Positions 1 to 64,000 of a DNA stretch of 64,000 bases are shown piece after piece (the first letter of the stretch is position 1; every line of letters starts with the position of its first letter). This DNA comes from Microbacterium mitrae. GTDB taxonomy: Bacteria; Actinomycetota; Actinomycetes; Actinomycetales; Microbacteriaceae. The stretch covers positions 1,240,001 to 1,304,000 of the forward strand of contig NZ_VRSW01000001.1 of the NCBI RefSeq assembly GCF_008017445.1. Reading direction: 5' to 3'. The notes below the pieces were generated by a model that saw only the letters and a list, made by a program, of their open reading frames with translations, did not search any database and was not told where the DNA came from. A program made the translations under genes and the position numbers.

Positions 1-614
1 GAAAACTGCGAGACGTGCAGCGGGTCGGAGTGGGAGGCCACCCCGCCAGAGGCCATCACCTTGATGGCGTGCGCGCCATCGCGTAAGAACGCGCGAATCG
101 TGCGGCGCACCTCGATCGGCCCATCGACGACGACGCCCATGTGGTGGTGCTCCGCGCACGAATCGACCCCGGGGTGATGGTTGTCGCCGTGCCCACCCGT
201 CTGGCTGAGCGCGGGCCCGGTGTAAAAGTAGTCGGGTGCGTCAAACACGCCGCGCTCGATGGCGCGGCGCAGCCCGCGGTCGCCGCCGGCCACGTCACGC
301 ACCGTGGTGAAGCCGCGCCGCAACGCATCGCCGAGCTTTCGGCTGGCCTGCAACGCGACAAAGCTGGTGGGGCTCGAATCGATGCCAAACACATCAAACT
401 CCGACGCGTAGGCGTGAAAGTGTGCGTCAATCAGCCCCGGCATGAGGGTATGACCCCGCCCGTCGATGACGACGGCGCCCTCCGGCACCGTGCCGCCGGG
501 CTGGCGCACATCGTGAATTCGGTCACCACGAATCTCAACCGTCAACCGCTCCCCCGCGGGGCGTTCCGCATCGACAACGAGGGCGTCTTCAATAACAACG
601 ATCCGCTCGCTCAT
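1..614 (-). CDS. amidohydrolase, prolidase-like (partial, 3' end outside window)
   Basis: The frame opens at an ATG whose bases overlap the stop of the upstream peptidase gene (ATGA) and runs off the left edge after about 204 codons. The visible part shows the amidohydrolase-superfamily pattern. An N-terminal beta-sandwich is followed by GLIDAHFH (the HxH metal ligands) near residue 60, a TGGHGD segment near residue 135, and IKVMASGG near residue 190, where the Lys is the usual carboxylated metal bridge. This set is typical of the COG1228 group that includes imidazolonepropionase relatives and Xaa-Pro/Xaa-Arg dipeptidases. It is the last visible gene of a peptide-transport operon next to hydroxyproline catabolism, so a role in splitting Xaa-Pro or Xaa-Hyp dipeptides in the cytoplasm is inferred. 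The remaining metal ligands lie outside the window. Confidence 0.85.
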   Translation of the reverse strand, partial: MSERIVVIEDALVVDAERPAGERLTVEIRGDRIHDVRQPGGTVPEGAVVIDGRGHTLMPGLIDAHFHAYASEFDVFGIDSSPTSFVALQASRKLGDALRRGFTTVRDVAGGDRGLRRAIERGVFDAPDYFYTGPALSQTGGHGDNHHPGVDSCAEHHHMGVVVDGPIEVRRTIRAFLRDGAHAIKVMASGGVASHSDPLHVSQF

Positions 615-2314
615 CGCGCCGCCGCCGTTGCCTGCTCGGTGATCCACATGCGAATCTCGCGCTCCAGCACCTCAAGCGGAACACTGCCGAGATCGAGCAC
701 CGCATCGTGAAAGGCGGCCGGGGTGAAGCGCTCCTGGAGTGCGTCTTCTGCCGCACGGCGCAACTGTTCGATAGCGGCTTGTCCGAGCGCGTAGGAGGGC
801 GCCTGCCCAGGCCAGGCAATGTAGCGATCAACCTCGGTCACGACCTCGTGCTCACCGATGGCGGTGTGCTCTCGCAGGTAGGCGATGGCTTGCTCGCGCG
901 TCCACCCCAGGGCGTGAAGCCCCGGGTCAATCACCATGCGCACCGCCCGCCACATCTGAAATGACAGCATGCCCAGCAACTCAAAGTCGGTGCGGTACAT
1001 ACCCATTTCTACGCCAAGGCGTTCGGTGTACAGTGCCCACCCTTCGCCAAACGCCGAGATGTACGACTTCTTGCGAAAGTCCGCCAGCCCCTCGTTTTCT
1101 ACCGCGTGCGCGACCTGAAAAGCGTGGCCGGGCGCCGCCTCATGCAGGGTCAATGCCATCAGCGAGTACAGCGGCCGCTGGTTGAGCGGATAGGTGTTGA
1201 GCACGTAAAGACCGAGACCCCCGCGGCCGAAGGTGTAGAACGGTGCGAGGTCTGCGGGCGGCTCTTCAATGCGAAATCGGGAGCGCGGAACCACGCCAAA
1301 GTACTTATCGACAACGCCGTCGAACATCTTCGCCTGCCAGGCTGCTTCGTTGAGCAGCTCCTGTGGTGTGCTGGCGTAGAACTGCGGGTCGGTTCGCATG
1401 AAGGCGAACAGCGCGGCGAGGTCGTCGCCGTACCCGAGTCGATTCGAGATCTCGCGCATCTCGGCCAGGATGGCCGCGACCGCCGCCAACCCGCGTTGAT
1501 GAATCTCTTCGGCGCTGAGCGTCGTCGTGGTGAATTCGTAAAGCTGATCGGCGTAGTACTCCGCGCCATACCGCGCGACGCTGGAGACCTCTTCCGGCAG
1601 GCCGGGCAGATATTCGTCTGTCAGAAAGTCGGCCAATTCCGCATACGCGGGGATGATCGCTTCGTCGACGATCCGTTGCGCGGCCTCGCGCCGCTCGGCC
1701 ACCGCCTGCGCCCCCAATCGCTCTGGCAGTGTCGCGAAAATGCCGCGAAACGCGTTGCCCTCATCGTCGTTCGCGACGGAGCGGGCCGTCGCGTCTCGGC
1801 CAATCATGGTGATCCGCGTCGGCCCAAACCCACGCGCGAGGCCCGCACGCATATTGCTGATGATCTCGCCCAGGTACCGCGGAATATCGGCCAGCATCGC
1901 CAGGTATGCGTCGGCTTCCGCCAGCGTGCGGTAGTCCCGCCGCGCGCCGTCGATCAGCTCGTTCCATGGCGAGCTATCAGAGTTGGCCGGCGCCTCGTAC
2001 TGCCGGTGTTTGATCTGATCTAAGCCGATGCGCGTTTGGTACGCCAATACGTCGAGATCGGCCCGGCCAACACTCGAGAGTTCGTCTCGCGCAATCGCGT
2101 CAAGCTCGTCTCGCAGGGCGTGCCAGTGTTCGGCGCGCGCCTGCTGTGCGGCGGGTGAGACGGCGGGCAGCCGGTCGGCGACGTCATCGTCGATCCAACT
2201 GATCGCATTGCCAAACTCGTTCTTGCGCCACACCCACTCGGCTTCGGCAAGCGCACGCACGCGCTCGTCTGCCGGTGTCGTCTTCGCCTCTACCTGAGTG
2301 GCCGACGATGTCAT
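611..2314 (-). CDS. DUF885 family peptidase-like protein
   Basis: A 567-aa protein of the DUF885 family. It carries LTLHEAAPGHAFQ near residue 390, the family's HExxxxH-type metal-binding signature. Helical N-terminal and C-terminal parts and the overall length fit the family. No signal peptide is visible, so it is cytoplasmic. The start is taken as the ATG that forms an ATGA overlap with the preceding ABC ATPase gene. An in-frame TTG four codons upstream (2326) is an alternative. Its stop likewise overlaps the next gene. DUF885 proteins are predicted metallopeptidases. Its place inside a peptide ABC operon suggests it trims imported peptides, but the substrate is not known. Confidence 0.88.
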   Translation of the reverse strand: MTSSATQVEAKTTPADERVRALAEAEWVWRKNEFGNAISWIDDDVADRLPAVSPAAQQARAEHWHALRDELDAIARDELSSVGRADLDVLAYQTRIGLDQIKHRQYEAPANSDSSPWNELIDGARRDYRTLAEADAYLAMLADIPRYLGEIISNMRAGLARGFGPTRITMIGRDATARSVANDDEGNAFRGIFATLPERLGAQAVAERREAAQRIVDEAIIPAYAELADFLTDEYLPGLPEEVSSVARYGAEYYADQLYEFTTTTLSAEEIHQRGLAAVAAILAEMREISNRLGYGDDLAALFAFMRTDPQFYASTPQELLNEAAWQAKMFDGVVDKYFGVVPRSRFRIEEPPADLAPFYTFGRGGLGLYVLNTYPLNQRPLYSLMALTLHEAAPGHAFQVAHAVENEGLADFRKKSYISAFGEGWALYTERLGVEMGMYRTDFELLGMLSFQMWRAVRMVIDPGLHALGWTREQAIAYLREHTAIGEHEVVTEVDRYIAWPGQAPSYALGQAAIEQLRRAAEDALQERFTPAAFHDAVLDLGSVPLEVLEREIRMWITEQATAAAR

Positions 2315-3123
2315 GACATATTCCAATCTGCCGGAAATTCCGGCGCTGCGGCAATGAGATCTCTGGTGTACTCCGCCTGCGGGTCATCGAGAACCTGCTC
2401 CGCGGTTCCGAGCTCTTCGATGCGGCCGCGGCGCATCACGGCGATATCGGTCGCGACCAGTCGCACCACCGAGAGGTCGTGAGTGATGAAGATGTAGCTG
2501 AGCCCATAGTCCAGTTGCAGATCAACCAGCAATCGCAGCACCTGAGCCTGCACCGAAACGTCGAGGGCCGAGACGGCCTCATCGCAAATGATGAGTTCTG
2601 GCCGGCATGCGATGGCGCGGGCAATACCAATGCGCTGCGCCTGACCGCCGGAGAACTGTGACGGCAACCGGTCAACGTGGTTGGGGTTCAGCCCCACGCG
2701 CTCCATGAGGTCTTGCGCAAACCCGCGCAACTCGCGACCAGGATTAAGCGACTGATACCGCAGCGGTGCCGTGATGATCTCTTCAACCGAGTGCCGCGGG
2801 TTCAGGCTCGAGTACGGGTCTTGAAAAACGAACTGCACGTTTTTGCGAAACTGGCGCATGCTGGCCGGCGACGATGCCGCCGTAAACGACTCACCGGCGA
2901 GCTGCACCGAACCCGAGGTGGGCTCCAGCAGCATGCCGCACATGCGAGCAAGCGTTGACTTGCCCGATCCGGATTCGCCGACAACGGCGAGGGTGGAACC
3001 ACGAGTGACGGACACAGAAACATCGTCAACCGCCACAAATTGCGATTTGTGCAGCCCACGCCCAACGGTGAACTCCTTGCGCAGATTCTGTGTCTGCAGA
3101 ATGGGTGTTGATGCATCGGTCAT
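2311..3123 (-). CDS. peptide ABC transporter ATPase (DppF-like)
   Basis: A 270-aa ABC ATPase of the Dpp/Opp type. Walker A reads GESGSGKST, the Q-loop region FVFQDPYSSLNPR, the signature FSGGQAQR, and Walker B LIICDEAVSALD followed by the typical VSVQAQVL. The H-loop is FITHDLSVV. It would energise import together with the second ATPase encoded just upstream. The start is the ATG in an ATGA overlap with that gene. The longer in-frame start at 3144 would overlap the neighbour by 25 bases and is less likely. Confidence 0.95.
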   Translation of the reverse strand: MTDASTPILQTQNLRKEFTVGRGLHKSQFVAVDDVSVSVTRGSTLAVVGESGSGKSTLARMCGMLLEPTSGSVQLAGESFTAASSPASMRQFRKNVQFVFQDPYSSLNPRHSVEEIITAPLRYQSLNPGRELRGFAQDLMERVGLNPNHVDRLPSQFSGGQAQRIGIARAIACRPELIICDEAVSALDVSVQAQVLRLLVDLQLDYGLSYIFITHDLSVVRLVATDIAVMRRGRIEELGTAEQVLDDPQAEYTRDLIAAAPEFPADWNMS

Positions 3124-4016
3124 GAGAACTTCGCCCCCTCCCACGGATCCTTACTTTGCGAACCAGGAACCGGAATACTGGTGGTCGTGGTCGGCGAGAG
3201 CCGGCTGTCTGCCAAGCGCGGCGTGGCCTTGAGCAGCATGCGGGTGTAGTCCGATTGCGGCCGGGTGAACACGTCGCGGGTGGGGCCTTGCTCTTGAATC
3301 TTGCCGTTTTGCAGCACCACGACGTCACGTGCCATCGTGCTCACCACTGCCAGGTCATGCGTAATGAACAGCAGCCCGGCGCCCGTCTCATCCTGAAGTT
3401 CGCGAATCAAGTCGAGCACGCGCGCTTGCACCGTCACATCGAGCGCCGTCGTCGGCTCGTCGGCGATCACCAGCGATGGCCGACAAACGAGCGCCATCGC
3501 AATCATGATGCGCTGACGCATGCCGCCGGAAAATTGGTGGGGGTACTGGTTGATGGTCTCTTTCACGCGTGGAATACCCACCCGCTCCATCGCCCCAATG
3601 GTCAGCTCGTAGGCCTCGGCACGGCTCGCCTTGTTGTGCGCGCGGTACGCCTCGCTGATCTGATTGCCGACGGTGTAGTACGGGTTCAGGCTCGACAGCG
3701 GGTCTTGAAAGATCATCGCGATCTCCGCCCCGCGAATCTTGCGCATCACGGCGTTGGGAGCACCCAGCAGTTCGCCGCCGCGAAAGCTGACCGACCCCGT
3801 TGTGGTGGCCCCCTTCGGCAGCAGCCCCATGATGGCGAGCGAGGTCAGCGACTTGCCCGACCCGGACTCACCAACCAAGCCGACGGTTCCACCCTTTTCA
3901 ATGTCAAAGCTCACGCCGTGCGTGACCTCAACGCTCTGTTTGCGGCTCTGCGGCACGCTGATGCTCAGGTCGGTGACGCTCAGCAGCGGCGCGGTGGTGT
4001 CAACCTTCTCGGTCAT
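3120..4016 (-). CDS. peptide ABC transporter ATPase (DppD-like)
   Basis: A 298-aa ABC ATPase with Walker A GESGSGKS, Q-loop MIFQDPLSSLNPYY, signature FSGGMRQR and Walker B LVIADEPTTALD. The VTVQARVLDLI stretch that follows is characteristic of the oligopeptide/dipeptide transporter subfamily. It pairs with the DppF-like subunit downstream to form the heterodimeric ATPase on the inner face of the membrane. The start ATG overlaps the stop of the permease gene (ATGA), so translation is probably coupled. It is slightly shorter than many family members because the C-terminal extension is short. Confidence 0.95.
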   Translation of the reverse strand: MTEKVDTTAPLLSVTDLSISVPQSRKQSVEVTHGVSFDIEKGGTVGLVGESGSGKSLTSLAIMGLLPKGATTTGSVSFRGGELLGAPNAVMRKIRGAEIAMIFQDPLSSLNPYYTVGNQISEAYRAHNKASRAEAYELTIGAMERVGIPRVKETINQYPHQFSGGMRQRIMIAMALVCRPSLVIADEPTTALDVTVQARVLDLIRELQDETGAGLLFITHDLAVVSTMARDVVVLQNGKIQEQGPTRDVFTRPQSDYTRMLLKATPRLADSRLSPTTTTSIPVPGSQSKDPWEGAKFS

Positions 4017-5014
4017 GCGTTCGCTCCCGTTCGTACCCGCGGGTCAAGCAGCGAGTAAATAATGTCGACCACGAGGTTGGCGACCACGACGAGCGTCGCG
4101 GCGACGAGGGTGAAGCCCATGATGACCGGCTGGTCGTTGGTGGCGATGGCGTCGCGCGCCATCTTGCCGACGCCATTGAGACCGAACACCGTTTCGGTGA
4201 TGAGCGCGCCGCCGAGAAGGGCGGCAAAGTCCATACCGACCAGGGTGACCAGCGGCGTCAGCGCCGGACGCAGCGCATGCTTGCCAACCACAACGCGCTC
4301 ACGGAGACCCTTCGCCCGCGCGGTACGCACGTAGTTTTCGCTCAGGGTGTCGATCACATTCGACCGCGTCACGCGCGTGTAGATCGCGGCATACATCAGC
4401 GCCAGCACGATCCATGGCATGAGAAACGATTGGAACCACAGCACCGGGTTTTCGGCGAAGCCGACGTTCTGCGGAAACGGCAGAATCTTCAACTGCACTA
4501 CGAGTATGAACTGCAGAAGCAGCGCCACGAAGTAGTTCGGCAGCGCGATGCCCAGCAGCGACCCGATGCGAATGGTGGAGTCAATCGCGGTGCCTTGGCG
4601 CAGCGCCGCAATGATGCCGCTGATAACGCCGAAGAACAGCCACAGAACACAGGCGCCGATCGCCAGCGTCAGCGACGTGGGGAAGCGGTCAAGCATCATG
4701 ACCTTGACCTCTTGGCCGGTCTGAAAGCTGTACCCGAGGCAGGGTGCGGCGCACTCGATAACGCTCGTGCCACTCTGCATGGTGCGACCGACGAAGAGCC
4801 CGGAGACAAACGTGACGAACTGTTCGATAAACGGGCGGTCAACGCCCAGTTGCTCACGAATCGCGGCAATGCGGTCGGGCGTGCACGTCTGGCCGCAAAT
4901 CAGAGTCGCAGGGTCCGGCGACAGCCAGAAGAAGATCGCAAAGGTGAAGAAGCAGACGACGGCGAGGGTGAGCACCGCAAAGCCGATGCGGCGCAGGAGA
5001 TACCACAGGTTCAC
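4013..5014 (-). CDS. peptide ABC transporter permease (DppB-like)
   Basis: A 333-aa integral membrane protein starting with a GTG that overlaps the preceding stop (GTGA). An N-terminal transmembrane helix (WYLLRRIGFAVLTLAVV) is followed by the long extracytoplasmic segment usual for DppB proteins and then about five more helices. The coupling EAA loop is visible as YVRTARAKGLRERVV. The extracytoplasmic loop carries Cys pairs (CGQTC and ECAAPC), an uncommon feature for this family. It forms the pore with the DppC-like subunit encoded just before it. Confidence 0.94.
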   Translation of the reverse strand: MNLWYLLRRIGFAVLTLAVVCFFTFAIFFWLSPDPATLICGQTCTPDRIAAIREQLGVDRPFIEQFVTFVSGLFVGRTMQSGTSVIECAAPCLGYSFQTGQEVKVMMLDRFPTSLTLAIGACVLWLFFGVISGIIAALRQGTAIDSTIRIGSLLGIALPNYFVALLLQFILVVQLKILPFPQNVGFAENPVLWFQSFLMPWIVLALMYAAIYTRVTRSNVIDTLSENYVRTARAKGLRERVVVGKHALRPALTPLVTLVGMDFAALLGGALITETVFGLNGVGKMARDAIATNDQPVIMGFTLVAATLVVVANLVVDIIYSLLDPRVRTGANA

Positions 5015-5964
5015 GATGCCACCGTCTTTCCGAGCTGTCGCTCGAGTTCATCGCCGATGATCATGCAGGACAGCACCGTGAGGGTCAGGAAAGTGCCGGG
5101 GATGATGAAGAACATGGGTGAGGTGGAGAACCACGGAACCGCGGAGAAGATCATCTGACCCCACGAGGGCTCGGGGGGCCGAACGCCGACACCGAGAAAG
5201 CTCAGCCCGGCTTCTGTCGCAATAAAACTCGGAATCATCAGCGTCACCATCACGATGATGGTTCCTGAGACGTTGGGCAGCACCTCGCGAAAGATGATGG
5301 AACCACGTGAGGCGCCAGAGGCGCGGGCGGCTTCAACAAACTCGCGGTTCTTGACCGACATGACCTGCCCGCGAACGACGCGGGAGATGGCCGGCCAGCC
5401 GAAAACGCTGAGCACGATGATCAGCATGACCATGCGGTTGACCTCGGGCACGGCCGAGAGAATCGCGATCATGAAGATGAGCGCCGGAAACGCCATGATG
5501 AAGTCGGTGATGCGGGAGATCACCATGTCGGTCGTGCGGCCGAAGTACCCGGCCAGCACGCCCAGTAGCACACCAATCGTCGCGGTGAGGATCGTCGCGA
5601 TAGCCGCGATGAGAAGGGATGTTCGCGCACCGAAGAGCACGCGTGCAAAGAGGTCGCGACCGTTGAGCGGCTCGACGCCGAAGGGGTGCTCGGCGCTGAT
5701 GCCACCGAGGGGGCCGATCGGCAAACCTCCCAACATGGGATCGATCAGATCTTCGTTGAACGTGTACGGGTCAACGCCGATCCATCCGGTGATCAGAGGG
5801 GCAAAGATCGCGGCGAGAATCAACAGCACCAGAAAGGTGGCGCTGGCGATGGTTGCCGGCGTCGATGCCACGGCCCGGCGGAACCGGGCGAACACCTTTG
5901 GTGCTCGCCGCGGTTCCGCAGGCCCCTGACCCTCAAGCCGTGTTGGGAGGTTCAGAGCAGCCAC
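5011..5964 (-). CDS. peptide ABC transporter permease (DppC-like)
   Basis: A 317-aa permease. A basic cytoplasmic N-terminus leads into a helix (ASATFLVLLILAAIFAPL), a periplasm-facing segment with HPFGVEPLNGRDLFARV typical of DppC, and further helices. The EAA loop reads VEAARASGASRGSIIFREVLP, and GLSFLGVGVRPPEPSWG near the end is a hallmark of the DppC/OppC family. It starts six bases after the stop of the binding-protein gene, in the same operon. Confidence 0.95.
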   Translation of the reverse strand: MAALNLPTRLEGQGPAEPRRAPKVFARFRRAVASTPATIASATFLVLLILAAIFAPLITGWIGVDPYTFNEDLIDPMLGGLPIGPLGGISAEHPFGVEPLNGRDLFARVLFGARTSLLIAAIATILTATIGVLLGVLAGYFGRTTDMVISRITDFIMAFPALIFMIAILSAVPEVNRMVMLIIVLSVFGWPAISRVVRGQVMSVKNREFVEAARASGASRGSIIFREVLPNVSGTIIVMVTLMIPSFIATEAGLSFLGVGVRPPEPSWGQMIFSAVPWFSTSPMFFIIPGTFLTLTVLSCMIIGDELERQLGKTVAS

Positions 5965-5969
5965 GATGT

Positions 5970-7724
5970 TTACTCGCCGACCTCTTTGAGACCAAGGTTG
6001 GCGTAGTAGATGTAGCCAGTCTGGGCCGGGTTGGAGAACGCGCCGCCAACGTTGGAGCCCGTCATCTGCAGGGGCGTGTCACGCACCAGCGGCACAACGG
6101 GCGCGAGGTCCATGATGGCCTTGTCGATGGCAACGTACTCCGCCTGCTGCGCTTCGGGATCGGTCATCACGCTTGCTGCATCGAGGCGCTCGGTGATGCT
6201 CGGGTCGTTGAGCTGCGAGTTGTTGTAGTTACCCGTTTCGTAGATGCGGTTGCCCGAGAACAGCGGCGACAAGAAGCCGTCACCGTTCAGCCACGAACCG
6301 CACCATCCGGTGATGGCGATGGGGTTGGCCTGGGTGGGGGTGTAGATGACCTCGTAGTAGGTCGAGGCGTCAATGATGTTGAGCTTGACGTCAATGCCCA
6401 CCTTGGCAAGCGATGCCTGCACGGACTCTGCCTGCGCCTGCCACTTCGGCAGTGCGCGCACATCCATCGTCACCTCGAAGCCGTCGGCGTAACCGGCCTC
6501 GGCAAGAAGCTCCTTCGCCTTGGCAACATCGCCCTTGTGGTCGGTGCTGGGGTAGGTGTCGAAGTCTTCCCAACCAGGAATCGACGGCAGCAGCATGTCG
6601 GTGGCAACACTCGCCATGGCCGGACCGCCGGTCGCGGTGATGACGCTCTGCTTGTCGACCGCATAGTTCACGGCCTGACGCACCTCGAGCTTGTCGAACG
6701 GCGCCTCTGTGGTGTTCATCGTCATGTACGTCGTGCAGTTGGGGATGTCACGCACGGTGCGAGCCTTGATGTCGGCGGCCTGCAACTTGGCGACGTTCGC
6801 TGCGAGCAGCGACGACGACGAGATGGCGTTCTTGTCATCACCCTGGCCGGCAAGCAGGCGCTGGTCGATGGTGTTCTGGTCGAGTCCGAGCTGAAACTCG
6901 AAGCCGTCAGGGTACGCCATGCGCACCTCGTCGGTTGCCGGATCCCACTCTTCGTTGCGCACCAGCTCCAGCTTGGAACCACGCGTGTACGAGTCGACCT
7001 GGTAGGGACCCGATGCGATGGGCATCTCGTCCAACTGCGTCGTCGTGGCGATTTGGTCTTTGGGGAACGGCGTGAACATCTGCATGGCGGCAACTTCGGA
7101 GAAGCTCGCCAGGGGCTGCTCGAGGGTGAAGGTGATCTCCTTGTCACCGTTCACGGTGATGGATTCCAGACCGGCAGGGTCTTTGTAAATGCCCTCGTAG
7201 TCTTTGGCGCCCTTGATGTACTGAATGTGAAAGTCGCTACCAACGCGCAGCGCTTGATCCATCGAACGCTCCAGGGCGTACTTGATATCAGCGGCGACAA
7301 TCTCGGTTCCGTCTTGGTACTTGATGCCGTCTTTCAGCGTGAAGGTCCACTCGGTGAAGTCTTCATTGGGCGTTCCCGCATCGGTTGCCAGGTCGCCGAC
7401 AACCTCGGGCGAGGCCATGCCGGGCTCGAACTTGTAAGTGGTGAGCTGGCGGTAGATGAGTTGGTAGAAGTTGTTCACGCCACCGTCATTGCCCATGGCT
7501 GGGTCGAGGTGGGAGAAATCCGTGGGGCTCAGCACGATGACGGTGCCGCCCTTGACGGGGTCGCCGGTGTAGACGGCAAAGCCGAGGTCGTCAACCATGG
7601 CGCCCGCACCGGCCGTGGCGTTGCCGCCGCCGGTGGTGTTTCCGGTGTCGCCGGCGCCACATCCGGTGAGCACCAGGAGGGCGGCAGCACTCGCCGCCAG
7701 CAGGGTCTTTCTTGTTCGGTTCAC
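5970..7724 (-). CDS. peptide ABC transporter substrate-binding lipoprotein
   Basis: A 584-aa extracellular binding protein of the SBP_bac_5 (DppA/OppA) family. The N-terminus has a basic start, a hydrophobic stretch and the lipobox LTGC near residue 22, so it should be a lipoprotein anchored to the outer face of the membrane. A Gly/Thr-rich linker follows. Family features include FKLDPxxKWxDG-like text (FTLKDGIKYQDGTEIVAADI) and an EVRQAVNYAVDK segment. As the first gene of the transporter operon it lies directly downstream of a GntR-type palindrome. That placement and the neighbouring pathway suggest hydroxyproline-containing peptides as ligand, but this is inference. Confidence 0.93.
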   Translation of the reverse strand: MNRTRKTLLAASAAALLVLTGCGAGDTGNTTGGGNATAGAGAMVDDLGFAVYTGDPVKGGTVIVLSPTDFSHLDPAMGNDGGVNNFYQLIYRQLTTYKFEPGMASPEVVGDLATDAGTPNEDFTEWTFTLKDGIKYQDGTEIVAADIKYALERSMDQALRVGSDFHIQYIKGAKDYEGIYKDPAGLESITVNGDKEITFTLEQPLASFSEVAAMQMFTPFPKDQIATTTQLDEMPIASGPYQVDSYTRGSKLELVRNEEWDPATDEVRMAYPDGFEFQLGLDQNTIDQRLLAGQGDDKNAISSSSLLAANVAKLQAADIKARTVRDIPNCTTYMTMNTTEAPFDKLEVRQAVNYAVDKQSVITATGGPAMASVATDMLLPSIPGWEDFDTYPSTDHKGDVAKAKELLAEAGYADGFEVTMDVRALPKWQAQAESVQASLAKVGIDVKLNIIDASTYYEVIYTPTQANPIAITGWCGSWLNGDGFLSPLFSGNRIYETGNYNNSQLNDPSITERLDAASVMTDPEAQQAEYVAIDKAIMDLAPVVPLVRDTPLQMTGSNVGGAFSNPAQTGYIYYANLGLKEVGE

Positions 7725-7807
7725 AGCAGGTCCCTTTCCTCGTCGTTGAGGTCTTTCAAAGCCGAACGCTCAGATGGCTGACAACGCTCGGTTGGTACAA
7801 TGCGGCA

Positions 7808-7821
7808 TGTGATATGTCACA
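7808..7821. promoter_or_regulatory. GntR-type operator upstream of the transporter operon
   Basis: TGTGATATGTCACA is a perfect inverted repeat (TGTGA, 4-base spacer, TCACA). It sits 84 bases upstream of the binding-protein start in a 147-base gap between two minus-strand operons. Related ATGTG/ACAT half-sites occur in front of the hydroxyproline operon and of the gntR gene in this window. The rest of the gap (7725-7871) is otherwise featureless. No convincing promoter hexamers could be assigned. Confidence 0.6.
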
Positions 7822-7871
7822 CAGCAGTCTAGAAGTGACAGCGGTGCTCGTCAACCACCACTCCGGGTTGG

Positions 7872-9341
7872 TTAGTGCGAAGACGAGCCCCACGTGCGCG
7901 AGCCACCCGCGGCGCTGCGCGTCTGCGGAACGCCCCACGGGTTCGCGTCTTGCAACGGCTCAGGCAGCACGGCCTGCGGCGCATCCTGATACGAAACTCC
8001 GCGCAAGAACCGCGTGATCGCCGCGGTGCCGACACTGGTTCCGTCACTCGTCGTTGCCGGGTACGGGCCGCCGTGTTGCATCGCGGGCGTCACCGAAACT
8101 CCCGTCGGCCACCCGCCAAACAGCACCCGGCCGCTGGTTTGCGCAAGCACGTCAATAAGGTCGGTGAGGGCACCCGACGCGAGCTCGGTATCGCGCGCGT
8201 GCACCGTGGAGGTGAGGTTGCCGGGAAAGAGCGCCGCGTGCAGTTCGGGAAGCTCTGCGGCGTCGGAATAGCGCACCACGATAGATAGCGGCCCGAACGA
8301 CTCGTGAAGCAGTTCGTCGCGGTGCGCCAGGAGCGCGTCAACATCCGTGGCCACGAGCGTTGGTGTGGCAAAGCTCTGACCGTCATCGTCGACGCGCACC
8401 CGACCCTCGACCAGAACGTCAACACCGCCGGCGCCGAGCACGGCGGCGCGGCGCTCGGCAAAGGCACGCCCAATGCCCGGATTGAGCAGACGGTGCTCGG
8501 CAAGTTCGGCGGCGGCCGTGGCCGCGGTCAGATCTGACCCGGCCGGCACGAAGAGAAAGCCCGGCTTCGTGCACAGCTGACCGGCAGAACCCGAGACCGA
8601 GCCAATGAAGCCCGCAAGCAGGGCGTCATCGACGTACGTGGCGTAGACCGGATTGACGCTGCCCAGCTCGCCGAAGAAGGGAATCGGAACGGGGCGCGAC
8701 GCGGCAATATCGGCGAGAAGGCGACCAACGTGCGTTGAGCCGGTGAAGGCGCCCGCCCGGATCCGCTCATCTTGCAGCATGGCAACACCGTTTTGCTGAC
8801 CCTCAATGAGCTGGAACACACCCTCAGGCATGCCGGCGTCGCGTAGCGCCTGAATCACCACGGCGGCCGTTGCCCGCGAAAGCTCCAGGTGCCCGGAGTG
8901 TGCCTTGACGATGACCGGGCACCCTGCCGCGAGCGCCGCGGCGGTGTCGCCACCGGCCACCGAGAACGCGAACGGAAAGTTGGAGGCGGCGAAATTGAGA
9001 ACTGGCCCGACAGGCTCAAGCATTCGCCGCACATCGGGGCGCGGACCGATGACATAGTCGGGGTCGGCGTCATCAATACGCGCGTCGAGGTAGGCGCCTG
9101 AGACAATCACATCGGCGAACAGTCGCAACTGCCACGAGGTGCGCCGCACCTCCCCCGTGAGACGGGCTTCGGTGAGCCCGGTCTCGCGCATCGCGATGGC
9201 GATGAGCTCAGCGGCCGCCGCATCGATCGCGTCGGCGACGGCGACGAGCGCGGCCCCCCGATCGCGCGGATTGGTCTTGGCGAAGGGTCGGGCAGCCAAC
9301 GCGGCGGCAGCCGCCACGGTCTCGATAGTGGTGTCAGTCAT
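7872..9341 (-). CDS. 2-oxoglutarate semialdehyde dehydrogenase (NADP+), aldehyde dehydrogenase family
   Basis: A 489-aa aldehyde dehydrogenase. The active-site Glu lies in FFGELGSVNP and the catalytic Cys in SGSAGQLCTKPG. This GELGSxNP variant is usual in the ketoglutarate-semialdehyde dehydrogenase (KGSADH) branch rather than in classical ALDHs. The reaction is 2,5-dioxopentanoate to 2-oxoglutarate, the last step of hydroxyproline (and some pentose) breakdown. The gene is the last in the row epimerase, deaminase, dehydrogenase subunits. A gap of 29 bases separates it from the epimerase gene, so it is likely in the same transcript. Confidence 0.92.
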   Translation of the reverse strand: MTDTTIETVAAAAALAARPFAKTNPRDRGAALVAVADAIDAAAAELIAIAMRETGLTEARLTGEVRRTSWQLRLFADVIVSGAYLDARIDDADPDYVIGPRPDVRRMLEPVGPVLNFAASNFPFAFSVAGGDTAAALAAGCPVIVKAHSGHLELSRATAAVVIQALRDAGMPEGVFQLIEGQQNGVAMLQDERIRAGAFTGSTHVGRLLADIAASRPVPIPFFGELGSVNPVYATYVDDALLAGFIGSVSGSAGQLCTKPGFLFVPAGSDLTAATAAAELAEHRLLNPGIGRAFAERRAAVLGAGGVDVLVEGRVRVDDDGQSFATPTLVATDVDALLAHRDELLHESFGPLSIVVRYSDAAELPELHAALFPGNLTSTVHARDTELASGALTDLIDVLAQTSGRVLFGGWPTGVSVTPAMQHGGPYPATTSDGTSVGTAAITRFLRGVSYQDAPQAVLPEPLQDANPWGVPQTRSAAGGSRTWGSSSH

Positions 9342-9370
9342 GATTCCTCCGCGCGCGGGTGAGCGCGCTG

Positions 9371-10372
9371 TTAAAAGACGAAGCCCTCAGGGAATGGGTC
9401 GGTGTCGCTCAGCAGGTACTGGCCGAGCCCGGTGATCCAGGCCCGCCCGGTGATGGTGGGAATCACTGCCGGCGCCCCGCCGACCGTGGTCTCGGCGATG
9501 AGTCGCCCGGTGAATTCGGTGCCAATAAAGGACTCATTGACGAAGGGGGTATCAAGCGCCAGCTCTCCACGCGCATGCAGCTCTGCCATGCGGGCACTGG
9601 TTCCGGTGCCGCACGGCGAACGATCAAACCAGCCGGGGTAGATGGCCATGGCGTGGCGGGAGCGCACGGCGTCGGAACCAGGAGCGATGAATTCGACGTG
9701 GTGTACGTGATTGGTTCCGGCGATGAGCGGGTGCTGGGGCGGCGCCTGCTCGTTGATGGCGTTCATGATCGAAAGCCCCGCCGCCAGGATGTCTGCCTGC
9801 CGGGCGCGATCGAATGGCAGCCCCACCTCGTCGAGGTCAACGAGAGCGTAGAAGTTGCCGCCGAACGCCACCGAGTAGGTGATTTCGCCGATGCCCTCAA
9901 CGGTGATGCGGGCATCGAGCCGGTCGACAAAGCTCGGCACGTTTTCGATCGTGACCGAGACGGCTCGACCGTCTTCGACGGCAACGCGCGCTACGACGAG
10001 ACCGGCGGGTACATCCAAGCGAATCTCGGTGATTGGTTCCGTCACCTCCACCATGCCGGTCTCCACCAGCACCGTGGCCACGCCAATGGTTCCGTGCCCG
10101 CACATGGGCAAGAAGCCGGAGGCCTCGATAAACACCACACCCCAGTCGGCGTCATCACGCACGGGAGGCTGCAGCAGCGCGCCTGACATGGACGCGTGGC
10201 CGCGCGGCTCGTTCATCAGAAAGCCGCGCAGCCCGTCAAGGTGTTCCATCGCGTACAGTCGGCGGTCGTTCATCGTCGCACCGGGAATCACGCCAACGCC
10301 GCCGGTGACGACGCGCGTTGGCATTCCCTCGGTGTGCGAGTCGACCGCCTGAATGACGCGACGCGCTCTCAT
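9371..10372 (-). CDS. 4-hydroxyproline 2-epimerase (proline racemase family)
   Basis: A 333-aa proline-racemase-fold enzyme. Both catalytic cysteines are present: Cys91 in MCGHGTIG and Cys254 in SPCGTGTSA. Having both marks an epimerase/racemase rather than a 3-hydroxyproline dehydratase. Together with the flanking D-hydroxyproline dehydrogenase and deaminase genes this supports conversion of trans-4-hydroxy-L-proline to cis-4-hydroxy-D-proline. The start ATG overlaps the stop of the upstream deaminase gene by four bases. Confidence 0.94.
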   Translation of the reverse strand: MRARRVIQAVDSHTEGMPTRVVTGGVGVIPGATMNDRRLYAMEHLDGLRGFLMNEPRGHASMSGALLQPPVRDDADWGVVFIEASGFLPMCGHGTIGVATVLVETGMVEVTEPITEIRLDVPAGLVVARVAVEDGRAVSVTIENVPSFVDRLDARITVEGIGEITYSVAFGGNFYALVDLDEVGLPFDRARQADILAAGLSIMNAINEQAPPQHPLIAGTNHVHHVEFIAPGSDAVRSRHAMAIYPGWFDRSPCGTGTSARMAELHARGELALDTPFVNESFIGTEFTGRLIAETTVGGAPAVIPTITGRAWITGLGQYLLSDTDPFPEGFVF

Positions 10373-11304
10373 GCGCCGACGGCCTCGCGGCGTGCGGCAA
10401 GCGCGGCGAGCGCTCGCTCGGTGTCGGCGGTGACCTGCGCGTGCTGCTCAGCACTCAGCGGGCCGCGCGGCGGGCGGGTCGGGCCACCGTAGGAGTTGCC
10501 GCAAATGTCCATCGAGAGCTTGATCGCCTGCACAAATTCGGTGCGCGAGTCCCAGCGGAACACGGCGACCAGCTGCTCGTAGAGCGCCTTCGCCTGGTGC
10601 CACTCACCGTCGCGGCACAGGTTGTAGAGTTCAACGGCCTCGCGCGGGAAGGCGTTGGGGTAGCCGGCAAACCACCCAACGGCACCGTTGACCATGAGCT
10701 CAAACAGCACGTCATCGGCGCCGGCGATGACGTCGATATCGCAGAGCTCCTTGATTTCGTAAACCCGACGCACGTCGCCGGAGAACTCCTTGATGGCGAC
10801 CACCTCGGGAATTTCAGCCAGCTTTGCGACGAGCGCCGGAGTCAGATCAACCTTGGTGTCGAACGGGTTGTTGTAGGCCATGATGGGCAGACCGACCTTG
10901 GCCACCTCTGCGAAGTGCGCGATGACTTCTGACTCATTGGCGCGGTAGAGCGTCGGCGGCAGCAGCAGTACGCCGTCGGCGCCATCCTCCTTTGAGATTT
11001 CCGCCCACTTGCGCGCCTGGTGGCTACCGACGCCGTGCACGCCGGCGACGACGATACCGCGACCGTCAACGGCGTCGACAGCCACCTGGATGACCTTGCG
11101 GCGCTCGTCATCCGTTAGCGAGGAGTACTCGCCGAGCGAGCCGTTGGGGCCGACGCCGCGGCAGCCGTTGCTCATCAAGAAGTCGACGTGCTCGCCAAAC
11201 TTGTCATAGTCGACGGCAAGGCCTGCGGGTGCCGACGCGTCTTCTTTGAACGCGAGGGTGGTAGCGACAACAACGCCGCCGAGGTCCATGGTCTTTTCAG
11301 TCAT
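10369..11304 (-). CDS. DapA-family 1-pyrroline-4-hydroxy-2-carboxylate deaminase
   Basis: A 311-aa class I aldolase-fold protein of the DHDPS/NAL family. The Schiff-base Lys lies in VVAIKEFSGD near residue 170 and the partner Tyr in MAYNNPF near residue 140. The glyoxylate-type GVGPNGSLGEYSSL motif is near residue 55. In hydroxyproline pathways a DapA homologue deaminates and dehydrates pyrroline-4-hydroxy-2-carboxylate to 2-oxoglutarate semialdehyde. Placement between the epimerase and the dehydrogenase genes fixes this role better than the sequence alone, because DapA paralogues are hard to tell apart. Its start overlaps the end of the upstream dehydrogenase gene by 8 bases. Confidence 0.88.
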   Translation of the reverse strand: MTEKTMDLGGVVVATTLAFKEDASAPAGLAVDYDKFGEHVDFLMSNGCRGVGPNGSLGEYSSLTDDERRKVIQVAVDAVDGRGIVVAGVHGVGSHQARKWAEISKEDGADGVLLLPPTLYRANESEVIAHFAEVAKVGLPIMAYNNPFDTKVDLTPALVAKLAEIPEVVAIKEFSGDVRRVYEIKELCDIDVIAGADDVLFELMVNGAVGWFAGYPNAFPREAVELYNLCRDGEWHQAKALYEQLVAVFRWDSRTEFVQAIKLSMDICGNSYGGPTRPPRGPLSAEQHAQVTADTERALAALAARREAVGA

Positions 11305-12673
11305 TGCTGCTCTCTTTCAGTGTGGGTGTCAGTGCGGCCAGTTCGCCAATGCGAACCGACGCCAGAACGGGTCGACGGTCAATCCCTGACGGGGCGCCGG
11401 TGAGGTCTTCGATGCTGCGTCCGCAGGTGCGTCCCTGGCAGGGGCCAAGCCCGGCGCGCGTTGCCAGGCGCATGGCGCGAGCAGATACGGCGGAATACTC
11501 CGCGATCATGGCGCGTGTGGCTGCCTCGCAACGGCACACGATGGTGTCGTCGTCGAGCCATGCTGTCCAGCCGGGGCGGATGGCGTGGGTCGCCAGACGC
11601 GCGGCAAACGCGTGCATTCGGTTGCGGGTTGTCTGCGGTTTGCGCATGCGAGGGTCGGTGCTAGCGACTCCTGCGGCCGCCAGACCGGCCACTTCACCCT
11701 CGGCAAGGGCGGCATCGGCACCGCCGATTCCGGTGATCTCCCCCGCCGCGAATACACCCGCCGTGGTGGTGCGCTGGTCGTCGTCAACCAGCACGAAGCG
11801 GTCGGGGGTGATGTCGCATCCGAGTTGAATGGCGGCTTCAAGGCGCGGCGTGAAGCCGTGACCGAGCGCCACCGCATCACATTCGACGGTGCGCTCGGTG
11901 CCGGCAATCGGGCGCCAATTGCCGTCGATACGCTGCACGGTGGCCGCTTCGACGCTGCCGGAACCATGAATGCGTGTCACGGCGCTGCCGAGACGATATG
12001 GCACGCGGTTCTTGACGAGGGTGGCAGCGTACGAGCCCAGCTCCCCCGCCTTACCCATCGCTGCGACGAGCTCCCACGGCTTTCGTGCCCACCCGCCCAG
12101 AAGCGGGCGCAGCGCGGTCGCTTCGACGACCTCGGCGACGGAACCACCCAGTAGCGTGACGCTTTGGGCTACCGGCAGTAAGAATGGCCCGGCACCCGCG
12201 ACCACGGTTCGGCTGCCAAGCGCGACGCCGTCGCGCTTGGCGAGCGCCTGCACCGCACCGGCGGAGGTCACGCCCGGCAGCGTCCACCCCGGAACGGGGA
12301 GGACGCGGTCGTGCGCACCGGTGGCCAGCACAATGGCGTCGGCCTCCAGAGTTTCGCCTCGGCGATCGGCGCCATCGGCCGGCCCGGTCAACGTGTGCAC
12401 CCGCAGCGGGGCACCCGGCTCAAGTCGCCACACGCTGGTTGAAGACATGACCCGCACGGCGGTGCGCTCGTCGGCAAGCGCCGCGGTGAGCTCCGCAAAC
12501 CGGCCCCGCTGGTGCTGCAAGCGCTGATCGGTCAGCTGGGGATGGTTCCGCCAGAATTGCCCGCCAACGCGCTCGCCCTCATCCACCAACACGACGTCGG
12601 CGCGCGCCCGCGATGCGGCGACCGCCGCGGCAAGCCCAGCGGGGCCCGCGCCAACAACCACGATGCGCGTCAC
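11297..12673 (-). CDS. D-hydroxyproline dehydrogenase, alpha (FAD/BFD-like iron-sulfur) subunit
   Basis: A 458-aa flavoprotein with an N-terminal dinucleotide-binding motif (VVGAGPAGLAAAVAA) and a second nucleotide-binding stretch near residue 140-160. A C-terminal BFD-like domain has the cysteine set CRC followed by GPCQGRTCG. This matches the HcnB/opine-oxidase/hydroxyproline dehydrogenase alpha subunits. With the small [2Fe-2S] subunit and the DAO-like subunit encoded just upstream it forms the heteromeric dehydrogenase that oxidises cis-4-hydroxy-D-proline and passes electrons to an acceptor at the membrane. The start ATG overlaps the upstream stop (ATGA). Confidence 0.9.
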   Translation of the reverse strand: MTRIVVVGAGPAGLAAAVAASRARADVVLVDEGERVGGQFWRNHPQLTDQRLQHQRGRFAELTAALADERTAVRVMSSTSVWRLEPGAPLRVHTLTGPADGADRRGETLEADAIVLATGAHDRVLPVPGWTLPGVTSAGAVQALAKRDGVALGSRTVVAGAGPFLLPVAQSVTLLGGSVAEVVEATALRPLLGGWARKPWELVAAMGKAGELGSYAATLVKNRVPYRLGSAVTRIHGSGSVEAATVQRIDGNWRPIAGTERTVECDAVALGHGFTPRLEAAIQLGCDITPDRFVLVDDDQRTTTAGVFAAGEITGIGGADAALAEGEVAGLAAAGVASTDPRMRKPQTTRNRMHAFAARLATHAIRPGWTAWLDDDTIVCRCEAATRAMIAEYSAVSARAMRLATRAGLGPCQGRTCGRSIEDLTGAPSGIDRRPVLASVRIGELAALTPTLKESSND

Positions 12674-12915
12674 GAGCGCACCTCCCGCTCCACCACGTCA
12701 CCGTCGCAGGCGGTGCGCTGGCAGGCGCGAACACCCTCAACGCCATTGACCGTGACCACGCAGTCCTGGCAAATGCCGATGCCGCAGAAGATGCCGCGCT
12801 GCTCGCCCTGGCTCGTGCGCCACGTCTGATGCCCGTTGGCGAACAGCACACCACCGATGCTCTGGCCGTCGCGGCCGCTCAGGCTTTCGCCGTCAAACTC
12901 GATGCGAACACTCAC
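12670..12915 (-). CDS. D-hydroxyproline dehydrogenase, gamma ([2Fe-2S]) subunit
   Basis: An 81-aa protein of the HcnA-like small ferredoxin type. The cluster ligands are visible as FCGIGICQDC near residues 50-60 and RACQR about ten residues later. It supplies the plant-type [2Fe-2S] centre that links the flavins of the two larger subunits. It is flanked by them with four-base overlaps on both sides, so the three subunits should be made together. The length and Cys spacing fit the family. Confidence 0.9.
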   Translation of the reverse strand: MSVRIEFDGESLSGRDGQSIGGVLFANGHQTWRTSQGEQRGIFCGIGICQDCVVTVNGVEGVRACQRTACDGDVVEREVRS

Positions 12916-14078
12916 GCTGCCACCCCCTGCAGGCTGGCGCGGGCGGGCAAGAACGGTGCCGGATCCAACGGCGCCGCGGTGCCCAGGATGGCGTGCGAAA
13001 TGAGGGCGGCCGTGGTCGGCGCGAGGCCAATGCCCGCGCCCTCATGGCCTGCGGCGTGAAAGAGTCCGGCGATCTGCGCGTCTGGACCGATCGCGGGCAC
13101 GTGGTCGGGTGCGTACGGCCGAAAACCGAAGTAGGTGCGCAGCAGCATCGTGTCACGCAAGAACGGAAACAGGCGCGTCGCCTTGGCGGCAATTTCGGCG
13201 AGCGGAACCAGGGTGCCTGCTTCGGAGAAGCCTACGCGCTCGCGGCTGGAACCAATGAGCACGGTTCCGCCGGGAGTCGACTCCACGACAGTGGAAGTTT
13301 GCAGGCTCGCATCCCCCGAGCCAACGGCGCCGACATAATCGGCGTCGTAAACCTTGTGAAACACGCGCTGCGGCATGGGCGCGGTGACCAGAATGGTTCC
13401 GCGGCGCGGCCGGATGTCGAGCGCGGCGCCAAACAGGGCGGCGGCTTCGCCCGCCCACGGGCCCGCACAATTGACCACGGCGTCGGCCTCGATGCGGCTG
13501 TCGGTCGTTTGCACGCCACGAACGCGGGAGCCGTCGACTATGCCGCCAATCACCTCGGTCACGCGATAGTCGGCGCCGAGATAGCGCGCCCTGGCGAGCA
13601 TGGCTTGGGTGGCCAGGCTCGGCTGCACCTGCGCGTCGTCGGGATAGTGCACGCCGCAGGCGATGTCATCGGCCAGGTGCGGCTCTGCGGCGCGAAGGGC
13701 TGCGGCATCAAGCACCTCGGAGGTGATGCCGATGCCACGCTGGGCTGCGGCGAAGGTTTCGAGGGCTTCGGCGCCGCCGGCGAAAGCCACCACGATGCCA
13801 CCCTTCGCCTCGAACTCTGTGGCGGGTTGGCCCGCAACGCGGTCGGCGTCGAGGCGCTCGGCGAGAGCTCGCCAGGCGCGGTTGGCCTCAATGGCCAGCA
13901 GCGCTTCGGGGCCGGGAGCCTTGTCAGACACGAGGATATTGCCCTCACAGCGACTGGAGGTTTCGCCAGCCACGCCAACGCGGTCGAGCACGATCACCTC
14001 GGCGCCCGCCTCGGCGAGCTCAAGCGCGCATGCCGCGCCGATCGCGCCTGCGCCGATAATGACTATCCGCATGTCCAC
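12912..14078 (-). CDS. D-hydroxyproline dehydrogenase, beta (DAO-like FAD) subunit
   Basis: A 388-aa FAD-dependent oxidoreductase of the D-amino-acid oxidase (DAO) family. It opens with RIVIIGAGAIGAACALELA, the Rossmann FAD-binding motif, and ends with the GHEGAGIGLAPTTAALI segment common to HcnC/sarcosine-oxidase-like subunits. It is the first gene of the hydroxyproline catabolic operon. The gap of 64 bases to the GntR gene contains repeated TGTGACA motifs. An ATG two codons downstream (14072) is an alternative start. It is predicted to carry the substrate-oxidising site. Confidence 0.9.
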   Translation of the reverse strand: MDMRIVIIGAGAIGAACALELAEAGAEVIVLDRVGVAGETSSRCEGNILVSDKAPGPEALLAIEANRAWRALAERLDADRVAGQPATEFEAKGGIVVAFAGGAEALETFAAAQRGIGITSEVLDAAALRAAEPHLADDIACGVHYPDDAQVQPSLATQAMLARARYLGADYRVTEVIGGIVDGSRVRGVQTTDSRIEADAVVNCAGPWAGEAAALFGAALDIRPRRGTILVTAPMPQRVFHKVYDADYVGAVGSGDASLQTSTVVESTPGGTVLIGSSRERVGFSEAGTLVPLAEIAAKATRLFPFLRDTMLLRTYFGFRPYAPDHVPAIGPDAQIAGLFHAAGHEGAGIGLAPTTAALISHAILGTAAPLDPAPFLPARASLQGVAA

Positions 14079-14089
14079 CCTTCTCCGCG

Positions 14090-14107
14090 TGTGACATGTG
14101 ACATATT
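14090..14107. promoter_or_regulatory. candidate GntR operator before the hydroxyproline operon
   Basis: TGTGACATGTGACA carries two direct TGTGACA copies, and the embedded ATGTGACAT is itself an inverted repeat with one central base. It lies 12 bases upstream of the first catabolic gene, between that gene and gntR. The half-sites match those of the palindromes before gntR and before the transporter operon. Confidence 0.55.
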
Positions 14108-14142
14108 ACCCAATGCCGTGCGGAAAAGCCAGCCACTCGTGG

Positions 14143-14808
14143 CTAGTCTTCGTCGCGACCGCTCCACACGCCGCCGATGTGACGAATATGGCGGCGCATG
14201 AGGGCCTCGGCGGCCACGCCGTCGCCCGCAACGAGCAGATCAACCAGCTCTGCGTGTTCCATGGAGGTCTGCACCAGCGTCTCAGCCTCAACCAGATGTG
14301 CGAGCCCGACCAGGCGGGTCTGCTGTCGCAGTTCGGCAACGACTTCGAGCAGCTTGCGGTTGCCGGTCACCTCAAGAACGCGCAGGTGAAACGCGGTGTC
14401 GGCGGCGAGGTACTCGGCAAAACGCTTCTCGACGGCGGCCTGCACGATATTGCCGGCGAGTTCGCGAAGCGCGACCACGACGTCATCGGTGAGCGCGCCT
14501 GCCACGTCGCGCATGGGCGGCGCCTCCAGCAGGGTACGTACCGCAACAAGTTCGCGAAGTTCATCTTCGGTCACATCGGTGACAACAAAGCCGCGGTTGC
14601 GCAGCGGGCTCAGAAACCCCCGCCTGGCGAGGTTGAGCATGGCCTCACGCACCGGCGTCGCGCTGACACCAAATTCGGTTGCCAGAGTCGGAACCGTCAG
14701 CACCTGCCCGGGAGGAATCTCGCCCGACACAATGCGCGCCGAGAGTTGACTTTCTACCTGTTCGCGCAGGCTCTCCGCCGGCGCAATCACGGTCGCGAAA
14801 CCACTCAC
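14143..14808 (-). CDS. GntR family regulator, FCD subfamily
   Basis: A 221-aa regulator. The N-terminal winged helix (about residues 10-75) contains VPTLATEFGVSATPVREAML, the GntR recognition-helix pattern. The C-terminal all-helical FCD domain carries the Asp/His residues (including DTAFHLRVLE and later HAELVDLL) that bind metal and an acid ligand. It heads the hydroxyproline catabolic operon in the same direction, so it is the obvious regulator of that pathway. Palindromes with ATGTG/ACAT arms lie upstream of this gene and of both operons, suggesting autoregulation and control of transport and catabolism together. The ligand is not known from the sequence. Confidence 0.92.
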   Translation of the reverse strand: MSGFATVIAPAESLREQVESQLSARIVSGEIPPGQVLTVPTLATEFGVSATPVREAMLNLARRGFLSPLRNRGFVVTDVTEDELRELVAVRTLLEAPPMRDVAGALTDDVVVALRELAGNIVQAAVEKRFAEYLAADTAFHLRVLEVTGNRKLLEVVAELRQQTRLVGLAHLVEAETLVQTSMEHAELVDLLVAGDGVAAEALMRRHIRHIGGVWSGRDED

Positions 14809-14831
14809 CGCTCGCTCCTCGCTTCACACGT

Positions 14832-14844
14832 CATGTGCCACATG
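14832..14844. promoter_or_regulatory. palindrome upstream of gntR (candidate operator 1)
   Basis: CATGTGCCACATG is a perfect 6+1+6 inverted repeat, 23 bases upstream of the gntR start. It shares the ATGTG/CACAT arms seen at 7808 and 14090. Confidence 0.55.
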
Positions 14845-14889
14845 CTATCCCCATACCTCGCCGCTGGGCAGAAGCGCTGTGTCGTGGTC

Positions 14890-14903
14890 ATGCCACCTGG
14901 CAT
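14890..14903. promoter_or_regulatory. palindrome upstream of gntR (candidate operator 2)
   Basis: ATGCCACCTGGCAT is a perfect 6+2+6 inverted repeat about 80 bases upstream of gntR and just beyond the end of the neighbouring pseudogene. The arms differ from site 1 (ATGCCA instead of CATGTG), so it may be a second binding site or part of a terminator. Confidence 0.35.
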
Positions 14904-14924
14904 GGTGCCACAGCTCGAGCGACC

Positions 14925-15585
14925 CTAGCGGCGCCAAAAGGTCAGGTGGGTGACGCCGCTGGGAGATGAGACCGACTCGACGTTGAAGCGTTCTTCGATT
15001 CCCTCAAGGCCGTCCCACAACCGCTCGCCCCGACCGAGGATGATCGGAACCACGGCAAGGTGCATTTCGTCGATGAGGTCGGCCTGTAAAAACTCGCGGA
15101 TCGTCTGCACGCCGCCGCCGATGCGCACGTCGAGCCCGCCGGCGAGGGTGCGGGCCTGTTCGAGTCGACGGCGGGGCTGGCGTCGACGAAGTAGAAGGTG
15201 TTGCCGCCTGCCATCACGAGTGGCGCGCGCGGGTGGCGGGTCAGTACGATGACCGGGGTATGAAATGGCGGGTCTTCGCCCCACCAGCCGCGCCAGTCTT
15301 CATTCGGCCATGGTTCCGATTTTGGTGCGAACTTGTGGCGCCCCATGATCTCGGCCCAATGCCTGCACCCCACCGGCTTGCGAACACCTCGTCGATACCC
15401 GCGGAGCCTGCGGCCGCCTCGGCGGTGCCGGAACCATGCATGTTGGTCTGCTGCGTGCGGGTGGGGAAAGACCACTGCACGAGGCGCATGCCGGCGTGCC
15501 CGAAGGGTGCGTCAAGGCGTTGATCGTCGCCGACGCCGAAGCCGTCAAGCGAAATGGAGAAGTTGTGAACGCGCACGCGTGACAT
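14925..15585 (-). pseudogene. RibD C-terminal/dihydrofolate-reductase-like protein, two frameshifts
   Basis: Three consecutive minus-strand frames together give one RibD_C-domain protein. The first part runs from 15585 (MSRVRVHNFSISLDGF) to GAGIG. It continues in the next frame with AEIMGRHKFAPKSEPW and PPFHTPVIVLTRHPR up to FYFVDASPA. A third frame then gives LEQARTLAGGLDVRIGGGV and ends LTFWRR. Both junctions look like loss of one base: near 15355 in a run of G, and near 15165. This family is a reductase-like fold of mostly unknown substrate, about 210 aa long, which matches the sum here. Either the gene is dead or the assembly has two indels. Confidence 0.8.
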
Positions 15586-15663
15586 GAGAACTCCTGACTG
15601 TGTGCCGTGCGTTGAGACTAGTCACCCGCCGCCGGGTACGAAAGGGGTTGGTAGCGCGGATCG

Positions 15664-16989
15664 TTACATGGTGGGCGGTACGCCGTCGTCGGGCTCGGTG
15701 ACAACGGCGCGGCGCCGAACCTTTTGCGACACCAGCTCGCGGCGAATCGTGATCGAGAGCACGGCCGCGATCACACACAGTGCTGCACCGCCCCACCACG
15801 CGTAGGTGTAGGTGCCGAAATTGTCACGAATGACGCCCGCGCCCAGCGCCGCCAGGGCCGCGCCAATCTGATGGGAGGCGAACACCCAACCGAACACAAT
15901 GGTTCCGCGGTCTCCGAATATTTCGCGGCACAGCGCGGCCGTCGGCGGCACCGTCGCGACCCAGTCGAGGCCGTAGATCACGATGAACAGGATCATGCTG
16001 GGGTGCACGGTGTCGGCGAGCAGCCACGGCAGTAGCAACAGCCCCGCGCCACGGAACGCGTAGTACGCGACGAGCAGTTTGCGCGGGTCGAATTTGTCGG
16101 TCAGCCAGCCGGAGGCGATGGTTCCGGCGATGTCGAAAATGCCGACGACGGCGAGGAGGCCTGCGGCGGTGGTTGTCGGCATGCCGTGGTCGTGGGCGGA
16201 GGGGATGAAGTGGATGCCGATCAGCCCGTTGGTGGTGGCGCCGCAGATGGCGAAAGCGATGGCGAGAGCCCAAAACGCCTTGTGTTTGGCAGCGAACGTG
16301 AGCCCCTCGATGGCTCGGCGGGCGGCTCCTCCTGCGGTGCGCGCGGGCGAGGTGTAAGTTTCGGGGTCGGCACCATAGGGCAGCACGCCGCGCTCTTCTG
16401 GGTAGTCCCGCACCACGAACCAGACGATCGGAACCGCAATGAGGGCTGCCGCCGCAATCACCAGTGACGCTTGGCGCCAGCCGCCCGACTCGGCGAGCGC
16501 TGCGACCGGCGGCAAGAAGATAAGTTGCCCGGTGGCCGCGCCCGCGGTGAGCACGCCCATCACGAGCCCGTTGCGGCGCACAAACCAACGGTTGGCGATG
16601 GTCGCCGCGAAGACGAGCGCCATCGAGCCGGTGCCGAGCCCGATCAGCACACCCCAAAACACGAGCAGTTGCCACGATGCCGTCATCAGCACGCTGCCGC
16701 CCGCGCCGAGCGCGACGAGGGTGAGAGCGGTCGCGACGATCTGGCGAATGCCGAAGCGATCCATGAGCGCGGCGGCGAATGGCGCGGTCAGGCCGTAGAG
16801 CAGCAGGTTGATGCTGACGGCGAGCGACATGACGCTGGTTGACCAGCCGAATTCCTCATGCAGCGGAACCATGAGTGCGCCGGGTGCGGCGCGAAAGCCT
16901 GCGGCGGCGAGCAACGCGACAAAGGTGACGGCGGCCACCCACCATGCCGGGTGCACCCGCCTGCGCGTTGTCTGCTGGGGCGGTTCCAT
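15664..16989 (-). CDS. MFS transporter
   Basis: A 441-aa major facilitator protein with about twelve predicted transmembrane helices. The first loop carries APFAAALMDRFGIR, the MFS motif between helices 2 and 3, and the second half has ASGWLTDKFDPRKLL at the equivalent position. The sequence resembles the oxalate/formate-antiporter and monocarboxylate-like branch. The gene is divergent from the HxlR regulator, separated by 62 bases, so that regulator may control it. The substrate cannot be told. Confidence 0.88.
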   Translation of the reverse strand: MEPPQQTTRRRVHPAWWVAAVTFVALLAAAGFRAAPGALMVPLHEEFGWSTSVMSLAVSINLLLYGLTAPFAAALMDRFGIRQIVATALTLVALGAGGSVLMTASWQLLVFWGVLIGLGTGSMALVFAATIANRWFVRRNGLVMGVLTAGAATGQLIFLPPVAALAESGGWRQASLVIAAAALIAVPIVWFVVRDYPEERGVLPYGADPETYTSPARTAGGAARRAIEGLTFAAKHKAFWALAIAFAICGATTNGLIGIHFIPSAHDHGMPTTTAAGLLAVVGIFDIAGTIASGWLTDKFDPRKLLVAYYAFRGAGLLLLPWLLADTVHPSMILFIVIYGLDWVATVPPTAALCREIFGDRGTIVFGWVFASHQIGAALAALGAGVIRDNFGTYTYAWWGGAALCVIAAVLSITIRRELVSQKVRRRAVVTEPDDGVPPTM

Positions 16990-17051
16990 GGTTCCACTTT
17001 CTTTAACGAAGTTTTAGAATGCTTTGAAAGCACACCAGGGAGGAAATGGGT

Positions 17052-17549
17052 ATGGCTCTTCGATCGGACTGGTCTGGCGAACTCTGCCCGATTCGGCGTT
17101 CGCTCGACGTGTTGGGCGACCCGTGGGTACTGCTGATCGTGCGCGATGTGCTGCATGGGCCGCGTCGATTCGACACGCTGCGAGAGAATCTCGGCATTTC
17201 TGAGGCGGTTTTGAGCCGGCGGCTCGCGAGCATGATCGAGGCCGGGCTGCTCGAACGCGTTGAACAGCCGAGCGAATCTGGTGGGGCGCTTCGCGGCTAC
17301 GGCGCGACCGAGGCCGCCGTGGAGTTGTTGCCCGCGTTGCAACATTTGGCGGCGTGGGGCGAGCGCCACACCCCGCTGCCCGAAGGCGGCGCGCACATGG
17401 CGCTGATTCACCTCGGATGCGGTGGCGAAACCGAGTCGGCCGAGCAGTGCACGGCGTGCGGCGCTCGATTATCGGCCGAAGAACTGGTGTGGGACCGCCC
17501 ATGGCGCGAAGTGAGCCCGCCGTTTGCGCCGAGCGGAACCATCAGCTGA
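17052..17549 (+). CDS. HxlR family transcriptional regulator
   Basis: A 165-aa regulator with an N-terminal HxlR winged helix. CPIRRSLDVLGDPWVLLIVRD is followed by RRFDTLRENLGISEAVLSRRL and GLLERV, the canonical family text. The first Cys, in ELCPI, is the conserved redox-sensing position. The C-terminal extension has a CGGETESAEQCTACG cluster that could bind zinc. The ATG at 17052 is preferred because GGAGG lies 8 bases upstream; the ATG at 17046 is too close. It is divergent from the MFS gene. Confidence 0.9.
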   Translation: MALRSDWSGELCPIRRSLDVLGDPWVLLIVRDVLHGPRRFDTLRENLGISEAVLSRRLASMIEAGLLERVEQPSESGGALRGYGATEAAVELLPALQHLAAWGERHTPLPEGGAHMALIHLGCGGETESAEQCTACGARLSAEELVWDRPWREVSPPFAPSGTIS

Positions 17550-17561
17550 GTTTGCTGGGGG

Positions 17562-17668
17562 GTTCGCGTTGCGTGCGCGGGTGGGTTGCGTGGTCGCGTG
17601 GTTTTGCGTGGTTGGTTGTCGCTCGTGGTTTCGCGCGCGCGGTTTCGCGTGGTTTCGCGTGGTTGGGC
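17562..17668. repeat. low-complexity GCGTGGTT-type repeats
   Basis: Between the regulator and the SnoaL-like gene the plus strand reads as irregular repeats of GCGTGGTT and GGTTTCGCGTGGTT (at least eight partial copies). No open frame with coding character is present. Confidence 0.6.
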
Positions 17669-17698
17669 AATGTCGGAGCCGCCATCTAGCCTCATCAT

Positions 17699-18073
17699 AT
17701 GGATGCTGGCACCGCGCTGCGCGAACTCATGACGGCCATCAACGAACATCGTTGGGAAGATCTGGCGCAATACCTGCACGATGACTTTGTGTGCCATCTG
17801 GTGCACACCGGTGAGTCATTCAGCCGAGACGAGTGGATCGCCTTCAATGCCGACTACCCCGACTTTGACACCCTCACCATTGAAGAGCTCGTCGCCGCCG
17901 ACATGCACGCCGCCTGCCGTTCGTTTGTCTCAAATGTCGGCAGCAACGGTGCGCCGCAGTTCGCGTGCGCCAGTTTTGCCCGCATGACCGACGGGCGCAT
18001 CTCCAGCCTCACCGAGGTGTGGACAGACCTCGACCAGCAGGCCCCAGAAGGCACCCGACCGCCAACCTCCTGA
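17699..18073 (+). CDS. SnoaL-like (NTF2-fold) protein
   Basis: A 124-aa protein with the cone-shaped NTF2-like pattern: ALRELMTAINEHRWEDLAQYLHDDFVCHL, then the middle FSRDEWIAFN, and a C-terminal strand pair ending in LTEVWTDLD. Members act as small isomerases, hydrolases or ligand-binding proteins, and the function here is not known. A TAGCCT hexamer ends 6 bases before the ATG with no Shine-Dalgarno, so the transcript is likely leaderless. It stands alone between a repeat and a convergent small membrane protein gene. Confidence 0.8.
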   Translation: MDAGTALRELMTAINEHRWEDLAQYLHDDFVCHLVHTGESFSRDEWIAFNADYPDFDTLTIEELVAADMHAACRSFVSNVGSNGAPQFACASFARMTDGRISSLTEVWTDLDQQAPEGTRPPTS

Positions 18074-18077
18074 CGAT

Positions 18078-18106
18078 GTCTCGCGTCCAGTGTGCGGCTG
18101 CGAGAC
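18078..18106. terminator. hairpin between convergent genes
   Basis: GTCTCGC at 18078-18084 pairs with GCGAGAC at 18100-18106. It lies between the convergent SnoaL-like and small membrane protein genes. No T-run follows, so it is only a probable terminator. Confidence 0.35.
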
Positions 18107-18116
18107 GACTCGGGGC

Positions 18117-18398
18117 TCATGTCGGGGTCTTGGCGTGGTTCCGCCCCCGCACCCAACCCCCGGCAAGAAATGCCAGCGCCATAAGTCCCAGCACGACGAT
18201 GAGCGCCCCAATCGCCGAGGCCGGTGACACGTAAAAGCCCGCCGGATCGGGCAAGTAAACGTCGTTCGCGATCGGCTGGTAGGCGTACCAAGAAAACTCG
18301 GCAGGCCGGTCCCTCCCGATCACGAAGACGACGGCTCCCACAACGACCGCCGCGATGCCGATACCCCAGCCGATGATTCTGCGTCTTCGCGATGTCAT
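18117..18398 (-). CDS. small membrane protein, unknown function
   Basis: A 93-aa protein with two hydrophobic helices. The first (WGIGIAAVVVGAVVFVIG) follows an Arg-rich start and the second (AIGALIVVLGLMALAFLAGG) is near the end. A short external loop lies between them. No family recognised. TAACGT on the minus strand ends 6 bases before the ATG, the leaderless arrangement seen for several other genes here, which supports the start. Confidence 0.65.
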   Translation of the reverse strand: MTSRRRRIIGWGIGIAAVVVGAVVFVIGRDRPAEFSWYAYQPIANDVYLPDPAGFYVSPASAIGALIVVLGLMALAFLAGGWVRGRNHAKTPT

Positions 18399-18470
18399 CC
18401 CCCGACGTTAGCCCGAGGCTACTCACCCCCTCAACTCGTGCTCCGTGGTTCCGCCCCCGGCCGCGCCATT

Positions 18471-18544
18471 TTGTCGTCGCTTTTTGCAGCACACCCGTGT
18501 TCCGGAACAAAAACCGACGACAATATGATGTTCCGCCTGCAAAA
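18471..18544. repeat. cluster of overlapping palindromes / candidate structured RNA
   Basis: In the 18,399-18,610 intergenic stretch several inverted repeats overlap. TTGTCGTCG (18471) pairs with CGACGACAA (18515), extended by TTTTTG/CAAAAA. TGTTCCGGAACA (18498-18509) is a 12-base palindrome, and its arm also pairs with TGTTCCG at 18529. TTTTGCAG (18482) pairs with CTGCAAAA (18537). These pairings are mutually exclusive. No gene is visible here. Confidence 0.5.
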
Positions 18545-18610
18545 TGCGGCCGATTAGCCGGACCAGCAGCACACACCCCGGGCAGGGGGACGGGCCTCAG
18601 GGCAAAGCGA

Positions 18611-18636
18611 AAACCCCCTGATTTCTCAGGGGGTTT
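18611..18636. terminator. bidirectional rho-independent terminator
   Basis: AAACCCCCTGA, loop TTTC, TCAGGGGGTTT is a perfect 11-base stem with T-rich flanks. It lies immediately beyond the left att copy of the tRNA 3' end. Before integration it would have been the terminator of the tRNA-Ser transcript. Confidence 0.75.
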
Positions 18637-18639
18637 CTC

Positions 18640-18665
18640 TGGCGGTGACGGTGGGATTTGAACCC
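18640..18665. repeat. att site, left (copy of tRNA-Ser 3' end)
   Basis: The 26 bases from TGGCGGTGACGG to TTTGAACCC are identical to 26762-26787, which form the 3' end of tRNA-Ser including CCA. The match ends exactly where the left copy diverges (G instead of A at the next base). This is the chromosomal tRNA end displaced by integration. Confidence 0.88.
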
Positions 18666-18764
18666 GAATGCCACCCGCGGGATGCCGCGAGGAGTAACCT
18701 CCTTCCGCAGAAAAACGGGCTTTTTCAATCTTCGAGGTCATTTGGAGATCACGATAATCTCTCG

Positions 18765-18792
18765 GGTTGTTGCCACCTCGTTGCCACGGTGA
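18765..18792. repeat. 28-base repeat shared with the integrase 3' end
   Basis: It matches 26669-26696 at 26 of 28 positions, including two GTTGCCAC units and a closing CGGTGA. In the right copy these are the last codons of the integrase (VVATLLPR and stop). The left copy would read VVATSLPR and stop. It may be a fragment of a second integrase gene or a pair of arm-type sites near both ends. Confidence 0.7.
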
Positions 18793-19295
18793 GAGCTCCG
18801 CTGGCGATTCGAAGGGTACGCAAAGTTGCGCACCCCACCCGGTATGGACTGATCCTCACCCGTCGGGCCGCGACCACCAATGGGGTAGCGTCTCTCGACA
18901 CCCTTGTGTGCCGCATGCCCTCGCGCGCGCGACCCCCTCCCCAAACCTCGGGGGGAGATAGATCACTGCCGGAGAAGTCTCCTCTGCGGCAGGTCGTAGA
19001 GATTTGGACGCCCTACCCCTGCTTGTGGTGTTCCGGCAGCGATGCGGATGACTTTGAGGAGGTCGTGTGTCGGTAGCGCGGTAGCGCGGGTGGTGAATGT
19101 CTCGGCGTTGCGAGTGATGTCGGGGGCTTGGAGCGGTTGGGGATGTTGGCGTGGAGGTTACGTCGATGCGTTCTGTCTGGCGTGGCGAGGCCTGCCCCTG
19201 GGTCAGGGTTGGGGTTGCCGTTGAGTTGGTCCGGCATAGGCGAGGGGGATGACCCGTGTCATGGAGCCACCCCCCTGGTATGCCTGTGGACGTGG
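18793..19295. other. non-coding end of the element, 500 bases
   Basis: No convincing gene lies between the capsid stop and the left att region. A hairpin is visible at 18966-18992 (CTGCCG/CGGCAG arms). On the minus strand, downstream of an ATG at 19262, one frame reads protein-like text (for example TRATALPTHDLLKVIRIAAG) but is broken by two stops, so it may be a decayed gene. A cis site such as a packaging or replication signal could be here; none is recognisable. Confidence 0.4.
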
Positions 19296-20477
19296 TTACG
19301 CTTCTGTGAGCGTGACCGCCACGAACGCGACCGGCTTGCTTACGCGGAAGCCGTAGCGGCCCTCGAACATGAACAGGAACGTGTTGTCGGTCGTGCGCTT
19401 TCCTGCGTCGACGATGAGTTCGTCGTCGCCGATCGGGATGATCTCTGCCTGGTCCCAATCTCCGACCACCGCGGTTCCTGCCGGCATCCCAACGCTCGTG
19501 ACGACCGACGCACCAAGGAAGTCCTCGATCGCCGCGCGGGACGGGAACAGGAATGGGCCAGTGGCGCCGCCTTCGCGCATCAGCTCGAGGCTCTGCAGGT
19601 CGTCCGGGTTGAGCACCCAGCCGGTGAAAGGCAGCTCCTGCGCGACGAACTTGTGCTTCGCGTTCGACAGAGTGCGCAGCAGGTCCGTGCTCCATGCCTG
19701 CGTCTGGATTCCGGAGGTGTTCAGGATGCCGGTGAAAGCGTCACCAGTTCCATCGCCTGACAGCATGTCCGCTTCGATCGCTTGCATGGTGTCTTCGGCG
19801 AGCTGGGTGCGCACGATGTCCGTGATCGCTTCATAGTCGTTGAGATACCGATACGGGAGATCTTCGGTCTTGTTCGCGTACACGCGGTACTTGTCATCGA
19901 CCTCACCAAACGTGTAGACCGACGTCGGTTTCGCTTCGCCATCGGGGACAGCGGCCGCGTTGTTCGTGCGTGCCGTCTGTCGGATGTATTGGAACCCGTT
20001 CCCTACCCGTTCGCCCTGGGGCTTGCCGCGTCCAACAAGATCGAGCAGCGTGGTGCGCTTTGCGAGGATCTCGACTGGCTCTCCGACGAGATCGGGAACC
20101 GAGATAGATCCGGAGACGAGCGCCTTCACTCCGTCAACGACTCCGAGGCGTGAGGACATGCCCTGCACGCCGCTGACAGCCTTCTCCGCCCAACGCTGGC
20201 CACGTGCCGACTGCTTCCGCGCGATCCCGCTCTTTGCCGGCGTCGACACGTTGAGGCCGGTATCGAAACCGATCGCGGCAAGGTTGTCGATGAGTTCCTG
20301 ACTCGCGCGCAGCTTTTCAGCGTCACCACGCTCGGATGCCGCCTTGGCTTCCTTGTACGCCTTCAGGTGATTATTGACTGCGACGAGGTCGTCTCCAACA
20401 ATGTCGCGTTCACCGTACTTTAGTGAAATGTCACGCGCGGCCTTCAGCTCGCGCGCCATGATGCTTTTGTAGTCCAC
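19296..20477 (-). CDS. HK97-fold major capsid protein
   Basis: A 393-aa protein of the HK97-like capsid family. An N-terminal helical, charged part (residues 1-75, a delta-domain-like scaffold) is followed by a linker and the capsid fold. Recognisable segments are SVPDLVGEPVEIL, RTTLLDLVGRGK, a DDKYRVYANKTEDLPYRYLNDYEAI stretch (the long helix), GDGTGDAFTGILNTSG, TGWVLNPDDLQSLELM, and FLGASVVTSVGMPAGTAVVGDW near the end. These last two match the A-domain pattern of actinophage capsids. The start is a GTG at 20477 with AGGAG 8 bases upstream; the longer frame to 20510 has no such signal. It is the only virion gene in the element. No protease or portal gene is adjacent. Confidence 0.9.
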   Translation of the reverse strand: MDYKSIMARELKAARDISLKYGERDIVGDDLVAVNNHLKAYKEAKAASERGDAEKLRASQELIDNLAAIGFDTGLNVSTPAKSGIARKQSARGQRWAEKAVSGVQGMSSRLGVVDGVKALVSGSISVPDLVGEPVEILAKRTTLLDLVGRGKPQGERVGNGFQYIRQTARTNNAAAVPDGEAKPTSVYTFGEVDDKYRVYANKTEDLPYRYLNDYEAITDIVRTQLAEDTMQAIEADMLSGDGTGDAFTGILNTSGIQTQAWSTDLLRTLSNAKHKFVAQELPFTGWVLNPDDLQSLELMREGGATGPFLFPSRAAIEDFLGASVVTSVGMPAGTAVVGDWDQAEIIPIGDDELIVDAGKRTTDNTFLFMFEGRYGFRVSKPVAFVAVTLTEA

Positions 20478-20688
20478 GATGGGACTCCTCTCAGGGGGGT
20501 GCGCCAGCAACCGAAGCCGCGTTTGGCGCGATGAGTTGTGGATCGCCGGGCGGAAGGTGTGTATGTGGCCTCTACCGTGATCACACGGGAAGCGGGTTCA
20601 ACCCTGGCCCTGCGCTGCTCGCATCCGACCGGATCCTCGTCGACTTGGCCGCTAAGCTCTTCGTCGCCTTGTCCGTAGTCGCTGATCC

Positions 20689-20925
20689 TCACCATTCGTC
20701 CGTCTGGGGCTCTTCGATCTGACGTTCTTGGCCCGGCCCGGACGAATTGGCTACAGCGCCTTCAACTCGCTGAGATGACTCTATCTCAGGTGTCGGACGT
20801 TCGCCGCGAAGCCACGCAATCTCGTCTGCAGCGGCGAGGAACCCTGACCCGTCCCGGAGTCGGCGCGGCGGACGCCGCGTGGCCGCCGCACCCTTGCCAT
20901 CATCGATCACGCGCCACTCGCTCAC
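20689..20925 (-). CDS. small protein, unknown function (element)
   Basis: A 78-aa hydrophilic protein (MSEWRVIDDGKGAAATRRPP at the start). Its ATG overlaps the stop of the upstream gene (ATGA), which supports that it is real. No family recognised. The 211 bases between its stop and the capsid start contain the capsid Shine-Dalgarno but no clear gene. Confidence 0.6.
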   Translation of the reverse strand: MSEWRVIDDGKGAAATRRPPRRLRDGSGFLAAADEIAWLRGERPTPEIESSQRVEGAVANSSGPGQERQIEEPQTDEW

Positions 20926-21251
20926 TGCTCGCCCGCCTCTTGGATGGCTCGCCTGCGCTCCGTCATGAGATCGATAGCCCCGGGTAGATCACCATTCCGC
21001 AGCAGCCGCTCGATGCGGTCAAGTATGCGCCCATCCCGTCGTTTCGCGAACAGCAACGACTCGAAGTTAGCCTTCCAGCGATCAGCGCGAGAACGAGCAC
21101 CCTTTAACCGCGCCTCAGCAGTATGCGCACGCATTTCGACTGTCCGCACGTCATCAATTCTTTGCTTCAGGTCACCAAGCGTTCGACGGAGCTCTCCAGC
21201 GTAACGACGCCAAGCATCCTCGCCGTCACCGCGCCGCGGCTGCTCGATCAC
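20922..21251 (-). CDS. small coiled-coil-like protein, unknown function (element)
   Basis: A 109-aa, strongly charged, probably helical protein. Heptad-like stretches run through RRTLGDLKQRIDDVRTVEMR and later RILDRIERLLRNGD. It begins with a GTG sharing one base with the upstream TAG stop (TAGTG). It belongs to a tight leftward operon that ends in the capsid gene. A scaffold or sizing role can be imagined from position and composition but nothing shows it. Confidence 0.6.
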   Translation of the reverse strand: MIEQPRRGDGEDAWRRYAGELRRTLGDLKQRIDDVRTVEMRAHTAEARLKGARSRADRWKANFESLLFAKRRDGRILDRIERLLRNGDLPGAIDLMTERRRAIQEAGEQ

Positions 21252-21502
21252 TACGCCACCTCCGCGAGCTGACGCGCCAGCACGGCACGTACGAACGAAG
21301 CCGCGTCATCGCCATGAACATCGACAAGGATGCCGGCGAGATCTTTGCTCAGCACCTGCAGCACGTTGATCGTTGCGCCCATCTCCCCAAACCCATAATC
21401 GTCATCGAACATTGCCTGCACCGCCGCCGCGAACATCTCGGTATCGCCAGTGACCTGCGCTGCTACTAGTTGTGACGCGCGAGCCTGATCAATTGCCCTC
21501 AT
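21251..21502 (-). CDS. small acidic protein, unknown function (element)
   Basis: An 83-aa acidic, helix-rich protein (segments MFAAAVQAMFDDDYGFGEMG and SKDLAGILVDVHGDDAASFV). Its stop overlaps the start of the next gene. Similar small acidic proteins are common in actinophage early operons, but no family was recognised. Confidence 0.6.
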   Translation of the reverse strand: MRAIDQARASQLVAAQVTGDTEMFAAAVQAMFDDDYGFGEMGATINVLQVLSKDLAGILVDVHGDDAASFVRAVLARQLAEVA

Positions 21503-21514
21503 CGTTTCCTGCTT

Positions 21515-22294
21515 TCAATTCGTTGTTGTCCTTCGCCATCGTTGCGAGTCCAGCTCTATTCCGGTGCTAACGAGTGGCTCCCTCTCGTTGTACGGCCCGT
21601 ATACCGCCGCGTAGAGCCCGTCTTCGTCGAGGTCATTGCGTTCCCAGTGGCAGTTTGTGCACTGGTACCAAGTGGGCGCGCCTCCGCGCGACGGTGGGAC
21701 GATCACGACGTACTTGAGATCGCATACGACGCATTCGCGGCCCGCGTGCCGGCGACGGTCAACGAGTGGCCATCTGTTCCGGACGCGGTTCACGGTCCAG
21801 AAGCCAGGGTGATCCGGAACCGTTGCCGCAACGGTGAGGTTCCACCATTCGGTGAGCGCGGCGTGGTCATTCGCGATTTCTGGGAGCTGCGCGATGATCC
21901 CCCACACGAGTTCGCGCGCACGGGTGAGGATCTCCGGTGCGGTGGGGTTCTGTCCATGGAGGGTGAGTCCGATGATCATTTCTAGGTCACGCATCGCGTC
22001 GAGAATGTCGACGTCGACCGGGGCGAGCGTGCCTTGCTCGACGCTACGCCGCGTGTCCTTGAGGGTTCGGACGCTGTGCGTGTCGGTGAGCTCTCGGAGA
22101 TGGCTGAGGAGTGCTGGGATAGCTTCGAGAGCGCGCGTGAGCCGGCCGCGGCATCGGTGGCAGATCAGGATGCCGTCAGCGGCGCTGGCAGGTACGCATC
22201 CTTGGCAGGTCGCGTCTTGTGTTCCGTAGTCGGGGCAGGCGGCGAAGTGCTGCGCGGGGATGATGCATCCGTTGATGCAGGCTCGGTCGGTCAT
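21515..22294 (-). CDS. zinc-finger-containing protein, unknown function (element)
   Basis: A 259-aa protein with Cys clusters at both ends. CINGC, ACPDY, TCQGC and CHRC lie within the first 50 residues, and CVVC with CTNC about 25 residues apart lie near residue 200-225. The middle is helical (EAIPALLSHLRELTDTHSVR). The clusters look like two zinc ribbons around a helical core, an arrangement common in actinophage proteins of unknown role. A DNA-binding or adaptor role is inferred from the ribbons only. A 7-base gap separates it from the WhiB-like gene. Confidence 0.7.
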   Translation of the reverse strand: MTDRACINGCIIPAQHFAACPDYGTQDATCQGCVPASAADGILICHRCRGRLTRALEAIPALLSHLRELTDTHSVRTLKDTRRSVEQGTLAPVDVDILDAMRDLEMIIGLTLHGQNPTAPEILTRARELVWGIIAQLPEIANDHAALTEWWNLTVAATVPDHPGFWTVNRVRNRWPLVDRRRHAGRECVVCDLKYVVIVPPSRGGAPTWYQCTNCHWERNDLDEDGLYAAVYGPYNEREPLVSTGIELDSQRWRRTTTN

Positions 22295-22301
22295 GAGTTC
22301 C

Positions 22302-22619
22302 TCACGGTGTTGCTTGGGTGCCAGCCCAGAAGCCGGCTGTTGGTTGAGCGGCGACGGCGAAGGCCTCGCATGGGTCGCGGATTGGGCATGTGTTGCAGGT
22401 CAGGCGCATCTGGTTCGCGTTGTGTGAGTTCGGCGGATCCTCGGCGGTGAATCGTAAGTCGTTCGCGCACGCAGCGCGGTGCCGGGTCATCGCGGTCTGC
22501 AGCGCGGCCCACTCTCGAGGGCTTTCACGTGTGAGGCGTAGCACGCCCTCGCGAACGGTTGCACTACTCAGACCCTGGAGGCGGGAGCGGAGGACTTGGG
22601 GAGGTCGCAGGTCGGTCAC
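22302..22619 (-). CDS. WhiB-like iron-sulfur regulator (element)
   Basis: A 105-aa protein with the four Wbl cysteines: one in AACAND near residue 50, a CNTC pair near residues 75-78 and one in RDPCEAF about six residues later. GFWAG follows in place of the usual GxWGG turn. The [4Fe-4S]-binding Wbl proteins are specific to actinobacteria and their phages and usually act on sigma factor region 4. In phages they can redirect host transcription or block superinfection; here the role is unknown. The GTG start overlaps the upstream stop (GTGA). Confidence 0.85.
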   Translation of the reverse strand: MTDLRPPQVLRSRLQGLSSATVREGVLRLTRESPREWAALQTAMTRHRAACANDLRFTAEDPPNSHNANQMRLTCNTCPIRDPCEAFAVAAQPTAGFWAGTQATP

Positions 22620-22861
22620 AGCTTCGCGTCCACCTTCGCGCGCCAGGCTGGCGAGCCCTCGGCAACTTTCCCGTCATCGCGCAGACCACAACCGCACCAG
22701 CCGGATACCGGATTGAACAGGTGCGAGACGCAGACGCCGGATGGCGCCGACGAAGGCTGAGCCTCGGGGTATGCGGAATTGGGGGACCCTTGGTGCGATG
22801 CGTCTTGTGCTGCGCTGAGTCCGCCGCCGAGATCCGCGTACGCTTCGCTGACGTGGCTCAC
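22616..22861 (-). CDS. small protein with CxCG motif, unknown function (element)
   Basis: An 81-aa protein starting at a GTG that overlaps the upstream stop, with GGGAGG five bases before it. A longer frame to 22942 is less likely because of this clear signal. The C-terminal half has VCVSHLFNPVSGWCGCGLRD, three Cys and a His that could bind one metal ion. No family recognised. Confidence 0.6.
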   Translation of the reverse strand: MSHVSEAYADLGGGLSAAQDASHQGSPNSAYPEAQPSSAPSGVCVSHLFNPVSGWCGCGLRDDGKVAEGSPAWRAKVDAKL

Positions 22862-23601
22862 GCAACCTCCCAGAGTGGGTCGGTGTTCTCGCAGATCATG
22901 CAGGTGCCGTCGTTCAACCGGCGGTGGTTGCCGGTGCCGCAATCAAGGACGCGAGGACTCATAGTGGAATCTCGGCGAGGATCGGGCGCAGCCTCTGCGG
23001 CTCGACGATCATTCGCACATGCTCGACAGGGCTTCGAATGCTCCCAGGTGGAGTGGATTCGACAGGATCGGGTGGGGGTCGCGCTCGCGCGTCCCTCCTC
23101 CTCTTTATCCTCCTTCTTCCTCAGGGCACCGCTCAGCGGTGTGTGTTCCGCACCGAAACCGGTATGCATTCGACCGTTCAGCGGTATGCGTCCATCGCCG
23201 GTCAGACCACGGCGAGCGGTATCCGAACCGTGATCATTAACACCACGACTAGCGGTATCCATCGCAGCCGGAGATTTCGGCCGCAGAGGGTTACCCTCGC
23301 CATCCAGGATCGCGTACCGAGAATGGCGACCTGGTGCACTCTTTGCGAGCGTCGAGATCAGCCCGTAATTGGCGAGCACGCCGACCGCACGGTCAACGGC
23401 GCGAATCGCGCTTGTCGTGCCCGGCACGATGGCTAGAGACTCTGCCAATGAGGCGCGCCCGGCGAAATAGGTTGGATTCGCATCGTTGTCCAACGCTGTC
23501 AACGCCATGAACACATACACACGCACTGGGGCATGCTCACGCAGCCCCTGAGTATAAGCCACCGAGTATGCGGCTTTAGCAAGTCCTGCTCCCATCATCA
23601 C
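22858..23601 (-). CDS. winged-helix replication-type protein (element)
   Basis: A 247-aa protein. The first 110 residues look like a phage replisome-organiser winged helix: VRVYVFMALTALDNDANPTY is followed by RASLAESLAIVP, a helix pair and GLISTLAKS. A low-complexity charged linker comes next (RKKEDKEEEGR), and the C-terminus holds two Cys/His groups (CRACAND and LDCGTGNHRRLNDGTCMICE), probably zinc ribbons. Such proteins in small actinobacterial elements usually start replication or load the helicase. This role is inferred from fold pattern and position, and a regulator role is possible. Confidence 0.6.
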   Translation of the reverse strand: MMMGAGLAKAAYSVAYTQGLREHAPVRVYVFMALTALDNDANPTYFAGRASLAESLAIVPGTTSAIRAVDRAVGVLANYGLISTLAKSAPGRHSRYAILDGEGNPLRPKSPAAMDTASRGVNDHGSDTARRGLTGDGRIPLNGRMHTGFGAEHTPLSGALRKKEDKEEEGRASATPTRSCRIHSTWEHSKPCRACANDRRAAEAAPDPRRDSTMSPRVLDCGTGNHRRLNDGTCMICENTDPLWEVA

Positions 23602-23611
23602 TCCAACTCCT

Positions 23612-24694
23612 TCAGCGCGCGCCGTTGATCTTGTCGCACTCGCCGCGCGCCCACAGCAGATCGTTCAGTAGACGATCTGTCTGAACGCCGTCGAGCTCGT
23701 CGAACACGTCGAGCGAGAGAGTCGCGTCTGAGCCATCGATCGATTGCTGGATTCGGATCGTGTAATGGTCTTGAAGGATCTCGTCGAGGACGTGCTTGCC
23801 GTCGGTCGCGTGCCAGTCTCGGTGGCACTTCTGCACGTCACAAAGCACCGCATTGAACTCGTGCTCAATGCTGGGCCGGTACAGGCGGTATGTGCGGTAC
23901 GTGTGGCGAGCGTTGCCGGCTTCATCGTTGTCAATCACGCGCCACCCTGCACGGAGGAAATGCCCCCTCCGCGCGTCGCGTAGAACCTTTTCGGCATCTT
24001 CGAGGTCGACGTCTTTTGCACCGCTGAGCACGCGCACGAGGAAGCAGTCTTCGCCTTCGTCTGTCGTGTACGACGTGATCGTAAATGCGCGGCGCCAGAG
24101 TCGCCCTGCAGAGTCGGTCACTAATTCCACAGGTGTCTCGGACTGCACGAAGCGGATCTCGCGGTGCATGAGATTCTGGTTCGCCCAGTCGGCTTCTTCT
24201 TGGGTTACGTCACCGGTGTAATCTACGACGTCGAGTTCGGTCTCGGGGACTGCCAGCGCGAGGAACTCAGTTGGAAGCATTCCTGCCTCGCGTGCGGCCT
24301 CGGCGAGCTCGCCGACGGTGAGTTGGTCGATGGGCTGGCCGGACCACAGTGCGGACACGTCGACAGTGGAGGTCGGCTCGGGGGAGCGTGTAGCGTTGGA
24401 CATGATCGGTTCTCCTTCGTAGGTGTTGGTGTTCTGGTCCTCGCCCCGGGCCGGTGCAACGGCATCCGGGGCGTTCTGCTGTCCAGCACGCCGAGCACGT
24501 ACTTCGTCGTGCTCGTTGCCCGCGAATGCCTGTACGGGCGTGTCGTAGTCGATGCGGAACGCTCCGGCTTCCCGCAGCATGTCGCGGGCGTATTCGACGG
24601 CGGCGGGCGGGTCGGTCAGGTTGATCGATGCGATGCTTCCTGACGGCATTCGCCAACGCTCAACAGCCTCAGCTTGGCTCTGCGTCTGCAGCAC
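23612..24694 (-). CDS. unknown protein with possible internal start (element)
   Basis: A 360-aa acidic protein, no family recognised. It opens with a GTG two bases after the excisionase-like stop, with a purine-rich GAGGCGG upstream. A second, stronger signal lies inside: AAGGAG eight bases before the ATG at 24403 (codon 98), giving a 263-aa form. The long C-terminal part is rich in strands (MHREIRFVQSETPVELVT, GWRVIDNDEAGNARHTYRTY). The element may make both forms. It sits first or second in the leftward early operon. Confidence 0.6.
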   Translation of the reverse strand: MLQTQSQAEAVERWRMPSGSIASINLTDPPAAVEYARDMLREAGAFRIDYDTPVQAFAGNEHDEVRARRAGQQNAPDAVAPARGEDQNTNTYEGEPIMSNATRSPEPTSTVDVSALWSGQPIDQLTVGELAEAAREAGMLPTEFLALAVPETELDVVDYTGDVTQEEADWANQNLMHREIRFVQSETPVELVTDSAGRLWRRAFTITSYTTDEGEDCFLVRVLSGAKDVDLEDAEKVLRDARRGHFLRAGWRVIDNDEAGNARHTYRTYRLYRPSIEHEFNAVLCDVQKCHRDWHATDGKHVLDEILQDHYTIRIQQSIDGSDATLSLDVFDELDGVQTDRLLNDLLWARGECDKINGAR

Positions 24695-24696
24695 GG

Positions 24697-24894
24697 TCAG
24701 ACCGCCTCTGCCGTGCTCGTGCGCTCGGACGCTTCCAGCCAGGCGATCACGTCGCTCTCGCGATACACAACCTTGCGCGCAGTTGGTTTCAGATATACCG
24801 GCCCCTTGCCGGTGAAACGCAGCTGTGCAAGTCCACCCCGTGTCATTCCTGGAATCAGGTCACACACCTGGTCGGGGGTCAAATACTTTTCCAT
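24697..24894 (-). CDS. excisionase-like winged HTH (AlpA/MerR type, element)
   Basis: A 65-aa protein. KYLTPDQVCDLIPGMTRGGL is the helix-turn-helix and VYLKPTARKVVYRESDVIAWL the wing plus the closing helix, the pattern of phage excisionases and AlpA-like activators. The ATG at 24894 follows a GGAAGCGG Shine-Dalgarno. A longer frame to 24969 would run through the operator region and is not likely. It is divergent from the repressor gene and likely controls or directs excision of the element. Confidence 0.8.
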   Translation of the reverse strand: MEKYLTPDQVCDLIPGMTRGGLAQLRFTGKGPVYLKPTARKVVYRESDVIAWLEASERTSTAEAV

Positions 24895-24904
24895 TCCGCT
24901 TCCG

Positions 24905-24995
24905 ATCATTTTGACTGTTGTACAAATCATCTTGATCACTATTAGAGCGAGCATCTGCGCCAAAGTCAATATGAACTAGAAAATAATCATTTTGA
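24905..24995. promoter_or_regulatory. three operator-like repeats in the repressor/excisionase switch
   Basis: The AT-rich gap between the divergent excisionase-like and repressor genes has three direct copies of ATCATYTTGA at 24905, 24926 and 24986. A gap with repeated sites between an early gene and a repressor is the usual layout of a lysogeny switch. Confidence 0.6.
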
Positions 24996-25012
24996 TTCAC
25001 TAGAATCTCGGC

Positions 25013-25549
25013 ATGGCAGCTAATGAAAGCTTCAAATCGCTGAACCTCGGCGCAACCGGTCGGCATGCAGCCGCTCAAATCGCGAGACAACGCAACGCGC
25101 AAGGCCTCAGCTATGTGGCGCTTTCAAATCGACTCGAAGAACTCGGATGGCCGTTACCCGTATTGGCACTCCGCCGAATCGAAGCGGGAGCTCGCAGGGT
25201 AACGGTCGATGATCTATTCGCACTCGCAGTCGCCCTGGGCGTTTCGCCATTCGAGTTACTCACCCGCGAGAGCGAAAACACTCCCGCAGGTACCGGAGTC
25301 CCACCGGGCGTAACAACCGCCGAGGTTCTGGCCTGGGCGCGCAACGAAACGGGGCTCAGCACGGATGAAAGACTCGACTACTGGAGCCAAGCCGCTGATC
25401 GCGCAATGGCTGAGATAGAAGAATGGGAACAGTTCGAAGCGACCGCCAAGAACGGTGCAGCTCGCAAGCTTGCCAGCGACCGCGTGCGAAAACTCGAAGA
25501 TCAATTGGCGCTCGCCGTGAAACGGCTCGAGGCTCTCAACGATGGGTAG
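25013..25549 (+). CDS. XRE-type HTH repressor (element)
   Basis: A 178-aa protein. The N-terminal HTH covers about residues 18-85: AAQIARQRNAQGLSYVALSN, then RRIEAGARRVTVDDLFALAVAL and GVSPFELL. The C-terminal half is helical with many charges (DERLDYWSQAADRAMAEIEE) and could dimerise. It overlaps the integrase gene by 8 bases, so both would be made in the integrated state. Its role as the maintenance repressor is inferred from the divergent layout and operator repeats. Confidence 0.8.
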   Translation: MAANESFKSLNLGATGRHAAAQIARQRNAQGLSYVALSNRLEELGWPLPVLALRRIEAGARRVTVDDLFALAVALGVSPFELLTRESENTPAGTGVPPGVTTAEVLAWARNETGLSTDERLDYWSQAADRAMAEIEEWEQFEATAKNGAARKLASDRVRKLEDQLALAVKRLEALNDG

Positions 25550-26696
25550 CATCTACGCGTACGAGACGAAGGCCGGCAAGAAGTTTTACCGGATCATCTA
25601 CCGACGCCCCGACAACACCCAAACCCAGGAACGCGGATTCACTCGGCGCCGTGACGCTGAGCTGCGCCTAGCTGAAGTCGAGATCGGCAAATCAAAGGGC
25701 GACTACGTCAACCCCACCGACGCACGCGAGCCCATCGAGACGATCGCTGCAGGATGGCTCAAGGCTCGCGAGCCGGTCATGAAGGCATCGAGCTACCGAT
25801 CCATCAAAAGCGCGTGGGAGACGCACGTACAGCCGCGCTGGGGAGCACGTCGCATCGGCTCCGTGAAGCACTCCGAGGTGCAAGATTGGGTGTCTGATCT
25901 AGCACGCGAGAAGTCAGCCACAACCGTGTTGCGTGCGTACGGTGTCCTCGCGGCCGTTCTCGACGTCGCGGTGAACGATCGACGCATCAGCCGGAACGTC
26001 GCGAGAGGTGTCACGCTCCCCCGCAAGGTTCCGAAATCGAAGCCCTACCTCACACACCAGCAAGTCGCGACCCTCGCTGAAACCTCAGCACACCCCACGC
26101 TCGTGCTCTTCCTGGCCTACACCGGCCTCAGATGGGGCGAAGCGACCGCGCTGCGGGTCAAGCACGTCGACGCTCTCAGACGGCGCGTGAACGTCGAAGA
26201 GAACGCCGTCATGGTCGGCGCGGTCGTGCACGTCGGCACACCAAAGACCCATGAAACGCGCTCCGTGCCATATCCCGCGTTCCTAGCGCTGCAGATCGCG
26301 AAGCTCTGCGAGGGAAAGAGCCGCGACGATCTCGTGTTTGGTGACGGGCTAACGCACATGCGTCTACCGAACTCCCGCGACGGATGGTTCTCCGCAGCGG
26401 TGAAGCGAGTCCTTGAGGCGGAGGCGAAAGCGGCGGCCGCGGCGAAGGCTCGAGGAGATGAAGCGCCGACGCTCATGCCGCGCGTGACACCGCATGATCT
26501 GCGACACACCGCCGCGAGTCTCGCGATCAGCTCGGGCGCAAACGTGAAGGCCGTGCAACGCATGCTGGGGCATGCCTCCGCGAGCATGACGCTCGACACC
26601 TACGCGGATCTCTTTGACGATGATCTAGACGGCGTCGCGCATGCGCTCGATCAGGCTAGGCGTACAGCGGTTGTTGCCACTTTGTTGCCACGGTGA
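25542..26696 (+). CDS. tyrosine recombinase integrase (element)
   Basis: A 384-aa phage-type integrase. The N-terminus carries an arm-binding/AP2-like part (IYAYETKAGKKFYRIIYRRP), then the core-binding helical domain (residues 65-150). The catalytic domain shows Arg in TGLRWGEA, HDLRHTAA, the His of GHAS and the Tyr of TLDTYADLF. Everything required is present. The stop is 65 bases from the tRNA-Ser 3' end, its target. The last codons lie in a 28-base sequence repeated near the left end of the element. Confidence 0.95.
   Translation: MGSIYAYETKAGKKFYRIIYRRPDNTQTQERGFTRRRDAELRLAEVEIGKSKGDYVNPTDAREPIETIAAGWLKAREPVMKASSYRSIKSAWETHVQPRWGARRIGSVKHSEVQDWVSDLAREKSATTVLRAYGVLAAVLDVAVNDRRISRNVARGVTLPRKVPKSKPYLTHQQVATLAETSAHPTLVLFLAYTGLRWGEATALRVKHVDALRRRVNVEENAVMVGAVVHVGTPKTHETRSVPYPAFLALQIAKLCEGKSRDDLVFGDGLTHMRLPNSRDGWFSAAVKRVLEAEAKAAAAAKARGDEAPTLMPRVTPHDLRHTAASLAISSGANVKAVQRMLGHASASMTLDTYADLFDDDLDGVAHALDQARRTAVVATLLPR
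26669..26696. repeat. 28-base repeat, right copy (integrase 3' end)
   Basis: It matches 18765-18792 at 26 of 28 positions and holds two GTTGCCAC units. It overlaps the last nine codons (including the stop) of the integrase gene. Confidence 0.7.
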
Positions 26697-26710
26697 TGAT
26701 TCCGGGAATG

Positions 26711-26759
26711 ACGAAGGCCCCGACTTCCCAGTGTTTTCTAGGAGAGGCGGGGCCTTCGT
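26711..26759. terminator. terminator between integrase and tRNA-Ser
   Basis: ACGAAGGCCCCG at 26711-26722 pairs perfectly with CGGGGCCTTCGT at 26748-26759 (12-base stem). It can end both the rightward integrase transcript and the leftward tRNA transcript. Confidence 0.7.
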
Positions 26760-26761
26760 GG

Positions 26762-26787
26762 TGGCGGTGACGGTGGGATTTGAACCC
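26762..26787. repeat. att site, right (within tRNA-Ser)
   Basis: Twenty-six bases identical to 18640-18665. They cover CCA, discriminator, acceptor 3' arm and most of the T arm of tRNA-Ser. The incoming element supplied this 3' end and so kept the tRNA intact. Confidence 0.88.
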
Positions 26788-26851
26788 ACGGTAGGGGTGA
26801 ACCTACACAACATTTCGAGTGTTGCACCTTCGGCCGCTCGGACACGTCACC
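26762..26851 (-). tRNA. tRNA-Ser(CGA)
   Basis: Read on the minus strand, the acceptor stem GGTGACG pairs with CGTCACC. The D arm has TCCGAGCGGCC, and the anticodon stem CAACA/TGTTG encloses the loop CTCGAAA with anticodon CGA. A long variable arm (TAGGTTCACCCCTA region) and a T arm GTGGGTTCAAATCCCAC follow, then G and an encoded CCA. The long variable arm and anticodon give serine (codon UCG). It is the integration site of the element to its left. Confidence 0.93.
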
Positions 26852-26961
26852 GCGGACTAGCTTACGACACTCCGGGCCTCACTCAAAACCGAGCGCCCAC
26901 GGCCGGCACCCCCGGGCGCGTCGCGCCCCCCAGGCGGAACCACGAAACCGCCCGCCTTAGA

Positions 26962-27720
26962 TCACCGAAAGTAGACCGCCACGGGGTACTCGCCGTCGCG
27001 CAGCACCTGCATCGGGGTTCCGAAAATCTCTTCCAGCACCTCGGGCTGCATGATCTCGTCTGGCGTGCCGACGTGGCTCACCTCGCCGCCCGCGAGCGCG
27101 ACGATGCGGTCGGCGTACGCGGCGGCGAAATTGATATCGTGCAGCACGATGATGATCGTCTTGCCCAGCTCGTCGGCGGCACGACGCAGCTGACCCATCA
27201 TGGCGACGGCATGCTTCATGTCGAGGTTGTTCAGTGGCTCATCGAGCAGCACGTAGTCGGTGTCTTGCGCGAGCACCATAGCCACATACGCGCGCTGGCG
27301 CTGGCCACCCGACAGCTCATCGACAAACCGGTTCTGCAGCGACTCAAGATTCAAAAACTCCAGCGCCCGATCAATCGCAATGTTGTCGTCGGCGGTGATC
27401 CGGCCCTGCGAGTACGGAAACCGCCCAAACCCGACCAGCTGGCGCACCGTGAGGCGCGTGATGAAGTGGTTCTCCTGCCGCAAGATCGACAGCACGGTCG
27501 CCAGCTTCTTGCTCGGCGTTTTCGCCACATCCAGTCCCCCGACGGTGACGGAACCATGGCTCGCGTCGGCGAGGCGGCCGGCAATCGTCAGCAGGGTTGA
27601 TTTGCCAGCGCCGTTCGGTCCAACGAGTGCCGTCACCCCGCCGGCAGGAATATCGAGCTCAATCGGTCCCAGCACCTGCTGGTCACCGAAGGACTTAGCG
27701 ACGTCGGTGAAGCGAATCAC
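26962..27720 (-). CDS. iron-siderophore ABC transporter ATPase
   Basis: A 252-aa ATPase of the FepC/FecE group. Walker A is GPNGAGKST, the signature LSGGQRQR and Walker B DYVLLDEPLNNLD, with the His loop VLHDINFAAAYADRI typical of siderophore importers. Cytoplasmic, it drives the two permeases encoded just upstream. Its start overlaps the permease stop by four bases. The operon lies behind an iron box. Confidence 0.93.
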   Translation of the reverse strand: MIRFTDVAKSFGDQQVLGPIELDIPAGGVTALVGPNGAGKSTLLTIAGRLADASHGSVTVGGLDVAKTPSKKLATVLSILRQENHFITRLTVRQLVGFGRFPYSQGRITADDNIAIDRALEFLNLESLQNRFVDELSGGQRQRAYVAMVLAQDTDYVLLDEPLNNLDMKHAVAMMGQLRRAADELGKTIIIVLHDINFAAAYADRIVALAGGEVSHVGTPDEIMQPEVLEEIFGTPMQVLRDGEYPVAVYFR

Positions 27721-28739
27721 AGCGATCCCTTTCGCAACAACAGAACGACGAACACGATGCCGCCGATAAATTCGATAATCACGGTCACCAGGCCCGCGGC
27801 CCGGAAAATGTGGTGCAACACAAAGTACGAGCCGAGCAGCGTCACAACGCCCAGCAGCATCGCGAACGGCAGAATGTGCCGGTGCTGCTGCGAGCCCGCC
27901 AACTGATACGCGAGCGTCGCCACGATAAACCCGAAGAACGTCATCGGCCCCACCAGCGAGGTCGAAATCGAGATCAGCACGGCCACCAGAATCAGCGTGG
28001 TCAGCACCTCGCGCTTGTACGAAAGCCCCAGGTTGATCGAGGTCTCACGCCCGAGCGCCAGCACATCCAACCGGTGCCGTTTGCCAAACACAAAGAACAG
28101 CGCAGCCGCGAGCACCACATAACCAACCGGCAAATACTCCGGGTTGGAGTTGGCGATGCTGCCAAACAGTCGCGCCGAGAGAATGTCGAAATCGGCCGGA
28201 ACCAGCATGCGCTGCATAAACGCAGAGAGCGTTCCAAAGGCGGTTCCGAGCACCAAACCCACCAGCAGCGTGATGTGCAGGTTGCCGAATTTGCCGCCAA
28301 ACAGCCAGCCGTACAGCACCGTCGCAAAGGCGACCATGATCGCGCTCTGCACCAGCACCTTGCCGACGCCATCCGTCGCCGACAGCGTCTCAACCCCAAA
28401 GAAGAACACCATCGCGGTCTGAATCACTACGTACAGCGATTCAAACCCCATGATCGACGGCGTCAGAATGCGGTTTCCGGTCGCGGTGTGAAACAGCACA
28501 ACGGCCACCGCCTGGCATGAGGCCACCAAGATAATGGTGACCACCGTCGTCAGGCGCATCTCCACGATCTTGTAGAACCCGGCGCTAAATGGTTCCACGG
28601 CGATGTTCCATGTGAGCACCAGCACCGTGACCACGACGGCCACCACCGCAAGCACGGTGATCCGCTTGGCCCAGCTTCGCGTTTCGGCATCCAACGCCGG
28701 TCGCACCCGCGGCGCGGTCTTCATCACAACATCAGCCAC
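27717..28739 (-). CDS. iron-siderophore ABC transporter permease
   Basis: A 340-aa FecCD-family permease with about nine helices. The family stretch VGPMTFFGFIVATLAYQLAG near residue 265 is the ATPase-coupling region, and a basic cytoplasmic N-terminus precedes the first helix. Its start overlaps the end of the second permease gene by 8 bases. The two permeases should form a heterodimer. Confidence 0.93.
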   Translation of the reverse strand: MADVVMKTAPRVRPALDAETRSWAKRITVLAVVAVVVTVLVLTWNIAVEPFSAGFYKIVEMRLTTVVTIILVASCQAVAVVLFHTATGNRILTPSIMGFESLYVVIQTAMVFFFGVETLSATDGVGKVLVQSAIMVAFATVLYGWLFGGKFGNLHITLLVGLVLGTAFGTLSAFMQRMLVPADFDILSARLFGSIANSNPEYLPVGYVVLAAALFFVFGKRHRLDVLALGRETSINLGLSYKREVLTTLILVAVLISISTSLVGPMTFFGFIVATLAYQLAGSQQHRHILPFAMLLGVVTLLGSYFVLHHIFRAAGLVTVIIEFIGGIVFVVLLLRKGSL

Positions 28740-29715
28740 GACGACGCATCCTCAACAGCATCGCGATGAAGACGACCGAGCCAAGCATGCCCAAGATCAT
28801 CGACACCGGAATCTCAAACGGAAAGCGAATCAGGCGCCCGACAATGTCGCACACCAAAATCAGCGCAGACCCGGTGATACACACCCACGCGATATTGGAG
28901 CGCAGGTTGTCACCGCGCACCATCGACACGAGATTCGGAACCACGAGGCCAAGAAACGGCAAGAAGCCGACGACCACGGTGGTCACGCCGGAGGCAATCG
29001 CCACCAGAGCGGTTCCGATGAAGACCACGCGCTCATACGAGAGGCCGACGGAGGTCGCGACATCTTTTCCGAGGCCGGCAACGGTGAAGCGGTCGGCGGC
29101 AATCCACACGATCACCACGACGATCGCGACAATCCACACCGATTCGTAGCGGCCGCGCACCACGGCGCTGAACGAGCCCATGAACCAGGTGCCGAGCATT
29201 TGCAGCAGGTTGGTTGATGCGGCAATGTACGCGGTGAGCGCGGAGATCACGGCGCCGAGCATCATGCCAACGAGCGGAACAATGAGCGAGGAGCGCAGGC
29301 TAATTCGCCGCAGCACCGCGAGGAAGATCATGGTGCCGATGAAGGCGAAGATGCTCGCGACGAACATGCGACCGGGAATGCCGATCTGCGGCGCGATGAT
29401 CGTGATGATGAGCAATCCGAGCGATGCCCACTCCGTGGTTCCGATCGTCGTCGGCTCAACGAAGCGGTTCTGCGTGAGTAGCTGCATCATCAAACCGGCA
29501 ACGCTCATGGCGCACGCGGCGAGAATGAGTGACAGCGTGCGTGGAACCCGGGTGATGAACATCAGCTCATTGCCGAACTCATCCTTGGATAGGTCGTACG
29601 CGCCGACGTTCAGGGAGAGCCAGGCGAGCGCCAATACGCCGAAAACTCCGAGCGTCATGGGCAACCACGTAGGCATGCGCAGGCGCGTCGGAGGGGAAGA
29701 AAGTGTTGTGCTCAT
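28732..29715 (-). CDS. iron-siderophore ABC transporter permease
   Basis: A 327-aa FecCD-family permease with repeated hydrophobic helices, including TRVPRTLSLILAACAMSVAG early and VVGFLPFLGLVVPNLVSMV near residue 240, both family hallmarks. It follows the binding-protein gene with a 54-base gap in the same direction. It partners with the next permease. Confidence 0.93.
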   Translation of the reverse strand: MSTTLSSPPTRLRMPTWLPMTLGVFGVLALAWLSLNVGAYDLSKDEFGNELMFITRVPRTLSLILAACAMSVAGLMMQLLTQNRFVEPTTIGTTEWASLGLLIITIIAPQIGIPGRMFVASIFAFIGTMIFLAVLRRISLRSSLIVPLVGMMLGAVISALTAYIAASTNLLQMLGTWFMGSFSAVVRGRYESVWIVAIVVVIVWIAADRFTVAGLGKDVATSVGLSYERVVFIGTALVAIASGVTTVVVGFLPFLGLVVPNLVSMVRGDNLRSNIAWVCITGSALILVCDIVGRLIRFPFEIPVSMILGMLGSVVFIAMLLRMRRRG

Positions 29716-29769
29716 GACGGAATGAGGCGCCGGCCGGGCAGAGAGAGCTACCCGGCCGGCGCGTCAGTC

Positions 29770-30765
29770 TTACTTCGCGCTCGCGAAAGCTTCGGCGACG
29801 TCTGCGTACAGACCGGTGTACGCCTGGATACCCTCGGTGAGGTAGAAGTTCGCGTCCAGGTAAACGATCTGGCCCTTCTGCACGGCCGGCACGTTCTTCA
29901 GCGCCTCAGAACCTTCGATGAGCTCCTTGGCGGCAATGTAGCCGTCTTCCTGGAAGGCACCGTCGCGGTCAAGCACGATCAGCCACTCGGGGTTGGCAGC
30001 GGCGATGGCCTCCACCGAAATTTCGTCACCCGTGTGGTCGGTCGAGCCCTCGGATTCGATGGCCGGAACCAGGTCAAGGGTGGTGAACAGCGAGCCAACG
30101 CCGCGGCCGTCACCGGGAGCCGCGTAGTTGATCTTGCCGCCGGAGGTGATGAGGCCGGCAACCGTCGCGGTTCCGTCGTAGTTCGTCTTGGCGTCGGAGA
30201 CGGCGGTTTCCAGGGCCTCGACCAGCGCCGCTGCGTCGTCTTCGCGGCCGAATACCTGACCGAGAATCTCGGTCTGGCGCACCAGCTCAGAGATGTGGTC
30301 TTTGCCCTCGCGCGGCGAGGTTTCAATCGTCAGCGGCTGAATGGCCTTCAGCGCGTCGTAGTGGCTGGCGAAACGGTAGCCACCGATGATCAGCTCGGGA
30401 GCAGCCGCGACAACGTTTTCCAGGTTGGGCTCGCGGTGGTTGCCGATGTCGAGCACGTCTTCGTTGTCGGTGTACTCCGGCCACACCGTTCCCATGACGC
30501 CCTTGGGGGCGGCAGCAAGCTTGATGTCCCAGTCGGAGAGCGTCTGCATCACGGTGTTGTCGAGTGCGACAACGACCTCGGGGTTGACCGGAACGGTCAT
30601 CTCACCGTGGTTGTCGGTGATGGTGACTTCGGTGGCTGCGGGAGCCTCGGTCTCCGTCTTTTCGGGTTCAGCGGCGGGGGTCGATGCGCAACCGGCAAGC
30701 AGAGCGAGCGAGGCAACGGCGACACCGAACACGGATGCGCGACGGATCGAAGGGCGTACAGACAC
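29770..30765 (-). CDS. iron-siderophore binding lipoprotein
   Basis: A 331-aa periplasmic-binding-protein-like (FepB/FhuD class) protein. A short basic N-terminus, a hydrophobic stretch and the lipobox LLAGC near residue 27 give a lipoprotein. The mature part starts with a Thr/Glu linker and contains NPEVVVALDNTVMQTLSDWD and ELIIGGYRF, as usual in this family. The GTG at 30765 with GGAG seven bases upstream is preferred over the longer frame to 30819. The iron box lies 55 bases upstream. It is the first gene of the uptake operon. Confidence 0.92.
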   Translation of the reverse strand: MSVRPSIRRASVFGVAVASLALLAGCASTPAAEPEKTETEAPAATEVTITDNHGEMTVPVNPEVVVALDNTVMQTLSDWDIKLAAAPKGVMGTVWPEYTDNEDVLDIGNHREPNLENVVAAAPELIIGGYRFASHYDALKAIQPLTIETSPREGKDHISELVRQTEILGQVFGREDDAAALVEALETAVSDAKTNYDGTATVAGLITSGGKINYAAPGDGRGVGSLFTTLDLVPAIESEGSTDHTGDEISVEAIAAANPEWLIVLDRDGAFQEDGYIAAKELIEGSEALKNVPAVQKGQIVYLDANFYLTEGIQAYTGLYADVAEAFASAK

Positions 30766-30819
30766 GAGGAAGCTCCAGTCATCTGGTGGGATTCGCGGCG
30801 AGTGCCGCCCTTCCAACAT

Positions 30820-30834
30820 AGGTAAGCCTTACCT
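30820..30834. promoter_or_regulatory. iron box (DtxR/IdeR-type operator)
   Basis: AGGTAAGCCTTACCT is a 7+1+7 inverted repeat with a close fit to the known DtxR/IdeR consensus (TTAGGTTAGGCTAACCTAA). It lies upstream of the siderophore uptake operon, so iron-dependent repression is expected. Confidence 0.82.
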
Positions 30835-30912
30835 GACTTGCAAACTTCATCTGATGATTTGTCGCGATTCCTCTGGATGGGAGAAGACGGAACCATCACC
30901 GCGCGCGCAAAG

Positions 30913-30957
30913 AAAAAGCCCGGACGCGCCACGAAAGTCACGGCGGCACGCCCGGGC
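30913..30957 (-). terminator. rho-independent terminator of the MetE-like gene
   Basis: On the minus strand a GC-rich 13-base stem (arms 30945-30957 and 30918-30930) is followed directly by TTTTT. It lies 31 bases after the stop of the MetE-like gene and before the iron-regulated operon. Confidence 0.8.
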
Positions 30958-30987
30958 GTAAATCAGGAGCAAAACTCCCGAAAATTG

Positions 30988-32052
30988 TTATCGGTTATCG
31001 GACCACGGCGCGGCCACGTCGGCGTGAATCGCCAACAATCCGGCTGTCGCATCGGCTGGCGCGCGCCCGATTCCGCATTCCGTTGCCACACCGAACTCCG
31101 GCGCAAACGGGCGCGCAGCCTCGATGCGCCTCGTGGTTCCGTCAACGCCATCCTGGCGGTGCACCAACCCCAGGTACAGCTCGGTGCCCTCCCCCAACTG
31201 CAGGTCGGCGAGCGGCGCGAAGTACGCGTCGTCGTCGCGCTCGATCGGCACCGGGAGGTGCACCCACGTCAGCTCGCGGTGCGCCGCAGCGGTCACGGCA
31301 TTCGCAAAACGAACCAGCTGCGCGGTGTCGGTCGGTTCGATGAAATGGGTTTCGGCAACGTCGCCGTAGCAAAGGTGCAGACCAGCCTCGACACCGTCAG
31401 GAATGGCATCGATCAACGCGGCGAGGCGCTCAACCAGCCCGTCGAAGGGGTCGCCCGGCCACCATGCCTCCATCGGCGCGCCATAGCCGGCGGCCCGCTC
31501 GATAATTCCCATTTCGCTCGCGACATCCCACTGAATCGCCAGGTCAGCAGCGGGAATCGCCGCGGCGATCTGTGCCACCTCGCGAAGAATTGCCGCGGTG
31601 TAGACGGCGTCAACTGCGGCGCGGTCATCGCCAAAGAAGAACGAGCTGATCACCGCGAGCGGCGTCGGCAGCGAAACCTGAAAGCGTGTTCCGGCGGCAA
31701 TCACGCCCTCGTCGCGCAGCTTCACGAACTCGGCGTACGAATCGATTGCCGCCTCGGCGTAACCGAGCGGCGGAAGCTCGATGGCAGCAGCATCCACGCC
31801 GTCTGCGAGACGCAACGGACGGGCGTCAAGGCCCGCAGGCATCGGAATCGGCTCGGCGCCAATGCGCTCGATGCCCTCTGCCTGACCAAGCACATCAGGC
31901 TGAAACATGATCCAATGAAAGCGCTTGCCGACCTCGCCGTCAGGGATGCGCTTGAGGTAACCCGCGAGCACAGTCGCGGCCGTGCGAAACGTGGTCTGTG
32001 CGTCGGGATAGTTAACCGAGCCAACAAGCAGGGCACCCTGAGGTTGTGACAT
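30988..32052 (-). CDS. MetE/UROD-like TIM-barrel protein
   Basis: A 354-aa protein resembling the C-terminal half of cobalamin-independent methionine synthase. A putative zinc site is visible: His and Cys in LHLCYGD near residue 230, and a Cys in TECGIGRAP near residue 325, the MetE ligand pattern. It begins with text like LVGSVNYPDAQTTFRTAATV and KRIPDGEVGKRFHWI, seen in a group of stand-alone MetE-like proteins. Those are proposed methyltransferases; the N-terminal MetE half is missing. The methyl donor and acceptor are unknown. The gene is alone, with its own terminator. Confidence 0.72.
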   Translation of the reverse strand: MSQPQGALLVGSVNYPDAQTTFRTAATVLAGYLKRIPDGEVGKRFHWIMFQPDVLGQAEGIERIGAEPIPMPAGLDARPLRLADGVDAAAIELPPLGYAEAAIDSYAEFVKLRDEGVIAAGTRFQVSLPTPLAVISSFFFGDDRAAVDAVYTAAILREVAQIAAAIPAADLAIQWDVASEMGIIERAAGYGAPMEAWWPGDPFDGLVERLAALIDAIPDGVEAGLHLCYGDVAETHFIEPTDTAQLVRFANAVTAAAHRELTWVHLPVPIERDDDAYFAPLADLQLGEGTELYLGLVHRQDGVDGTTRRIEAARPFAPEFGVATECGIGRAPADATAGLLAIHADVAAPWSDNR

Positions 32053-32085
32053 GAATCGCTCTTTCTGCGTGGGATCCGCGCTGAG

Positions 32086-33156
32086 CTAGCGGGTTCTCGT
32101 TGTCTCAGCGCGCTCGCGTTGACGGCGGGCTTGTTGCAAAAGATGACCGAGATGCTTGACGGCCTCGGCTAGCGCCGCCTTGCTTGTCTGGCCCACCCCG
32201 GTCACATTGGTGAAGGCGTGAATGTTGCCGGTGACCACCTGCAGTGTGGTCGGAACGCCGGCCGCCTGCAAAGCCTCGGCGTATGCGATGCCCTCGTCGC
32301 GCAGCACGTCGAATCCGGCGACCGCGATGTGAGCTGGAGCGATGCCGGAACCATCGCGCAGGTCTGCGAGCAGCGGGGAGACACCCGGATCAGCGCGCTG
32401 AGCGGGGTTGGGAACATAGTGGTCGCGGTACCAACGCATTTGCCGGCGCGTGAGGATGTAGCCCTCGGCGAAGGTTGCGTAACTCGGGTGCTCGGTCGTG
32501 ACATCGGTGATCGGGTAGAACAGCAACTGCGCATCGGGCGGATTGTCGTCACGGGTAAGCAGCGCGACGGCCGCAGCAATGTTTCCGCCCGCGCTGTCGC
32601 CTGCGACGGCCACAACCTCTCCCCAGTCGGATTGGCCACGCACCCAGCGGTAGGCGTCGATCGCATCATGAACCGCGGCCGGGTACGGGTGTTCCGGCGC
32701 GCGCCGGTAATCAACCGATACCACGACGACGCGAAGATAGCGGGCGATAAAGCGGCAGACCGCATCGGCCGATTCGAGGCTGCCGACCACCCAGCCACCG
32801 CCGTGAAAGTAGGTGACCGCGCCGAGAAGGCGGTCGGTTGGCCGGTGCTGGTAGACGCGCACTGCAACGGAGCCGTCGCGCGTCGGAACCACCAGATCGC
32901 GCACCACATCGATGTCAATTTTGCGCCCGAAGATGCGAGCCTGCATGTCGATCTGTGCGCGCGCCTGCGGCAGGGCAAGGTCTTCAAACGCACTGCTCGG
33001 CATCGCGTCGATCATGCGCAACGCAGCCTGCACTTCGGGAAAGAGCTGGTTGCCGTCGACCACCCGCGGCCGCCCGGCGAGAAGCCGCATGACCGGAACC
33101 GGTAGCGCCCCCAGCGCGCGAGCCGCACCTCGCATCACGCTTTCGCTCAGCGTCAT
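32086..33156 (-). CDS. alpha/beta hydrolase, hormone-sensitive-lipase family
   Basis: A 356-aa esterase. The oxyanion-hole motif FHGGGWVVGS is near residue 125, the nucleophile GDSAGGN near residue 200, the acid in VAGFDVLRDEG and the His in NIHAFTN near the end. The ATG at 33156 is chosen because GGGGGAG stands directly upstream, and the longer frame has no signal. Divergent from radA. The 34 bases before the MetE-like gene suggest that the two may share transcription. The substrate is likely a short- or medium-chain ester. Confidence 0.88.
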   Translation of the reverse strand: MTLSESVMRGAARALGALPVPVMRLLAGRPRVVDGNQLFPEVQAALRMIDAMPSSAFEDLALPQARAQIDMQARIFGRKIDIDVVRDLVVPTRDGSVAVRVYQHRPTDRLLGAVTYFHGGGWVVGSLESADAVCRFIARYLRVVVVSVDYRRAPEHPYPAAVHDAIDAYRWVRGQSDWGEVVAVAGDSAGGNIAAAVALLTRDDNPPDAQLLFYPITDVTTEHPSYATFAEGYILTRRQMRWYRDHYVPNPAQRADPGVSPLLADLRDGSGIAPAHIAVAGFDVLRDEGIAYAEALQAAGVPTTLQVVTGNIHAFTNVTGVGQTSKAALAEAVKHLGHLLQQARRQRERAETTRTR

Positions 33157-33304
33157 ACTCCCCCTTGAGCCCGTTCGCAGCACCCGTCTATGCGTGCCGT
33201 CTTCTGGGCACGACAGTAGCGCACGCCTCAGACACCGTGCACGCCGCGGCGTGTGCACAGGCGGGCGTGTCGGCAATGTCGGAGGCACCACCTAGCCTGG
33301 AACC

Positions 33305-34669
33305 ATGGCAAGCCGACGAACCACAGAGGTCTCCTTCAAATGCACAGAGTGCGGGTGGACGACCCTCAAATGGGCAGGCCGCTGCGGCGAATGCCAGCAG
33401 TGGGGCACGGTCGTCGAGCTCGGCATCGACACCGGAATCGCCAAGCCACGCGTATCGGCATTGGCGCCATCGGCCGGGCGAGCAGCCAAGCCCATCACCC
33501 AGATCGACACGACCGAGTCGCCGCGCCGCACGAGCGGTGTTGGCGAGTTCGACCGCGTGTTGGGCGGCGGCATCGTGCCCGGCGCGGCAATTCTGCTCTC
33601 CGGCGAGCCCGGCGTCGGCAAGTCAACGCTGCTGCTCGAGGTGGCTGCGCAGTCAGCGCGCGCCGGTCGGCGCGTGCTGTACGCGAGTGGTGAAGAATCA
33701 CCCGCCCAGGTGCGATTGCGGGCAGAGCGCACCGGAGCACTTCACGATGAGCTGTTCTTGGCGAGCGAGACCGACCTCGCCGCGATTCTCGGGCACATCG
33801 ACGACGTGCAACCCGAGCTCGTCATTGTTGACTCGATTCAAACGGTGTCTTCCGCCATGTCTGAGGGCGCGGCCGGTCATCCCAGTCAGGTGCGAGAGGT
33901 TGCGGCCACCCTGGTTCGGGTGGCCAAAGAGCGCGGGCTGCCGATCATCATCGTTGGCCATGTCACCAAAGACGGTCAGGTAGCCGGCCCTCGCCTGTTG
34001 GAGCACCTCGTCGATGTGGTGTGCCAGTTCGAGGGTGACAGGCAAACCTCGCTGCGGTTTATCCGCGCGCTCAAGAACCGGTTCGGCCCCACCGATGATG
34101 TCGGCTGCTTCGAAATGAGCGGATCCGGCATTATCGAGGTCACCGATCCGTCGTCGCTGTTTCTCTCGCGGGGCCTTCCCGAACCCGGAACCTGCGTCGC
34201 GATTGCGCTGGAGGGTCGCCGCGCGCTGCCGGTGGAGGTGCAGGCCCTGACTGTCGCAAGCACCGGACCCGCGCCACGTCGCATCGTGCACGGTGTTGAT
34301 GCCGCACGTGTTGCGATGGTGCTCGCCGTGCTTGAGCGTCGCGCCGGAATCCGCACCTCATCGTTCGATGTCTACGTTTCTACCGTCGGTGGCGTGCGCT
34401 TCACGGAGCCGGCGGCCGATCTTGCCATCGCGATCGCGGTGGCAGGCTCAGTGCTCAACACCGCGGTTCCGTCTGACCTGGCGGCCATCGGCGAGCTGAG
34501 CCTGGCGGGAGAAATCCGGCCGGTCACTCAGGTGTCACAACGCCGGGCCGAGGGCAAGCGGCTCGGATACGAGCATCTGCTCGACGAACGATCCAAGACC
34601 CTGCGCGGAGCACTCTCAGACCTGCGCACCCGCACCCGCGGTTCCGAACCGCAGGCACCCCAGTTCTGA
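33305..34669 (+). CDS. radA: DNA repair protein RadA
   Basis: A 454-aa RadA (Sms). An N-terminal C4 zinc finger (CTECGWTTLKWAGRCGEC) is followed by a RecA-like ATPase with Walker A GEPGVGKST near residue 105. The RadA-specific motif KNRFG is near residue 260, and the C-terminal Lon-protease-like domain has EPAADLAIAIAVAG and AIGELSLAGEIRPV. It promotes branch migration in recombinational repair. TAGCCT ends six bases before the ATG, so a leaderless mRNA is likely. Full length for the family. Confidence 0.97.
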   Translation: MASRRTTEVSFKCTECGWTTLKWAGRCGECQQWGTVVELGIDTGIAKPRVSALAPSAGRAAKPITQIDTTESPRRTSGVGEFDRVLGGGIVPGAAILLSGEPGVGKSTLLLEVAAQSARAGRRVLYASGEESPAQVRLRAERTGALHDELFLASETDLAAILGHIDDVQPELVIVDSIQTVSSAMSEGAAGHPSQVREVAATLVRVAKERGLPIIIVGHVTKDGQVAGPRLLEHLVDVVCQFEGDRQTSLRFIRALKNRFGPTDDVGCFEMSGSGIIEVTDPSSLFLSRGLPEPGTCVAIALEGRRALPVEVQALTVASTGPAPRRIVHGVDAARVAMVLAVLERRAGIRTSSFDVYVSTVGGVRFTEPAADLAIAIAVAGSVLNTAVPSDLAAIGELSLAGEIRPVTQVSQRRAEGKRLGYEHLLDERSKTLRGALSDLRTRTRGSEPQAPQF

Positions 34670-34788
34670 GCCACACACACCCACCTCTGAGATCGACGCA
34701 CGACTCGGTAACCTGACCGCAACGGCCGCCGTCACCCCAGTTTCGAGATCAGGCACGGCTCGGCCGATTGCCCGCGGCCACCCCGCGC

Positions 34789-34845
34789 GGCGCTAGATTC
34801 CGAGCACGGCGCTAGATTCCGAGCGCGGCGCTAGATTTCGAGCGC
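34789..34845. repeat. three tandem 19-base repeats at a gene end
   Basis: Three head-to-tail copies of GGCGCTAGATTCCGAGCAC (positions 34789, 34808 and 34827), differing at one or two bases. The third copy holds the last codons and stop of the neighbouring minus-strand gene. Confidence 0.85.
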
Positions 34846-35226
34846 GGCGAGAATATCGGCGGGATCGGCCTGCATCGGGTGGGGGCCGGCGATGTCGAAG
34901 AACACGGTCGTGATCACATCGCGGTAGCGGGTGAGAAAGTCTTTCAGCCACAGCGGCGAGTACAGCGCTACGCCGGGCGGAAGGTTTGCCGGCTTATTCT
35001 TCGCATCGCTAAACACCAGCAGCGCCACATTGCCGTCGGCGTCGCGGTAGGTCCAGACCTCGCCGCGATCCAACGGGTTGTCTTTCGCGGCGGGCTTCAT
35101 CAGCGGCAAGACGGTGTTGCCGTTGCGCAGGGCAAGTGCCACAGCGGCCATGTCTTGCTTTTCCAACGCCTGCGCGAGCGCCTCAGACCGAAACTCCTGC
35201 TTGCGGGATGAACGCGAAGATGCCAT
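34831..35226 (-). CDS. SseB-like protein, unknown function
   Basis: A 131-aa cytoplasmic protein. The middle (GNTVLPLMKPAAKDNP, then VWTYRDADGNVALLVFSDAK) and the following LPPGVALYSPLWLKDFL match the SseB N-terminal-domain pattern seen in many actinobacterial proteins. No role can be assigned. TACGCT ends six bases before the ATG, suggesting a leaderless transcript and supporting the start. Its stop lies within a 19-base tandem repeat. Confidence 0.7.
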   Translation of the reverse strand: MASSRSSRKQEFRSEALAQALEKQDMAAVALALRNGNTVLPLMKPAAKDNPLDRGEVWTYRDADGNVALLVFSDAKNKPANLPPGVALYSPLWLKDFLTRYRDVITTVFFDIAGPHPMQADPADILAALEI

Positions 35227-35252
35227 ATCTCCAGCGTACCGAGCAAAAGGGA

Positions 35253-35355
35253 GGCCCCCTCAAAATGTTCACGGGGGATGAACATTCAGAAGGGGCCATG
35301 GCTCACCGGAAGACCGGGTAATCATTACGAGAGTTGGGGGGATCGCTCGTAATGA
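35253..35355. repeat. two large inverted repeats in a 266-base gap
   Basis: The first is AATGTTCA (35264) with TGAACATT (35279), nested inside GGCCCC/GGGGCC arms (35253 and 35292). The second is TCATTACGAG (35322) with CTCGTAATGA (35346), perfect over 10 bases. The rest of the gap (35227-35492) shows no gene. They may be terminators, operators or parts of a small RNA. Confidence 0.6.
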
Positions 35356-35492
35356 CTCTGCAGAGGCAGCTCACCGTGTCTGCGATACGTCGGTAGCCAC
35401 TGACAGACTACCGCTCCTGGCGCGCACTGCATAGTTCAACGCCCAATGCTGGCCCGCAACTTTTTCAGCGCCAGCCCAGCACGGCTACGCCG

Positions 35493-36188
35493 TCAGTAGA
35501 GCATGAACTGGGCGCTACCCTGTGACTCGAACGAACCGATCGTCACGGCGAGGTGGTACGACGCTCCGCCGCCGCCCGCGCGTGGCCGGGTTTCGTCTGC
35601 GCAGGTTGACACCGACGACCGCGTTCGGTCCCACACCAGCGGCGTCTGGCTGGCGGCCGTCTGGCCGGCGCCGAGCGTCACGATTTGCGTGGTGGGGTTG
35701 GCCTGGCAATCGGTGGAGCGCCACCATACGTCGTTGCCGCTGGTGATCGTGAAGGTCTGCACGGCCGTGCCGACGTCAATGGTGCAGTCGCGATCGGTCA
35801 GGTTGGTGAGCGACAGTGTGAGCTGCGGCAGCTCATCGGCACCGTATTCGGCCTTGTCTGTGGAGGCATCGACGCGCACATCCTGCGGACCGCACGCGAC
35901 CACCTCGGCCTCGGGCTGCTCGGTTGGCAACTCTTCGACCGGCACGTCGCTGGGCGCGACCTCGCCCTCCGTGGTTCCGTCGCCCGTCTCCCCCGCGTCA
36001 GCCGACGGCGTGGCGCTCGCGCTCGGCGAGGTGCTCGACGATGGCTTGGCGGGGGTGGATGACGCGTTCCACGGCTGCCAGATCAGCAGCGCGATGGCCA
36101 GGATGATGACGGCGAGTCCGCCGAACACCACAACGCGCCGCCGGCGGTAGACCGCGGGCGAATGACGGCGCTGAGTGGGAGTTGACAT
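35493..36188 (-). CDS. membrane-anchored secreted protein, unknown function
   Basis: A 231-aa protein. A basic start is followed by one transmembrane helix (VVVFGGLAVIILAIALLIW), a Ser/Thr/Pro/Glu-rich linker of about 60 residues, and an exported domain. That domain has beta-strand text (LPQLTLSLTNLTDRDCTIDV, VQTFTITSGNDVWWRSTDC) and four to five Cys, so disulfides are likely. It resembles the Ig-like domains of other actinobacterial exported proteins but no named family is certain. The ATG at 36188 has TACGCT seven bases upstream (leaderless pattern). A GTG one codon earlier is possible. Confidence 0.72.
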   Translation of the reverse strand: MSTPTQRRHSPAVYRRRRVVVFGGLAVIILAIALLIWQPWNASSTPAKPSSSTSPSASATPSADAGETGDGTTEGEVAPSDVPVEELPTEQPEAEVVACGPQDVRVDASTDKAEYGADELPQLTLSLTNLTDRDCTIDVGTAVQTFTITSGNDVWWRSTDCQANPTTQIVTLGAGQTAASQTPLVWDRTRSSVSTCADETRPRAGGGGASYHLAVTIGSFESQGSAQFMLY

Positions 36189-36315
36189 CACCCACAGCGT
36201 ACGACCTCACACGCGCAATCCGGGATCAGCACGCGGAGTGCGGCGAGTTCTCATGTTGAGCGCAGGCTATCGTCACGCTCACAACGCCCACCGAGCCCAT
36301 GGCACCCGCGGGCGC

Positions 36316-36819
36316 CTACAGCGTCTTGAGCATGCGCGTGTTGCCCAGGGTGTTGGGCTTGACGTGCGCGAGCTCCAAAAACTCGGCGACACCGGTGTCG
36401 GGGCTGCGCAGCAACTGCGCGTAAATCTCGTCGCTGACGACCTGCTTTTCACCGATCGGCTCGAAGCCGTGACGGGTGAAGAACGGAACTTCAAAAGTGA
36501 GGCAAAACAGCCGCTTGAGTCCGAGTTCGCGGGCGCGCACCTCGAGCGCGTCGACGAGGACGCTACCCACGCCGCGACGAGCCCAGTCGGCGTGGACCAT
36601 GAGGGTGCGAATTTCGCCCAGACTCTTCCACATCACGTGAAGTGCACCGCAACCGATCAGTTGACCGTCGGCCTCCGCCACCACAAATTCCTGCACCGAC
36701 TCGTAGAGCGCAACGAGCTCCTTGCCCAGCAGCACGCGCTGTTCCACCATCGGCTCGAGCAGGTCGCGAATGCCCTTGACGTCAGCGGTACGGGCGGGGC
36801 GGACGAGGATTTCGGTCAC
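36316..36819 (-). CDS. amino-acid N-acetyltransferase (GNAT, ArgA type)
   Basis: A 167-aa GNAT protein. The acetyl-CoA loop reads VHADWARRGVGSVLVDALE, and the family-typical text EVPFFTRHGFEPI follows. The overall sequence matches the short stand-alone N-acetylglutamate synthases of actinobacteria, which open the arginine pathway. The GTG start has TAAGCT six bases upstream, suggesting a leaderless mRNA. It lies downstream of clpC in the same direction but behind a hairpin. Confidence 0.85.
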   Translation of the reverse strand: MTEILVRPARTADVKGIRDLLEPMVEQRVLLGKELVALYESVQEFVVAEADGQLIGCGALHVMWKSLGEIRTLMVHADWARRGVGSVLVDALEVRARELGLKRLFCLTFEVPFFTRHGFEPIGEKQVVSDEIYAQLLRSPDTGVAEFLELAHVKPNTLGNTRMLKTL

Positions 36820-36854
36820 GGCTCAAGCTTAGAACGCTGCCGCCCCACAAACGC

Positions 36855-36886
36855 AGAACGGGCCCGACCGAAGTCGAGCCCGTTCT
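36855..36886. terminator. hairpin after clpC
   Basis: AGAACGGGC at 36855-36863 pairs with GCCCGTTCT at 36878-36886 just after the clpC stop. No long T-run follows, so termination strength is uncertain. Confidence 0.6.
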
Positions 36887-36898
36887 GTGAATTTCGCG

Positions 36899-39430
36899 TT
36901 ACGAAATCTCGCCGCCGGCGATGATGTCCGGCGTGGCCGAAATCGCAGGGGTTGCGGTCGCCGCCAGGGCGACACGCTCACCTCGAGGGCCGGTTTCGAA
37001 CGCAAACGCCCCGTCAGCGAAGTCAACCTCGATGTGGTCACCCGAGTGCAGCTGGCCGTGCAGGATTCGCTCGGAGAGCTGGTCTTCGACCTCACGCTGC
37101 ATCGCGCGACGCAGCGGTCGCGCACCGAGAGCCGGGTCGTAACCGATCTCGATGAGGCGGTCCTTGGCGGCGTCGGTCATCGACACCGTCATGTCGCGGT
37201 CAAGCAACCGCTCCGACAGTCGCTTCGTGAACAGGTCAACGATCTGACGCAACTCTTCCTTCGACAGCTGCGGGAAGACAATGACGTCGTCCACACGGTT
37301 GAGGAACTCGGGCTTGAAGTTGCGCTTGAGCTCTTCGTCGACCTTGCCCTTCATGCGCTCGTAGGTGGTCTGCGAGTTGCCTTCGACCTGGAACCCAACG
37401 GGAGCGCCGGCGATAGCCTGCGAACCGAGGTTGGTCGTCATGATGATGACGGTGTTCTTGAAGTCGATTACGCGACCCTGACCATCGGTCAGACGACCTT
37501 CTTCCAGAATCTGCAACAGCGAGTTGAAGATGTCGGGGTGAGCCTTCTCGATCTCGTCAAACAGCACGACGGAGAACGGCTTGCGACGCACCTTCTCGGT
37601 CAGCTGGCCGCCCTCTTCGAATCCAACGAATCCGGGAGGGGCACCAAACAGGCGCGAAACGGTGTGCTTCTCGCTGAACTCGCTCATGTCAAGCGAGATC
37701 AGGGCGCCCTCGTCGTCAAACAAGAACTCCGCGAGAGCCTTGGCAAGCTCGGTCTTTCCGACACCGGTCGGGCCGGCGAAGATGAACGATCCGCTGGGGC
37801 GCTTCGGGTCTTTCAGGCCCGCACGCTGACGACGAATCGTGCGCGACAGAGCTGCGATCGCCTCGTCCTGACCGATAACGCGCTGGTGCAGTGCCTTCTC
37901 CATGAAGACAAGACGCGAGGACTCCTCTTCGGTGAGCTTGAACACCGGAATACCGGTGGCCTGGGCCAACACCTCGGCGATCAGACCCTCATCAACGACG
38001 GCGTGCGACGCAACGTCGCCCGAGCGCCACTGCTTCTCAAGGCGAAGGCGCTCTGCAAGCAGGCTCTTCTCCTCGTCGCGGAGAGACGCGGCCTTTTCGA
38101 AGTCTTGCTCTTCGCTTGCCTTCTCTTTGTCTTCGCGAACCTTGGCGATCTTCTCGTCAAACTCACGCAGTTCCGGCGGCGACGACAGAATCGACAGGCG
38201 CAGGCGTGCGCCAGCCTCATCGATCAGGTCGATGGCCTTGTCTGGCAAGAAGCGGTCGGCAACGTAGCGGTCGGCCAGGTTGGCCGCGGCAACGATGGCA
38301 CCGTCGGTGATCTGCACCTTGTGGTGCGCCTCGTAGCGGTCGCGCAGGCCCTTCAAAATGTTGATGGCGTGCGGAATCGACGGCTCGGCAACCTGGATCG
38401 GCTGGAAGCGACGCTCAAGGGCCGCATCCTTCTCGAAGTGCTTGCGGTACTCGTCAAGCGTGGTGGCACCAATCGTCTGCAGCTCACCGCGAGCAAGCAG
38501 CGGCTTCAGGATCGAGGCCGCGTCAATCGCGCCCTCGGCAGCACCGGCACCAACCAGCGAGTGAATCTCGTCGATGAAGACGATGATGTCGCCGCGGGTG
38601 CGGATCTCCTTGGTGACCTTCTTCAGGCGCTCTTCGAAGTCACCGCGGTAGCGGGAACCAGCGATGAGCGAGCCGAGGTCAAGCGAGTAAACCTGCTTGT
38701 CTTTCAGCGTCTCCGGAACCTCACCCTTGACGATCGCCTGCGCGAGGCCCTCGACGACGGCAGTCTTGCCGACGCCGGGCTCACCGATCAGCACGGGGTT
38801 GTTCTTCGAACGGCGCGACAGAATCTGCATCACGCGCTCGATCTCTTTCTCGCGCCCGATGACCGGGTCGAGCTTGTTGTCGCGCGCGGCCTGGGTCAGG
38901 TTGCGACCAAACTGGTCAAGCACAGCGGAACCACCCTGCGGGGCCGACTGCTGCTGCTCAGCACCAGCGGCGACACCGACGGGCTCCTTGCCCTGGTAAC
39001 CGCTGAGCAACTGAATAACCTGCTGACGCACCTTGTTCAGGTCGGCGCCGAGCTTAACCAGCACCTGCGCGGCAACACCCTCACCCTCACGGATGAGGCC
39101 GAGCAGAATGTGCTCGGTGCCAATGTAGTTGTGGCCGAGCTGCAGAGCCTCGCGTAGCGAAAGCTCCAGCACCTTCTTGGCGCGCGGCGTGAACGGGATG
39201 TGCCCGGTCGGCTGCTGCTGCCCACGGCCAATAATGTCTTGTACCTGCTCACGGACTGCATCGAGCGAGATGCCGAGCGACTCCAGCGCCTTGGCTGCGA
39301 CGCCCTCTCCCTCGTGGATCAGGCCGAGCAGGATGTGTTCGGTGCCGATGTAGTTGTGGTTGAGCATCTTCGCCTCTTCTTGGGCGAGCACAACGACACG
39401 ACGGGCACGGTCGGTGAATCTCTCGAACAT
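36899..39430 (-). CDS. clpC: ATP-dependent Clp protease ATPase subunit ClpC
   Basis: An 843-aa AAA+ unfoldase. It starts [20 protein letters not shown] with two Clp N-terminal repeats ([15 protein letters not shown] and [15 protein letters not shown]). D1 has Walker [14 protein letters not shown]-like middle domain ([20 protein letters not shown]) precedes D2 with GPTGVGKTE, and the pore/ClpP-docking text [13 protein letters not shown] follows. It feeds proteins into ClpP1P2 in the cytoplasm and is essential in many actinobacteria. The ATG at 39430 follows GAGGAG and gives the usual length; the frame open to 39481 adds unrelated residues. Confidence 0.97.
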
Positions 39431-39507
39431 CTTCACTCCTCGGGGCGTTAACGGAATACGCCTTATGTCGAGGGTAACCACCAGGGGGCCGGGTTATGCC
39501 CGTGTTC

Positions 39508-39583
39508 GCCGTCGGCTAACGGATCGGGAATCTTCGCCAACCAGATCGGGAGGCCGTCGGCTAACGGATCGGGAATCTTCGCC
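39508..39583. repeat. 31-base direct repeat in the clpC upstream region
   Basis: Positions 39508-39538 and 39553-39583 are identical over 31 bases (core CGGCTAACGGATCGGGAATC), with start points 45 bases apart. They fill most of the gap between the divergent clpC and luciferase-like genes. They may be duplicated promoter or operator sequence. Confidence 0.85.
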
Positions 39584-39604
39584 CGCCGTCGGGCGTTGCC
39601 TCAA

Positions 39605-40645
39605 ATGATGGTTACCTATTCAGTCCTCGATCTTGTTTCTGTGCGCACCGGCCAAACTTCTGCCGAAGCGGTCGCGTCATCTATGGCGTTGGCCGCCCTC
39701 GCCGACGAGTTGGGTTTCGAGCGCTATTGGTTTGCCGAACACCACAACATGCCGGCGGTCGCCTCGACGTCGCCCGCCGTGCTGATTGCCGCGGCCGCCG
39801 CTCGCACCCAGCGCATTCGTGTTGGTTCCGGCGGCGTCATGCTGCCCAACCATGCTCCGCTCATCGTTGCTGAGCAGTTCGCAACGCTGGAGGCCATGGC
39901 GCCCGGTCGCATTGATCTCGGCATTGGTCGCGCACCCGGCAGCGACCCCGTCGTCACCCACCTGTTGCGTCAATCGGGTGCGACCAGCGATGTCGACCGC
40001 TTTCCGCAGCACGTCGCCGACATTGCCGCGATCATGAGCGCCGAGGGCGCCACGATGCGCTTCACGACGGGCGGCGAGTACGCGGTGCACGCGACGCCGC
40101 ATGCCACCTCGACTCCGCATATTTGGCTGCTGGGATCGAGCGACTACTCGGCCATGCTTGCCGCACAGTTTGGCCTGCCGTACGTTTTCGCCAACCACTT
40201 CTCCGGTCAGGGCTTGGAGCGCGCGCTCGATCTGTACCGCTCGCAGTTCCAGCCCTCGGCAACGCTTGAGGCACCCCGCACCTTCCTCACCACCAACGTG
40301 GTCGCCTCCCCGACGCTTGAAGAGGCCGAGCAGCGCGCCCTTCCGCAAATGCGCATCTTCACCAAGTTGCGACTCAACCAGCCGCTCACCCCGCTCGAAA
40401 CGGTTGAAGAGTCCCAGGCGGCGCTCGCCACGGTGACGGCGCAAGAGCAAGAGCTGATTGCGGGCGTGCGACGCAATTGGGTTGTCGGAACCGGCGAGTC
40501 GGTGCGCGCAGAACTCACGTCGTTCGCGGCGCAGCACGGTGTCGACGAAATCATGGTGGTTCCGGTGGCGGGAGCCTACGCCAACGAAGACCGAGCCTCA
40601 TCGTTCGGCCGCGAGCAGACGCTGCGCCTCATCGCGAACGCGTAG
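39605..40645 (+). CDS. luciferase-like (LLM class) flavin-dependent oxidoreductase
   Basis: A 346-aa TIM-barrel flavoprotein of the bacterial luciferase-like family. It opens MMVTYSVLDLVSVRTGQTSA, then GFERYWFAEHHNMPAVASTSP and RIDLGIGRAPGSDPVV, the standard signature of the MsnO8-like subgroup. F420 or FMN is the likely cofactor and the substrate is unknown. The ATG at 39605 (ATGATG) is chosen over a TTG at 39596. Divergent from clpC. Confidence 0.9.
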   Translation: MMVTYSVLDLVSVRTGQTSAEAVASSMALAALADELGFERYWFAEHHNMPAVASTSPAVLIAAAAARTQRIRVGSGGVMLPNHAPLIVAEQFATLEAMAPGRIDLGIGRAPGSDPVVTHLLRQSGATSDVDRFPQHVADIAAIMSAEGATMRFTTGGEYAVHATPHATSTPHIWLLGSSDYSAMLAAQFGLPYVFANHFSGQGLERALDLYRSQFQPSATLEAPRTFLTTNVVASPTLEEAEQRALPQMRIFTKLRLNQPLTPLETVEESQAALATVTAQEQELIAGVRRNWVVGTGESVRAELTSFAAQHGVDEIMVVPVAGAYANEDRASSFGREQTLRLIANA

Positions 40646-40708
40646 CGCCGGCGCTCAGGCAACGGCGCTCGCAACAGCGCCAGGAAGCTGATGACCGTAC
40701 AAAGAAGT

Positions 40709-40748
40709 GATCGACCCGCATCAGGAGGGGGATTGATGCGGGTCGATC
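40709..40748. terminator. perfect 15-base inverted repeat between convergent genes
   Basis: GATCGACCCGCATCA (40709-40723) pairs with TGATGCGGGTCGATC (40734-40748) around a purine-rich loop. It lies in the 288-base gap between the luciferase-like and LuxR genes, which converge. No T-run flanks it. Nothing else is seen in this gap. Confidence 0.5.
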
Positions 40749-40933
40749 GCCCCGACGCCAGGGAGGGCAATCGGGATTGGACTGAATCAGTCCGGCCAGC
40801 CCAGGGACAGAACCGGCTCGACGCGGGAGCTTTCGGGAGAGCACTCACCGCGCGATTTGTGCATTAATCACACCACGCGAATCAGACGCTCCGTTACAGG
40901 TGAAAAGAAACTACCCACCCTGACTACCCGGTC

Positions 40934-42631
40934 TTAATAATCGGGCGTGCCGGCCTCGCGCTTCGTGTCTTCACGCGGCGCTCGGTTCAGCCGCGGAACG
41001 CCCAATTCGGCTGCCTCTTCACGAGACGAAACCCCGAGTCGCTTCAGCAACTTAGCGACGTGAAATTTGACGGTGTTGGGCGAGATAAACAGCGCATTCG
41101 CGATCTGCGTATTGGTGAATCCCTGCCCAATGAGGCGAAGAATCTCTTCCTCGCGGGTGGTGAAGGTGACCACCGGAACCACGGAGATGCCGGCGTGCGC
41201 GGGCAACAGCTGCAGCACAAAATCAAAGTCGCTGTCGGCGGCAATGCCGCGCACCGCGTCAAGCTCGGGTTGCGGAATCAGCATCAGCCACGCACCCAGC
41301 CGCTGCCGCTCGATCAGCGGAACGAGGTTCCGCAGACCCTCGACCGCCATCGCGCGGTGGCCGGCTCGTGCGTGAACAGCGGTGAAAAGCGTCCAGTACA
41401 GCGCGCGCCAGCGCGGCCCGAAGATGTCGTCGTTGTACTCGGCGAGCGCGTTGATCGCGGCGTGCGGGTCGCCCGTCACCATGGCCGCAAACGCCGAAGC
41501 CAGCCGGTGAAGCCCCGGGTACGGCCGCACCATCGTGCTGAAATGCGCGAGTCGCGCCGAATCTCCCGCGATCGCGGAGGCGGTCATGCCTACCGCGGCA
41601 AGGCGCGGGCCGGTGCTGCCCATGCCGTCTGGCGGCAGTAGCGCCAACTGTTCGTCAACAAAGGTGAGCGCACTGCTGGTGCGTCCGTTCAGCAGCAGCG
41701 CTGCGCAATACGCCAGCGCGAGTGGGCCGGTCACGGCGGGGGTGGGTGTTGCCGAAACCGCGCACTGTGACATGACGAGCGCGCCGGAAAAATCGCCGCG
41801 ATCAATCGCCGCCCAGGTGCGAGCCGTTGCCACCATCAACCACCACGGATCGCGCGTTGGGATGTCTTTTTCGCGATCCATGAGCGGCATCTCGATGGTT
41901 GCCGCGGCGAGCGGCGACACCATGGTGCGGTCACCGACAACGAGCCCCACCACAGAGGTTCCCCAGTCGGCCTGCATGAGTCGCGGCAGGCGCGGGTCGA
42001 CCGTGTGTTCGCGCACCCACCGCCACATACTGGCGGCTTCGGCGACGCGGTCGTTGAGAAAAAATGCCAGCGCAAGATCGACCGCGGCAACGCCCACCAG
42101 CGTCGCCGCATCATCGTCTGAGGTGATCGTAAACGCGCGCACGAGATCGGCGCCGCGCCTGGCCATGTCGATGCAGTCGGTGCTGTGTTGCGCGAGCATC
42201 AGGCACAGCGCCGCGAGCGACAGGTCGCGCGCGCGTTGCGCGGGAGATGACGCGGAGCTCTTGCGCAATACTGCTGCCGCCGAGACCAGCAGCGGAACCA
42301 TGGCGTCGAGTCGCCCGGTTGACTCACGCCGCGCAAAAGCAAGGGCGAGCAACAGCGCTGGGCGCTCGGTCGAGGCCAACGCGCCGATCGGGGTGGTCAT
42401 CGGCAACGAGCGCAGCGCGTCGTGCAGCGCGGCTGCATTCACCATCAGTTCGGAAAAGGCGATGCGCCGAAGCGCACGTTCGGCGCCGTCAAGGTCGCCG
42501 GTTTTCAGCAACCCGATGAGGGTGGCGATATAGCGCTGCGCGTGGGAGTCGCGCTCCTGCTTTTGCTGAGAGATAGACAGCGGCGTCGCGGCTCCGCCTG
42601 CGTTGTCGATGTCATCTCGGGGCTGTTGCAT
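40934..42631 (-). CDS. LuxR family regulator with helical N-terminal part
   Basis: A 565-aa regulator. The C-terminus carries a LuxR HTH (about residues 490-545): REEEILRLIGQGFTNTQIAN, then SPNTVKFHVAKLLKRLGV. The long N-terminal part is Ala/Leu-rich and helical, like the TPR-type repeats of large LuxR (LAL/MalT) proteins, but no Walker A motif is seen, so the NTPase module of that class is absent. It begins 12 bases after pheA in the same direction, so co-transcription is possible although no functional link is known. Confidence 0.85.
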   Translation of the reverse strand: MQQPRDDIDNAGGAATPLSISQQKQERDSHAQRYIATLIGLLKTGDLDGAERALRRIAFSELMVNAAALHDALRSLPMTTPIGALASTERPALLLALAFARRESTGRLDAMVPLLVSAAAVLRKSSASSPAQRARDLSLAALCLMLAQHSTDCIDMARRGADLVRAFTITSDDDAATLVGVAAVDLALAFFLNDRVAEAASMWRWVREHTVDPRLPRLMQADWGTSVVGLVVGDRTMVSPLAAATIEMPLMDREKDIPTRDPWWLMVATARTWAAIDRGDFSGALVMSQCAVSATPTPAVTGPLALAYCAALLLNGRTSSALTFVDEQLALLPPDGMGSTGPRLAAVGMTASAIAGDSARLAHFSTMVRPYPGLHRLASAFAAMVTGDPHAAINALAEYNDDIFGPRWRALYWTLFTAVHARAGHRAMAVEGLRNLVPLIERQRLGAWLMLIPQPELDAVRGIAADSDFDFVLQLLPAHAGISVVPVVTFTTREEEILRLIGQGFTNTQIANALFISPNTVKFHVAKLLKRLGVSSREEAAELGVPRLNRAPREDTKREAGTPDY

Positions 42632-42643
42632 CGCGTACCGGTC

Positions 42644-43600
42644 TTACTCGACAGCGTCCCCGCGCACGAGCGCGTCGAGCCACTCACGAGCCTCACTAAA
42701 GACATGGTCGGAGAACTCATCGTGATACTGCACGATGAGTTGGTCGGCGCGGGGATATGACCCCAAGAAGACCACGCGGGGGCTGAAGCGGCGCAAACCC
42801 ATCAGGGCCTCAGCCATGCGTGCATCGTCAATGTGGCCGTCAGCGTCGATCACAAAGCGGTAGCGCCCGAGCGCGTCACCAATGGGGCGAGACTCGATCA
42901 GGCTGAGGTTAATGCCACGGGCCGAGAACTGCTCCAAAAGCGCCAACAGCGCTCCGGGGCGATCGTTGGGCAACTCGGCGATGATCGAGGTTTTGTCTGC
43001 CCCGGTGCGTGGCGTCGGCTGGGTGGTGCGGGTAACGAGCACGAAGCGGGTGACGGCGTTGGTGTTATCGCCGATGTCGCTGGCCAGCACCTGCAGGTCG
43101 TGATGCAGGATAATTCCCGGTGGGGCAATCGCTGCCTGCGCCGGCAGCGTGCCATCGAGCACCCCGATCGCGCTGGCCACATTGCTTGCGGCAGGTACGT
43201 GCTGGTGACTCGGCAAGTGCTCACCCAGCCAGCGGTGGCACTGCGCATAGGCGACCGGGTGCGCAGCGATCGTCTTCACATCAGCCATCGTGGTTCCGGG
43301 GGCGGCAACCAGCACGAAGTTGACCGGAACCAGGTACTCGCCCACGATGCGAAGCCCGGGGAGGGTAGCCAACGCGTCTTGAGTGGTGGAGACGCCACCC
43401 TCGATGGAGTTTTCAATCGCGATCATGGCCGCGTCGCTGCGCCCCTCGATCACGTCGGCAAACGCCTCACCGGCGTTGTGCACGGGGCGCCAAATCTGCC
43501 CCTTTGCCGCCGGAACCTGCTGCAGCGCCGCCTCCGTAAAGGTTCCGGCGGGCCCGAGGTAGCTGTAAACGCGACGACGAGGCTCAGGGGCAGCAGACAT
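42644..43600 (-). CDS. pheA: prephenate dehydratase
   Basis: A 318-aa enzyme converting prephenate to phenylpyruvate. The N-terminal PDT domain has YLGPAGTFTEAAL and the ENSIEGGVSTTQD motif. The key NTRF-type motif appears as AVTRFVLVTR near residue 185. The C-terminal ACT domain (LLALLEQFSARGINLSLIES, then GRYRFVIDADGH) binds phenylalanine for feedback control. TAGGCT ends six bases before the ATG, so the message is probably leaderless. Confidence 0.95.
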   Translation of the reverse strand: MSAAPEPRRRVYSYLGPAGTFTEAALQQVPAAKGQIWRPVHNAGEAFADVIEGRSDAAMIAIENSIEGGVSTTQDALATLPGLRIVGEYLVPVNFVLVAAPGTTMADVKTIAAHPVAYAQCHRWLGEHLPSHQHVPAASNVASAIGVLDGTLPAQAAIAPPGIILHHDLQVLASDIGDNTNAVTRFVLVTRTTQPTPRTGADKTSIIAELPNDRPGALLALLEQFSARGINLSLIESRPIGDALGRYRFVIDADGHIDDARMAEALMGLRRFSPRVVFLGSYPRADQLIVQYHDEFSDHVFSEAREWLDALVRGDAVE

Positions 43601-43690
43601 GCGTTCAGCCTAGTGAGAATTGCCGGTGCATTCGCACGATAAATGTCATCTTGAGGTGCGCGCGCGGCACATGAGGGGCAGACTGTCTAC

Positions 43691-45334
43691 ATGACGCGCG
43701 CAGGACAGCTGGCACAGCCCTCCGATCTCATCGATGTTGACGCCCTGATTGCGGCGTACTACGACGTTTCACCCGACCCCACGGTCGCCACGCAGCGGGT
43801 GGCATTCGGAACCAGTGGGCACCGCGGATCGTCGCTGACGGCTTCGTTTAACGAGGCTCATATCCTCGCCACGACGCAGGCGATCGTGGACTACCGCGCC
43901 GCACAGGGCATCACCGGCCCGCTGTTCATCGGCCGTGACACGCATGCGCTGAGCCTGCCGGCCGAGCGCACCGCCGTTGAGGTGCTCGTCGGCAACGGTG
44001 TCACGATGTTGCAAGATTCTCGCGAATCGTATGTGCCGACGCCCGCGCTCAGCCACGCGATTCTGACGTACAACGCTGGCAAGGCCGCCGATGACCCGAC
44101 GCGTGCGGACGGCATTGTGGTGACGCCCTCCCACAACCCGCCGGCCGACGGCGGCTTCAAGTACAACCCGCCGCACGGTGGGCCTGCCGACACCGATGCC
44201 ACCGGTTGGATCGCCGACCGCGCCAACGCGCTCATCGAGGGCGGTCTCGCCGAGGTGAAGCGGGTGCGCACGGCTGATTTCACGGCCGACGCCACCGGGT
44301 CTTACGACTTCCGTGACGCCTACGTGCGTGATCTCGCCACCATCATCGACCTCGACGCCATTCGCACCGCCGGCGTGCGCATGGGCGCCGACCCACTGGG
44401 TGGCGCAAGCGTTGACTACTGGTCATACATCGCCGAGGTTCACGGCGTCGACATCACGGTCGTCAACCCCGATGTTGACCCGACGTGGGCATTCATGACG
44501 CTGGACTGGGACGAAAAGATTCGCATGGATCCGTCCTCCCCCTCCGCCATGGCCGCGCTGGTGGCGCGCCGCGACGAGTTTGACGTGCTCACCGGCAACG
44601 ATGCTGACGCCGACCGCCACGGCATCGTCACGCCCGACGCCGGGCTGATGAACCCCAACCACTACCTCGCCGTCGCGATCGAATACCTCTACACGCACCG
44701 GCCCAACTGGCGCGCTGATGCCGCCATCGGTAAGACGCTGGTGTCGAGCATGATCATCGACAAGGTGGCAGAGGCTCTGGGCCGGCGCCTGTGGGAGGTT
44801 CCGGTCGGCTTCAAGTGGTTCGTGCCCGGGCTGCTCGATGGTTCCGTCGCCTTCGGTGGCGAAGAATCTGCCGGCGCCTCGTTCTTGCGCGCCGATGGTT
44901 CCGTCTGGACAACCGACAAAGACGGCATTCTGCTGTGCCTGCTGGCGGCTGAAATCATCGCGGTGACGAAGAAGACGCCATCGCAGCTGTACGCCGAGCT
45001 GGAAGCGCGCTTCGGTTCGAGCGCCTACCAGCGCGTTGACGCCCCCGCGACCCCCGCGCAGAAGAAGGTGCTCGCGCAGCTCTCCCCCGACGCGGTTGCC
45101 GCCACCGAGCTTGCCGGTGAGCCGATCACCGCCAAGCTCTCGCACGCTCCCGGCAATGGTGCGGCGATTGGCGGGCTCAAGGTTCAGACCGCGAACGCCT
45201 GGTTTGCCGCTCGCCCGTCGGGTACCGAAGACGTCTACAAGCTTTACGCCGAGTCGCTGCGTGGCCCCGAACACCTCGCCGAGGTGCAGGAGCAGGCGCG
45301 AGCCGTCGTCGCCGCCGCCCTGGCCGGCGCTTGA
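43691..45334 (+). CDS. pgm: phosphoglucomutase (alpha-D-glucose-specific)
   Basis: A 547-aa phosphohexomutase interconverting glucose 1- and 6-phosphate. It shows the entry motif FGTSGHRGS, the phosphoserine loop VTPSHNPPADGGFKYNPPHG near residue 140, the metal loop GNDADADRHG near residue 300, the sugar-binding GGEESAGASFLR near residue 395, and the phosphate site RPSGTEDVYKLYAES near the end. Full length for the family. Divergent from pheA. Confidence 0.96.
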   Translation: MTRAGQLAQPSDLIDVDALIAAYYDVSPDPTVATQRVAFGTSGHRGSSLTASFNEAHILATTQAIVDYRAAQGITGPLFIGRDTHALSLPAERTAVEVLVGNGVTMLQDSRESYVPTPALSHAILTYNAGKAADDPTRADGIVVTPSHNPPADGGFKYNPPHGGPADTDATGWIADRANALIEGGLAEVKRVRTADFTADATGSYDFRDAYVRDLATIIDLDAIRTAGVRMGADPLGGASVDYWSYIAEVHGVDITVVNPDVDPTWAFMTLDWDEKIRMDPSSPSAMAALVARRDEFDVLTGNDADADRHGIVTPDAGLMNPNHYLAVAIEYLYTHRPNWRADAAIGKTLVSSMIIDKVAEALGRRLWEVPVGFKWFVPGLLDGSVAFGGEESAGASFLRADGSVWTTDKDGILLCLLAAEIIAVTKKTPSQLYAELEARFGSSAYQRVDAPATPAQKKVLAQLSPDAVAATELAGEPITAKLSHAPGNGAAIGGLKVQTANAWFAARPSGTEDVYKLYAESLRGPEHLAEVQEQARAVVAAALAGA

Positions 45335-45350
45335 TCCACGCGTTCACCAC

Positions 45351-45430
45351 GTTTCGACTCGGTCGCTAGGCGGCCTCGCTCAACGTCCGCCCGGCGCCCC
45401 GCCCGTTGAGCGAGCGTAGCGAGACGAAAC
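45351..45430. repeat. long inverted repeat between convergent pgm and lipoate ligase genes
   Basis: The left arm (45351-45384) starts GTTTCGACTCGGTCGCTAGG and the right arm (45405-45430) ends GCGAGACGAAAC. They pair imperfectly over about 25 bases. Such GTTTCGACTCGCT..AGCGAGACGAAAC elements are scattered between convergent genes in related actinobacteria. It probably ends transcription from both sides. Confidence 0.75.
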
Positions 45431-45439
45431 GCCCCGCGG

Positions 45440-46489
45440 CTACGGCACGCGCTTGAGCCAGGCTTCGGTCGAGAACTTCGATTCGACCAGGGCCTCGGCT
45501 TCGGCGTACTCGTCTTCGGTGATGTGACCCTGTTTCGCGCCGGTGAGCGACGTGAAGGTCGAAATCAGCGCGGTGATGATGTCGTCGCGGCTCATGCCCG
45601 TCTGTGACCGTAGCGGGTCAACGCGCTTCGCCGCCGAGGTGGTTCCCTTGTCTGACAGCTTCTCGCGGCCAATACGCAACACTTCGGTCATCATCTGACC
45701 GTCCATGTCGTAGCTGAGGGTCGCGTGGTGCAGCACGCCGCCGTTGGCGAGACGCTTTTGAGCCGCGCCGCCGATCTTGCCCTTGGGGCTCGCGATGTCG
45801 TTGAGCGGCTGATAGGTCGCCTCAATGCCCAGCGCCCGCAGCCCCTGCAACACCCAGTCATCCAAGAACGCATACGAATCGGCAAACGTCATGCCTGAGA
45901 CGAGTTCGGCCGGCACGTACAGCGAATAGGTGATGATCTGCCCGGCGCCCATCATCATGGCGCCTCCGCCCGAGATGCGGCGCACCACGTCAAAAGCGTG
46001 GCGTGCGGCGCCCTCCGGGTCAACCTCATTGCGCAACGACTGGAACGACCCAATAACGACGGCCGACTCGTTCCACTCCCAAATGCGCAGCGTGGGCTGA
46101 CGGCGGCCATCACCGACGCGGCCGGTGAGTACCTCATCCAGCGCGAGGTTCATGCGGGGCGAGACGGCCCCATCGTGCACGACCTCCCACGTGAAGTCTT
46201 TCCACCCGGGCGCCGTCACCAGCGCTCGCCGCACCGCGGTTCCGACCGCCTCCGGCGTGAAACCGAGCAATTGGGCACCCTCGGGGAGTGCCGCTCGCAC
46301 GGCGGCGGCGATTCCCGAGGCGTCGGTGGACTCGCTCAGGCCGTTGACCGCCGCGTTGATGTCGAGCAACGCCGAATCGGGCTCGAGAAAGAAGTCGCCG
46401 GCGAGATGGAAGTTTGCAATCGCGCCGTCTTCGACCTCGAAGTCAACGACGACGAGTTTTCCGCCTGGGACTTTATACTCTCCGTGCAT
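45440..46489 (-). CDS. lipoate-protein ligase, permuted domain order
   Basis: A 349-aa protein attaching lipoate to E2/GcvH proteins, or acting as an octanoyl/lipoyl transferase. The catalytic BPL/LplA domain (residues 95-349) has the lipoate-binding motif RRISGGGAMMMGAGQI and KIGGAAQKR with its Lys. The first 90 residues (HGEYKVPGGKLVVVDFEVED, then FHLAGDFFLEPD) look like the accessory domain that is C-terminal in E. coli LplA, so the order is swapped here. TAGGCT ends six bases before the ATG (leaderless pattern). Confidence 0.85.
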   Translation of the reverse strand: MHGEYKVPGGKLVVVDFEVEDGAIANFHLAGDFFLEPDSALLDINAAVNGLSESTDASGIAAAVRAALPEGAQLLGFTPEAVGTAVRRALVTAPGWKDFTWEVVHDGAVSPRMNLALDEVLTGRVGDGRRQPTLRIWEWNESAVVIGSFQSLRNEVDPEGAARHAFDVVRRISGGGAMMMGAGQIITYSLYVPAELVSGMTFADSYAFLDDWVLQGLRALGIEATYQPLNDIASPKGKIGGAAQKRLANGGVLHHATLSYDMDGQMMTEVLRIGREKLSDKGTTSAAKRVDPLRSQTGMSRDDIITALISTFTSLTGAKQGHITEDEYAEAEALVESKFSTEAWLKRVP

Positions 46490-46511
46490 AAATCCAGCCT
46501 ACTGCTGGCGG

Positions 46512-47363
46512 CTATGCGGCGGGCGGAATCCGGTGATCGAGCCACGCCAGAAGATCGGCGCGCACCTTCTCCTGATCCTTCTCGTTGAAGATTTCGTGCC
46601 GATCGCCGGGGTAGACCACCGTCGTCACATCGGTGAGGCCGGAGCGCTCGCGGTACGCCTTCGCCAGCTTGTGCACGCTGACCGGCCCGCCTACCGGGTC
46701 TTCGGAACCAACCATCAGCAGCACCGGCACGTTGCGGGGCAGATGCTTGGCAGGCAGCTCATACAGGCGCATCGCGTCGGCCAGGCCAAAAAGCTTGAGT
46801 AGCGGCTGCTCGGTGGTGAGCGGGTCGGCGCGAAACTCGCCCCACACGCCCTCTTCGGTCGCCAGCCACTCCAGGCCCGTCGCCTGTGGGCCCTCGAAGG
46901 CACGGTTCAGTGGCAGGGGGCTGAGGGTGGTGGGCGAGAGCAGAGCGGAACCACTGAGCACGACCGCGTCGTACGCGTCGGCATGGTGGTTGAGCAGCCA
47001 CTGCGAGAGGAACGAGCCCCACGAGTGGCCGATCAAAACGAGCGGCAACTCGGGGTTTTCTGCGCGAATCAATTCGCTGAACTGCCACATCGCGGCGCGG
47101 GTTGCGCGCAAGCCGCCGGGGCCGAGCTTTCCCAGCTTCGTCGCGTCGCCGCCGTGCTGCTTCATTCCGGTGCGACCGTGACCGCGGTGGTCATCGGCGT
47201 AGATCCGGTAGCCCGCCTCGGTAAGTGCGGCGATCAGCGCACCGTATCTGCCGGCATGCTCGCCAAGACCGTGCGCCAGTTGCACGACACCGCGCGGTTC
47301 GCCCTGAGCTTCATGCACGTCGTAAACGATCGCGACCCCGTGGGCGTCGATGAATTCAGCCAT
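46512..47363 (-). CDS. alpha/beta hydrolase, monoacylglycerol-lipase-like
   Basis: A 283-aa hydrolase. It has LAHGLGEHAGRYGALI and YADDHRGHGRTG early, the nucleophile elbow GHSWGSFLS near residue 115, an Asp in VGSEDPVGGP and the His in PGDRHEIFNE near the end, all in the monoacylglycerol-lipase pattern. The ATG at 47363 has TAGACT seven bases upstream (leaderless pattern). The longer frame runs through tandem repeats. Downstream of and facing the same way as the lipoate ligase gene. Confidence 0.88.
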   Translation of the reverse strand: MAEFIDAHGVAIVYDVHEAQGEPRGVVQLAHGLGEHAGRYGALIAALTEAGYRIYADDHRGHGRTGMKQHGGDATKLGKLGPGGLRATRAAMWQFSELIRAENPELPLVLIGHSWGSFLSQWLLNHHADAYDAVVLSGSALLSPTTLSPLPLNRAFEGPQATGLEWLATEEGVWGEFRADPLTTEQPLLKLFGLADAMRLYELPAKHLPRNVPVLLMVGSEDPVGGPVSVHKLAKAYRERSGLTDVTTVVYPGDRHEIFNEKDQEKVRADLLAWLDHRIPPAA

Positions 47364-47421
47364 GCACGCGAGTCTACGGGTGCATGCTCCTCTTGCCATG
47401 TTCCGCTGCCGGCGACAGACG

Positions 47422-47487
47422 GGCGTTGCACTGTTTGGGTGCCGGCGGCAGACCGGCGTTGCTCTGTTTGGGTGACGACGGCAGACG
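47422..47487. repeat. 33-base tandem repeat, two copies plus a partial
   Basis: Units at 47422 and 47455 share GGCGTTG, CTGTTTGGGTG and CGGCAGAC blocks; a partial copy precedes them. They lie just upstream of the hydrolase gene in a gene-free stretch (47364-47971). Confidence 0.7.
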
Positions 47488-47837
47488 GGTCGCATGTCGG
47501 GTTTGTCGCGTGTCGGAGATGTCGCGCAATGTACCCCGACGCGCCGCGCAGTCGTCACTTTGGCCCCATGCCTTCCGACCTCCGGCCACATTCGAAGTCT
47601 CGATGGCCGGCGCCGGCTGGTCTCATGAACGGGGCGGCGTTAGTGGGTCTCCTGAATTGTGCGGCGCGCGCCTGCTGACGCTGGCACCTGGTTCCGTTGT
47701 CCCTCGTCGGAACCTTTGTGACTGGTGAGGCAAAATCTCGGCGTGTCTCGTCTCATGCGGCGACACTTCCGACGTCGCAAAAGAGATGGGGGTGAGTTGG
47801 AACCACGACGCGGAATATTTCGAATCGCTACGCGCAC

Positions 47838-47986
47838 TCACGGCGCACTTGACGTGCTCAACGCACGCTCAACGCGCGGTTGAGGCGCTCACCGCATGGG
47901 TGAGCACGGTTGACGTGCTCATCGCACGCTCACCGCGGGGTCGGCACGCTCACCGCGTGCTCACCGCACTTTTATCGCGCGGCTGA
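47838..47986. repeat. degenerate GCTCACCGC/GGTGAGC repeats
   Basis: About ten short copies of CGCTCAACGC, CGCTCACCGC or their inverse (GGTGAGC, GGTTGAGG) occur in 150 bases, ending at the ROK kinase stop. The gap 47364-47971 holds no gene with coding character. Confidence 0.6.
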
Positions 47987-48895
47987 GGCGTGCACCGCGC
48001 GGGTGAGCCGGTCGACGGCGATGCCGATGCAACCGACGGCGCCGGCCCAGCGACCCAGCTCTGCCGAGACGATGGGCGGAACCACGTGGAACGTCGCCTT
48101 CTCGTCGACCCGCGTGACCGCGAGTTGCACCAGGCGATGCGGCGAGCTGGCAAGTCCGCCACCAATCACGATGCAACCCGGATCGACCAGCGCCAGCAGC
48201 GTCAGCAGCGCATCGCCCAGCGCATTGCCCGCGCGCTCAACGATGGGCAGGGCACGGACGTCGCCGTTTTCGTAGGCGCCGAGCAGGTCGCGCGGCGATC
48301 CCTCGCCGCCGGCCGCACGCCAGGCACGGCGCAGCGCCGGCGCGCCGATCACCGTCTCTAGGCAACCATGCTGACCGCATCCGCACAGCTCGCCGTGCGG
48401 ATCAACAACGATGTGTCCCAGTTCGCCTGCGATGCCGTGCGCACCGGCCGCAACCTCACCGCCGACCACGTGACAGCCGGCAATCCCGGTGCCCAACGCC
48501 AGGGTGAACACGTCGTGGTGGCCGTCTCCTGCACCCCACCGCGCTTCGGCGATGGCGGCGGCGCGGCCGTCGTTGACGACGTCAACCGGAACCTCGAGCA
48601 AGTCGCCGAGGAGCGGGCCCAGTCGCAATCCATCAAGGTGAGGCAGGTTGACCGAACGCAGCACGGTGCCGCTGTCGCTGTCGACGAGGCCGGGAATGGC
48701 GATGACCACTCCGGCCAGGTCGTCACCGGCGAGTTGGCGCGCGATCGCGGCAAACGCTGCAATCGGGTCGCTCTCCGGAGTCGGCAGCGTGTCTTGTTGC
48801 ACAACAACAGGGAGCCCATCGGCGGCAACGCTCGCCAATTGATACTTGATGCTCGAGCCCCCGACATCGAGGCCGAGCACGTTACGCGTTGTCAC
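47972..48895 (-). CDS. ROK family sugar kinase
   Basis: A 307-aa ROK kinase. The phosphate-binding motif GLDVGGSSIKY is at the start, VVNDGRAAAIAEARWG near residue 110, the zinc/ROK signature ELGHIVVDPHGELCGCGQHG near residue 160, and IVIGGGL near residue 250. It probably phosphorylates glucose or an amino sugar. Last gene of the second ABC operon, with a four-base overlap to cutC. The actual sugar cannot be read from the sequence. Confidence 0.9.
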   Translation of the reverse strand: MTTRNVLGLDVGGSSIKYQLASVAADGLPVVVQQDTLPTPESDPIAAFAAIARQLAGDDLAGVVIAIPGLVDSDSGTVLRSVNLPHLDGLRLGPLLGDLLEVPVDVVNDGRAAAIAEARWGAGDGHHDVFTLALGTGIAGCHVVGGEVAAGAHGIAGELGHIVVDPHGELCGCGQHGCLETVIGAPALRRAWRAAGGEGSPRDLLGAYENGDVRALPIVERAGNALGDALLTLLALVDPGCIVIGGGLASSPHRLVQLAVTRVDEKATFHVVPPIVSAELGRWAGAVGCIGIAVDRLTRAVHASAAR

Positions 48896-49632
48896 TGAAT
48901 ACCACCGGTCACAATCGCTGCAATGCGGCGAGCTTCGTCTGCATCGACCTTTTCGTACGGGCCGAGCCCCTCGCGGCTTGCCGCGCCCATGCTGATGCCG
49001 GTGGAATCGGGTACGAGGCGTTTCGCCGAAAAGTGCACCGCACGCACGCCGGTGGCCACAACATCGGCGACCGTGGCGGTCGAAATACCGCTACCGGCCA
49101 TGATGTCGATGCGACCCGCCGCCTGCGCGACCATGGCTTCGAGGGCCGCAGCGCCTTCAAGCGCCGTCACCGCACCGCCGGAGGTCAGTACCCGCACAAC
49201 ACCCAAATCGATGAGCTGTTCGAGTGCGCGTGAACGCTCGGCGGCAACATCAATGGCACGGTGTGCGGCAACAGATTTGCCACCAGCCGCCGCGACGAAG
49301 CCCCGCATGGCACGCTCATCAAACAGTCCGTCATCGCCGAGCGCGCCGACGACCACACCATCAACCCCGGCGGCAACCGCCAGCTCGATATCGCGCGTCA
49401 TCACGCGAATTTCGTCATCGTCGTAGCGAAACCCGCCGGCACGCGATCGAATCAGCGCGTGCACTTCAACCTCGCCCGCCGCGGCCTGCACAACGTCTGC
49501 GATGGTTCCGCCCGACGCCGTCAGCCCGCCGAGGGCAAGCGCCGAGCAAAGCTCCACTCGGCTGGCACCAATGCTGATGGCAACCCGCACCGCGTCGGCG
49601 TCTGAAGCGATCAGCTCCAGCTGTGCACTCAC
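48892..49632 (-). CDS. cutC: CutC family protein
   Basis: A 246-aa TIM-barrel protein of the CutC (copper homeostasis) family: GASRVELCSALALGGLTAS, then VHALIRSRAGGFRYDDDEI, VVGALGDDGLFD, RVLTSGG and IMAGSGIS, all family hallmarks. A copper role is doubtful in many CutC proteins. Its place between a peptide/sugar importer and a ROK kinase suggests a metabolic role. Overlaps both neighbours by four bases. Confidence 0.93.
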   Translation of the reverse strand: MSAQLELIASDADAVRVAISIGASRVELCSALALGGLTASGGTIADVVQAAAGEVEVHALIRSRAGGFRYDDDEIRVMTRDIELAVAAGVDGVVVGALGDDGLFDERAMRGFVAAAGGKSVAAHRAIDVAAERSRALEQLIDLGVVRVLTSGGAVTALEGAAALEAMVAQAAGRIDIMAGSGISTATVADVVATGVRAVHFSAKRLVPDSTGISMGAASREGLGPYEKVDADEARRIAAIVTGGIQ

Positions 49633-51296
49633 GCGACGCTCCGCGTCAGCCGCTCCAGGCGGCGAGCGTGCTGCACGGTGGGGTCAGGAACCGGAACCGA
49701 GCTCAACAGCTTCTTGGAGTACGGGTGCTGCGGGTCAAGAAGCACGTCGTCCGTGGTTCCGATTTCGACGATCTGGCCGGCGTACATCACCGCGACGCGG
49801 TGCGAAATTTCGTGCACAACGGCGAGGTCGTGGCTGATAAACAGGCAGGCGAAGTTCATCTTCTCCTGCAGCTTCTTCAACACCTCAAGCACCGCGGCCT
49901 GCACCGAAACATCGAGCGCCGAGGTGGGCTCGTCGGCAACAATCAGCTCCGGCTCCAGCGCGATCGCGCGCGCCAGACCGATGCGCTGACGCTGGCCACC
50001 GGAGAGCTCGTGCGGAAAACGGTGCGCGTAGTTGGCGGGCAACTCAACAGCCTCAAGCAACTCGCGAACCCGCGCCGCGCGATCTTTCGAACTCATCGGG
50101 CGGTCGGAGCGATGAATGATGAGCGGCTCGGCGATCGCTTCGCCGACCGTCGTTCGCGGATCAAGACTGGAACCAGGGTCTTGAAAGATGGTTCCGATGC
50201 GGCCGCGCATGCGGCGCTCGCCGCGCCCACGCAGACCACCCTTGCCAACGGTTTCACCAAACAGGCGCATCTCACCCGACGACAGCGGGGTAAGGCCCAG
50301 TGCCGAGCGCCCGAGCGTTGACTTGCCCGAGCCCGATTCACCCACCAGGCCCAAAATCTCGCCCGGAGCGATCTGCACCGAAACATTGTCGAGCGCGGCG
50401 AACGAGGTGCCACCCTTGCGGTAGATCACGCTGGCGTCGATCAGCTCCATCACCGCGATGTCGCTGGCCGGCGGCGGCGTCATGCCGAGGCCCCGGGCCT
50501 CAGGCAGACGCGGAACCGCGGAAAGCAGCTTTTGCGTGTACGGCGCCTCCGGCATCTTCAGCACCTGCTTGGTGGTTCCGATCTCCACCATGTCACCACG
50601 GAACATCACCGCGACGCGGTCGGCAATGTCGGCCACCACGCCCATGTTGTGGGTGACCAGCAAGAAGGCCGTGCCGCTCTCGTCAGCCAGGCTGCGGATG
50701 AGGTCCAAGATCTCGGCCTGCACCGTGACATCCAGTGCCGTGGTGGGCTCATCGGCGATGATCAGGCTCGGCTCGCACGCCAGCGCGATCGCAATCACGA
50801 CTCGCTGGCGTTGGCCGCCGGAGAGCTCATGCGGAAAGCCGCTGGCGCGCCGCTCGGGGTCGGGAATGCCCACGCGAGCAAGCAGTTCAACAGCCTTCGC
50901 CGCGGCGTCCTTTTTGCTGATCTTGCGGTGATTGAGCAGGGCTTCGGCGATCTGATCGCCGATACGCATCGTGGGGTTCAGGGCCGTCATCGGCTCCTGG
51001 AACACCATCGAGATCTCCGCGCCGCGCACCGAGTTCAACTCTTTTTCGGTGAGCGTGGTCAGATCGCGACCGTTCATGATGATCTCGCCGGTACGGGTGG
51101 CCGTTGACGGCAACAGCGACAGAATCGCCATCGCGGTCACCGACTTGCCAGAACCAGACTCGCCGACGACCGCGACGACCTCACCGGGGTTGACGTCGAG
51201 GTTGATGCCCTTGACGGCTTCAACCGGGCCCTGCTCGGTGGAGAAGGTGACCGCGAGATCGCGCAGGCTCAGCAGCGGCTGGGTGCTAACAGACAT
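49629..51296 (-). CDS. peptide-type ABC transporter, fused double ATPase
   Basis: A 555-aa protein with two complete Dpp/Opp-type ATPase domains. The first has Walker A GESGSGKSV, signature LSGGQRQR and Walker B LIIADEPTTALD. The second begins after residue 285 and has GESGSGKST, LSGGQRQR and LIVADEPTSALD. Both ATPases of the transporter are thus in one chain, unlike the separate genes of the first transporter in this window. The ATG at 51296 is taken; a GTG one codon earlier also fits. Confidence 0.95.
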   Translation of the reverse strand: MSVSTQPLLSLRDLAVTFSTEQGPVEAVKGINLDVNPGEVVAVVGESGSGKSVTAMAILSLLPSTATRTGEIIMNGRDLTTLTEKELNSVRGAEISMVFQEPMTALNPTMRIGDQIAEALLNHRKISKKDAAAKAVELLARVGIPDPERRASGFPHELSGGQRQRVVIAIALACEPSLIIADEPTTALDVTVQAEILDLIRSLADESGTAFLLVTHNMGVVADIADRVAVMFRGDMVEIGTTKQVLKMPEAPYTQKLLSAVPRLPEARGLGMTPPPASDIAVMELIDASVIYRKGGTSFAALDNVSVQIAPGEILGLVGESGSGKSTLGRSALGLTPLSSGEMRLFGETVGKGGLRGRGERRMRGRIGTIFQDPGSSLDPRTTVGEAIAEPLIIHRSDRPMSSKDRAARVRELLEAVELPANYAHRFPHELSGGQRQRIGLARAIALEPELIVADEPTSALDVSVQAAVLEVLKKLQEKMNFACLFISHDLAVVHEISHRVAVMYAGQIVEIGTTDDVLLDPQHPYSKKLLSSVPVPDPTVQHARRLERLTRSVA

Positions 51297-51301
51297 CACC
51301 G

Positions 51302-52183
51302 TTAGTGTCCCTTCACATCGAAGAAGTCACGCAGGCCGTCACCGATCGCGTTGAAGGCGACAACGGTGAGGACAATGCAGATACCGGCGGGGAAGATCAA
51401 CCACCAGGCACCGGAGTAGGTGTAGGTCATGCCGCCGGTGAGCATGGCTCCCCAGTCGGTAGCCGGCGCCTGCAGGCCCATTCCGAGGAAGGAGACGTAG
51501 GCAACAAGCAGAATGGCGTCTGCCACCTGGAAGGTCGCGTTGACCACGATCGTGCCGACGGTGTTCGGAACAATGTGCTTGATGACGGCGCGGGCGTGCG
51601 TTCCGCCCATGGCGCGGATCGCCATCACGTACTCACGCGATTTGAGCGAAATCGACTCGGCACGCACCAAACGCGCCGGCACTAGCCACGAGACCAGGCC
51701 AATCACGAGAATCATCAGGCCAACAGACGGCTGCAGGATCGTGGAGAGAATCAGCAGCAGGAAGGTGGCGGGAATCGCAATTCCGGCGTCAACGACGCGC
51801 ATCATGACGGCATCAACGCCGCCGCCGACATAGCCGGCAATGGCGCCCCACAGCGTGCCGATTCCGGTCGCCAGCACACCGGCCGCGAGCCCGATCAGAA
51901 TCGAGATCTGACCGCCCTGCATGAGCCGACCCAGCACGTCGTAGCCGAGGTCATTGGTTCCGAGCGGGTGTCCGGGACTCCCCGGGGGAAGCATCGCGCT
52001 CTTCAGGTCGGTGTGCACCTGATCGGTCTGCCAGAACAGCGGGCCGACGAAGCAGAACAGCAGGAAGAAGACGATGATGGCAACGCCGATCATTGCCAGC
52101 TTGTTGCGGACGAACCGGCGCATGCCGCGACGCCACGGCGTCTGCGCCTTGTCGATCGTCACGGTGGCCTGAGTGGTGGTCAT
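51302..52183 (-). CDS. peptide-type ABC transporter permease (DppC-like)
   Basis: A 293-aa permease with about six helices. The first is KLAMIGVAIIVFFLLFCFVG, the extracytoplasmic loop has HPLGTNDLGYDVLGRLMQGG, and VMAIRAMGGTHARAVIKHIVP is the EAA loop. LGMGLQAPATDWGAML stands near the end as in DppC proteins. The ATG at 52183 overlaps the stop of the preceding permease; the longer frame to 52279 runs inside that gene. Confidence 0.94.
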   Translation of the reverse strand: MTTTQATVTIDKAQTPWRRGMRRFVRNKLAMIGVAIIVFFLLFCFVGPLFWQTDQVHTDLKSAMLPPGSPGHPLGTNDLGYDVLGRLMQGGQISILIGLAAGVLATGIGTLWGAIAGYVGGGVDAVMMRVVDAGIAIPATFLLLILSTILQPSVGLMILVIGLVSWLVPARLVRAESISLKSREYVMAIRAMGGTHARAVIKHIVPNTVGTIVVNATFQVADAILLVAYVSFLGMGLQAPATDWGAMLTGGMTYTYSGAWWLIFPAGICIVLTVVAFNAIGDGLRDFFDVKGH

Positions 52184-53187
52184 GCCAGTTCTCCTCGCGT
52201 GCGGGGGTTCAGCAGCGCCTGCGCGATGTCGGCAAGAAGCGAACCAATCACGGTTGCCAGCGCGATCACGAGGATGCAACCGATGAGAACGGGGTAGTCG
52301 GAGTTCTGCGCGCTGGTCCAGAACAGCAGGCCCATACCCGGATAGTTAAAGAGCGATTCGACCACGATCATGCCGCCGAACATGACGGGCAGGTAGTAGC
52401 CGAGCATGGCGATCACGCTGGTCAGCGAGTTGCGCACGACGTGGCGGCGCACCACCACCGGCATCGGGGTTCCCTTCGCACGAGCGGTGCGAACGTAGTC
52501 TTCGGTCAGATTGTCGATGGTCGACGAGCGCATATAACGCGAGAGCGTCGCAATAATGCCGAGCGCGGCCGTTGCCACCGGCAGCACCAGTTTGGCCGGC
52601 TCGCTCAGCACTTCGGCGACGGTGTCGCCCTGCGGGGCGAGAGCCGGAACCAGTTTGAAGGTTTGCGCGAAGACAATCACCAGCACGAGCCCGAGGAAGA
52701 ATGACGGCGTCGAGTAGATCAAGAAATTGATCGCGGTCAGGATGTAGTCGCCGATCTTGCCGCGACGGGTGGCCTGGTAGATGCCCATCGGAATGGCGAT
52801 GATGAGCGCAACCACCATGGAGATCAGCGCGAGCACCAGGGTCTTGGGCAGGCGCTGGCCGATCGCATCGGAGACCGGGCGATTCAGTTTGAACGAATCG
52901 CCCAGGTCACCGACTGCGAGCTGCCCGAGAAAGTTCAGGTACTGCTGCCATACCGGGAGGTCGTAGCCGTTCGCTTTGTTGAACGCGTCAATTTGCTCCT
53001 GGGAGGCAGACATACCCAGAACGCCCTGTGCCGGGCCTTGAGGCATGGCAAGGTGCAGCAACGCGAAGACGATGAGCGTCACAATCAAAATGACGATCAG
53101 TCCTTGCGGGACTCGCCGTGCGAGGAACAGCCAGAATCTGGCCGCACTCGAGGTCTGTTTCACCGCGCTTCGCGCTGCTGTAACCAT
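52180..53187 (-). CDS. peptide-type ABC transporter permease (DppB-like)
   Basis: A 335-aa permease. The first helix is GLIVILIVTLIVFALLHLA, followed by the extracytoplasmic segment with QEQIDAFNKANGYDLPVWQQ typical of DppB and the EAA loop YVRTARAKGTPMPVVVRRHV near residue 230. It starts 26 bases after the binding-protein gene. It forms the channel with the next gene product. Confidence 0.95.
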   Translation of the reverse strand: MVTAARSAVKQTSSAARFWLFLARRVPQGLIVILIVTLIVFALLHLAMPQGPAQGVLGMSASQEQIDAFNKANGYDLPVWQQYLNFLGQLAVGDLGDSFKLNRPVSDAIGQRLPKTLVLALISMVVALIIAIPMGIYQATRRGKIGDYILTAINFLIYSTPSFFLGLVLVIVFAQTFKLVPALAPQGDTVAEVLSEPAKLVLPVATAALGIIATLSRYMRSSTIDNLTEDYVRTARAKGTPMPVVVRRHVVRNSLTSVIAMLGYYLPVMFGGMIVVESLFNYPGMGLLFWTSAQNSDYPVLIGCILVIALATVIGSLLADIAQALLNPRTRGELA

Positions 53188-53213
53188 GCTTTTATTGCCT
53201 TACTTGCGGGTTA

Positions 53214-55028
53214 TTACTTCGTCCACGACCAACGCTGCGGGTAGAACTCAGCACCCGGGTCTTGCGTTGCAACGTCGAGGCCGTTCTTGATGACCGAGAC
53301 CTGGTAAACCGGGTTCGGCATCCACATCACCGGCAGGTCTTCTGCCAGCAGCTTGGAGTACTCCTGAGCGATCGACGTGTCGGTCGAGACGGTCATCTGG
53401 CTGATGATCTCTTCAGCAGCCGGGTTGTCGTACTGTCCGGCGTTCCACTTCGTTTCCTTAGCGAACACGCGCTCACCCGTCGGGTAAGCCGGGAAGTACC
53501 ACGAGCCAGCCGTACCGAAGAAGACGAGCTCCCAGGTGCAGGAACCCTCACCGGTCTTGCACGTCTGCGCCTCGGTGAGAACCGCGTCCAGCGGGCGGGC
53601 GTCGATCGTCATGGTGACGCCGATCTTGGCCAGCGACGACTGAATTTCAGCCATCATGTTGTCGGTCTCCTGCGAGCCGTTCTGCGTGGTGACGACGATT
53701 TCCATCTTCTTGCCTGCGGCGATACCTTCACCGCACTGGCCGGCACCGGTTCCGGCGTTCGTGCACTCAAGCGTGCCGTCTGCGCCCGCGGTCCAACCGT
53801 TGTCGGCGAAGAGCTTGGCGGCGGTGTCGAGGTCGAACGGGTACGGGTTGTTCTTCTGCTCGTCGGAGATGTAGTCCGAGTCCGGCTCCTGCGGAATCGG
53901 GCCGTAGCCGGGCTTAGCAGCGCCGTGCCACACAACGTCAGAGATGGTCTCCTGGTCAACGGCGTGCTGCAGTGCCTGACGCACGTAGAGCTGCTTGTAG
54001 ACCGGGCCCATCTCCGGGTTTGCGAAGTTGTACGGCATGTAGGTGATCGACCAACCGGCCCACGGCTCAACGCGGTAACCCAGGTCTGCGAACTGCGCCT
54101 CGTTGGTGAGGTCAGCGGCGGTGATGTAGCCGTAGTCGACGTCACCGGCGCGAACCGCGTTGACCTCGGCGTCTGCAGAGGTGAACGGAACGAAGGTCAC
54201 GGTCTTGATCGACGGAACATCGGTGCCGGTGTACTTGTCGTTGGCCGTCAGCACGACCTCGCCGGAGTCAGACCAGCTCTCCACCTTGTAGGGGCCAGCA
54301 ACAACCTGCCACAGCGGGTTGGTTGCGTAGGTCTTCATGTCTTTCGCCTCGGCGAACAGGTAGTCAAAGACTTCGATAGCGGTGGCTTCTTCGCGGTCGA
54401 AGTCGCCGACCTTGCCGTCGTCGCTCGTCTTGTTCCACGCGTGCGCGGGCATGATGTCGATGAGGCTCAGCTGGTTGGCCAGCATGAAGTCAGGGTTGTA
54501 AACGGCGTCGAACGTCAGCGTGAACGTCTTGTCGTCGACCGTCTCAAACTTCGTGATGTTGTCGGGGATGTTGCCTGCGGAGTAACCGCCGGCCTTCTCC
54601 GAGTTGAAGCGCATCAGGTTGTACCAGAACTCGACGTCGCGCGAGGTGACAGGCACGCCATCTGACCAGTCGAGGTCAGCAAGCTTGATCGTCAGCGAGA
54701 GGTTGTCTGCGGAGAACTCGTAGCTCTCAGCTGCCGATGCCTTCTGGTCCAGGCCCATGGTTCCGCTGACGCCGTTGAAGGCAAACAGGCGGGGGTACAT
54801 CGTCGCCTGGATAGCGCCGTTGTGCGTCGCCATGGTGTCCGGGCTTGAGATGGGCAGGATCCAGTTCGGGCCGGTACCTGCGGGGAGTGCGTAGCTAACC
54901 GAGTCCTTCTCGGTTGATCCGTTGCCACCCGCGTTGTCGCTAGACGAGGTGCATCCAGCGAAAACGAGCGTTGCAGCGGCGATCATGCTCAGGGGAGCGA
55001 CGAAACGTCGCATCACTGCCGTGCGCAT
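53214..55028 (-). CDS. peptide-type ABC transporter substrate-binding lipoprotein
   Basis: A 604-aa SBP_bac_5 protein. The signal peptide ends in VFAGC near residue 25, a lipobox. A Gly/Asn/Ser linker follows. Family features are SADNLSLTIKLADLDWSDGV near residue 90 and YVRQALQHAVDQETI near residue 340. It is larger than DppA (about 535 aa), closer to oligopeptide or oligosaccharide binders. The ATG at 55028 has AAGGAGG five bases upstream. The ligand is unknown. Confidence 0.93.
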   Translation of the reverse strand: MRTAVMRRFVAPLSMIAAATLVFAGCTSSSDNAGGNGSTEKDSVSYALPAGTGPNWILPISSPDTMATHNGAIQATMYPRLFAFNGVSGTMGLDQKASAAESYEFSADNLSLTIKLADLDWSDGVPVTSRDVEFWYNLMRFNSEKAGGYSAGNIPDNITKFETVDDKTFTLTFDAVYNPDFMLANQLSLIDIMPAHAWNKTSDDGKVGDFDREEATAIEVFDYLFAEAKDMKTYATNPLWQVVAGPYKVESWSDSGEVVLTANDKYTGTDVPSIKTVTFVPFTSADAEVNAVRAGDVDYGYITAADLTNEAQFADLGYRVEPWAGWSITYMPYNFANPEMGPVYKQLYVRQALQHAVDQETISDVVWHGAAKPGYGPIPQEPDSDYISDEQKNNPYPFDLDTAAKLFADNGWTAGADGTLECTNAGTGAGQCGEGIAAGKKMEIVVTTQNGSQETDNMMAEIQSSLAKIGVTMTIDARPLDAVLTEAQTCKTGEGSCTWELVFFGTAGSWYFPAYPTGERVFAKETKWNAGQYDNPAAEEIISQMTVSTDTSIAQEYSKLLAEDLPVMWMPNPVYQVSVIKNGLDVATQDPGAEFYPQRWSWTK

Positions 55029-55182
55029 CAAACCTCCTTGTTTAGTGCGATCGAGTGGTTAGTAAAATTCTCGATGCACTTTTCATCATGCACGAAGTAA
55101 GTTGCAGGAAACAGTCGTAGATGTTTCGTTTCTGTAACTAACTTTCTTGATTATTGGAGCAAGTAACGCACTCAAGGGCATA

Positions 55183-55224
55183 GACAACACCCCTGTCGCG
55201 CGAGTGCGCAGCAGGGGCGTTGTC
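55183..55224. terminator. hairpin after the M81 gene
   Basis: GACAACACCCCTG (55183-55195) pairs with CAGGGGCGTTGTC (55212-55224), one mismatch in 13. It lies in the 260-base gap between the M81 gene and the transporter operon; the rest holds the transporter promoter region and no gene. Confidence 0.6.
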
Positions 55225-55288
55225 AATCGACCGAAGTATGTGTGGAATCAGTCGAGCTTGGTACCCACCGGGCAGTGGGGCGAAGACC

Positions 55289-56776
55289 TTAGGCCTGCGA
55301 GCCGAAGATCTCCGCCGACAGGTCAGGCGTGTGATCGAATGAGTCGAATGGGAACATGGGCCGCTGAATGCGGTGATGGCCAAGGCGCTCCAGGTCTTGG
55401 TCAACGCCGCCGGGCGTGAGAGCAAGCGTCCAGCCTCGCTGCGCGTCGTACAGCGTCGGCTCCAGGTAGCCGATCTTGGTCACCACGATTTGCGCCGTAA
55501 ACGGGTCAAGCCCGATCGAGGTGAAGTCTTCGATCGCGTGATATGCCTTGCGGAACTCCGTGACAATCGCGTGAATGCCGCCAACGCGGATCACCGCGAT
55601 ACCGCCGGCATCTGGGTCGCCTTCGGTGAGCGAGACCAGCTCGCCCGTGATTGTGACGGGGCCGTGCGGGCCGCTGTCAACGCGCGCACCAGCCTCGACC
55701 GTGACGGTAGAGCCCACCTGCTGCGTGCGCAGAAAGTCGAGCGCCCCCTTGTCAAAGATCGAGCCGACCAGCACGGTGGGCGAATCGTCGGCCGTGAGCT
55801 CTGGCTTCTGCAGCAGCTGCGCGAGGGTCCACGTCACGTCCCCCGTTCCACCCGCGCCCGGGTTATCCCCCGAGTCACTGATGAAATACGGGATGGTCGG
55901 TGAGGCAAGACCGGCGGCGACGCCCTCATCCAGCGTTCCGGGAGGGCCCACAAACTCGAACTCGTCGCGTACCCGCCAGAACTCAGCCGCCAACTCTTCC
56001 GCAGCCGATGCAATGGCCGCATCATCGGTTCCGGTGACCACCACGACGCCGTGACAGCGCGGCTCATCGGCCCACGCGTATCCGATCCAGATCGCGGCGT
56101 CCACAATGCCGTCACGGGTCTCGATCTCATCAATGCGCGCGTACAGGCTCTTAGCCGGCTCAACGCGGGTGGAGGTCTTCTCCCCGGGCAGCAGAATCGG
56201 CACCGGCACGTAGGCGCGGCGCGGAACCACGCCACTGGTGAGCGCGTCAAGCAGATTCTTGATGGCGCGGTCGCGCGTCTCGGCCGTGTCTTCGTGGGGT
56301 GCAAGGCGGTAGCACGTGATGATGTCGGCCTGCTCGATGAGCGGGCGCGAGACGTTGCCGTGCAGATCCATCGATGCGGAGACGACGACATCGTTGCCGA
56401 TGACGTCGCGGATCGCGCTGATGAGGTCACCCTCGGCGTCATCGAGACCGACGACGCTCATGGCACCGTGAATGTCGAAGAACAGCCCGTCGATGCCGTC
56501 GCCCGCGACGAGTTCGCGCAGGCCGTCGAGAATGCGCGTCTTGACGTCGTCGTAGACCTCGCGCAATACGGCGCCGCCGGGGATGGAGCGGGCGTAGTAG
56601 ACCGGCAACCACTCCGCCGCGTCTCGAGCCGAACCTTCGCGCAGCGAGGTGTAGCGATTGATGAGCTCTTCGCCCTCGAAGCGCTGGAAATCACGGGCGC
56701 CAGCGCGGTGCGGGGAGAACGTGGAAGATTCGATGGCCATTCCGGCGATCGCGATGCGGGGCTTCGTTGTCGTCAC
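55289..56776 (-). CDS. M81 family metallopeptidase (MlrC-like)
   Basis: A 495-aa protein of the M81 (MlrC) family. The N-terminal domain has RIAIAGMAIESSTFSPHRAG, LFFDIHGAMSVVGLDDAEGD and VSASMDLHGNVS with probable metal ligands. The C-terminal domain has SDSGDNPGAGGTGDVTW and GGIHAIVTEFRKAYH, both typical. MlrC of sphingomonads cleaves linearised microcystin; most relatives have unknown substrates. The GTG at 56776 gives the family's usual N-terminus, but its ribosome site is weak; the frame is open to an ATG at 56815. It lies between a ROK regulator and the transporter, all on one strand. Confidence 0.9.
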   Translation of the reverse strand: MTTTKPRIAIAGMAIESSTFSPHRAGARDFQRFEGEELINRYTSLREGSARDAAEWLPVYYARSIPGGAVLREVYDDVKTRILDGLRELVAGDGIDGLFFDIHGAMSVVGLDDAEGDLISAIRDVIGNDVVVSASMDLHGNVSRPLIEQADIITCYRLAPHEDTAETRDRAIKNLLDALTSGVVPRRAYVPVPILLPGEKTSTRVEPAKSLYARIDEIETRDGIVDAAIWIGYAWADEPRCHGVVVVTGTDDAAIASAAEELAAEFWRVRDEFEFVGPPGTLDEGVAAGLASPTIPYFISDSGDNPGAGGTGDVTWTLAQLLQKPELTADDSPTVLVGSIFDKGALDFLRTQQVGSTVTVEAGARVDSGPHGPVTITGELVSLTEGDPDAGGIAVIRVGGIHAIVTEFRKAYHAIEDFTSIGLDPFTAQIVVTKIGYLEPTLYDAQRGWTLALTPGGVDQDLERLGHHRIQRPMFPFDSFDHTPDLSAEIFGSQA

Positions 56777-56837
56777 ACCTTGAGCATAGGCGCGAAAAGC
56801 CACTTCCTCCAACATTCGGAGGTTTTTCTTTGACTTA

Positions 56838-58025
56838 CTACAAAATCGAAGAAACTGCGTCTTCGCCTCGGATCACCTGGTCGATACGGTTGGGTGCCAG
56901 CAGTTGGCGAAGCAGCGCCCAACCAACCCCGCGAGCGCCGGCAAGCGGGCCGGCGGCAGAGACACTGATTTCGAGCTGATCGGTCGACATCGGCAGACAC
57001 AGTGTGTAGATCGCCTGGCGAACTCCGGCGATAAACGACTCGGCGGTCGACAGGCGCCCACCCATCGCCAGCACCTGCGGATTGAAGAAGTTGATGATGG
57101 TGGCCAACACTTCGCCGACGCGCTGGCCTGCTTCGCGAAGCAGCCCCGTCGCGCGCGGGTGCGCGTTATCGGCCAGTGCAAGCACATCGTCGAGAGTCTC
57201 CACCTCGACGCCGCTTTCACGCAGCGCGTCGACAATCGCGGTTCCGGAGGCGACAACATCCAGGCAGCCGGCGCGCCCGCATGAGCAGATCACCGGCGGT
57301 GCACCCGCAATGGCCACGTGGCTAATGTCTCCGGCGACGCCGCGAAAACCGCGGTGAAGGTGGCCGCCGGCAACAATGCCGCAACCGATGCCACTGCCGG
57401 CTTTCACAAACACGAGGTCGCGAACGCTTGGTCCGCGCTCCATGCACTCACCGACAGCCATCGCGTTGGCGTCGTTTTCGACGACGGTTGGCACACCAGA
57501 GACTTCGCTCAGCAAGTGCGAAACCACCACGCCGTTCCATCCGGGCATGCGCATCGGGGCCATCAGGCGTCCGTCGCGAGAGTCAACCGGGCCGGGCACG
57601 CTCATCGCGACACCCTCAATGCGCACCGCCGGCTGCATGGTTGCGGCCAGCTCTTGCGCGATGCCCCATGTGTCAGAAATCACGGCGCGAGGGCCGGCGA
57701 GCAGGCTCATCGGGCGATTGGCCTCGGCCACAATCTCGCCGCGGCGGTTCATCAGCACGACGACGACATGATTTTCGCCCAGGTCTGCCGCTGCGACCAC
57801 GGTGTCCGTATCCTTGACGGCAAGCACGCGTGGGCGTCGGCCACCTTTGGAGGGGCCAATGCCTGCCTCTTCGACATATCCATGCGCCATCAGTTCATCG
57901 ACGCGCATGGTGACGGTGGAGGCTGACAGGCCAGTCAACCGTGCCAAATCGGCACGTGATGAGGCGTGGCCGGACTGCACGAGACGAAAAAGCTCCCCCG
58001 CGCTGGCGTTTGACGAAACAGTCAT
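56838..58025 (-). CDS. ROK family transcriptional regulator
   Basis: A 395-aa NagC/XylR-type repressor. The N-terminal HTH has SSRADLARLTGLSASTVTMRVDEL. The ROK domain has AADLGENHVVVVLMNRRGEI, VVENDANAMAVGE, RGVAGDISHVAI and the zinc cluster CSCGRAGCLD. It likely senses a sugar or sugar phosphate and controls the downstream M81-transporter-CutC-kinase genes. The ATG at 58025 follows a strong GGGGGAG. The longer frame to 58142 has no signal. Confidence 0.9.
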   Translation of the reverse strand: MTVSSNASAGELFRLVQSGHASSRADLARLTGLSASTVTMRVDELMAHGYVEEAGIGPSKGGRRPRVLAVKDTDTVVAAADLGENHVVVVLMNRRGEIVAEANRPMSLLAGPRAVISDTWGIAQELAATMQPAVRIEGVAMSVPGPVDSRDGRLMAPMRMPGWNGVVVSHLLSEVSGVPTVVENDANAMAVGECMERGPSVRDLVFVKAGSGIGCGIVAGGHLHRGFRGVAGDISHVAIAGAPPVICSCGRAGCLDVVASGTAIVDALRESGVEVETLDDVLALADNAHPRATGLLREAGQRVGEVLATIINFFNPQVLAMGGRLSTAESFIAGVRQAIYTLCLPMSTDQLEISVSAAGPLAGARGVGWALLRQLLAPNRIDQVIRGEDAVSSIL

Positions 58026-58134
58026 GCCTCCCCCTTTCTTCGGCTTCGTACCAACATAGTGGCATTTCGAAAGAACTGGAGGCGCGCGGCCTGATCTCGT
58101 CGACGATTTCCCCGGTCTTTGCCGACGGGATTTA

Positions 58135-58157
58135 CTTAGCAAGACTAATGAGCTAAG
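58135..58157. promoter_or_regulatory. MarR-type operator/promoter region
   Basis: CTTAGC (58135) and GCTAAG (58152) form a perfect inverted repeat with an 11-base spacer, followed by another GCTAA. It lies 12 bases before marR, where an autoregulatory site is usual. TAACTA, five bases before the start codon, may be the -10 box. Confidence 0.55.
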
Positions 58158-58169
58158 CTAACTATTCTG

Positions 58170-58616
58170 ATGACGAATGCTGCGACCGCTCCAATCCCCG
58201 AGAATGCGACGCCTGCGGCTCGAATCCGCATGGCAACGTTTCGTCTCGCCCGCCGCCTGCGCGCCCACCGCGCGATCGACTCCATGAGTGATGCACAGTT
58301 CAATGTGCTCGCCGTGTTGAGCATGTATGGCGATCACACACTGAGCGAGCTCGCCGAACGCGACCGCATCTCTGCCCCCTCCATGAACCGCACGGTCAAC
58401 GGCCTCGAAGAGTCTGGCTGGGTGACGCGCACCGTCGATGAGGCCGACCGTCGCAAGGTCAACATCTCCCTCACCGAGGCCGGCCGCGCCGTTGTCACCG
58501 ACACGGTCCGCAAGCGCGACGCCTGGCTCGATGACGGCTTCAACGAACTCACCGAAGAGGAGCGCGACATTCTGCTGCACGCCGCCCCCATCATGAGAAA
58601 GCTTGCCGACCGATGA
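58170..58616 (+). CDS. MarR family transcriptional regulator
   Basis: A 148-aa regulator. The winged helix has HTLSELAERDRISAPSMNRT and the wing VTRTVDEADRRKVNISLTEAG, the canonical MarR text. Terminal helices form the dimer part. Its stop overlaps the start of the MFS gene (ATGA), so both are co-translated and the regulator likely controls this exporter. Confidence 0.93.
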   Translation: MTNAATAPIPENATPAARIRMATFRLARRLRAHRAIDSMSDAQFNVLAVLSMYGDHTLSELAERDRISAPSMNRTVNGLEESGWVTRTVDEADRRKVNISLTEAGRAVVTDTVRKRDAWLDDGFNELTEEERDILLHAAPIMRKLADR

Positions 58617-59947
58617 GCGCGATGTTCCGTTCGTTTTCGTCGTTCAACTACCGGGTGTGGTTTATCGGCGCCCTCGTCTCGAACGTTGGCGCGTGGATGC
58701 AGGCGACCGCGATCAGCTGGGTTGTGTTGACCGAGCTGACCGATAACGACGCCACCGCAATGGGTATCACCATGGCGCTGCAGTTTGGCCCGCCGTTGCT
58801 GTTGGTGAGCATCACCGGGTGGGTGGCCGACCGCTTCAACCGCCGCAACCTGCTCATCCTCACGCAGTCACTGCTCGCGCTACTGGGCGCCTCGATGGGT
58901 GTGCTGCTGATTTTTGACCTCGCGACGTTGCCGATGATGTTCGGCTTCGCGCTGGTGACCGGAACCGTTGCCGCCTTTGATAACCCGGCTCGCCAAGCGT
59001 TCGTCTCCGATCTCGTATCTCGTGAGAACGCCTCCAACGCGGTGGCGTTGAACGCCGCCTCCTTTAACGCTGCCCGCATGCTCGGCCCCGCCGCTGCCGG
59101 CATCGTCGTGGTTGCCGTCGGTAACGGATTGGTCTTCTTGATCAACGCCACAACCTTCATGGCCATGATCATTGCGCTGCTGCTGATTCGCATGGACGAC
59201 CTGGTTCCGCGCGTGAAGAACGCCGGCGGCGGCCGCCTGGCCGACGGCTTCCGCTATGTCGCCGGTCGAAGCGACCTCGTCGTCACCTTCGCGATGGTGT
59301 TCTTGATCGGCGCCTTCGGCATGAACTTTCCGATCTACGCCTCGACCATGGCGCTCGAGTTCGGCAAAGAGGCAGACGGCTTCGGCCTGCTGAGCTCCAT
59401 TCTGGCGATCGGCTCACTCGCCGGCGCGCTCCTCGCCGCGCGCCGCGACCGCGCGCGCATCCGCGTGGTCATTATTGGCGCCGGCTTCTTTGCCCTCGCC
59501 ATGGCGTTGTCTGCCGTCATGCCCGGCTACTGGAGCTATGCGATCTCGTTGACCGCAGTGGGCTTCTGCGTGGTGACCATCATGACCACGGCGAACGGCT
59601 ACGTGCAGACCACTACCGACCCGGCGTTGCGTGGCCGCGTGCTCGCGCTCTACATGGCCGTGATCATGGGCGGAACCCCGATTGGCGCGCCGATCGTTGG
59701 CTGGGTTGCCGACCAGTTTGGCCCCCGCGCCGCCATTAACGTTGGCGCCGGCGCTGGCCTCCTCGCCTTCGGAATCGGCCTCACCTGGCTCATCATGTCT
59801 GGCCGTTTGCACCGCGATGAAGAGCGGCGCTTCCGCCTCACGATCGACCAGACGCGCCCGATCTCGGTCATCGCCCCCGCCGAGTTCAGCGATGAGGTGG
59901 CCGCAACCACCCCCATCCGCCTCGACCGCAAAGGTTCCGAGCTCTAG
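58613..59947 (+). CDS. MFS transporter (MFS_3/enterobactin-exporter-like)
   Basis: A 444-aa, 12-helix transporter of the MFS_3 group. It starts FRSFSSFNYRVWFIGALVSN, has GWVADRFNRRNLLI between helices 2 and 3 and FDNPARQAFVSDLVSRENASNAVALN, the typical text of this group, in which EntS-like siderophore and drug exporters lie. Paired with a MarR regulator, drug or metabolite export is most likely. The end is convergent with the SGNH gene, only 12 bases apart. Confidence 0.93.
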   Translation: MSAMFRSFSSFNYRVWFIGALVSNVGAWMQATAISWVVLTELTDNDATAMGITMALQFGPPLLLVSITGWVADRFNRRNLLILTQSLLALLGASMGVLLIFDLATLPMMFGFALVTGTVAAFDNPARQAFVSDLVSRENASNAVALNAASFNAARMLGPAAAGIVVVAVGNGLVFLINATTFMAMIIALLLIRMDDLVPRVKNAGGGRLADGFRYVAGRSDLVVTFAMVFLIGAFGMNFPIYASTMALEFGKEADGFGLLSSILAIGSLAGALLAARRDRARIRVVIIGAGFFALAMALSAVMPGYWSYAISLTAVGFCVVTIMTTANGYVQTTTDPALRGRVLALYMAVIMGGTPIGAPIVGWVADQFGPRAAINVGAGAGLLAFGIGLTWLIMSGRLHRDEERRFRLTIDQTRPISVIAPAEFSDEVAATTPIRLDRKGSEL

Positions 59948-59959
59948 CGCAACCCGGCC

Positions 59960-60784
59960 CTACTCAGACGTAACCTGGGCTGGATCTGGGTCAATGGTTC
60001 CGTCGGGAAAGACGCAGTCCGACTCGGCAAAGCCGTCGGCAACGAGGCGCTCCTCGATGATCTTTCCGAAGATCGCGTAGCCAGATTCGTTCAGGTGCAG
60101 GGCGTCGCTCTGAAACTTGGTGCTGTCGGGTTTGCCGTCGGCGCCCAGCAGTGCCGCATTGGTCTCGATGTAGCGCAAGGTGCCGTCGGTGGTGGCGGCC
60201 TGCGCGATCGCGGCGTTGACCTTGTCGATTCCGGGCGCATTGCCTGCACGCGATGGCGCGGTATTGATCGACACAAAGTAGATGACCGTGTCTGGCAGCA
60301 GCTTCTCGGTGGTGGCCACGTACTCCTTGACCATCTCGATCACCCGGTCGGCATTGCCGTTGCCTGCAACGGCAAGATCGTTTGCCCCGGCAAACATCAC
60401 AATGGCGTCGGGGTCAAACTTTGTCACGATCGGCTCAAGGTACAGCAGCTGATCACGCATGGTTGTCGCACCGACACCGATATTGACGGTGTTCATGGGG
60501 GCCAAGTCTCCCGCCGAGCTCGCCCACTCTTGCATGGTGGAACTACCCGAAATCAGTACCCTCGGCAGTGGTTCCGGCGTACAGACGGGCCGCTCCGGCA
60601 GCGCAAAATACATGCCACGAGGCGTGGTTTCACCCAGGTGATCGACGGCGTAAGCGACGCCGTATCCCGCGACTGCCGACAGTGCGGTTGCCAGAATCAC
60701 GGCCACCCAGCGCACCACAATCCGACGCCGGGCGCGACGACGAGTCGCGTGGCGGCGAGGCGCATGGAGTGCCGATGTCGACAT
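59960..60784 (-). CDS. SGNH/GDSL-family hydrolase, membrane-anchored
   Basis: A 274-aa protein. A very Arg-rich N-terminus (RRHATRRRARRRIVVRW) leads to one helix (AVILATALSAVAGYGVAYAV), so the rest is outside the cell. Block I is LISGSSTMQEW (Ser in GSS, not the usual GDS), block III FAGANDL, and block V has DALHLNESGY with the catalytic Asp and His. It likely deacylates an extracellular or cell-wall substrate. No operon partner is evident. Confidence 0.85.
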   Translation of the reverse strand: MSTSALHAPRRHATRRRARRRIVVRWVAVILATALSAVAGYGVAYAVDHLGETTPRGMYFALPERPVCTPEPLPRVLISGSSTMQEWASSAGDLAPMNTVNIGVGATTMRDQLLYLEPIVTKFDPDAIVMFAGANDLAVAGNGNADRVIEMVKEYVATTEKLLPDTVIYFVSINTAPSRAGNAPGIDKVNAAIAQAATTDGTLRYIETNAALLGADGKPDSTKFQSDALHLNESGYAIFGKIIEERLVADGFAESDCVFPDGTIDPDPAQVTSE

Positions 60785-60853
60785 GGTTCCATGACAACAC
60801 GAAAAGCGTTACATTCCCGGCGACAACCCGCGAATGTTCCGGGATTCTGGGCG

Positions 60854-61699
60854 CTACGCCTCGCGCGTGATCATCACCGTGACGAACAGCTGCGACTTAG
60901 AGGGCCCGGCAAAAACACCACGCAACGGCGGAACATCGTTGTAGTCGCGGCCGCGGCCAACGAGCACGTGGCGGTCGCCAATCTCAATGTTGTTTGTCGG
61001 GTCAAACCCGCGCCACCCGTTGGCGTACCACTCCACCCACGCGTGAGACTCGCCCTTGACCGGCTCCCCCACCTCAGCATTGGGTTTGGGGTGCAGGTAG
61101 CCAGAGACGTAGCGGGCGGGAATGCCCACCGATCGCAGCGCGCCAATTGAAATGTGCGCCATGTCTTGGCAGACACCCTTGCGGGCTTCCCACGCCTCAG
61201 CGGCCGTGGTCAGCACGCCCGTGACGCCTGACATGTACTCCACCGCATCGCCAACGGCCACACAGATCGCGTGCGCCGCCTCAGAGGGGTTGTCGTACTT
61301 GTCGGCGATCGTGCGGGCAAGCACCCGCACGTCTTCGTGGGGGTCGGTGCGGTGCGTCTGCACCAGCTTCTCCACGGTGTCAACCGACCGCTCGGCGTCT
61401 TGCGCCAGTTCATCCCACGTGAGCTCTGGGTGTTCCAGCGGGCGCTCTCGCACCTCGACGAGGCTGCGCGCCGTGATGTTGAGTTCGCTGTGAGGCGAGA
61501 GCACATCAAACGACGCCACCCGCGTGCCGAAGTAGTCAACGTACTGGTTGACCGAGGTGTTCGGCTGAATGTCGAGTGAGCTGGTCAACACAAACTGCGA
61601 GTCGGTGGTGATGGGCATCATGCGCGCCTCGTTGTACGAGGCGGTCGCGTCGGTGGGATAGCGAAACCCCGTGGTGTGTTCGATGCGAAGGCGCTTCAT
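60854..61699 (-). CDS. transglutaminase-like protein
   Basis: A 281-aa protein with an N-terminal beta domain (KRLRIEHTTGFRYPTDATAS) and a transglutaminase core. The catalytic Cys is in ARKGVCQDMAHI near residue 180, the His in GESHAWVEWY near residue 230, and the Asp in GFDPTNN. This protein always travels with alpha-E and the circularly permuted ATP-grasp, as here. The trio's reaction is unknown; peptide cleavage or ligation is expected from the folds. Overlaps the alpha-E gene by four bases. Confidence 0.93.
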   Translation of the reverse strand: MKRLRIEHTTGFRYPTDATASYNEARMMPITTDSQFVLTSSLDIQPNTSVNQYVDYFGTRVASFDVLSPHSELNITARSLVEVRERPLEHPELTWDELAQDAERSVDTVEKLVQTHRTDPHEDVRVLARTIADKYDNPSEAAHAICVAVGDAVEYMSGVTGVLTTAAEAWEARKGVCQDMAHISIGALRSVGIPARYVSGYLHPKPNAEVGEPVKGESHAWVEWYANGWRGFDPTNNIEIGDRHVLVGRGRDYNDVPPLRGVFAGPSKSQLFVTVMITREA

Positions 61700-62628
61700 G
61701 AGTTCTCTCCGATCCAGCTCGGCTCGGCTTGCGTGGGAAAGAAGCGTTGCTTGATGGCATTCGATGCCTCGCGCGTCACCGCTTGTACGCGTTCCATGTG
61801 TTCGGGTAGTTCAGCCAGAATCTCGGAGATGGGGCTGTATTCCAGGTCGTTGCGCATGCGGCCGAGGGCGCGCAACACGCTGTTGGAGTGACCCACTCGG
61901 TCGCGCCCCGGGTCGATCTCGATCATGCAGTTCTCCGCCGTGGAGATGGAGTAGATGATGGAACGCGGGAACAGGCGATCGAGCAGCAAGAACTCCGCCG
62001 CGTTACGGCTCGACGGCATGCCACGGTAGGTACGAACGTAGGCTTCGTACGCGCCGCAGGATCGCAGAATCGTGGTCCAGCTGGGGCCGGACTCTTCGGT
62101 CAGCGAGCGGGTCGCCAGCAGGCGCGCGGTCATGTCGGTGCGCTCAATGGCGCGACCCAGCGTAAAGAACTGCCAAGCCTCATCGCGGCTGGTAGACGAG
62201 TCAACGGTTCCGATCGCCAGCGCGGAGCGCTCACGCACCCACTGGAAGAAGTCGTGGGCGCGGTCGTTGTAGAGGCGCTTGGGCATGCCGGCGTTGGTGG
62301 TGTTGAGAATCTCCCAGAGGTCGGTGGAGACAATCTCGCGCGCACGGCGGGCGTTTTCACGTGCGGCGTTGAGCGCGTACGCGATGCTGGACGGCACGGT
62401 GCGGTCGATGGCGAGCGTGGCAAGCACATCGCGGCGCGTGACGACGACGGTCGGGTCGGCGGGGGCAGAACCCATCACGCCCAGCAGCGAGCGGCAGGCG
62501 GTCGGTTCGTCGATCCACGGGTCTTCCAGCAGCAACTGCAGGTGCACGTCGAGAATGCGGGCGGTGCCGTCGGCGCGCTCGATGTAACGCCCAATCCAGA
62601 ACAGGCTCTCGGCAATGCGGCTCAGCAT
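61696..62628 (-). CDS. alpha-E domain protein
   Basis: A 310-aa all-helical protein of the alpha-E family. It begins MLSRIAESLFWIGRYIERAD and has RAREIVSTDLWEILN and FFTLGRAIERTDMTARLLAT, each a family hallmark. It lies between the ATP-grasp and transglutaminase genes and overlaps both. The domain is thought to be a partner or substrate platform for the ATP-grasp enzyme; no catalytic residues are known. Confidence 0.93.
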   Translation of the reverse strand: MLSRIAESLFWIGRYIERADGTARILDVHLQLLLEDPWIDEPTACRSLLGVMGSAPADPTVVVTRRDVLATLAIDRTVPSSIAYALNAARENARRAREIVSTDLWEILNTTNAGMPKRLYNDRAHDFFQWVRERSALAIGTVDSSTSRDEAWQFFTLGRAIERTDMTARLLATRSLTEESGPSWTTILRSCGAYEAYVRTYRGMPSSRNAAEFLLLDRLFPRSIIYSISTAENCMIEIDPGRDRVGHSNSVLRALGRMRNDLEYSPISEILAELPEHMERVQAVTREASNAIKQRFFPTQAEPSWIGENS

Positions 62629-64000
62629 GTTGCACCACCCATCTGTTGCTGCTGCTCGTGTTGTTCGGCGAGCGGTGACTCATCGTCTTGCGGCGAGTGC
62701 ATCGGCTCCTGTTGGTCGTCGTACATAACCGCCTCGGAGGTCGGAACCGAGGCCTGGTCCTGCACGAGCGAGGCGATGGACTCTTCGGAGTGGTACTCCG
62801 TGGCCGTCGGCGCCTTGCCGCCGGTGATCCAGGTGTCTTTTGACCCGCCGCCCTGGCTGGAGTTCACCACAAGGCGCCCCTCGGGCAGCGCCACGCGGGT
62901 GAGGCCGCCGGGCAGTACCCACACGTCTTCGCCATCGTTGACGGCGAACGGGCGGAGGTCGGCGTGGCGGGGGCGCACGCCATCTTCGACCAGGGTGGGA
63001 ATGGTCGACAGCATCACGACGGGTTGCGCGATCCAGCCACGCGGGTCAGCGATGAGGCGAGTGCGCAGGTCGTCGAGCTCCTTTTTGGAGGCGTCGGGGC
63101 CGACAACGAGACCCTTGCCGCCGGAACCATCGACGGGCTTGACGACAAGTTCGTCGAGCCGGTCAAGCACCTCTTCGAGCGCATTCGGGTCTTCCAGCCG
63201 CCAGGTGTCGACGTTCTTCAGCAGCGGCTCTTCGCCGAGGTAGTAGCGGATGAGGTCGGGAACGTAGGTGTAGACCAGCTTGTCGTCGGCGACGCCGTTG
63301 CCCACCGCGTTGGCAATGGTGACGTTGCCGAGGCGCGCTGCCAGCAAGATGCCGGGGGAACCAAGCATCGAGTCGGCGCGAAACTGCAGTGGGTCAAGAA
63401 AGTCGTCGTCGACGCGGCGGTAAATCACGTCGACACGGCGCGGGCCGCGGGTGGTGCGCATGAAGACCTTGCCGCCAACACAGAACAGGTCCCGCCCCTC
63501 CACCAACTCCACGCCCATCAGGCGGGCGAGCAGGGTGTGCTCGAAGTAGGCCGAGTTGTACACGCCCGGCGTCAGCACCACAACGTTGGGGTCATCGACC
63601 CCGTGTGGGGCCGCGGCGCGCAGCGAGGCGAGCAGTTTGTGCGGGTAGTCACCAACCGGGCGAATCCGCATCGAGACAAACAGCTCGGGCAGGGTCTGGG
63701 CCATCACACGACGGTTGGAGATGACGTAGCTCACGCCGCTCGGCACACGAACGTTGTCTTCGAGCACGCGCATTTCGCCGTTTTCGTCGCGAATCAGGTC
63801 GATGCCGGAGACGTGAATGCGCACGCCGTTGCTGGTGGGAATGCCCGCCGCCTGGCGGTAGAAGTATTGGCTCGACGCAATCAGGCGGGCAGGGATCACG
63901 CCGTCGCGCACCGCGTTTTGGCGGCCGTAGACGTCGTCAAGAAACGCCTCCAGGGCCTTAACGCGCTGCTTGATACCCATTTCAATCCGCGACCACTCGT
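62622..64000 (-). CDS. circularly permuted ATP-grasp protein (5' end outside window)
   Basis: The frame is open to the right edge: upstream of the ATG at 63980 it still reads EWSRIEMGIKQRVKALEAFL, the family text. The real start is therefore outside the window. Visible parts are RIHVSGIDLIRDENGEMRVL, LTPGVYNSAYFEHTLLA, and VVKPVDGSGGKGLVVGPDA, the ATP-binding loop, near the middle of the visible part. The Gln-rich tail (EQHEQQQQM) is unusual. The enzyme should form an amide bond; with the alpha-E and transglutaminase genes it makes up a conserved peptide-ligase-like set. Confidence 0.92.
   Translation of the reverse strand, partial: EWSRIEMGIKQRVKALEAFLDDVYGRQNAVRDGVIPARLIASSQYFYRQAAGIPTSNGVRIHVSGIDLIRDENGEMRVLEDNVRVPSGVSYVISNRRVMAQTLPELFVSMRIRPVGDYPHKLLASLRAAAPHGVDDPNVVVLTPGVYNSAYFEHTLLARLMGVELVEGRDLFCVGGKVFMRTTRGPRRVDVIYRRVDDDFLDPLQFRADSMLGSPGILLAARLGNVTIANAVGNGVADDKLVYTYVPDLIRYYLGEEPLLKNVDTWRLEDPNALEEVLDRLDELVVKPVDGSGGKGLVVGPDASKKELDDLRTRLIADPRGWIAQPVVMLSTIPTLVEDGVRPRHADLRPFAVNDGEDVWVLPGGLTRVALPEGRLVVNSSQGGGSKDTWITGGKAPTATEYHSEESIASLVQDQASVPTSEAVMYDDQQEPMHSPQDDESPLAEQHEQQQQMGGATC

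What the first reader, a model, noticed from the sequence alone, without database searches (positions are those of the whole stretch)
18640..26787. Capsid-only phage satellite in tRNA-Ser
The element encodes integrase, repressor, excisionase, a replication-type protein, WhiB and one HK97-fold capsid protein, but I find no terminase, portal, protease, tail or lysis genes in any frame. Known capsid-forming satellites carry a packaging set as well. A satellite with only a major capsid gene implies that it either builds its own small heads on a helper's portal and terminase, or uses the capsid protein to interfere with a helper phage. The small helical protein genes just upstream of the capsid gene could be scaffold or size-control factors.
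Basis: partly seen in the sequence, partly recalled or inferred. Interest (0 to 1): 0.85.

Follow-up and report, generated by a model that had tools for sequence, protein, structure and literature searches.

The report
Capsid-only satellite in a tRNA gene
An 8-kb piece of mobile DNA in an actinobacterium carries its own virus-shell gene but none of the other parts needed to build a virus, and it belongs to a widespread family of such elements that probably wrap themselves in their own small shells using parts taken from a helper virus.

Summary
An 8.1-kb element lies between exact 26-bp repeats (18640-18665, 26762-26787), one in tRNA-Ser. It encodes a tyrosine integrase, a repressor, an excisionase-like protein, WhiB, a weakly supported initiator and one full-length HK97-type major capsid protein (MCP). 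I found no terminase, portal, protease or tail gene.

It is probably not a decayed prophage. In a 49-protein tree its MCP sits in a 27-row group separated (99/98) from 20 MCPs with complete head modules. In the stretches held, none of the 27 has a separate portal, large terminase or protease by my profiles (one fuses a protease to the MCP); all 27 have an integrase. Relatives include a closed 8,963-bp environmental circle and a Rhodococcus "plasmid" that is a tandem dimer of a 6.8-kb element. In a capsid-domain census of 299 same-family genomes, 20 of 43 examined loci had MCP and integrase without terminase, portal or protease; 19 were prophages.

Best reading (about 0.6): an integrative phage satellite that makes its own small head and borrows portal, packaging motor, protease and tail. 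Interference is the main rival. "Integrase plus MCP" candidate PICIs are published for Mycobacterium, so this is a new variant of a known kind. No particle or helper has been shown.

The parts
18640..18665 (.). distal attachment-site repeat, 26 bp
   Evidence: exact copy of 26762-26787
26762..26787 (.). attachment-site repeat inside tRNA-Ser, 26 bp
   Evidence: exact copy of 18640-18665; inside tRNA-Ser
26762..26851 (-). tRNA-Ser(cga), target gene, kept intact
   Evidence: ARAGORN
18765..18792 (.). possible integrase arm site (GTTGCCAC repeats), distal end
   Evidence: 93% copy of 26669-26696; role inferred
26669..26696 (.). possible integrase arm site, integrase end
   Evidence: role inferred
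18666..19295 (.). stretch with no convincing gene between MCP and the distal repeat; siblings L018 and L019 carry small terminase and cargo here
19296..20477 (-). HK97-type major capsid protein, 393 aa with N-terminal delta-like helical region; ORF open to 20510
   Evidence: PF05065, TIGR01554, AlphaFold and Foldseek, cross-link triad aligned
20689..20925 (-). orf2, 78 aa, conserved just upstream of MCP in L088, L113, L114 (weakly L018)
20922..21251 (-). orf3, 109 aa, charged helix-type protein; homologues in L111, L112, L113
   Evidence: no family over cut-off
21251..21502 (-). orf4, 83 aa, conserved in L113, L018, L088
21515..22294 (-). orf5, 259 aa, cysteine-rich, phrog_1467; 46% identical over 237 aa to an L111 frame
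22302..22619 (-). WhiB-like regulator
   Evidence: PF02467
22616..22942 (-). orf7, 108 aa, homologues in L111 and L113
22858..23601 (-). putative replication initiator, 247 aa
   Evidence: phrog_3171 E=0.0086, 58% over 77 aa to L111; weak
23612..24403 (-). orf9, unknown, about 263 aa from ATG 24403
   Evidence: ORF; no family over cut-off
24697..24969 (-). excisionase-like HTH protein
   Evidence: PHROG 66 E=0.0008; 65% over 62 aa to L018
25013..25549 (+). HTH repressor
   Evidence: PF01381
25542..26696 (+). tyrosine integrase
   Evidence: PF00589; 57% to L018

Best explanation
It is an integrative phage satellite that keeps only the head shell. Shown by sequence: integrase, repressor, attachment sites and an intact HK97-type MCP of a satellite-associated lineage; portal, terminase, protease and tail genes not found. 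Inferred: a helper phage derepresses it; it excises to a circle (circular relatives are on record), replicates, and makes MCP with the small orf2-orf4 proteins. The MCP assembles a small head (7-10 kb of DNA, about T=3 or below) around the helper's portal; the helper's protease trims the N-terminal delta region and the helper's motor fills it; helper tails are added. Siblings with a small terminase subunit choose the DNA themselves; this element must use a helper recognition site or an unrecognised factor.
For: MCP group of 27 rows without complete prophages versus 20 head-module MCPs plus L022 and L066, UFBoot 99 / SH-aLRT 98 (40-row tree 99/96). All 27 have a tyrosine or serine integrase in the stretch held. 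HK97 K169, N356, E363 align with window K183, N365, E372, invariant in 22 of 22 aligned MCPs at 22-44% identity to the window's. Fold nearest to D3 and HK97 heads; first encapsulin at rank 35. Circular relatives: L088 with a 127-bp terminal repeat (8,963-bp circle) and a Rhodococcus tandem dimer. Repeat-bounded group members span 8.0-9.7 kb, bar L062 at 11.8 kb. TerS over Pfam cut-off in siblings L016, L018, L019, L020, L114. Conserved gene order in Microbacterium.
Against: No particle, transduction, induction or helper has been shown. I know of no proven case of a foreign HK97 shell on an unrelated portal. This element has no recognisable small terminase. The assembly holds no resident HK97-type helper by four Pfam families. 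In the wider 79-row quick tree the group's support falls to 87 and three MCP-only loci lie beside prophage MCPs. Annotation rests on sequence profiles and may miss very divergent portal or terminase genes; neighbourhoods are at most about 10 kb to either side and some end at contig edges (L089 ends in its MCP).
Confidence: 0.6

Rival explanations
1. Interference device: the MCP (with orf2-orf4) poisons or diverts head assembly of an infecting phage, protecting the host cell; element spread is secondary.
For: Lone structural gene; sibling L019 carries an Abi_2 gene and 120 ORFs of 15 elements gave matches to 27 PADLOC families, many of them regulators.
Against: The MCP is full length and keeps delta region, fold and cross-link triad. 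The 20 phage records listed (of 367 matched) are at most 32.9% identical, so co-assembly with a helper shell is doubtful. Several siblings add TerS, which points to packaging.
Confidence: 0.17
2. Decayed prophage: a remnant that has lost all but one structural gene.
For: Only one morphogenesis gene; a 630-bp stretch without a convincing gene next to it. Some other MCP-only loci (L157, L160, L162) do lie beside prophage MCPs.
Against: MCP group with no complete prophage among 27 rows nor among 26 in the wider tree; no convincing terminase/portal remnant; intact repeats, integrase and a cassette conserved in Microbacterium.
Confidence: 0.08
3. The element makes tailless shells or compartments (encapsulin-like carriers) needing no portal or tail.
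For: No portal or tail gene; HK97 fold shared with encapsulins.
Against: HK97 and D3 heads match better than encapsulins; cross-link triad and delta-like region kept; a few siblings add TerS and L020 a tape measure protein, which make sense only with tailed particles.
Confidence: 0.06
4. Ordinary PICI-type satellite packaged into helper heads; MCP is a size factor mixed into helper shells rather than a shell of its own.
For: Known satellites remodel helper capsids; small genome.
Against: Known size factors are scaffolds or decoration proteins, not complete MCPs (recalled); low identity to the phage MCPs listed.
Confidence: 0.09

Closest known systems
Candidate PICIs of Mycobacterium (integrase + MCP), including phiRv1/phiRv2; PMC10654092
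   Same: Operational definition (integration machinery plus MCP) is met; tRNA targets with tyrosine integrases and serine-integrase versions occur in both; relatives of this MCP occur in Mycolicibacterium (L119, L121).
   Different: The paper treats Mycobacteriaceae; the passages seen mention terminase and scaffold in some, and do not discuss absence of portal or a satellite-specific MCP lineage ('portal' does not occur in its main text).
Capsid-forming PICIs (cf-PICIs)
   Same: Integrative satellite that encodes its own head protein and is thought to take tails from helpers.
   Different: cf-PICIs average 14 kb (PMC10803314, passage) and carry a head/packaging set (recalled; original paper not seen). 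Here portal, large terminase and protease were not found.
MulchRoom / MiniFlayer satellites of Streptomyces phages; PMC10690885
   Same: Actinobacterial satellites with their own MCP; MulchRoom has an integrase and makes 44-nm heads.
   Different: They encode small and large terminase, portal, scaffold and head-tail adapter; 14.8 and 17.4 kb.
PLE satellites of Vibrio cholerae; PMC12987554 (tail components)
   Same: Satellites that swap selected morphogenesis proteins into otherwise helper-made particles (PLE11 tape measure protein in chimeric tails).
   Different: PLE11 swaps tail parts; this element is proposed to swap the shell protein.

Membership tests
HK97-type major capsid proteins (PF05065, TIGR01554) | score over curated cut-off and HK97 fold | tested here: met
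   82.6 vs 24.2 bits; 78.3 vs 27.5 bits, near full length; Foldseek top hits HK97/D3
Encapsulin nanocompartments | nearest structural relatives are encapsulins; no phage-type delta region | tested here: not met
   first encapsulin at rank 35, E 7e-13, versus D3/HK97 5e-19; N-terminal helical region present
Candidate PICI as defined in PMC10654092 | integration machinery plus MCP gene in one phage-like region | tested here: met
cf-PICI | own MCP | tested here: met
cf-PICI | own portal, terminase and protease (definition recalled) | tested here: not met
   none in the element proteins scanned; no PF04860, PF03354, PF04586 in the whole assembly
Phage satellite in general | excision, packaging and transfer dependent on a helper phage | not testable with these tools
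   needs induction or infection
Classical PICI | small terminase subunit or other packaging redirector (recalled) | tested here: not met
   no TerS by Pfam, PHROGs or sibling TerS, one marginal antisense hit E=0.014; siblings L016, L018, L019, L020, L114 have it
Complete or remnant HK97-type prophage | terminase, portal, protease, tail genes or their remnants | tested here: not met

The most novel reading that the evidence does not exclude
An ancient lineage of actinobacterial satellites has kept only the shell protein and fits it to the portal, motor, protease and tail of unrelated helpers, so the shell-portal joint is far more interchangeable than thought. More generally these satellites carry just the parts that measure or choose: MCP (head size), TerS (which DNA), tape measure protein (tail length), in changing combinations, and take everything else.
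Probability: 0.4. Interest if true: 0.8.

Novelty: new variant of a known kind. Interest (0 to 1): 0.6.

Why it matters
If the mechanism is right, the minimal set of genes for a satellite to own its particle is one shell gene, and HK97 heads can be nucleated on a stranger's portal. That would give a simple test bed for what sets head size and what the portal-shell contact needs. It also means that in this bacterial family about as many phage-capsid loci belong to satellite-like elements as to prophages (20 versus 19 of 43 examined), so prophage counts based on capsid genes alone would be inflated.

Tried and rejected
Decayed prophage: rejected for this lineage on the MCP tree and on absence of remnants. 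Encapsulin: rejected on fold ranking. Hidden small terminase in the 630 bp between MCP and repeat: six-frame reading and sibling TerS gave nothing convincing. orf4 as a conserved core gene of the whole group: clear homologues only in L018 and L088 among the loci then held, plus L113; L019 marginal (E=0.12). orf3 as a TerS substitute: it occurs in window, L111, L112 and L113, where I found no TerS, but L088 lacks both, so the pattern is only suggestive. Scans with the window MCP alone found nothing in genome contigs or viral contigs, nor did L061 or L020 MCP in viral contigs; L088 MCP and alignment A5 found only L088 there.

Limits: labels rest on my own HMMs seeded from seven annotated phage or prophage records. 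The MTP profile cross-hit MCP ORFs and was ignored there. The 54 MCP rows include those seven records, chosen for having head modules. The library scans of element ORFs used 120 ORFs of 15 elements (nine from the window; 119 from a list of 172; left out were MCPs, integrases, known TerS, cargo and many short or doubtful frames), and the tool showed 25 of 36 Pfam and 25 of 105 PHROG families. The census left out 3 of 46 loci (G113:C102, G172:C26, G172:C70).

Results against my reading: in the wider 79-row quick tree the branch with the window falls to support 87; L064, inside the group, falls outside; L022, inside only, stays outside; three MCP-only loci (L157, L160, L162) sit beside prophage MCPs, so some MCP-only loci have other origins or may be decayed. 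L066 groups with prophages. L059 has a weak and L121 a moderate small-terminase hit by my HMM only.
Full report
What is there. The element runs from 18640 to 26787, between exact 26-bp repeats, one of which starts tRNA-Ser(cga). A second pair of 28-bp repeats (93%) lies just inside the ends and may be integrase arm sites (role inferred). Rightward genes are an HTH repressor and a tyrosine integrase. Leftward genes are an excisionase-like protein, orf9, a weakly supported initiator, orf7, WhiB, orf5, orf4, orf3, orf2 and one MCP. The window lies in a 2.82-Mb assembly.

The capsid protein. It matches TIGR01554 over nearly its whole length. The AlphaFold model (mean pLDDT 80, pTM 0.67) has N-terminal helices, a hairpin, a long helix and C-terminal strands. 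Foldseek ranks D3 and HK97 heads first; the first encapsulin is at rank 35. The HK97 residues K169, N356 and E363 (their cross-linking role is recalled, not from a call; positions counted by me on the printed alignment) align with window K183, N365 and E372, which are invariant in 22 of 22 MCPs of alignment A3 (five of the 22 are phage or prophage MCPs) and 15 of 15 of A4. So the protein looks like a working shell protein that still carries a delta-like region although no protease gene was found.

Siblings. A scan of 299 same-family genomes with the MCP gave 13 with a match, the window's own included. Neighbourhoods of G086, G089, G060 and G064 (L018-L021) show repeat-bounded elements of 9.2-9.7 kb with a homologous integrase and an MCP. 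L018, L019 and L020 add a small terminase subunit; L019 adds an Abi_2 gene and L020 a tape measure protein. None has portal, large terminase or protease by my profiles. An order-wide profile search gave 28 of 396 genomes. Of 54 sequences with an MCP, seven of them reference phage or prophage records, 21 had at least two of terminase, portal and protease near it, 4 had terminase only, and 29 neither. Whole-genome Pfam checks agree: PF04860 in 4 of 18 genomes, PF03354 in 2 of 19 (both under cut-off), PF04586 in 4 of 19, none at the MCP locus and none in the window's own genome. The 25 of 36 Pfam families shown for 120 ORFs of 15 elements included no large terminase, portal or prohead protease.

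Named relatives. A second genome-contig scan gave 11 loci: Microbacterium marinilacus (58%, best segment), three other Microbacterium, Mycetocola, Pseudonocardia, Actinomadura, Ilumatobacter, two Mycolicibacterium and Nocardia. None of the 11 has a large terminase or portal by my profiles; Nocardia L120 has a protease fused to its MCP. The order orf4-orf3-orf2-MCP recurs in M. helvum L113, and initiator-orf7-WhiB-orf5-orf3-MCP in L111.

Tree. In a careful 49-row tree, 27 MCPs (window included; 26 MCP-only loci and the Nocardia fusion) are separated from 22 (20 with terminase, portal and protease, plus L022 and L066) with UFBoot 99 and SH-aLRT 98 (40-row version 99/96). All 27 have a tyrosine or serine recombinase in the stretch held. 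To avoid seeding bias I then took every PF05065 match in 299 family genomes: 47 rows, 46 loci, 43 examined (eleven loci and the window). Nineteen are prophages (terminase plus portal, protease or tail genes), 16 have integrase and MCP without terminase, portal, protease or tape measure, 4 have MCP plus a tape measure protein, 2 MCP plus terminase, 1 MCP plus portal, 1 is degraded. The large-terminase profile hit in 19 of 19 of the loci counted as prophages; since a terminase hit was part of that label this is only a loose control. Some of the 16 are unbounded or on short contigs (L157, L162, L176 without repeats; L022-L024 without a convincing pair). In the 79-row quick tree the window's branch has 26 rows and no prophage, support 87, while L157, L160 and L162 lie beside prophage MCPs and L022 and L064 lie outside. 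So MCP-only loci arose more than once, and the window belongs to the largest such lineage seen.

Mobility. The environmental contig L088 has a 127-bp exact terminal repeat, giving an 8,963-bp circle with serine integrase, orf4, orf2 and an MCP 51% identical (best segment) to the window's. A 13,649-bp Rhodococcus pyridinivorans plasmid record is a tandem dimer (99.8%) of a 6.8-kb unit with integrase, TerS and MCP. These fit excised, replicating forms; neither proves packaging.

How it probably works. Heads for 8-12 kb are predicted at T of about 2.3 to 3, 38-43 nm (PMC7762592, abstract and section 7 read). Repeat-bounded elements of this group fall at 8.0-9.7 kb (window, L018-L021, L059, L065, L111, L113, L120; L111's repeat is only 16 bp), with L062 at 11.8 kb, which by eye holds two transposase genes. 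I infer that the element builds its own small head on a helper's portal and is filled by the helper's motor. No call shows a particle or helper.

Against the literature. PMC10654092 (passages) defines candidate Mycobacterium PICIs as integrase plus MCP, so the kind is known. PMC10690885 (abstract, first part of Results, section 17) describes Streptomyces satellites with a full head set. PMC12987554 (passages) shows a satellite tape measure protein in chimeric tails and putative tmp genes in cf-PICIs. PMC3583192 (passages) noted a phage capsid gene on pWTY27. PMC10803314 and PMC11389934 (passages) give satellite classes and sizes. The cf-PICI paper was not seen (recalled). Searches listed no paper that I recognised as describing a satellite-specific MCP lineage without portal or terminase outside Mycobacterium; only listings and the named passages were read.

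Noticed in passing
L020:11615-13741, L168:6860-9049, L172:6977-9007, L173:10429-11979: Repeat-bounded elements (8.7-9.6 kb) that carry an MCP and a tape measure protein but no terminase large subunit, portal or other tail gene by my profiles; L066 is a similar unbounded case in another family. L173's tape measure call is under Pfam cut-off.
   Followed up: partly
L155, L161 (MCP + terminase), L158 (MCP + portal): Repeat-bounded elements with an MCP and one further head gene by my profiles; L158 has PF04860 at 111 bits.
   Followed up: partly
L120:8915-10711: Nocardia cyriacigeorgica element (36-bp repeats, tRNA-Asn, 9.0 kb) with prohead protease fused to MCP in one 599-aa ORF.
   Followed up: partly
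L016 (NZ_CP096036.1): Recorded as a plasmid, it is a tandem dimer of a 6.8-kb integrase + TerS + MCP element; the MCP of one copy is split in the record.
   Followed up: partly
L015:10642-12102 (pWTY27): Streptomyces plasmid with transfer genes and an MCP of the same satellite lineage.
   Followed up: partly
L079, L082-L087, L163, L167-L169, L172, L176, L178, L179: A second kind of MCP-bearing element, mostly with an integrase, with a short MCP (about 265-350 aa, stop to stop); several have, by eye, an acidic scaffold-like protein just upstream.
   Followed up: partly
L113:11699-11908: A second excisionase-like gene beyond the MCP in the M. helvum element.
   Followed up: no
G306, G569, G502, G127: Genomes that hold both an MCP-only locus and, elsewhere, a portal and a prohead protease gene; possible satellite-helper pairs.
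   Followed up: no
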